In this document: in pieces, positions 1-23,023 of the stretch
How the letters are laid out: every line of letters starts with the position of its first letter
How positions within the stretch are numbered: position 1 is the stretch's first letter
Virus record (IMG/VR): IMGVR_UViG_3300022839_000099
Span: 1 to 23,023 of that record
Reading direction: 5' to 3' (one strand)
Source: a virus
DNA length: 23,023 nucleotides
Notes under the pieces: generated by a model
Database searches by the model: none
Told to the model about the DNA's origin: nothing
What the model saw: only the letters and a program-made list of their open reading frames with translations
Program-made: the position numbers and the translations under genes

Positions 1-1138
1 CTAGATTAGTTAATGAGAAATCTAATTGTCCAGAAGCAGACATTGATATTTCTTTTAGTCCAGAAACTCCTTGCAGTTTACTTAAAATTACTGGAGTGAT
101 TTCACTTTGTGAAACATCGCCAAGTGACTCAGAAATTTCTCCAAGTTTTTTACCAACAGTTTTTCTTTCTGCTTCAAGTTCTTTCAATCTTCCGACAATA
201 GGTTTTCCAACCACTTCAATTGGATTTTTTGTAGATCCACCAGTTTCAAATTGTTTAACAACATCAGCCAATTGTCTAAGAGATGATTTTTGTTCTTTTG
301 GTAAGTTGTAAATTCTTTGAACATCTAAAATATCAACTTCATCTCTAACCGCTTGTTTTGCCTTTTGAGTTGGAAGTTTTTTTACTAATTCTTTAGTGGC
401 TTGTGTTGCTTCGTTGTTTGATTTTACTCTTCGTGGAATATCCATAACTTCTTGTCCCATATTTTTTAATGGTTGTACTATACCTTTTACTATATTTAAA
501 GTACCAGAACCAACCTCATTAATAGTAGGTCCCATAGATTTAACAGCATCCACTCCTTTATTAAGAGCTTGACCGGCAACCTCTTGAAGTGGTTTTTTAA
601 TAAGACCTCCTGTTCCAATATCAAGAGCAAGTCCTAACCCTCCCAAAGTTGCATCGACATCTCTTCTTTTCACATCATCAAGGTTTTGATACCAAGTCAT
701 AACTTCTTGAACCGGTTGTGTGCCTGCTATTTTTTCAACTCCAGTTTCAACAACATCTCCGATAGCTTCTTGATATTTTTGTGGAGTCAAAGATTTCATT
801 ACACCCATAGATGTTTCTCCGATAATATCAGAAGCAAAACCAGCACCTTGTCCAAATTTTTGCAAAAGTCCTCGTGCTTTTGTTTGCTCTCCTCGTTGAA
901 CAGCTTCATCTATTTCTCCAAAAGTATCTGATCGCTTAACAGCTGAATTTTTAATTCCTGTTACAATACCTTTAAGATCAGCAACGAAACCTTCGTCTGG
1001 CTTAATTCTGTTTCCATAGTCTGGATATTTTTTCAGAGTTTTTTCTCCAATTTCACGATCTGAAATACCACCATATTCCGGATATTGTCGTTTAATTTTT
1101 TGTCCAAATTCTTCTAATGTCAATTTATTTCCATCCAT
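1..1138 (-). CDS. Large virion-type protein, N-terminal 379 residues (runs off window)
   Basis: An open minus-strand frame starts at ATG 1138 and has no stop before base 1, so only the N-terminal part is present. The first ~45 residues carry two related half-motifs, IKRQYPEYGGISDREIGEK and LKKYPDYG. Similar KYPxY-type openings are, from memory, common in environmental phage virion proteins. A glycine- and alanine-rich amphipathic stretch follows (GGLGLALDIGTGGLIKK, about residues 175-195), then a lysine- and glutamate-rich, probably helical part. Its place at the end of the late block, after a nozzle-like and an internal-type gene, suggests a large internal or ejection protein. No enzyme motif is visible in this part. 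The frame is secure; the role is inferred from position and composition. Confidence 0.75.
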   Translation of the reverse strand, partial: MDGNKLTLEEFGQKIKRQYPEYGGISDREIGEKTLKKYPDYGNRIKPDEGFVADLKGIVTGIKNSAVKRSDTFGEIDEAVQRGEQTKARGLLQKFGQGAGFASDIIGETSMGVMKSLTPQKYQEAIGDVVETGVEKIAGTQPVQEVMTWYQNLDDVKRRDVDATLGGLGLALDIGTGGLIKKPLQEVAGQALNKGVDAVKSMGPTINEVGSGTLNIVKGIVQPLKNMGQEVMDIPRRVKSNNEATQATKELVKKLPTQKAKQAVRDEVDILDVQRIYNLPKEQKSSLRQLADVVKQFETGGSTKNPIEVVGKPIVGRLKELEAERKTVGKKLGEISESLGDVSQSEITPVILSKLQGVSGLKEISMSASGQLDFSLTNL

Positions 1139-1143
1139 AAAAA

Positions 1144-2553
1144 TTATAAGTTAAGGTTTAGGGGATCGCTCTGTACTCCGATACCTAAAGGATCAGAATT
1201 TAAACTACCACCAGCGTTTAAAACGGCTCTCTCTGTTAGCATTTGAAGTTGATCTAATTCTTTCTTAAAGGTTGCTTCGGTTGTTTTGTAGCCTACGACA
1301 TTTCCGTTTTTATCAGTTTGTCGCCATGTTCCAATCCTTGAAGCTGAAGAGTTTAGCATAGCCAACTCTTTTTCAGACAAAGCACCCAGAGTTCCACCTG
1401 CTTTTTTCAAATTTACTAGCGTGTCCAATGTTTCTCGTGAAACTAATTGCTCTACTCCGGCAACGAAATCACCCTTTGATCCAGTAAATTTATTAAATAG
1501 ATTAAATCGTGCTAAAGCGTTTGGTCCAACAGCATTTGCTGATCCGATAGATGCTGAAAGTCCAGAAATTTGTCCAATTTTGTCTTTCAACACTGGAAGA
1601 ATTGCCTTACTTGCATCTTCCGCTTCTTGAGCTGTTACAGCGTTTTTAAGAGCAAAAGAAAGGCTATCCTCCTCTCTTCTTAATACAGAAGAATATCTTG
1701 CCAACTCTTTTTGTCTTATAAAAGATTTTTCAGATTGTTTTTCTTCAAAAGATTGTTGAGCTTGCATTTTTTCACTCTCAGTCATGTCATTTTGAACAAA
1801 ATCGTAAAGTGTTTTATAAAGACTTACTTGTCGAGCATCCTCATCTTTCATGTCTTGAATTCTATCAGTCACAGTCTTTTCTGCTGAAATAAAATCATTA
1901 TTTGCTACATCATATTCAATTGATTTATATGCAAGATTTCTGTTTGTGTCTTCCGTAAGTTTATTAATTTCATTATTAATAGAACCCATTGAACGACCTT
2001 CTTTATTTGAATTTTTTAACTCACCTTTTTTTTCTTCATAACCCACACGAATAGATCTCATTTGATTTAACAATTGATTTGATATTCTTCCTTTTTCTTC
2101 AACATTTGCATCTTTTCTAAGTTGAGCTTTTTCTGCTGTATTGTCTTTATTTAAAGAGCCAAGAAGAGCTTCTTGAATCTGGTCCTTCATTGTTTTTTCT
2201 TTTACAACCGGAGTTGTTGCTACTGGCATAGGCTTGTTTTCTTGTGAAGTGGCCATTGCTGAAGCATTAAAGCCGGCATTTGCCACTGGCATAGTATTTT
2301 CTCTAACAACATTTTGAACTTGATTTACATTAGATGTTTCCTTATTCAGAGAATCGGCAGGGATGGGAGTCATTGTGTTTGAAGCTCTTGTAATTGTTTT
2401 TGGAGAAACAAAACCATCTGTTCCATCAAGTTTTGTAATATTAGCTCCAAATTTTGGGCTAGAATTTAAAGTGTTTTGAAATTTGTTTATTTCATTTATT
2501 TGTGAGCTTTTTGCTTCACTTCCGAATATATTTTGTAAAAAGTTTTTTGCCAT
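1144..2553 (-). CDS. Putative internal virion / ejection protein
   Basis: A 469-residue protein. The start chosen is ATG 2553 (MAKNFLQ). A TTG three codons upstream is open but would need initiation right at the predicted transcription start. Residues ~1-130 are low-complexity, rich in N, T, P and V. Residues ~130-320 are charged and probably coiled coil (EEKKGELKNSNKEG, QSFEEKQSEKSFIRQKELAR). The C-terminal third contains LVNLKKAGGTLGALSEKELA, a pattern that resembles C-terminal parts of other phage structural proteins. No catalytic motif or membrane segment is visible. It lies between the nozzle-like gene and the large terminal gene, the usual place for podovirus internal core proteins. An extended -10 site stands just upstream, so it may have its own promoter. 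Confidence 0.7.
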   Translation of the reverse strand: MAKNFLQNIFGSEAKSSQINEINKFQNTLNSSPKFGANITKLDGTDGFVSPKTITRASNTMTPIPADSLNKETSNVNQVQNVVRENTMPVANAGFNASAMATSQENKPMPVATTPVVKEKTMKDQIQEALLGSLNKDNTAEKAQLRKDANVEEKGRISNQLLNQMRSIRVGYEEKKGELKNSNKEGRSMGSINNEINKLTEDTNRNLAYKSIEYDVANNDFISAEKTVTDRIQDMKDEDARQVSLYKTLYDFVQNDMTESEKMQAQQSFEEKQSEKSFIRQKELARYSSVLRREEDSLSFALKNAVTAQEAEDASKAILPVLKDKIGQISGLSASIGSANAVGPNALARFNLFNKFTGSKGDFVAGVEQLVSRETLDTLVNLKKAGGTLGALSEKELAMLNSSASRIGTWRQTDKNGNVVGYKTTEATFKKELDQLQMLTERAVLNAGGSLNSDPLGIGVQSDPLNLNL

Positions 2554-2564
2554 AATTGTCAATT

Positions 2565-2587
2565 ATTATACCACATATACCACATTA
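2565..2587 (-). promoter_or_regulatory. Extended -10 promoter upstream of the internal protein gene
   Basis: On the minus strand TGTGGTATAAT (TATAAT at 2570-2565) is preceded by a second TGTGGTATA. The TG one base before TATAAT makes an extended -10. No good -35 lies at 16-18 bases. The same TGTGGTATRAT word precedes the scaffold and TerS genes. The -10 ends 11 bases before ATG 2553, so any leader would be only a few bases long. Confidence 0.5.
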
Positions 2588-4609
2588 GATTGCGTCAATG
2601 TGTTTTTTGTTTGTTAATGTTATCTCTTCTATCGTCACATCTATACCTCTCATTTCAACTTTTATTTCCAAAAACTTTGATTTAGATCCAATAGGTTTTG
2701 AAAAATAATTTTTATTTGCATTTGGTGTTGTTGATGTGATCACTGCCAATTCTTTGTAATTATCAACATTGAAACGAATGACATCACCAGAAACAGCAAA
2801 AGGAAAAGCTTCTTCTAGTGTGACAGTATAAGTTCCTGTACTTAAACTAATTGTGGATATTGTTGACATGTGTCCAGAACCTACGCCAGCAATAATTTCA
2901 ACCTCATCACCAACAGAAGCCAAAGACATATCAACGACAGTTGTGAAAACAGTTGTACTTGTCCAAACACCATTCCACGAACTTGTAATATTTCCTGTTA
3001 TAGAACTAAAAGGCAATCCCACTTTATCAATTTCTTTATATTTAATTATGATTTTATCTTCTACTTTTAAAGGCTTGAACTTCACATAAATATTTGAATA
3101 TTCATCAATAATTCTCGGAGAAGATAATTTAGGCATAACAAAATATCCACGATTAGGAAGGAAAGGAGAAACACCATTAATTACAGTCAAATCAGTCGCA
3201 GAATTTTGTTTTGAATAAAGATCTGCTGTCATGCAAATTCTTCCAGATCTCGTGCTGTCAAATAAAACATTATTTAATACAGCCATAGACATATTATTGT
3301 CATAAGCACCCCAACCGAAATCAGAAGAAGCAAACACGAACCAACTTTGTCCGACTGCTCCAGCTCCAGAAATATCAATTGCTGTCCCTGCGATTGCATT
3401 TGCATAAGTTGTGGCCAATTTAAATACAGTTGAGCTTATTTTTATAAAGTAATAAACAGTTGACTCTTTCAGTTCGTCAATTACTGGAGTGGCTCTATCA
3501 AACAAAACATACATTCCGGTTGAGTAATTATTTAAGTTACCAGAAGTAAGCGTGAAGTTATTTAAAGAAGTATCAACTGTTACATTTGAACCAGAAATAT
3601 TTCTAACTTTTGAAGCACTCGGAGCATATCTGTGGTAAAGAGAATTGTTTGTAAAATCAAAGCACCATATTCCAGAAAGGAAATTTGGAAGAATTCTTAA
3701 AATACCATTCTCAGTTAAGCTTGAGATATTCATATAAACCAAGTCACCATCTGTGACCATTGATCTGTTTGTGGCTCTTGAAGCCGAGTTTTGTTTGTCG
3801 GCCCATTCAATATCAGAATTGTATACCGGCAACTGTGCCAAAGAATCAAAACCACCTCCATTAAAATAAAGAAGTTGCCCTAAAGATGTCAAACATATAA
3901 CTGAAGATTTAAAAGGCTTCATTGTGAAAATTTCAAATGTTCCTACGCCGAAAGCGAACTCAATACCTACTTGAATTGTTGAAACTGTAAATAATTTTGC
4001 TTCACCTCCAGACAAATTTCTTGTTGCAATGTAAAGTGTGTTTCCAACAGTTGAAAGGGAAGTGACATAATAACTTGAAGGAAGAGTTAGAATTGTTCCA
4101 CTTACTGCCCACGCTGTACTAATAAATTTAACAATATTTCCACGAGCCACAACTAACGAAGCTTCAGACTCCCAAGCTGTCATAACAAAAGGAGCTGTCA
4201 CCGACATAGAAGTTGATACTGTTGTCCATGTAGTAGATGCTGAACGATAAAATATACTTGCTCCATCAGAAACAACTTCTGTTCCATTAAAATAAACAAC
4301 ATCATCATCAAGTGAAGGAGATGGTGAATTTGTGTGAGAAGAGATATTTTGAAAAATGTCCAAATCCAAAGTTCCACGAAAAACTTCATCAGAGTTTATA
4401 TAAACTTGTGAGGCAGAAGCCAACATAGCATCGGCACTATCAAGCGATGCATCATCTTCTGTTGTCATTACAGCAAAAGAAGGCTCAGACAATTTTATAT
4501 ATCCTTCTTTATCTAAATTAATATTTCTTGATCTTAAAATAGTACCAGAAAAATCAGATTTATTATCTTGAAGATGTGTTTTTGTTTCTTGATTTGGTAT
4601 TACAAACAT
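2585..4609 (-). CDS. Putative tail nozzle / tail tubular protein B-like
   Basis: A 674-residue protein rich in S, T, V and aromatic residues, with many short beta-strand-like stretches and no membrane segment. Repeated hydrophobic blades (SLVVARGNIVKFIS, NTLYIATRNLSGGEAKLFTV, SSVICLTSLGQLLYFNGG) look like a beta-propeller, as in podovirus nozzle proteins of the T7 gp12 or P22 gp10 type. Following the head-tail connector downstream in the same operon fits this. The C-terminal part (SSPRIIDEYSNIYVKFKPLK onward) reads as a separate beta domain. The start context is TTAATATG. A receptor-binding or baseplate-type protein is the alternative. The assignment rests on composition and gene order, not on a diagnostic motif. 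Confidence 0.6.
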   Translation of the reverse strand: MFVIPNQETKTHLQDNKSDFSGTILRSRNINLDKEGYIKLSEPSFAVMTTEDDASLDSADAMLASASQVYINSDEVFRGTLDLDIFQNISSHTNSPSPSLDDDVVYFNGTEVVSDGASIFYRSASTTWTTVSTSMSVTAPFVMTAWESEASLVVARGNIVKFISTAWAVSGTILTLPSSYYVTSLSTVGNTLYIATRNLSGGEAKLFTVSTIQVGIEFAFGVGTFEIFTMKPFKSSVICLTSLGQLLYFNGGGFDSLAQLPVYNSDIEWADKQNSASRATNRSMVTDGDLVYMNISSLTENGILRILPNFLSGIWCFDFTNNSLYHRYAPSASKVRNISGSNVTVDTSLNNFTLTSGNLNNYSTGMYVLFDRATPVIDELKESTVYYFIKISSTVFKLATTYANAIAGTAIDISGAGAVGQSWFVFASSDFGWGAYDNNMSMAVLNNVLFDSTRSGRICMTADLYSKQNSATDLTVINGVSPFLPNRGYFVMPKLSSPRIIDEYSNIYVKFKPLKVEDKIIIKYKEIDKVGLPFSSITGNITSSWNGVWTSTTVFTTVVDMSLASVGDEVEIIAGVGSGHMSTISTISLSTGTYTVTLEEAFPFAVSGDVIRFNVDNYKELAVITSTTPNANKNYFSKPIGSKSKFLEIKVEMRGIDVTIEEITLTNKKHIDAI

Positions 4610-4610
4610 A

Positions 4611-4766
4611 TTAAGGAGTGATTACTTTTATAATAATTCTTCTTGAAGACTCATCTAATGGAAAAGTGATTTGCTGTTGTTTTTTATTTTTCATAAAAAT
4701 TAACAAAGACTGAATATCTCTTTCCATCTGATCAAATTTTCTTTTTTCTTCAACTGTCATTGCCAT
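4611..4766 (-). CDS. Small 51-residue virion-associated protein
   Basis: The start is set at ATG 4766 (MAMTVEEKRKFD), not the TTG 26 codons upstream, because the ATG directly follows the stop of the fibre-like gene as TAA-T-ATG. The N-terminal half is a charged helix (EEKRKFDQMERDIQSLLIF). The C-terminal half holds QQITFPLDESSRRII, a QQxxxPLDxxSxxII-type pattern that I recall from small genes beside tail genes in environmental podoviruses. The stop at 4611 is one base from the ATG of the nozzle-like gene, so the three genes are probably translationally coupled. The function is unknown; a tail assembly or fibre-attachment factor is a guess. Confidence 0.65.
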   Translation of the reverse strand: MAMTVEEKRKFDQMERDIQSLLIFMKNKKQQQITFPLDESSRRIIIKVITP

Positions 4767-4767
4767 A

Positions 4768-6237
4768 TTAGAGATTTTTACTTCTATTAATCCAGCTCTC
4801 TGTATTTTTATCAGTATTTGTTGCGGATGAGTTATTTTTGTCAAAAGGCAACCTCCACCCTGTTGTTTTGACTATTACATTTATCATTGTAACAACAAAA
4901 GTTGCAGTTGTCGCTTTTATACTTAGTGCCACACGAAACAAATTATCAATTCCTGTTAGTGTGAATGTTCCAACTGATGCAATGATCCCAAAACCTTTTA
5001 CCAAAATTGCATTAACACCAGTCAAAACAAATGTTGCCACCTCTGCGATCAGATTTTGACCTTTTGAAAACAAGACACTAATTCCTGTAAGGATGAAAGC
5101 ACCTGTATCTGCTATAAGTATTTTTCCTCTTAATAGGGTTACATCTATTCCAGTCAAAACAAATGTCCCAACTGAAGCGATCAGTAAACCACCGGACCGG
5201 AAGACAATCTCTACTCCTGTAAGTGTAAATGTTCCAAGTGATGCAAGTAATCCAAAACCATTTCTCAATGCAGAAGCAAATCCTGTCAAAACAAATGTTC
5301 CGGAGCTTGCGATTATTGTCAAAGCAATTCTGAAAATATTATCAACACCAGTCAAAACAAATGTCCCAACTGAAGCAATCATTCCCTTGCCTTGAATTAG
5401 GGTTGCATTTATTCCAGTCAAAACAAATGTCCCAACTGAAGCAATCATGTTTCTACCTATTTTTAAGAGATTTGCAACACCAGTCAAAACAAAGGTCCCA
5501 ATTGAAGCAATCATGTTTCTACCTATTTTTAAGAGATTTGCAACACCAGTCAAAACAAAGGTCCCAATTGAAGCGATCATTGGATAATTTACACTAAAAG
5601 GATGTGATAATCCTGCACCTCCGTTGTATAAAGTGGTAACTTCTGCTGATGTAAGTGCTTTGTTCCAGATACCTACTTCGTCTATTTGTCCGTCAAAGTA
5701 GGAAGCTGAAACCACACTTGAGCGACCTATTGAGACTAAGTGCGAAGATGTTTTCATCGTTCCAGTTTTTGCTACTGCAGTTGCATCACTTACACCATTT
5801 AAATACAGTTTTATATTAGTACCATCCCAAGTATATACAGCAAAATACCAAACACCTGTGGAAAGACTTGTTCCACCAGTTATGTACGCTTCAGTAGTAG
5901 TCGCCACCGTAGCCTGTAATTTATTGCCGTTAGTTACTCTAAATAATTGATTAAAAGTAGTGTTGTCTGTCTTACCTATCATGAATTGATATGCTCCGAG
6001 AACATCTAACTTTATCCAACAAGCTACTGAAACTGCTGTATATGCAGAAAGCAAAGATGTCCCTACAGTTTGACATTGATTAGAACCATTAAGTGTCAGA
6101 GCATTGTTTATTTTTCCTGCTGTAAAGGTTGCTGTTCCTACATTTGTACCATTATTAGAACCTGCACTATCAACAGCGTTTCCAGATGCCTCGTCTAGTT
6201 TCCAGTAAGATACTAAGTTTGTTAGTAATGATGACAT
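4768..6237 (-). CDS. LamG-like fibre or adhesin protein with eleven 22-residue repeats
   Basis: A 489-residue protein in three parts. Residues ~1-210 form a concanavalin/LamG-like jelly roll: LVSYWKLDEASGN at the start, AVSVACWIKLD in the middle, GVWYFAVYTWDGTNIKLYLNG, and the closing FDGQIDEVGIWNKALTSAEV, which is very typical of the family. Residues ~220-460 are eleven tandem copies of a 22-residue unit with core IASVGTFVLTG. The last ~30 residues are charged and carry WRLPFDKN. LamG domains on virions usually bind glycans, so a host-binding or decorative fibre role is likely, with the repeats as a stalk or spacer. Neighbours are a small structural protein and the 51-residue gene. Unequal recombination could easily change the copy number. 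Confidence 0.8.
   Translation of the reverse strand: MSSLLTNLVSYWKLDEASGNAVDSAGSNNGTNVGTATFTAGKINNALTLNGSNQCQTVGTSLLSAYTAVSVACWIKLDVLGAYQFMIGKTDNTTFNQLFRVTNGNKLQATVATTTEAYITGGTSLSTGVWYFAVYTWDGTNIKLYLNGVSDATAVAKTGTMKTSSHLVSIGRSSVVSASYFDGQIDEVGIWNKALTSAEVTTLYNGGAGLSHPFSVNYPMIASIGTFVLTGVANLLKIGRNMIASIGTFVLTGVANLLKIGRNMIASVGTFVLTGINATLIQGKGMIASVGTFVLTGVDNIFRIALTIIASSGTFVLTGFASALRNGFGLLASLGTFTLTGVEIVFRSGGLLIASVGTFVLTGIDVTLLRGKILIADTGAFILTGISVLFSKGQNLIAEVATFVLTGVNAILVKGFGIIASVGTFTLTGIDNLFRVALSIKATTATFVVTMINVIVKTTGWRLPFDKNNSSATNTDKNTESWINRSKNL
4858..5580 (-). repeat. Eleven tandem 66-bp coding repeats
   Basis: Eleven in-frame 66-bp units encode the 22-residue repeat. The two units nearest the LamG domain (about 5453-5584) are almost identical in DNA, while those further on have diverged at protein level, with conserved GTFVLTG cores. 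Recent duplication of the first unit is the simplest reading. Confidence 0.95.
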
Positions 6238-6254
6238 AAGTTTTTTTAATTAAC

Positions 6255-6665
6255 TTATGCAATTGACAACACTCCGTTTACTCCATCAAAGTCAATTGTG
6301 AATGTATCACCATCTTGAAGAGTCAATGCTGATCCGTAATCGTAATAACCAATCAATTCATCATTTGTGGCTGTGTCATTAAAGATATATACATATCTAA
6401 AAGGTCCAGTTGTTCCACCAGTAGAAGTCAAAATTAGATCCGCAAGAATTAATCTGTATGTTCCAGAAATTTGTGCTGAAGATGTTCTTGTAAGAACTCT
6501 CGCAGACAAGTTTGTGTAAGCAATTTGAGTCAATTGTGATAATTGTGTCCAAGTTGATGTGTGTGCTGTGTTTGTAAGTGCAATTGTAAGAGTGTCCGCA
6601 CCTAAGTTGTGAACTTTTTCTGCTACCGCTTCTACAAATGAATTTATTTTGTTAAATGATGCCAT
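6255..6665 (-). CDS. Small virion structural protein
   Basis: A 136-residue beta-rich protein, MASFNKINSFVEAVAEKVHN at the start and DGDTFTIDFDGVNGVLSIA at the end. The opening FNKxNxFVEAxAEKVHNLG and the closing FTIDFDGVNGVL resemble, from memory, a recurrent small structural family in environmental phages. No biochemical role can be stated. It lies between the connector and fibre-like genes, 17 bases from the next start and 11 from the previous stop, clearly in the same transcript. A decoration, head-completion or fibre-adaptor protein would fit. No Shine-Dalgarno sequence precedes the ATG. Confidence 0.7.
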   Translation of the reverse strand: MASFNKINSFVEAVAEKVHNLGADTLTIALTNTAHTSTWTQLSQLTQIAYTNLSARVLTRTSSAQISGTYRLILADLILTSTGGTTGPFRYVYIFNDTATNDELIGYYDYGSALTLQDGDTFTIDFDGVNGVLSIA

Positions 6666-6676
6666 GTTATGTTTAA

Positions 6677-7432
6677 TTATTTATTGCTTTCCATTTTTGG
6701 TGAAAGGCGTCTTTTAATATCTCTTTCTCTTTTTCCATAATGCTTTACCAATGCATTTTTCATTTCCAATAAATCGTTTTTTATGCGATCTATTTGTGGT
6801 AAGGAATGAATCCTTGCGTATTTATACGCAGTGATCAATACCAGTAAATAGTGAAATAAGCCAGAAAATCCAGCTTTTTTTGTTGTGTCCGCAACAGTGA
6901 AGTATGAGGCTTCTCTATTGATGAAAACTTTTAATCCACCTACCGCTTCATAATTTGGAATTAAATCCAAAAATATTCCATTTGATGTTTTATCGTATCT
7001 TTCCGGAACTCCTGTTCTATTTAATCCATCTACAAATCCTTCAATATTATTATTGTATAAGTCATGAGGTGATTGCTGATCTACCGGAGTAAGTTCTTTA
7101 AAAGTTCCATCTCCAATATCAATCATCACTTTATAAATATCTAAAATAACATTTCCTTGCTCATCTGTTGTGAACGCATAATCTCTCTGACCAGAAACTA
7201 AATTGGTTGTAATAATAGGATATTTTGGATGGTTGATGTCATCAAATTGCCATGTGCCACCAGTGCTAAATATTAATGCAAAGATTTCATCTAGTGCATT
7301 ATTAACATTGGCAGTCATTTTAGCCAAAAGAGTTGTGTCGCCAGAAATATCACCATCATTAAATCCACATTCATCTTCAATGTTTTGAACTATTCCATTT
7401 TTATTTGTTGTGTCAGAGAATTTTAAGCTCAT
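6677..7432 (-). CDS. Head-tail connector (adaptor) protein
   Basis: A 251-residue protein with the signature of environmental podovirus adaptors: an N-terminal helical region (NVNNALDEIFALIFS), GTWQFDDIN, a strand leading to ITTNLVSGQRDYAF, then LTPVDQQ, a GxxERYDKTSNGIFLDLIPN segment, and a final helical part (FHYLLVLITAYKYARIHSLP) with a very basic tail (GKRERDIKRRLSPK). This order resembles P22 gp4- and T7 gp11-type connectors, which dock under the portal and build the tail. The position downstream of the capsid gene and upstream of tail genes agrees. The exact relationship to T7 or P22 proteins is inferred. Confidence 0.7.
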   Translation of the reverse strand: MSLKFSDTTNKNGIVQNIEDECGFNDGDISGDTTLLAKMTANVNNALDEIFALIFSTGGTWQFDDINHPKYPIITTNLVSGQRDYAFTTDEQGNVILDIYKVMIDIGDGTFKELTPVDQQSPHDLYNNNIEGFVDGLNRTGVPERYDKTSNGIFLDLIPNYEAVGGLKVFINREASYFTVADTTKKAGFSGLFHYLLVLITAYKYARIHSLPQIDRIKNDLLEMKNALVKHYGKRERDIKRRLSPKMESNK

Positions 7433-7454
7433 GTTTTTGTTTGTTAATTAACAA

Positions 7455-7501
7455 GGACAGATTATGAATCTTCACGACCTGTCCACCTTAATTAAAAGGT
7501 G
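7455..7501 (-). other. Two intergenic hairpins before the connector gene
   Basis: One inverted repeat pairs GGACAG (7455-7460) with CTGTCC (7479-7484). It is followed by a compact hairpin with stem CACCTT/AAGGTG (7484-7489 and 7496-7501) and a six-base AT loop. No U-run follows on the transcribed strand, so a terminator is unlikely. They may be processing or stability elements in the late mRNA. Confidence 0.45.
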
Positions 7502-7509
7502 AGTCGCTA

Positions 7510-7725
7510 CTATTCTAAATTACTTAGTTTTTCCAACAATTCAGCTTTTTTAAGCTCATATTTTGCAGGGTTTTGTTCTTTGTATTTTTCTAACAATTCA
7601 GAATATTCTGCCTTTGTGTACTGAGTAAAAAAAGTAGGAACTTTAACAACTGGTGTTTCCACAACTGGTGTTTCCACAACTGGTGTTTCAGTTACTGCTT
7701 CTTTTTGTTTTTTAGTCTTTGCCAT
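7510..7725 (-). CDS. Small capsid-adjacent protein with PVVET repeats
   Basis: A 71-residue protein with a basic start (MAKTKKQKEA), three copies of a five-residue unit (ETPVV) and a charged helical C-terminus (EYSELLEKYKEQNPAKYELK). It sits directly downstream of the capsid candidate. Small genes there often encode head-decoration or head-tail joining proteins, but no family is recognised. The Pro-Val linker would hold the helix away from the basic end. The start context is an A-run before ATG. Confidence 0.65.
   Translation of the reverse strand: MAKTKKQKEAVTETPVVETPVVETPVVKVPTFFTQYTKAEYSELLEKYKEQNPAKYELKKAELLEKLSNLE
7646..7690 (-). repeat. Three perfect 15-bp tandem repeats
   Basis: The plus-strand unit acaactggtgtttcc occurs three times head to tail, encoding the VVETP linker. 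The units are in frame and identical, so replication slippage would change linker length by five residues without breaking the gene. Confidence 0.95.
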
Positions 7726-7741
7726 TTTTTTAATTTAGTTA

Positions 7742-7818
7742 CTTGCTAGCGGTGTGTAAGTCATGTCGCAGAAATAGGTGAATAAAACTGTCAGCACAAC
7801 CTACACACCGCCAACAAG
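7742..7818 (-). other. Large stem-loop between the capsid and small repeat genes
   Basis: A perfect 10-bp stem (7749-7758 with 7802-7811) is extended by a further 4 bp (7742-7745 with 7815-7818) across a 3x3 internal loop, around a 43-base apical loop. It starts about 11 bases after the capsid stop and ends shortly before the next ATG. No U-tract follows it. It is probably an RNA structure in the late transcript; its function is unknown. Confidence 0.6.
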
Positions 7819-7829
7819 GCGATGAGTAA

Positions 7830-8687
7830 TTAAGCTCCTAGTGTAATATCAACAACAAGTGATAATTTTGGGGCCCATAATTTGAATCCGATGTAACCAT
7901 AAGTTACAACTTCTCTACCAGTTTTTCCTGATACTTCTTTTTCTTCAAATCTAACTCCTCGTGGTGAAGCGTAAGTAGCAACTCCTTTCACTCCGAACAC
8001 TCTGTGTCCAGCATTTGTGTAAGTAGTTGTTCCTAGTGTTTCATCTGCGAAAGTTCCAGATCTAACAACATAAATATCAACACCCATGTAAGAATCCATG
8101 AATCCGTTTTTAAGTGCTGAATCTGCGAAATTAAATCCGTTTGTAGCTTGTGCTTGTACGAAACCAACAACATCAGTGTTTTCAATTACAAGGAAAAGTC
8201 CTTTGTAAACATCAGCAAATCCGGCAACTTTTGAGATAAGGTTGGCCATGATTGGGTTAACATTTGCAACTGTTGTAAATCCGCCGGCAGGAGTTGTGTA
8301 AGCTCCTGTTGCATCTTCTGTAAGGTTGTTAAGAACAAATCTATCAATCTTAGTTGCAACTTGATAAATAGTTTCATCTACTCTAGATGCAAATATATCA
8401 AAGTTAGTAAGAATGTCTTCAAAATCAAAGATGTGTTCTGCAACAATAACTTCGTCAGTTACAGTCAAAGTGTCATCAGTTGTAGTGTAATCAGAGATTG
8501 AGTAAGTTCCAGTAATAGCTTGAACAGTTGCTACTGGTTGTGATCCGTATGGTGATTGAATTCGTTTGCTGTCTGTACGATCAACAGAACAAATTTTTTC
8601 TGAAACAAGTCGATTTCTCAAAGATTGTTCCAGTGTAGCTAGCTTGTATTTGTCACGGTATGTTCGTGAACTAATTGTATTGGCCAT
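7830..8687 (-). CDS. Major capsid protein (HK97-fold candidate)
   Basis: A 285-residue protein with no signal peptide. It carries long beta-rich stretches and a central helical spine-like part (FDFEDILTNFDIFASRVDETIYQVATKIDRFVL), then FADVYKGLFLVIENTDVVGFV and the C-terminal GREVVTYGYIGFKLWAPKLS. The last motif, a YGYxGFKxxxP strand near the end, is typical of HK97-fold major capsid proteins of small podoviruses. It follows an acidic scaffold-like gene and has well-separated flanks with a hairpin on each side, as expected of a highly expressed gene. The start is ATG 8687 (MANTISSRTYRDK). The N-terminus shows no obvious cleavable delta domain. Confidence 0.75.
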   Translation of the reverse strand: MANTISSRTYRDKYKLATLEQSLRNRLVSEKICSVDRTDSKRIQSPYGSQPVATVQAITGTYSISDYTTTDDTLTVTDEVIVAEHIFDFEDILTNFDIFASRVDETIYQVATKIDRFVLNNLTEDATGAYTTPAGGFTTVANVNPIMANLISKVAGFADVYKGLFLVIENTDVVGFVQAQATNGFNFADSALKNGFMDSYMGVDIYVVRSGTFADETLGTTTYTNAGHRVFGVKGVATYASPRGVRFEEKEVSGKTGREVVTYGYIGFKLWAPKLSLVVDITLGA

Positions 8688-8694
8688 TAGGGTA

Positions 8695-8714
8695 TGAGTT
8701 AAATTATAAACTCA
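8695..8714 (-). other. Small hairpin just upstream of the capsid gene
   Basis: TGAGTT and AACTCA form a six-pair stem with an eight-base AT loop, in the short gap between the scaffold-like stop and the capsid ATG. No U-run follows. It may protect or expose the capsid start region in the mRNA. Confidence 0.35.
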
Positions 8715-8731
8715 CCATTTTATTTAACTTC

Positions 8732-9295
8732 TTAGATACTTCGTTGTCGAAGTTGGATAAGTCTTGATAAGTCTTCATCAGAATCCGGCAACATTCCTTT
8801 TTTAGAATCTGCAAGTAATTCTGAATCTGTTTTTGCAAAACTTTTTGTTGATGTCTTGCCAGTATTTGTGGCATTTGCAACATTCCTTCTTTCTACTTTA
8901 TCGGCGAGAATTGATTTCAATAAATCATCTTCAAGTGCTTCAGCTATTGTGATCCCTTTAACACTCGCAAAAGTTTTAACTTCTGGAATATCTTCTCTAT
9001 TAACTTGTGATTGCATTAAAGAATACAAATCATCTGTTGATAAATCAGAACCTTTTTTTTCAGTTGATTTGTTTTCTGATTTTTTTTCTTCCGCTTTAAT
9101 TGAAGCTTTAGTTTTCCAATGTTTCTTTTGAGCCAAAAGAGTTCTAATCTTTTTGTCTTTATCATCATCGGATGCGTTTGCATCTAAATCTTCGTCATCA
9201 CCTTCTAAATCTATTTCAAAATCAATATCATCTTGATCCTTAACTCCTTCATAATTTTCAATGTTCTCGTCTTGTTCGTTTAATTCTTTTTTCAT
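8732..9295 (-). CDS. Putative scaffolding protein
   Basis: A 187-residue, highly charged protein. The first ~50 residues are very acidic (DDIDFEIDLEGDDEDLDANA), followed by a lysine-rich helical part (KKHWKTKASIKAEEKKSENK) and a C-terminus ending in SDEDLSRLIQLRQRSI. An acidic N-terminus, a helical body and a basic end that could contact the shell are usual for scaffolds, and the gene sits directly upstream of the capsid candidate. No protease motif is visible. An extended -10 promoter lies about 80 bases upstream, which would raise expression of scaffold and capsid over the packaging genes. Confidence 0.7.
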   Translation of the reverse strand: MKKELNEQDENIENYEGVKDQDDIDFEIDLEGDDEDLDANASDDDKDKKIRTLLAQKKHWKTKASIKAEEKKSENKSTEKKGSDLSTDDLYSLMQSQVNREDIPEVKTFASVKGITIAEALEDDLLKSILADKVERRNVANATNTGKTSTKSFAKTDSELLADSKKGMLPDSDEDLSRLIQLRQRSI

Positions 9296-9375
9296 GTTTA
9301 GTCATGTTAGTCATTCTCTTTTCAAGGAGGGCTTACGCCTTTTTAAGACATTTTGTCGTCTATATTTATAAAATA

Positions 9376-9404
9376 ATTATACCACATGTATTTCAAATGC
9401 AACA
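9376..9404 (-). promoter_or_regulatory. Promoter candidate for the scaffold-capsid genes
   Basis: The minus strand reads ATGTGGTATAAT, an extended -10 (TATAAT at 9381-9376) identical in its core to the site before the internal protein gene. The -35 is poor (TGTTGC with a 17-base spacer). The leader to the scaffold ATG would be about 75 bases and contains a GGC/GCC mini-hairpin and two short ATG frames. Confidence 0.5.
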
Positions 9405-9406
9405 AG

Positions 9407-9994
9407 TTAATTTGTTTTGTCTTGCTTCATTCTCTTTGAAATATCGTCAGCAGATAAATTCTTAGTCATAGATAATGCTTTCAATTGTGTTATTTGAAAT
9501 TCACTGTGAGTAATCAAAGCGTTGCGAACTACAAAATCAATATAGACAGAATCATCATCATTCTCAAAATTTGGTTTGTAATCTACAATCTTATTGCCAA
9601 CTATTACATCTGGGTTTTTTAATCTTTCTATACCGGCAAAGATTTCCTTCATTAAAGACTCTCTAACTTTTAATGCTAGAACAGACTCTTCAACACCTCT
9701 TTCGCCTTTATCAACTGATAACCACAAATCAATTAGCTGTCCAAAAGGAGCATCTAAATCAATCTCCGGAAAATAAGTTTTTCTTAAAAGTTTTATATTT
9801 TTAGGGTTGTTTGAAATTACTTTCAAATTTTCTTTATCTTTTTTTGACAGTGGAGCTTTCAAGAAAACTTTTCTTAAAACAATCAACAAGTCATCATTCT
9901 CAGTGAAAAGAGATCTAATCATTTCTAATTCAACATCATCATATCTCATTCTTTGCTGTGGTTTTTTTTGTACGACATTTTCTTTTTCAGCCAT
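9407..9994 (-). CDS. Unknown head-region protein between portal and scaffold
   Basis: A 195-residue, mostly helical and charged protein, not recognised. The N-terminus is basic and polar (MAEKENVVQKKPQQRMRYDD), then ELEMIRSLFTENDDLLIVLR, a proline-containing turn region around YFPEIDLDAPFG, and a C-terminus with EFQITQLKALSMTKNLSADD. No zinc, nucleotide or protease motif is visible. Lying between portal and scaffold in one operon suggests a head assembly or minor capsid role. The stop is just before the promoter that drives the scaffold gene. The start context is AAATAAAATG without a Shine-Dalgarno sequence. Confidence 0.65.
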   Translation of the reverse strand: MAEKENVVQKKPQQRMRYDDVELEMIRSLFTENDDLLIVLRKVFLKAPLSKKDKENLKVISNNPKNIKLLRKTYFPEIDLDAPFGQLIDLWLSVDKGERGVEESVLALKVRESLMKEIFAGIERLKNPDVIVGNKIVDYKPNFENDDDSVYIDFVVRNALITHSEFQITQLKALSMTKNLSADDISKRMKQDKTN

Positions 9995-10017
9995 TTTATT
10001 TAATTTAATATTAATTC

Positions 10018-11811
10018 CTACGCACTAACTTGAGGTTGTGTAACCTCTGGAGTTTGTGGAGGAGGTGTTTGTGTGCCAGTTAATTCTAAAGGCGACACTG
10101 CACCAGTCATTGTTAAGATTTTACTGAATATCATTTTAGCATTTGGATCAGATAATACTAGTGGATTTGTTGCAATAGTCTGAAGAACTGTTGTCAGAGT
10201 TGTCAAATATGTTCCTGTGTTTGTTTGCTCTCCTGTTACATCCACTTCAAGATCCCACTCCATATCCTCGAAATATTCTTTCCATTGTTTTTCAGTCACA
10301 TCTTCTGAAGGAATAAAAGAACGAGTGTTTCCCATTTTGCTTAATTCTTCTTGAATACTTTCTTGAGTTGACTGAACATCCATTGATACCGGCAACTCAC
10401 CTTTCACCAAAGAATCAATCACTTCTTTTTTAATTCTCTTTTCTGTTTCTGAATTTATGTAAGAAACATCAATTTGCTTAATTTGACTATCAGTCAAAAC
10501 TCCCATTATTTCTTTTCTGTTTGACAATTGTTTTCTTACGAATTTAAGAACATATTTTCTGAACATCTCTTCAATGCCTAGTCCTTTGTTTTCAGTCATA
10601 AGCTCAAACAAGTCATGTGACTCTGCGAGAACAGCTTCAGTTTGTCGCCACGCTGTTCCAGATTTTGGAGTTTGTCCTAACATCGCTTCAGATATACCAA
10701 CGATTTCATTTCCTAATTGTTTCCACGATGTACCAAAGTTTTGAAACTGTGTGATGTCGTGTGATCCATTATTGATTTGAGTAAGTGGCATATTTTCTCT
10801 GTGAACAAGAATGTCACCTTGCTCAATGGCCAGCAAAGCATTTTGTCCAACATAAGTGTCATCGGCTGTCTGGAATATAAGCTTGGAAGCAAGATCCAAC
10901 TGATCCTTAATAGCTTTCATTGAGTGGTTTTCCATCCATTGAGATTCAAACAAATATTCAATTGCTCCAATTCCTGTTGATCTGTTGTCTTCTTCAATTA
11001 ATGAGTGTAGTAAATAAGGGCTTTCTTCTTTACCTTTAACCAAAACAAAGTCATCAAAATCATTTTCTTTTTCACCCATTACAAAAGAAACCACTTGCAT
11101 TTGCTGAACATATATATCCTCATCAGCCTCTTTTTCTGTAAGCAAAGATTTAGACAATTCACCATGAATTTCATAAAGTCTGATATAGCCTGCACGATTA
11201 TCTTTATTTTGACCATCAGCAGTTTCTCTTGATTGAACAGCAGAGATTAAAGATGCCACCATCCCTTGATCGTATGATTTATTTTTTCTAAGTTGTGCCG
11301 GTGTGTATTCTAATATTTCAATAACCGGATTGCTGTAAAAATCAATTGGATCAATAATTACTTTGTGCCAATTAACCACAACAGCATGAAGCTCTCCATC
11401 CTTCTCAACAAATTTTGTTACTGCTGAACCATATTTTGCCAATGTTCTTCCCCACTTATTAAGAAAAGTTCCAAAGTAAGATTTTCTCATCCATTCTTGA
11501 ACCTTCATTGTTGCAATAAAAGCTCTTGTTGTGTCCTTTAGTTTTGTCGGTTTAATTAAAATATTTCTTCTATCAATATCTGTTGCACGATATACAACAT
11601 TTACTGCACTTGTTCCAATATTGAAAAAAGGTTTATCTCTTCCCATTGAGTCGACTGGTCCAGAAATGTGCTTTGAATTTGCGTAAGCATCAATCTTGTC
11701 TAAGTTTTCCCTTAAATCAAATTGAACATACTTCGACAAAGTTGTTTCCCCTGCATTTTGGTAATCATTTTCTAGCTGTCTAATCAATGAACCAATTTCT
11801 TTTGTTGCCAT
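10018..11811 (-). CDS. Portal protein
   Basis: A 597-residue protein of podovirus portal length. It shows the usual order: an N-terminal helical part, FGTFLNKWGRTLAKYGSAVT, then DPIDFYSNPVIEILEYTP in the wing region, the sequence GIGAIEYLFESQWMENHSMKA, and the stem/crown helices with LGQTPKSGTAWRQTEAVLAE and SHDLFELMTENKGLGIEEMF. The GTxWRxxExxLxExHxLFExMTxNKG pattern is characteristic of portals in environmental podoviruses. The C-terminus is a proline- and threonine-rich tail (TGTQTPPPQTPEVTQPQ). The portal forms the dodecameric ring through which TerL pumps DNA. It follows TerL in the operon; the gap is 22 bases and contains no Shine-Dalgarno sequence. Confidence 0.85.
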   Translation of the reverse strand: MATKEIGSLIRQLENDYQNAGETTLSKYVQFDLRENLDKIDAYANSKHISGPVDSMGRDKPFFNIGTSAVNVVYRATDIDRRNILIKPTKLKDTTRAFIATMKVQEWMRKSYFGTFLNKWGRTLAKYGSAVTKFVEKDGELHAVVVNWHKVIIDPIDFYSNPVIEILEYTPAQLRKNKSYDQGMVASLISAVQSRETADGQNKDNRAGYIRLYEIHGELSKSLLTEKEADEDIYVQQMQVVSFVMGEKENDFDDFVLVKGKEESPYLLHSLIEEDNRSTGIGAIEYLFESQWMENHSMKAIKDQLDLASKLIFQTADDTYVGQNALLAIEQGDILVHRENMPLTQINNGSHDITQFQNFGTSWKQLGNEIVGISEAMLGQTPKSGTAWRQTEAVLAESHDLFELMTENKGLGIEEMFRKYVLKFVRKQLSNRKEIMGVLTDSQIKQIDVSYINSETEKRIKKEVIDSLVKGELPVSMDVQSTQESIQEELSKMGNTRSFIPSEDVTEKQWKEYFEDMEWDLEVDVTGEQTNTGTYLTTLTTVLQTIATNPLVLSDPNAKMIFSKILTMTGAVSPLELTGTQTPPPQTPEVTQPQVSA

Positions 11812-11833
11812 AAACTTTTAATTAATTAATAAA

Positions 11834-13330
11834 TTATCTTGCAGAATTTAATGAAGATAAATTTTTGTTTCTAGTAAAAGAATTTCTTTGTCTGTTTTGA
11901 GCTTCAACAACTTCTTGTGAATCAATTGTTGACATCTCAGACCTAATCTCAAAGTACATTCTCATAATCCATGTATCTGAATCATCTGGGCTTCTACCCA
12001 AAGCTTCTTTAACATATCCTTTTGCTGTCGCTGTCCTTTTTTGTTCTGGAATTGTCACATCTTTATATTGAGATAATTCTTCAATGACTAGATCTTTTTG
12101 CCACTCATCAACTTCAGAAGCAATCATGTGCTGATTAATCATTTCACCTAACTTAAATATACACTGAGATCTTAAATTTTTATAATCACTTGTATATTTT
12201 GGAACATGAGAAAGATTTCCGGCGTTTGGTAATTGAACAATATTGTTATCTGTTTTAATTGGAGCAAAAGAAGATTTGTAACCAATGATGCCATTCAAAA
12301 ATTTACTTTTTGCAACTCCTGTGCCGACACCGATTGCATCAACTATAATTCTTGAAAAAGGAATTTTGTCTTGGCTTGCATATTCTCTAATCTTATCAAC
12401 AATATTATCATTTGTTAAACCCTCAAAAGAAATTCTTTTATATTCAACGAGTCCATTCCAAAAAGAAAATACAGTTTTGTCTGCACCATCATCCGCAACA
12501 TCAACTACCAAACATTTTTTATCTGTTTTATCAATTGTATTAATGAAGACATCATTCAGTGCATCGTAATTGAAAATATTCATCAAGTCATCATCGTATT
12601 CCCAATCACCGAGCTTCAATCTCTTCCTTGTTTTTACATCTGAAATCTCATCAAGGTTTTCTCCATACTCATCAGCCGTGTGAGGATTGTCTGAATACAA
12701 TGATTGTAAAAATCTATAATTGTCCGGAAGTCTTTTCTCTTTGGCCGGCTTATAAAAAACACGATATAACCATCCTTTATTAGGGTTACAAGTTAAAAGA
12801 AGCTTTGACTTCAAGTTGTATTCCTTATTCATGTGTCGGCCTATACGAGATTTTAAAACATCAAAAGCTTTGAAGGAAACTTCTCCAGCTTCTTCAATCC
12901 ATCCACCAGTGTATTCAGTTGAACCAAATCTTTCAAAATCTGGATCAGAAGGAACTTCATTCACATCGAGCAAATCTATCCTTGATCCATTAATGAATTC
13001 AATATAATTATATTGTCCATTAAGCTTCCAGTCTGTTTCCGGAATATTATGATACTTACACACCTTCTTAAAGGTCTGAAATGATGTTGTCATTAATCGT
13101 TTTAACTCTTTACGAGCTATAAACCATTTAGATCCTTCGTAAAAATAACAGTTGGTGATCAGCCATTCACAACCTAACCAACTCTTCCCACCACCAGCAC
13201 CACCACCAAAAAGCAAATATTTTGTTGTTGTGTCTTGTAAATATAAATAAGCTCGATGCTGTTTACTTGTCGGAGATATTGTTGGAATCATTTGGAGTTT
13301 GATAATTAAATCCTGTAATCTTTTCACCAT
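11834..13330 (-). CDS. terL: Terminase large subunit
   Basis: A 498-residue packaging motor. The ATPase has Walker A GGGAGGGKS at residues 42-50, Walker B ending GGWIEEAGE (E146/E147) and the coupling motif LLLTCNP (177-183). The RNase H-like nuclease follows, with acidic residues in CLVVDVADDGADKT (D277), IIVDAIGVG (D331) and RSPDDSDTW (D449-D452), so both activities look intact. It cuts and pumps DNA through the portal encoded next. The start is uncertain. ATG 13330 gives MVKRLQ and a 68-base overlap with TerS; ATG 13291 gives MIPTISPTSKQ, begins closer to the usual terminase N-terminus, and leaves a 29-base overlap. Confidence 0.95.
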   Translation of the reverse strand: MVKRLQDLIIKLQMIPTISPTSKQHRAYLYLQDTTTKYLLFGGGAGGGKSWLGCEWLITNCYFYEGSKWFIARKELKRLMTTSFQTFKKVCKYHNIPETDWKLNGQYNYIEFINGSRIDLLDVNEVPSDPDFERFGSTEYTGGWIEEAGEVSFKAFDVLKSRIGRHMNKEYNLKSKLLLTCNPNKGWLYRVFYKPAKEKRLPDNYRFLQSLYSDNPHTADEYGENLDEISDVKTRKRLKLGDWEYDDDLMNIFNYDALNDVFINTIDKTDKKCLVVDVADDGADKTVFSFWNGLVEYKRISFEGLTNDNIVDKIREYASQDKIPFSRIIVDAIGVGTGVAKSKFLNGIIGYKSSFAPIKTDNNIVQLPNAGNLSHVPKYTSDYKNLRSQCIFKLGEMINQHMIASEVDEWQKDLVIEELSQYKDVTIPEQKRTATAKGYVKEALGRSPDDSDTWIMRMYFEIRSEMSTIDSQEVVEAQNRQRNSFTRNKNLSSLNSAR

Positions 13331-13727
13331 TAGAAGTCACATCTGTTTCAGATTTTTCATGCATGCCATGATTTGCCGATAACATCAGTTTAGCGATTGT
13401 TGGATTATAAAGGCCTAACATACTAAATTGTATGATCGTTTGCTTTTGTATGTGCAATAATTTCTTCAAAGAATCGGAAAACTTAGGATAAATCTTTCCC
13501 CACTCGATCAAAGTGTCAACATTTACATTCATTAATATTGCAAGTCCTTCGTAAGTTGGAAGCCATCCAAGAGCATACCTTTCAAAAGTATCGCTTTTAA
13601 TACCACGAGTTTTGTGGAACTCTCCAATTTTAACTTCACACTCTTTTAAATAACTTTTAACTTCTCCACATCGGTTCTCGTTGTACTTCGTTGGTCTTCC
13701 TCCCTTTTTTTTAATAGTTATAGTCAT
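13263..13727 (-). CDS. terS: Terminase small subunit
   Basis: A 154-residue DNA-recognition subunit. The start is set at ATG 13727 (MTITIKKKGGRPTKYNENR). An in-frame TTG 30 codons upstream exists, but it would put the strong promoter inside the gene. GGRPTKY is the typical basic opening of this family, and NPTIAKLMLSANHGMHEKSE near residues 112-131 is the usual segment after the oligomerisation helices. The last residues overlap the TerL start region. The -10 box TATGAT ends six bases before the ATG, so the transcript should be leaderless. It would bind the packaging site, plausibly the palindrome cluster upstream. Confidence 0.85.
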   Translation of the reverse strand: MTITIKKKGGRPTKYNENRCGEVKSYLKECEVKIGEFHKTRGIKSDTFERYALGWLPTYEGLAILMNVNVDTLIEWGKIYPKFSDSLKKLLHIQKQTIIQFSMLGLYNPTIAKLMLSANHGMHEKSETDVTSNGEKITGFNYQTPNDSNNISDK

Positions 13728-13733
13728 CCCTAT

Positions 13734-13764
13734 ATCATACCACAAACAAAAACAAGTCAAATTT
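13734..13764 (-). promoter_or_regulatory. Leaderless promoter of the terminase operon
   Basis: On the minus strand TTTGTGGTATGAT carries an extended -10 (TATGAT at 13739-13734) with an upstream TTGACT-like -35 at about 15-16 bases. Only ATAGGG separates the -10 from ATG 13727, so transcription would begin at or next to the A of the start codon. It shares TGTGGTATRAT with the two other late-block promoters. Confidence 0.6.
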
Positions 13765-13840
13765 GACATGTGCAAAAACTTATTTTTTAACACTACTTCC
13801 CTATTGCCAAAAAGCAAATAACTAGCTAAAATGGGTTAAC

Positions 13841-13892
13841 TACCACAGTGGTACAGCTCCCCCTATGCATAGGGGGCAATTGTAACTGCAGT
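13841..13892. promoter_or_regulatory. Cluster of three perfect palindromes
   Basis: TACCACAGTGGTA (13841-13853, 6+1+6), CCCCCTATGCATAGGGGG (13859-13876, 18 bases, fully self-complementary) and ACTGCAGT (13885-13892) lie within 52 bases, between the TerS promoter and the plus-strand HNH-like gene. The central G/C blocks stand out in this AT-rich DNA. The place beside the terminase genes suits a packaging (cos or pac) site. A repressor operator for the divergent genes is the other reading. The TACCAC arm also matches the reverse of the late promoter word GTGGTA. Confidence 0.6.
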
Positions 13893-13913
13893 ATAGAATA
13901 CCCAAACTCCTAA

Positions 13914-14426
13914 ATGAAACTAAAAAATGACAATCAAATAATAGACACCCTTCGTGATTGGCGACTTGCGGACCTCCTTCCGGAAGCTGTTTCCCAAGAG
14001 ATCGCTACATGTATCGGAGCGTATAAATACAAACGGCTGAAAGAAATCTACGAAGAATATAAACACCTAGAATCAGAAGACCAAGAAATAAAAGAAGTCA
14101 CACCTAAGCCTAAAAATATTCTGCCATTAGTTTTATACAAGAAACTTACAAAAGTTTTAAAGTACGAAATGTTAAAAGAAAGTGTTTTGATAAAACATAA
14201 TTACACATGCTTTTGTTGCGAAGAAAAATTTGATCCAAGAGAAAAAGCAATATACAAAAAATATCCTTTACTCGTAAGATGCAATTTTCCAATAGTTAAA
14301 TATATTGAAATGAAGGATTATAAAGATGTGAAAGAATTAATCAAAGACACAAAGATTTTTAACAGTGACAATTTCTTGCCAATCTGTAATGATTGCAAGC
14401 CTGCATCTTTTGGAAAGACAAAATAA
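13914..14426 (+). CDS. Putative HNH-like zinc-binding protein
   Basis: A 170-residue protein on the opposite strand to its neighbours. Two zinc knuckles, C99-x2-C102 (YTCFCC) and C158-x2-C161 (PICNDC), about 56 residues apart, give the treble-clef frame of HNH nucleases, and HNYTCFCCEEKF resembles the opening of that domain. The catalytic His of the first strand and the usual final NxxxLC-H pattern are not clear, so the domain may be degenerate or purely structural. The N-terminal ~60 residues are helical and charged (RLKEIYEEYKHLESEDQE). HNH genes next to terminase often assist packaging cleavage. Free-standing homing endonucleases also sit there. The start at CCTAAATG lacks a Shine-Dalgarno sequence. 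It ends in a strong terminator. Confidence 0.65.
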   Translation: MKLKNDNQIIDTLRDWRLADLLPEAVSQEIATCIGAYKYKRLKEIYEEYKHLESEDQEIKEVTPKPKNILPLVLYKKLTKVLKYEMLKESVLIKHNYTCFCCEEKFDPREKAIYKKYPLLVRCNFPIVKYIEMKDYKDVKELIKDTKIFNSDNFLPICNDCKPASFGKTK

Positions 14427-14461
14427 AACCTCATGAGGATCGATGCCCATGAGGTTTTATT
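14422..14461. terminator. Bidirectional intrinsic terminator
   Basis: A 14-bp perfect stem (14422-14435 with 14448-14461), GC-rich at the tip and AT-rich at the base, around a 12-base loop. The descending arm reads GAGGTTTTATT on both strands, so it would work for the plus-strand HNH-like gene and for the minus-strand replication operon that converges on it. It overlaps the last codons of the plus-strand gene. Confidence 0.9.
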
Positions 14462-14508
14462 CAATAAAAAAATATGAAATTTTCTTAGGCAACAGCGTAA
14501 GCTGTCCA

Positions 14509-14688
14509 TTACATTATATCAATATTTCTTTCAATTACGCAACTCATGTGAGCACTCTTATCTCTTCTTCCAAAGTAAAACTCATTTCTCTGAATGTTTT
14601 TTTGGCACAGACAGCATTTCATTGGACAGTGTAAGTAAGCAACTAATTTTTTAATTTGATATTTTTTGTAGCCAGAATTTTTTCTCAT
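14509..14688 (-). CDS. Small zinc-finger protein
   Basis: A 59-residue basic protein. The start is ATG 14688, which shares a base with the stop of the AAA+ gene (TAATG). The longer TTG start would overlap the AAA+ frame for no reason. The pair C25-x2-C28 (KCCLCQKN) and H47-x2-C50 (AHMSC) makes a compact treble-clef-like zinc finger with an aromatic segment between (NEFYFGRRD). No catalytic residues are evident. Cotranslation with primase and AAA+ genes suggests a nucleic-acid-binding accessory of replication or an early regulator. It is the last gene of that operon before the terminator. Confidence 0.7.
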   Translation of the reverse strand: MRKNSGYKKYQIKKLVAYLHCPMKCCLCQKNIQRNEFYFGRRDKSAHMSCVIERNIDIM

Positions 14689-15959
14689 TATTTTATTAGT
14701 CCTTCCCAATTTGCTCCCCAAGCTTCAGCGTCTTCAGATCCTTCCACGCCTTCTTCTTCAGTTGACTCACGATTAATCAAGTTCTCACTTGTTTTTATAT
14801 TTGATATTCTTCTAAGCACTTCCCAATCAGATTTTTCTCGCAAGGTCCACAACAGTCCATTATTCACATCACCATTTCTTTCCAATATACCAACTGCACT
14901 AAGGTTCTGAAGGATGTTCCGGACCACATTAGTATCAAGTCCAACTTTGTCAGCAATGACAGTGGTCCGGACATTGATACCAAAATCATGTTTAGCCAAG
15001 ACATCAAGACACGCTCTCTTCTCTTCATTGGCCAAAGAATATGCACACCAATCAATAATATTTAAATATTCTTCATGAAGTTCTGGATCACCAGTTTCGT
15101 ATTTTTTAATGGCCATAAGTCCCATTGCAATATTAGATAATTGTAGAGCAATACGCATAGGCATGGCCGGAACTGGTATTTTTATAATTACTTCATTCTT
15201 CCAATCTTTTTTGGCAACAGTTCGTATTCTTTCAGCAAGAAAAGCAACCTCTACTATTCGTTGCTTTGTTTTTTTATCAAGCTTAAACTCATGACCTTCA
15301 CAACTTAATCCAACATCTTTCATGTATTCTCCATAAAGATTTGAAAGCTTTTCATCAAGTTCCTTTCCATAAAATTTTCTGTTTAGAGCAATCTCTGTTG
15401 CTTTTCTAGGATCGAAGTCTTTCATTCTAAAATAAACAAATCGCTGTCCCATGTCCGCCACTTCTTCAAAATGATCATAGATAGTTGGAGTACCTCCGGC
15501 AATAACTCCGAGCTTCCCTTTCCAAGTATTAGACTTATTGTCATTTCCAGAAGTCTTTGTCATTTCTCCATCGTAAATCATACGAAATTGTGAAAGTATA
15601 GCGTTCTTACTTTCAGCGTTCTTACTGAACAAAACAGTTAAATCAGATATTGCAATAATTCCTCGTGATCCAATTCTGTGAAGTAGTGAGTTATTTTTAT
15701 CACCAGCTTTTGCAGATAAAAAAGTATTCTCAGTCAGATCATCAATTCGATGAATAAACTTTTCATCAGTCAATGCCATAGGCCTAAGAATTTGTGACTT
15801 ACCACCAGAAGATGCTCCAATTATTACAAGCCAAATAGGATCACCTAGATCGAGCCTCGTTGCGATAAGTGTCGCAAGGGTTAAGTCAATAATTGAAGTG
15901 TCTTCAAAGTATTGGTATTTCTGGATTTCTTTTTTAAGGTCGATTAATTTCATTTTCAT
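14688..15959 (-). CDS. AAA+ ATPase, putative replication helicase or helicase loader
   Basis: 423 residues from ATG 15959 (MKMKLIDLKKEIQ), one base after the upstream stop. The longer frame starts inside that gene. Walker A is GASSGGKS (48-55), Walker B-like GIIAISDLTVL (about 100-110, D106), a sensor-like VIAGGTP near 152-158 and a conserved Arg in MGQRFVYFRM. A winged-helix-like part follows (VRTTVIADKVGLDTNVVRNI, around residues 345-370), then an acidic tail (STEEEGVEGSEDAEAWG). The layout, single ATPase plus wHTH beside a TOPRIM primase, resembles phage and plasmid replicative ATPases of the DUF3987/D5-like kind, though I cannot assign the family. It probably unwinds DNA or loads the fork helicase for the primase. 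Confidence 0.7.
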   Translation of the reverse strand: MKMKLIDLKKEIQKYQYFEDTSIIDLTLATLIATRLDLGDPIWLVIIGASSGGKSQILRPMALTDEKFIHRIDDLTENTFLSAKAGDKNNSLLHRIGSRGIIAISDLTVLFSKNAESKNAILSQFRMIYDGEMTKTSGNDNKSNTWKGKLGVIAGGTPTIYDHFEEVADMGQRFVYFRMKDFDPRKATEIALNRKFYGKELDEKLSNLYGEYMKDVGLSCEGHEFKLDKKTKQRIVEVAFLAERIRTVAKKDWKNEVIIKIPVPAMPMRIALQLSNIAMGLMAIKKYETGDPELHEEYLNIIDWCAYSLANEEKRACLDVLAKHDFGINVRTTVIADKVGLDTNVVRNILQNLSAVGILERNGDVNNGLLWTLREKSDWEVLRRISNIKTSENLINRESTEEEGVEGSEDAEAWGANWEGLIK

Positions 15960-15960
15960 T

Positions 15961-16404
15961 TTAATTATTTTTATTTTTAAAGAAATTACCCTCAATGAAT
16001 CTCTTATAATGAACAGAGTCTTTTGTCACAAACCTTCCTAACAAAGCTGTGGCCATAGAACCTGCACTGTCTTTATAATAATATCTATTCTCATGACACA
16101 AAGCAGACAGCTCTGAGTAAACAGAAAGATTAGTCTTTTTTATGTAAGGTTTTTTCTTTGGGAGAGAACTACTTCTGCATTGTTCGTATTTTAATTGTGA
16201 TCTTACTGATAACCATCGGTGAAGATCTACTTTAACATTTGATTGCCAAAACATTTCCACAGTTTTTTTAAGTCGTGGAGTTTCTTGAAAGGTCCAGACA
16301 GCAGAAAGTCTTTCCAAAGATTCCACACTTGTATTTTTAAATCCAGACATTATTAGAAAAACAGCTTCATCAATCAAACAAGTTTTGTAGCTATTTTTTC
16401 TCAT
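15961..16404 (-). CDS. Unknown protein of the replication operon
   Basis: A 147-residue basic protein with no recognised domain. It shows a helical N-terminus (CLIDEAVFLIMSGFKNTSVE) and a tract of basic residues (SSLPKKKPYIKK) before the polar C-terminus. Its ATG overlaps the primase stop as ATGA, and its own stop is one base from the AAA+ start, so the three genes must be translated together. A DNA-binding or adaptor role in the primase-ATPase complex is inferred only from the coupling and charge. Confidence 0.65.
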   Translation of the reverse strand: MRKNSYKTCLIDEAVFLIMSGFKNTSVESLERLSAVWTFQETPRLKKTVEMFWQSNVKVDLHRWLSVRSQLKYEQCRSSSLPKKKPYIKKTNLSVYSELSALCHENRYYYKDSAGSMATALLGRFVTKDSVHYKRFIEGNFFKNKNN

Positions 16405-17315
16405 GATAATTTTCTTATGGCCTCTTTAAAAGAAGCATCCTTATTAAGCTTTCTATAAATATCAATTGCATCGTATGGCCTACCGCATCCACCGAAACAA
16501 TATGCAGTGTTGGTTTCTTGATTATAATAAAGAGAAGGAGTCTTTTCTTTATGGAAAGGACAGCACGCTTTTTTGGCACGATTAAATTCAATTAATTCTG
16601 GAATTGGAAATTGCTTCGCTTTTGCAACAAGACTGTCAGCAACCTTTTTTGTTGAAGGAGTGTATTGCATTTTCTCATCTTCTTTTAACCACGCTTCATG
16701 AAAGAAACAATCCTTCCAAAGGCTTCTTCTATTGGACATATCCTCACGAACATCAAGGACATTTTTTGCTGTCCGAACAAGATCATGAAGATTTCCACCA
16801 TTAAGCACATAGTCTGAAATGTCTTTAACACCAGAACGAGTTGGAAGAAACAGTAGTTTTACTTTATCAAGGCCAAACATTTTAGCTGTCTTTGCCATCC
16901 CTTCACCTCCGGCTTTGTCATTATCAAAGCAAAGAATAATTTCTTTGTCCTTTAGCATCTCTACCCACTCTTCTTTAAAAGACATTGCTCCACCAGTTGA
17001 GGTGACTGCCGGAATATTATGACTCCAACAAACAAGACAATCTTTTTCACCCTCAACGAACAACACTGTCGAAGAATTTTTTGCTTGGAAATATCCATAC
17101 AAATTAACAAACCCTCCACGATCATAAGAATATTTTGGGCCACTAATGATTTCTGGGCTTCTTCTATATTTATTAAAAATAAAATTACCTTCACTATCAA
17201 CGACAGGAAAGGTAATTAATCCAAAATCATTTGTGTGGATTTGAAAATCTTTTAAAACTTCTTGAGTTATTTTTTGCTTTTCTAGCCAGTCAGAATGATT
17301 TTTATTTAAATGCAT
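16401..17315 (-). CDS. TOPRIM primase with C-terminal CHC2-type zinc finger
   Basis: 304 residues from ATG 17315 (MHLNKNHSDWLEK). The GTG start further upstream would cover the promoter. The TOPRIM core has LFVEGEKDCLV (E88 and E90 region) and ILCFDNDKAGG (D131-D133), the acidic residues that hold metal during primer synthesis. The zinc domain comes at the far end: C252-P-F-H255 with EKTPSL, then C273-F-G-G-C277, followed by YDAIDIYRKL. This is the DnaG-type fold, but in DnaG, T7 gp4 and similar primases it is N-terminal. The second Cys pair has three residues between instead of two. The order is therefore reversed relative to the classic primase. It probably makes primers at the adjacent origin-like gap. 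Strong family evidence; the permutation is read directly from the sequence. Confidence 0.85.
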   Translation of the reverse strand: MHLNKNHSDWLEKQKITQEVLKDFQIHTNDFGLITFPVVDSEGNFIFNKYRRSPEIISGPKYSYDRGGFVNLYGYFQAKNSSTVLFVEGEKDCLVCWSHNIPAVTSTGGAMSFKEEWVEMLKDKEIILCFDNDKAGGEGMAKTAKMFGLDKVKLLFLPTRSGVKDISDYVLNGGNLHDLVRTAKNVLDVREDMSNRRSLWKDCFFHEAWLKEDEKMQYTPSTKKVADSLVAKAKQFPIPELIEFNRAKKACCPFHKEKTPSLYYNQETNTAYCFGGCGRPYDAIDIYRKLNKDASFKEAIRKLS

Positions 17316-17322
17316 GTCTAAA

Positions 17323-17350
17323 ATTTTAGCACGCAAAACTTTTAACGCAA
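17323..17350 (-). promoter_or_regulatory. Leaderless promoter of the primase operon
   Basis: On the minus strand TTGCGT (17350-17345), a 16-base spacer and TAAAAT (17328-17323) stand seven bases before ATG 17315. The transcript would begin at or beside the start codon. A TTTGCGTGC motif sits directly upstream of the -10. Confidence 0.65.
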
Positions 17351-17386
17351 ATGTGGATAACTTTAAATTGATTTTTAGCACGCAAA
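17324..17386. repeat. Iteron-like direct repeats with a perfect DnaA box
   Basis: TTTTAGCACGCAAA occurs at 17324-17337 and again at 17373-17386. A shortened TTTTAACGCAAA lies between (17340-17351). Between the copies the minus strand reads TTATCCACA (17360-17352), a perfect consensus DnaA box. The repeats lie within the two divergent promoters. Such an array may be a replication origin, an operator, or both. Confidence 0.6.
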
Positions 17387-17395
17387 CGATATAAT
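17368..17395 (+). promoter_or_regulatory. Leaderless promoter of the plus-strand early genes
   Basis: TTGATT (17368-17373), a 16-base spacer containing GCACGCAAA, and TATAAT (17390-17395). Six bases later comes GTG 17402. The expected start site is on that GTG, so the first small ORF would be read from a leaderless mRNA. The operator-like word lies inside the spacer. Confidence 0.65.
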
Positions 17396-17401
17396 TACAT
17401 T

Positions 17402-17545
17402 GTGATAAATTTGCAGTATAAAGAACAAATAAAAATATTTATAGATCAAGAAATTTCTGAAGATGAAATAATTTTAATTTATGCTCCGGTGATGAGCAGT
17501 TTTGATACACAACAAATAATTTATGAAATTAAAAAAAGTCATTAA
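17402..17545 (+). CDS. 47-residue small protein from a leaderless GTG start
   Basis: The frame begins with GTG exactly where transcription should start and runs 47 codons to TAA. The product is charged and probably helical (QYKEQIKIFIDQEISEDEII) with a polar C-terminus ending QQIIYEIKKSH, and resembles nothing I know. Another candidate start is TTG 17411. The end overlaps the start of the next small ORF by 23 bases. Evidence for translation is the promoter geometry and the typical phage codon use; it may be only a regulatory leader. Confidence 0.5.
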   Translation: MINLQYKEQIKIFIDQEISEDEIILIYAPVMSSFDTQQIIYEIKKSH

Positions 17546-17612
17546 ATCATTTGTTGCGTACTCAATAATATTTATTATACTTTGTTTTTGTGCTTCACTT
17601 GCATTAAATTAA
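17523..17612 (+). CDS. 29-residue hydrophobic peptide
   Basis: ATG 17523 opens MKLKKVIKSFVAYSIIFIIL, a lysine-rich start and a single membrane-length hydrophobic stretch, ending CFCASLALN. It could be a small membrane protein or an orphan signal-type sequence. TAA is one base from the ATG of the next gene (TAATATG), so the two are probably coupled. Its start lies inside the preceding ORF in another frame. A -35/-10 pair is embedded within it. Confidence 0.5.
   Translation: MKLKKVIKSFVAYSIIFIILCFCASLALN
17554..17581 (+). promoter_or_regulatory. Possible second promoter before the 86-residue gene
   Basis: TTGCGT (17554-17559), 16-base spacer, TATACT (17576-17581). The -35 word TTGCGT is the same as in the primase and 19159 promoters. 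It would give a leader of about 25 bases. It lies within the small membrane peptide frame, so it may be a chance match. Confidence 0.35.
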
Positions 17613-17613
17613 T

Positions 17614-17874
17614 ATGAAAAAAATTTGGAACGATAAAGAAGGAGTTGTTATGGACACATTTGAAGATGTTCAAAATATAGCTCTCTATCAACATGGTGGA
17701 GTTTATTTTGAGATCATAAAAGAAAATGAATCTGAAACATTATATGTTGGATGGGTTGATGAATATGGTTTTGATAAAGTTTTTGAAAAAAGAGCAAAAA
17801 GAGAAGACTTTATAAATATACCAATTGAAGAGATGGTGAAATTTATCACTTCATTTAAAGATGAAAAATATTAA
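17614..17874 (+). CDS. Unknown 86-residue acidic protein
   Basis: Not recognised. The body is a mix of strands and turns with aromatic residues (ALYQHGGVYFEIIKENESE, LYVGWVDEYGFDKVFEKRAK), and could be a small beta-rich fold; the C-terminus is helical (IPIEEMVKFITSFKDEKY). The start follows a stop as TAATATG. Its own stop shares its last base with the helicase ATG (TAATG), so the helicase depends on it for translation. A helicase partner or host-takeover protein is possible but unsupported. Confidence 0.7.
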   Translation: MKKIWNDKEGVVMDTFEDVQNIALYQHGGVYFEIIKENESETLYVGWVDEYGFDKVFEKRAKREDFINIPIEEMVKFITSFKDEKY

Positions 17875-19133
17875 TGTTATATAAGCATCAAAAAGAAATA
17901 GTTGATCAAGATGTAAAAAAAACTGGGTTGTGGCTCGGCACAGGATCTGGAAAAACAAGGACAGCTCTTGCAATGGCAAAAGGAAAGACACTTGTGATTT
18001 GTCCGAAGACTCAAAAAGAAGATCAGAACTGGGAGCGTGAAGCCAAAGAAATGGGAATTGAGATTGATCTAACAGTAATTGGAAAAGAAGCTTTCAGAAG
18101 AGATTATTTAACTCTTGGAAAATTTGACACAATTATAAACGATGAAGCTCACACATGCTTAGGAGTCACTCCATCAATTCACTACAAAAACAAAATGCCA
18201 CGACCAAAGGCGAGTCAGCTTTTTTATGCACTGAAAGAATATATAACAAAACATAATCCAGAAAGAATTTATTTAGTAACAGCGACCATTGTAAAAAGTC
18301 CGATGACTGTTTGGGGAGCAGGTGTGATTTTAGGACAGTGGTCTGCAAACATTGATAGCTTCTATAAATTCAGAAGTATTTTTTATGTGAAACTGCCAAT
18401 GATTGGAAGAGAAGTTTTTACAGCAAAATCAGATAAAGAAACAAAAGAACGGCTCGGCAAGCTTGTTAGAAAAATTGGATTTGTTGGAAGGCTCGAAGAT
18501 TATTTTGATGTTCCGGAGCAAACTTATAAAAATGTTTTCATTGATCTAACAAAGGAACAAGTCACAGCAATCAAAGATGTCAAAATAGAATATCCAGATC
18601 CGATTGTGGCCATTGGAAAAATCAATCAAGTGGAAAATGGAATTCTTGCTGGTGATGAATATAATAAAGAAAAAACATTTACAGAGAATAAGACTGAGAA
18701 GATTTTAGAATATGCAGAAGAGTTTCCAAAAATGATCGTGTTTGTAAAATACACACAGCAAATAAATAACCTTGAAAGAAATCTCTTAAAGGCAAAGAAA
18801 AAAGTTTACACCTTAACTGGAAAAACTAATCATCGTGGAGAATTGTTGGCCATGCTAAAAAAGTCAGACGAGTATGTTTTGATTGTGCAGGCTCAAATCT
18901 CGGCAGGTTGGGAGCTTCCAGATTGTCCGGTAATGATTTTTGCTTCGAGAACTTATTCATTCGTTGACTATGATCAAGCTATTGGAAGAATTTTGAGATC
19001 AAATAAATTGAAGAAGAATCTCTATATAACATTAATTGCAAAGAGTCAGATTGATCTTGCGATTGAGGATGCATTGGTAAATAAAAAGGATTTTAATGAA
19101 AAGATATATGTAGATAAAAATTTGCGTGCATAA
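17874..19133 (+). CDS. Superfamily 2 DNA helicase
   Basis: A 419-residue two-lobe helicase. Lobe 1 has an N-terminal YKHQKEIV that looks like the Q-type motif, Walker A GTGSGKT (22-28), the DEAH box in IINDEAH (90-93) and TAT (136-138). Lobe 2 has FPKMIVFVKYTQQINNLE, VLIVQAQISAGWELPDCP (motif V) and QAIGRILR (368-375, motif VI with both arginine-finger positions). All motifs for ATP hydrolysis are kept. The length and compact C-terminus match phage SNF2/DEAD-like helicases used in replication or recombination. It follows an unknown coupled gene and ends with a promoter for the next set overlapping its last codons (CGTGCATAA). Confidence 0.85.
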   Translation: MLYKHQKEIVDQDVKKTGLWLGTGSGKTRTALAMAKGKTLVICPKTQKEDQNWEREAKEMGIEIDLTVIGKEAFRRDYLTLGKFDTIINDEAHTCLGVTPSIHYKNKMPRPKASQLFYALKEYITKHNPERIYLVTATIVKSPMTVWGAGVILGQWSANIDSFYKFRSIFYVKLPMIGREVFTAKSDKETKERLGKLVRKIGFVGRLEDYFDVPEQTYKNVFIDLTKEQVTAIKDVKIEYPDPIVAIGKINQVENGILAGDEYNKEKTFTENKTEKILEYAEEFPKMIVFVKYTQQINNLERNLLKAKKKVYTLTGKTNHRGELLAMLKKSDEYVLIVQAQISAGWELPDCPVMIFASRTYSFVDYDQAIGRILRSNKLKKNLYITLIAKSQIDLAIEDALVNKKDFNEKIYVDKNLRA

Positions 19134-19150
19134 GTAATTTTATATATACT
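19121..19150 (+). promoter_or_regulatory. Promoter of the small-ORF and cassette run
   Basis: TTGCGT (19122-19127), 17-base spacer, TATACT (19145-19150), and eight bases later ATG 19159. The -35 is part of TTTGCGTGC (19121-19129), the reverse complement of the GCACGCAAA word in the 17324-17386 array. The TAA of the helicase lies inside it. Transcripts would have a leader of one or two bases at most. Confidence 0.6.
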
Positions 19151-19158
19151 TAAAAAGT

Positions 19159-19284
19159 ATGAAAAATAAAATTACATTAGAAGAAAAACTAGAAAAAGAA
19201 AGAAACGAGTACGAAGACAACACTCTTAACAATAACGAATACGACCAAGACGATTGCGTCGACCATTTACCAACTTACGAATAA
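19159..19284 (+). CDS. 41-residue acidic small protein
   Basis: A 41-codon frame, MKNKITLEEKLEKERNEYED at the start and DDCVDHLPTYE at the end, acidic and helical in its first half. Not recognised. It stands eight bases after a good -10 box, so it should be translated from a nearly leaderless mRNA. The next ATG is six bases beyond its stop. It could be an anti-host or regulatory peptide, but nothing in it shows that. Confidence 0.55.
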   Translation: MKNKITLEEKLEKERNEYEDNTLNNNEYDQDDCVDHLPTYE

Positions 19285-19290
19285 AATAAC

Positions 19291-19467
19291 ATGCAAACAA
19301 AACAAGAAATAAAAGACGAATATAAGAAAATAGAAGCACCTGCTTGGGCTGAATACTGGAAAATCAAAGACTCTGCTATGGCTAAATACTTGAAAATCCA
19401 ACAAATTGCTTGGGCTGAAAAAAATAGAAAACTAAAGGAGTTAGACGAAAAAGTATCAACTAATTAA
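19291..19467 (+). CDS. 58-residue protein with AWAEYWKI-type repeats
   Basis: The centre consists of three imperfect eleven-residue units (IEAPAWAEYWK, IKDSAMAKYLK, IQQIAWAEKNRK), each with an Ala-x-Ala-x/Tyr core and a basic end, likely an amphipathic helix. From memory, similar APAWAEYxKI repeats occur in uncharacterised phage and eukaryotic proteins, without a known function. The frame starts AACATG seven bases after the preceding stop. The end is close to the next gene. The repetitive helix suggests a protein- or nucleic-acid-interaction rod. Confidence 0.6.
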   Translation: MQTKQEIKDEYKKIEAPAWAEYWKIKDSAMAKYLKIQQIAWAEKNRKLKELDEKVSTN

Positions 19468-19473
19468 ATAATT

Positions 19474-19620
19474 ATGAAAGACTTTAATAAAGAATCAGAA
19501 ATAAAACACATACTAAAACAAAGACGAAACGACAAAAGAGCAGTAGCACTTACATACATATTCTTAGGATTTGCTTTTGGGTACTTCCTAGCTCACTTTC
19601 TTGTTTACTTAATTAAATAG
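19474..19620 (+). CDS. 48-residue single-span membrane protein
   Basis: A very basic N-terminal part (KHILKQRRNDKRAV) precedes one hydrophobic helix (ALTYIFLGFAFGYFLAHFLV) and a short end (YLIK). The positive-inside rule places the N-terminus in the cytoplasm. No lipobox or cleavage site. Holin-like size but with only one span and no lysis neighbours, so a superinfection-exclusion or membrane-anchor role is equally open. The stop is TAG, and the next gene begins two bases later. Confidence 0.6.
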   Translation: MKDFNKESEIKHILKQRRNDKRAVALTYIFLGFAFGYFLAHFLVYLIK

Positions 19621-19622
19621 AT

Positions 19623-19952
19623 ATGAAAAACTACACAGAAAGACGATTGGAAGAGTTTGATGAGAAGTCAGTGACTTTATTTACACGAAATGGGTTGGCT
19701 GTTTTACTTGATTATCCCCCACACGATATGGTTTTAGATGAGGGTAAAGTAAGGGATTTCCTCTCCACCTCAATCGCACAAGCCGAGAAAGAGATGTACA
19801 TACAAGGTTTCAAAGATGGGTTTGAACACTCTACAGAAAGCTTTAATGGAGAATACACACACCCAGATGTACCCAAAGACTTTCTTGAAAAAGATGCTAA
19901 GGAAGCACTAGACCTCCTATTCTCCCTAAACAAAGAGATTAACAATAAATAA
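19623..19952 (+). CDS. Cassette protein 1 (TERRLEE / IAQAEKEM / LNKEINNK modules)
   Basis: 109 residues. It carries all three shared modules: N-terminal TERRLEEFDEK, STSIAQAEKEMYIQGFKDG at about residues 48-66, and the C-terminal SLNKEINNK. Between them are unrelated segments, including a His/Pro-rich stretch (GEYTHPDVPKDF). The modules recur in neighbouring genes at DNA level. Mostly helical and acidic; no enzymatic signature. Function unknown. The junction with the next gene is the repeated AAAGAGATTAAC...TAATATG element. This suggests an accessory array that varies by recombination at short shared blocks. Confidence 0.65.
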   Translation: MKNYTERRLEEFDEKSVTLFTRNGLAVLLDYPPHDMVLDEGKVRDFLSTSIAQAEKEMYIQGFKDGFEHSTESFNGEYTHPDVPKDFLEKDAKEALDLLFSLNKEINNK

Positions 19953-19957
19953 CTAAT

Positions 19958-20497
19958 ATGACAAACACAGAAAGACGATTAGAAGAGCAAATAGAAGAAT
20001 GGAAAAAAGAAATTGGAGAAATTCCTGAAAACACCTGTACAAGTATTGACGGTGTAATTAAAGATATAGAAAAATATGTTGATGAAGTTGAAAATCTACG
20101 AATAAATGCTTGGAAATACGAAAGTGCAGAGGAGTTAGGAAAAGACTTACCCGATATTGGTTGGTCTGGCTTAACATCAGATCTAGATGGAAAACTTCGT
20201 GAAGATAATGAGAGACTCCGAGAACTTGGAATATTTTGGTATGAAAAATGTAAGGAGCTATCTACATCAATCGCACAATCCGAGCAGGAGATTTTAAAAA
20301 AGCTAGGAGATAAATGGAGTTTAGCGAGATTTATGCACGAGAAGTATGAGCAGTATGCCTTTATTTTTGGATGGGACACTCAAGAGAAAACTAAGGTTGA
20401 GTTTGACAATTTGCCAGAAGAAAATAAGAAAACAATGTTAGGCGTAGCAAGTGAAATCCTCTTGCTTCTAGACAAAGAGATTAACAATAATAAATAA
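19958..20497 (+). CDS. Cassette protein 2 (TERRLEE / IAQSEQEI / LDKEINNNK modules)
   Basis: 179 residues, the longest of the family. TERRLEEQIEEWKKEIGEIP opens it, LSTSIAQSEQEILKKLGDKW stands near residues 103-122 and LLLLDKEINNNK closes it. The inserted middle is helical and charged (IEKYVDEVENLRINAWKYES). The terminal blocks match cassette 1 in DNA as well as protein, but the central ~70 residues are its own. Its start is ACTAATATG directly after the upstream stop. No function can be assigned; the design suggests a small protein-binding scaffold that has been diversified. Confidence 0.65.
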   Translation: MTNTERRLEEQIEEWKKEIGEIPENTCTSIDGVIKDIEKYVDEVENLRINAWKYESAEELGKDLPDIGWSGLTSDLDGKLREDNERLRELGIFWYEKCKELSTSIAQSEQEILKKLGDKWSLARFMHEKYEQYAFIFGWDTQEKTKVEFDNLPEENKKTMLGVASEILLLLDKEINNNK

Positions 20498-20502
20498 ATA
20501 AT

Positions 20503-20856
20503 ATGAAAACAACAACATTTGAAGAATACTTAGAGAAAATATGCTTTGAAGATAATCCAAGCGTACTAGATGATGATATGCCTGACTTCTTTAACTCTTG
20601 GTTAGCAAACCTTGATGGAGAAGAATACTTAAAATACGGCAACGACTTAATCGCACAAGCCGAGCAGGAGATGTTGAAGAAGATAAGAGAAAAGATTGAG
20701 AAAGTGAAAGTTATTACACCAACAGTTGAACTACCACCAAATAAATTATCACAAAATCAAATCTTCGCAGGTGGACAAGCAAATATGTTTTTACGAATTA
20801 CTGAAGCCCTCGCCTCCCTAAACAAAGAGATTAACAATAAAGAAAAAATAATATGA
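20503..20856 (+). CDS. Cassette protein 3 (IAQAEQEM / LNKEINNK modules)
   Basis: 117 residues. The N-terminus differs from cassettes 1 and 2 (MKTTTFEEYLEKICFEDNPS) and is acidic, but DLIAQAEQEMLKKIREKIEK (about 48-67) and ASLNKEINNKEKII are shared. The central and C-terminal blocks are close in DNA to cassette 2, so the N-terminal segment seems to have been replaced. The frame runs into the ATG of the next gene (TAATATG-type junction, four-base overlap). Unknown function. Confidence 0.65.
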   Translation: MKTTTFEEYLEKICFEDNPSVLDDDMPDFFNSWLANLDGEEYLKYGNDLIAQAEQEMLKKIREKIEKVKVITPTVELPPNKLSQNQIFAGGQANMFLRITEALASLNKEINNKEKII

Positions 20857-21233
20857 ACAAAATTATTAAAGAATATCTAAAATTTGAAAAGTCTATGTTA
20901 GACAGCCCAAAGACATTTTTTCCTATATTTGAAGCTGGTTCAGATGCTAGAAGTGCAATAATCTGGAAAGAATACTTAGATTGGCAACAAAAAGGTGGCA
21001 AAACTGAAGACATTGAATTTAGAGATATTAGAGAAAATACGATTATGTGGCAGATGGGAAACGAATACTTTGTCCAAGAAATTGATAAGTTTGCACCTTT
21101 TACCAAAGAAGAGTATCAAAAAGGAGTTTCATCAGTCTACTCATTTATGAACGATAGACCTCAGTATTTTAAGTTTAGAAAACTTGAAGGAATGTTTAAT
21201 CCACTACGCATTCTACTCTATGAGATGTTATGA
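20853..21233 (+). CDS. Cassette protein 4, shortened at the C-terminus
   Basis: 126 residues, MNKIIKEYLKFEKSMLDSPK at the start, then IWKEYLDWQQKGGK, an acidic middle and a C-terminus rich in aromatic residues (FNPLRILLYEML). It ends at TGA instead of running into the shared tail. The tail (LAYLNKKINIKEN) is present downstream but in another frame. The family module in the middle is not visible, so it may be a distant member that took only the tail. Unknown function. Confidence 0.6.
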   Translation: MNKIIKEYLKFEKSMLDSPKTFFPIFEAGSDARSAIIWKEYLDWQQKGGKTEDIEFRDIRENTIMWQMGNEYFVQEIDKFAPFTKEEYQKGVSSVYSFMNDRPQYFKFRKLEGMFNPLRILLYEML

Positions 21234-21277
21234 CCCTCGCTTACTTAAACAAAAAAATTAACATTAAAGAAAACTAA
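21230..21277 (+). pseudogene. Out-of-frame remnant of the shared cassette tail
   Basis: From the ATG that overlaps the TGA of cassette 4 (TTATGA) a 15-codon frame reads MTLAYLNKKINIKEN, clearly the family tail seen as ASLNKEINNK in the others. Relative to the upstream gene it is shifted by -1. It is either a frameshift scar or a mini-ORF translated by termination-reinitiation. Confidence 0.6.
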
Positions 21278-21279
21278 AT

Positions 21280-21636
21280 ATGAGCGACTTAGGCGAATAT
21301 TGGAGAGATGTAAAGGAACATTTTAGAGACAAAAATAACCACCCAGAAAAATATTTCTCAAAAAAAGAAATCGAAGATTATGAAGCTAGATGTAAAAAGC
21401 GAGAAGAAAAAAGCAAACAAAGAGAAGCTCTTTCACTTGCAAACATTAAAAAAATAGCAACAGAAGCAAATTTAGAATTAAAAATTTATGAATCAACAGG
21501 GCAGTATTCTTTCGGAAGCATACTGGATTGGTGGACAACGACAGGAACAGCGATTGCTAGAAAATCAAGAAACAGATATTTCATTGATTTGTCGGATACT
21601 TGTAAATTAAAGAGTGTTTTATTAGAAGAAAAATAA
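21280..21636 (+). CDS. Unknown 118-residue protein in the cassette run
   Basis: Lacks the shared modules. The first half is very charged and helical (KEIEDYEARCKKREEKSKQR), the second half has SILDWWTTTGTAIARKSRNR and a final DLSDTCKLKSVLLEEK. The WWTTTGTA segment followed by basic residues could be a compact nucleic-acid-binding fold, but no family is recognised. The start is ACTAAATATG, preceded by the out-of-frame tail element. It ends 12 bases before the next ATG. Confidence 0.65.
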   Translation: MSDLGEYWRDVKEHFRDKNNHPEKYFSKKEIEDYEARCKKREEKSKQREALSLANIKKIATEANLELKIYESTGQYSFGSILDWWTTTGTAIARKSRNRYFIDLSDTCKLKSVLLEEK

Positions 21637-21648
21637 TTAGATAAATAT

Positions 21649-22125
21649 ATGAATAATATGCCAGAAGAACTAATAAGCAACATATTACACGCAGGGTCAG
21701 AAGAAAATGCACGAAAGGCAATTGACATTTATACGGCACAGATAGAGGAAGCCGTGCTTGAAAAGATAAACAACACAGACTTCTTTCGGTGGAGCGAAAA
21801 AACGCGGGACTTGATTAAAAAAGAAATCTTTTCAACCTTTTTTATAGAACAGAAGATGAAAGAGTTTGATGATAAGTTTCGAGAATATATAAGTGCAGGT
21901 ATTACTTATGCAGAAATACAAGAAGCATACAAGCCACTTGATTTTGAGGATGAGGTGAAGTGGATTCAAAACTTCATAAAACAGGCACTTAAAGAACAAG
22001 CAGAACAGGCTTGTGATGAAATTCTCAAGAGAGCAGAAGATACAACGGACTATAAAGAGAAGTCAGGACTGCTATCTGCGTCTGACATTGTAAGTAAATA
22101 CAAAGAGATTAACCTTAAAAACTAA
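21649..22125 (+). CDS. Cassette-like protein 5 (TAQIEEAV / YKEINLKN)
   Basis: 158 residues, helical throughout. TAQIEEAVLEKI (about residues 29-40) is a diverged version of the IAQAEQEMLKKI module, and the end SKYKEINLKN matches the shared tail. Two in-frame starts exist: ATG 21649 and ATG 21658; the second has the junction context AATAATATG and gives MPEELISNILH, so it may be the true one. The alanine- and glutamate-rich middle (KQALKEQAEQACDEILKRAE) suggests coiled coil. Function unknown. The tail-to-next-start sequence is one of the conserved junctions. Confidence 0.65.
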   Translation: MNNMPEELISNILHAGSEENARKAIDIYTAQIEEAVLEKINNTDFFRWSEKTRDLIKKEIFSTFFIEQKMKEFDDKFREYISAGITYAEIQEAYKPLDFEDEVKWIQNFIKQALKEQAEQACDEILKRAEDTTDYKEKSGLLSASDIVSKYKEINLKN

Positions 22126-22126
22126 T

Positions 22127-22444
22127 ATGGAAGATTGGAAAATAAAAATTGTAGATGTTGGTTATAAATTAGAAAAAGATATTTACATCTTTACTAAAAG
22201 ATTTGATTCTAAACTAGAAATGTTGGGAGGTGAAATTATAGACAGTGGAGCTGTGCCACCTAAACCAACCATATCTTTAACAGACCAACAAATGATTGCT
22301 TTCGCAAATGCCCTAGCTAAGGAGGGGGTAAATCCACAAAAGGAATTTACAGTAGGAAAATTAGAAGCCACAGAAAAACATTTACAAGATATGCGTAAAT
22401 TAGTATTCAAACTATTACCAACCAACCCTAAAAAACTAATATGA
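22127..22444 (+). CDS. Unknown 105-residue protein in the cassette run
   Basis: MEDWKIKIVDVGYKLEKDIY at the start, then a Pro/Thr linker (PPKPTISLTDQQMIAF) and a helical C-terminal part (EATEKHLQDMRKLVFKLL). Shared modules are absent, but it begins at the conserved TAATATG junction and its end lies in another copy of that element. One extra A in the run near the end moves the frame past the TAA used by the neighbours, giving ...KKLI and TGA. Unknown role. Confidence 0.65.
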   Translation: MEDWKIKIVDVGYKLEKDIYIFTKRFDSKLEMLGGEIIDSGAVPPKPTISLTDQQMIAFANALAKEGVNPQKEFTVGKLEATEKHLQDMRKLVFKLLPTNPKKLI

Positions 22445-22474
22445 AAAAGAAATTAACCCTAAATAACACCTATG
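22441..22474 (+). other. Double junction without a gene between (emptied cassette)
   Basis: A start-type junction (ACTAATATG) is followed directly by a tail-type junction (AAAGAAATTAACCCTAAATAA and then the ATG of the nuclease). A 15-codon frame from 22441 reads MKKKLTLNNTYEKRS, not the family tail, so it is probably not a gene. The arrangement is what deletion of one cassette between repeated junctions would leave. Confidence 0.5.
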
Positions 22475-22858
22475 AGAAAAGAAGCTAACTTTGGAACTGA
22501 ATTTAGATCGTGGATCAAAGCCAACCCTATGCACTCCGGAGCTTTTGAGTTAAAGCAAACTACCACTCCCCTACCCTTCTCAGCGGTCAAAGAACACCAA
22601 AGAAACGCACTTTTGGCCTGCAAGAGTGGAGTAGGGAAGGGGATTTTACACAAATTGCCGGATGACTCTCGTGGAGTCAAGCCTTTTGATTATTTTTATT
22701 TGAATAAATCATTTGCGTGGGTTGTGATCAAGTATCAAAAGAAAGGATTTGCAGTTATTGATATTGAAACTTTTCTTCTGGAAGAGTCACATAGCAAAAG
22801 AAAATCGCTCACTTGGGAGCGAGCGAAATCTGTTGCAACAATAGAAGTTGAATACTAA
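22472..22858 (+). CDS. RecU-like PD-(D/E)XK nuclease / Holliday junction resolvase candidate
   Basis: 128 residues. FGTEFRSWIKANPM starts the fold; E26-x-K28 (AFELKQT) is the metal-binding ExK; PFSAVKEHQRNALL (35-48) matches the PFS-x-EHQ-x2-L signature of RecU-type resolvases; KPFDYFYL and AWVVIKY follow; a basic end (SHSKRKSLTWERAKS) closes it. The acidic residue usually found before ExK in the PD motif is not obvious, because the region between the first helix and ExK is very short. Similar short forms, as I recall, occur in environmental phages. It would resolve branched DNA during replication or before packaging. The start follows the conserved junction as ACCTATG. Confidence 0.75.
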   Translation: MRKEANFGTEFRSWIKANPMHSGAFELKQTTTPLPFSAVKEHQRNALLACKSGVGKGILHKLPDDSRGVKPFDYFYLNKSFAWVVIKYQKKGFAVIDIETFLLEESHSKRKSLTWERAKSVATIEVEY

Positions 22859-23023
22859 ATATCTATATCATCAGCATTTATTTCATCATCAAAAGCATCT
22901 ATACCTTCTTTGACTGCCGGTGGTCCAAACTTTGGAACTATATTTTTATTTGTGTACTCAATCAAGAAATCCTCAACTTCACCAAAATATGATTTCCATT
23001 TGTTTTTAGTAAACTTTTTTGTG
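22855..23023 (-). CDS. C-terminal end of a minus-strand gene with an acidic tail
   Basis: The last 55 residues of a protein entering from the right: TKKFTKNKWKSYFGEVEDFL onward, ending DDEINADDIDI and TAG. Its stop overlaps the plus-strand nuclease stop by four bases, so the two genes converge with no terminator visible. A basic-aromatic stretch followed by an acidic tail is how phage single-strand DNA-binding proteins often end, and a replication neighbour would suit that. It is only a guess without the N-terminal part. Confidence 0.6.
   Translation of the reverse strand, partial: TKKFTKNKWKSYFGEVEDFLIEYTNKNIVPKFGPPAVKEGIDAFDDEINADDIDI

Follow-up and report, generated by a model that had tools for sequence, protein, structure and literature searches.

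A hypervariable locus of small phage genes that is probably shuffled by recombination at near-invariant words of coding DNA

In this work, we found a hypervariable phage locus of small early-region genes that are probably shuffled by homologous or annealing recombination at short words of coding DNA. The window, by which we mean the whole stretch of DNA analyzed, is a complete IMG/VR record of 23,023 bp from a tailed phage with a Terminase_3-type large terminase. The array occupies positions 19,600-22,470 and consists of small forward-strand genes (P1 to P7), with a helicase on the left and the conserved backbone gene P8 on the right (Table 1); the match of P8 to Holliday-junction resolvases is weak (phrog_843, E 0.026). 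Repeats of other kinds are also present in the window. A minus-strand gene (4768-6237) contains tandem repeats of the IASVGTFVLTG type, and the twin contig L004 aligns to it with an offset, such that the copy number of the repeat differs. A small gene at 19291-19467 has an internal repeat of 33 bp (family D5), and its product shares 40% amino acid identity with a repeat protein of L119, another word-bearing phage.

The first-pass annotation of this DNA described three repeated blocks in the array, at gene starts, centers, and tails, and these proved to be real and far above the chance expectation. The start word ACACAGAAAGACGATT occurs exactly at 19633 and 19965 (expected 0.03 at two or fewer mismatches). 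The central word TCGCACAAGCCGAGCAGGAG occurs at 19774 (two mismatches), 20271 (one), and 20651 (none) and was never recovered in 100 shuffles; the positions first given for it (19770, 20267, and 20647) precede the true starts by about 4 nt, and the first two copies are inexact. This word is indeed GC-richer than its surroundings (0.50, compared with 0.34-0.38 in the genes that carry it). The tail word AAAGAGATTAACAATAAA has six copies (19932, 20474, 20824, 21251, 22102, and 22446, with 0, 1, 0, 3, 2, and 3 mismatches, respectively; expected 0.24). All six were said to run into the next gene, which requires a correction for the copy at 21234-21268, since it lies past the stop codon of P4 and is decayed or frame-shifted. 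As proposed, the genes hold different combinations of blocks: P1 and P2 have start, central, and tail words, and P3 has the central and tail words.

Table 1. Genes and word copies of the array in the window and the two bordering genes.
Feature	Position	Strand	Evidence
Helicase, left border of the array	17874..19133	+	phrog_62, E 9e-46; 64-74% DNA identity to relatives L005 and L007
P1, 109 aa: start word, insert, central word, insert, tail word	19623..19952	+	ORF; word profiles find 3/3 blocks
P1 start word, encodes YTERRLEEFD	19633..19661	+	Exact repeat with 19965; 96.6% over 29 nt to L075
P1 central word, encodes DFLSTSIAQAEKEM	19758..19797	+	87-94% to L139, L075, L151, L167
P1 tail word, extends into P2 start region	19915..19955	+	Family D1; matches L137, L167, L088, L166
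P2, 179 aa: start, central, and tail words; inserts unrelated	19958..20497	+	ORF; word profiles
P2 start word, encodes NTERRLEE	19965..19987	+	Exact repeat with 19633
P2 central word	20264..20292	+	96.6% over 29 nt to L075
P2 tail word	20457..20497	+	Family D1
P3, 117 aa, chimera; pieces match three different sources	20503..20856	+	Word profiles; DNA matches
P3 N-half (LDDDMPDFF module), without start word	20511..20624	+	84-86% DNA identity to L135, L137, L110-L112
P3 central word	20643..20682	+	20649-20680, 32/32 to L088; 87.5% over 40 nt to L139
P3 C-half	20706..20826	+	80% DNA identity over 121 nt to L170:70-190
P3 tail word	20807..20847	+	Family D1
P4, 126 aa, without start or central word	20853..21233	+	ORF; word profiles did not recover P4
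Decayed tail word directly 3' of P4 stop, not in P4 frame	21234..21268	+	Family D1, 82%
P5, 118 aa, without recognized words	21280..21636	+	ORF; weak phrog_27571, E 4e-4
P6, 158 aa, partial tail only	21649..22125	+	ORF; tail-word match
P6 partial tail word	22100..22120	+	Family D2; 22100-22132, 91% to L075
P7, 105 aa, body as L135:10179-10472, other C-terminal tail	22127..22444	+	70% aa identity over 94 aa
Tail-word remnant directly 5' of P8	22446..22465	+	3 mismatches
P8, backbone gene, right border of the array	22472..22858	+	72% and 44% aa identity to relatives L132 and L134

To search for the words in other phages, we queried IMG/VR with protein, degenerate, and DNA-word queries and removed overlapping records. 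The same blocks, which the earlier annotation had suggested looking for, recur in about 25 other phage loci, and the central word is found in about 40 genes at about 25 loci. By their terminases (joined at 35% identity), the word-bearing contigs form at least five groups; all are metagenome contigs, many of them from few sample series. The common forms are ACAGAAAAAAGATTAGAGGAGTTTGA for the start word (encoding TEKRLEEF), TTCCTCGCCACCTCAATCnnnCAAGCCnTAGCAGAA for the central word (FLATSIxQAxAE), and CTCCTCTCCTCCCTAGACAAA for the tail word (LLSSLDK), which extends into the following start codon, and the window has its own dialect of each. Among the isolated phages searched, none carried the words, and a search of 395 Bacteroidota genomes with one form of the central word gave no match. 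The central word lies inside reading frames rather than between genes, and the tail and start words are likewise coding. Their frame is constant (39/39 for the central, 24/24 for the start, and 42/44 for the tail word; reversed controls, 0). The tail word occurs in in-frame fusions with unrelated methyltransferases as well: L162 has it on a C5 DNA methylase, L166 on a further C5-type protein, and L171 on an N6/N4 methylase.

Some further features of the word-bearing contigs were noted. The LDDDMPDFF module and a glycine-rich GGAGT repeat are fused in L110 (9980-10279) and L111 (9980-10255), and the length of this repeat differs between these near-identical contigs (99 and 91 aa). The array of L109 contains a 57-aa gene (MSIEYCHKCDSQ) twice (7742-7915 and 10479-10652), as protein-identical copies. 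In the 30-kb phage contig L118, positions 10276-11598 encode a GroEL-like protein, with a GroES-like gene downstream (identified by eye).

The DNA-level conservation of the words, which the first-pass annotation had claimed, is supported by both codon identity and pS in comparison with control genes. Codon identity at identical residues is 0.82 in the central word, compared with 0.42-0.48 in control genes of like amino acid identity, although the pairs are not independent and the control bins at 40-70% identity contain few pairs. These controls are homologs of similar amino acid identity between the same contigs, and the value of 0.82 was recomputed without the loci fetched by central-word DNA because such loci are biased by construction. 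The corresponding values are 0.83 for the start word and 0.77 for the tail word, the loci of the latter being partly fetched by tail DNA. The conserved isoleucine is encoded by ATC in 27/27 cases (ATC accounts for 23% of isoleucine codons), and at equal pN, the pS of the central word is 0.335, compared with 0.747 in controls. The inserts (pS 0.22, pN 0.09) resemble ordinary coding sequence and show purifying selection.

Frozen synonymous sites weigh against an ordinary paralogous family, in which a duplicated ancestral gene would have kept the words as conserved protein motifs. Such a family would account for words that encode helical motifs in one frame (in low-confidence models of P1, 3/3 words lie in helices), and the constant reading frame could reflect selection on the peptide. 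Given that the words also encode predicted helices, protein-level constraint contributes to their conservation. A family of this kind is nevertheless highly improbable, because in addition to the frozen sites, the halves are unrelated between genes and change partners, and the tail is also found on unrelated methyltransferases. The initial description of an array of paralogues holds in that the words are shared; the segments between them are mostly unrelated, and the tail extends to unrelated enzymes.

Constraint on DNA might also be expected if the words were maintained because they have a regulatory function at the DNA or mRNA level, such as translation start, promoter activity, or processing, with the shuffling as a by-product. 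The tail extends into the next start codon, and no Shine-Dalgarno-like sites were found in the window, such that the leader could carry the start signal. We consider this explanation unlikely, because the central word is located mid-gene, promoter-like and terminator-like sites are no commoner than in shuffles, and no RNA family in Rfam was matched. The array has 8 promoter-like sites (12.7 expected) and 1 terminator-like site (2.1 expected), as counted for the sigma-70 type only. RNA pairing between the central and tail words was also considered; genes that carry only one of the two argue against it.

The exchange of gene parts was examined by cutting the central-word genes at this word and comparing N-halves and C-halves separately. 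All 14 comparisons that share one half (seven with shared N, seven with shared C) differ in the other half, and both halves are shared only in pairs from near-identical contigs. In the eight pairs displayed at the nucleotide level, identity is high in one half and drops mostly to 15-35% in the opposite half. For example, L141 and L135 are 100% identical in the C-half past the word, with N-halves at 15-35%, and L153 and L162 are 100% identical in the N-half, with C-halves near random. The switch from high to random identity occurs at the central word in 13/14 comparisons. Relative to the central glutamine codon, shared-N identity stops at +28 to +43 nt in 5/7 comparisons (+4 and -50 in the others), and shared-C identity stops at -21 to +1 nt. 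When the N-half is shared, identity generally extends as far as the 3' end of the word, and when the C-half is shared, it extends back to the 5' end, which places the switch within the word.

The window provides its own hybrid in P3, of which the N-half resembles L135/L137 (84-86%), the central word L088 (32/32), and the C-half L170 (80%). The P3 N-half also has DNA identities of 71-73% to L114, L113/L147, and L116, and L170 carries its P3-like C-half behind a different allele of the central word. At the tail, the DNA match between P7 and L135 (22104-22407) begins within the upstream tail word and ends before the tail of P7 itself. In L145, an N-half joins the tail word directly; its near-twin in L151 joins the central word. 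Recombination at boundary sequences among mix-and-match genes, which the earlier annotation had suggested, is supported by these patterns, and it spans unrelated phages.

Hybrids could also be produced by assemblers that join different phages at shared words. The words are short repeats that could promote chimeras, the twin contig L103 is identical to the window up to 20421, where it ends within P2, and the array of contig G017 spans contig ends. However, another sample yielded a contig that contains the hybrid gene L171:11623-11922 at 100% identity, within 8.9 kb at 99.7%, and L154 and L156 have word genes in common across samples. Moreover, several shared halves have diverged by 10-20%, the inserts are under purifying selection, and misassembly cannot create the words themselves. 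An assembly artifact is therefore very unlikely.

The locus as a whole turns over rapidly relative to its flanks. G006 and G017 have identical terminases and are 94-99% identical in both array flanks, and their arrays are replaced save essentially two protein-identical cassettes, which lie in different surroundings. The first-pass annotation had regarded absence of the modules from relatives as evidence against it, and the nearest relatives of the window (G002 and G003; terminases 74% and 69% identical) in fact have no words and carry other genes at the locus. This absence counts for turnover, since unrelated phages do carry the words and the arrays of near-identical phages are not the same.

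Based on the sequences, we favor a recombination machinery that would act between co-infecting phages. A full gene would be assembled from parts in the order start word, N-half, central word, C-half, and tail word, with the words being coding DNA of about 21-45 nt that is near-invariant between unrelated phages, even at synonymous sites. During co-infection, the words may provide homology for homologous or single-strand-annealing recombination; a length of 21-45 nt fits annealing recombination. A crossover in the central word would yield an in-frame hybrid of two genes, and crossovers in the tail and start words would swap a whole cassette or provide an unrelated gene with a new 3' end. As such exchanges recur, the words would be homogenized and the inserts mixed, and the variety may be kept because the proteins act on host or defense targets. 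An annealing protein of the ERF family is present in 4/32 word-bearing or related records, near the array in G006, G013, and G017; it was not found in the window record, a fragment, or in most of the 32.

The alternative that the words are sites of an integron-like integrase, an invertase, or a diversity-generating retroelement is highly improbable. The array resembles cassette systems in that its variable inserts lie between short conserved sites, but here the sites lie within reading frames. Phage_integrase (PF00589), Resolvase, and RVT_1 (PF00078) were detected in 0/32 records, many of which are fragments, and were detected in controls; we found no integrase, serine recombinase, or reverse transcriptase in these records. 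The central words fold just slightly better than mononucleotide shuffles (mean z -0.9), and the tail word does not fold.

Under the favored reading of recombination at coding words, it is possible, at somewhat below an even chance, that unrelated phages share a community-wide assembly kit, in which coding words are selected as recombination joints, and continually build new in-frame hybrids out of a pool of N-halves, C-halves, and tails common to them all. Joints, parts, and hybrid products are directly legible in the sequences and countable in unrelated phages, which makes it possible to test how fast and by what rules genes are assembled. This bears on the long-standing question of how phages create genes and on the abundance and instability of short unknown genes.

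For protein function, no family in Pfam, NCBIfam, or PHROGs covers the word-bearing proteins. In a 10-member alignment, each match was confined to one member, with one member matching DnaJ-like and anti-TRAP-like motifs, and P1 and P3 had no significant family match. A 12-protein alignment was dropped as a search query because it was too diverse. AlphaFold2 models of P1 and P3 are all helical at low confidence (pLDDT 60-66). A role in host takeover or counter-defense, of the kind that the first-pass annotation had proposed, would suit the position, the turnover, and the methylases among the cassettes, but it is doubtful. If the proteins do act on host or defense targets, phages would have in this pool a combinatorial library of effectors of natural origin. 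The lack of a Shine-Dalgarno signal in the window, together with distant terminase relatives in Bacteroidota phages, tentatively suggests a Bacteroidota host. The LDDDMPDFF module also had a match in one Bacteroidetes MAG contig, which may be mis-binned. The share of genes with Shine-Dalgarno-like sites ranges from 0 (the window) to 0.58 (L168) among word-bearing contigs, so that the words may pass from one host to another even where start signals differ.

Several known systems resemble this locus in part. Like integron gene cassettes, the array has interchangeable cassettes and conserved joints; unlike them, its joints are coding DNA without a clear fold, and an integrase was not found. Titles cited in PMC4503421 present PeSLs as mobile regulatory cassettes of T4-type phages (Arbiol 2010; Comeau 2014). 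Going by these titles, the likeness lies in short conserved sequences repeated in a phage genome, through which small genes are shuffled as modules. PeSLs are reportedly promoter-terminator motifs between genes. The words, in contrast, are coding, one of them is mid-gene, and promoters and terminators are not enriched. In a single phage cluster, the Cluster K mycobacteriophages, conserved start-associated sequences recur at the starts of many small genes; they are 13 bp long, RBS-like, and typically placed 3-7 bp from the start (Pope 2011; PMC3203893). Our words are longer, coding, found at three positions, and linked to half-gene exchange, and the start word sits after the ATG, unlike an RBS-like repeat 5' of start codons. 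Unrelated phage proteins have been found to share fragments via ongoing shuffling, in a comparison of proteins with emphasis on receptor-binding proteins, endolysins, and polymerases (Smug et al., 2023; PMC10684548). The genes described here differ from that domain mosaicism in being short and of unknown kind, with joints that are near-invariant DNA words. In lambdoid phages, boundary or linker sequences are shared at module joints and serve homologous recombination between mosaic phages; they sit between genes, in phages that are related. In the present locus, the central joint is intragenic, and one set of words occurs in at least five terminase groups. The locus is a form of phage mosaicism whose joints are near-invariant coding sequence, one of them in the middle of a gene.
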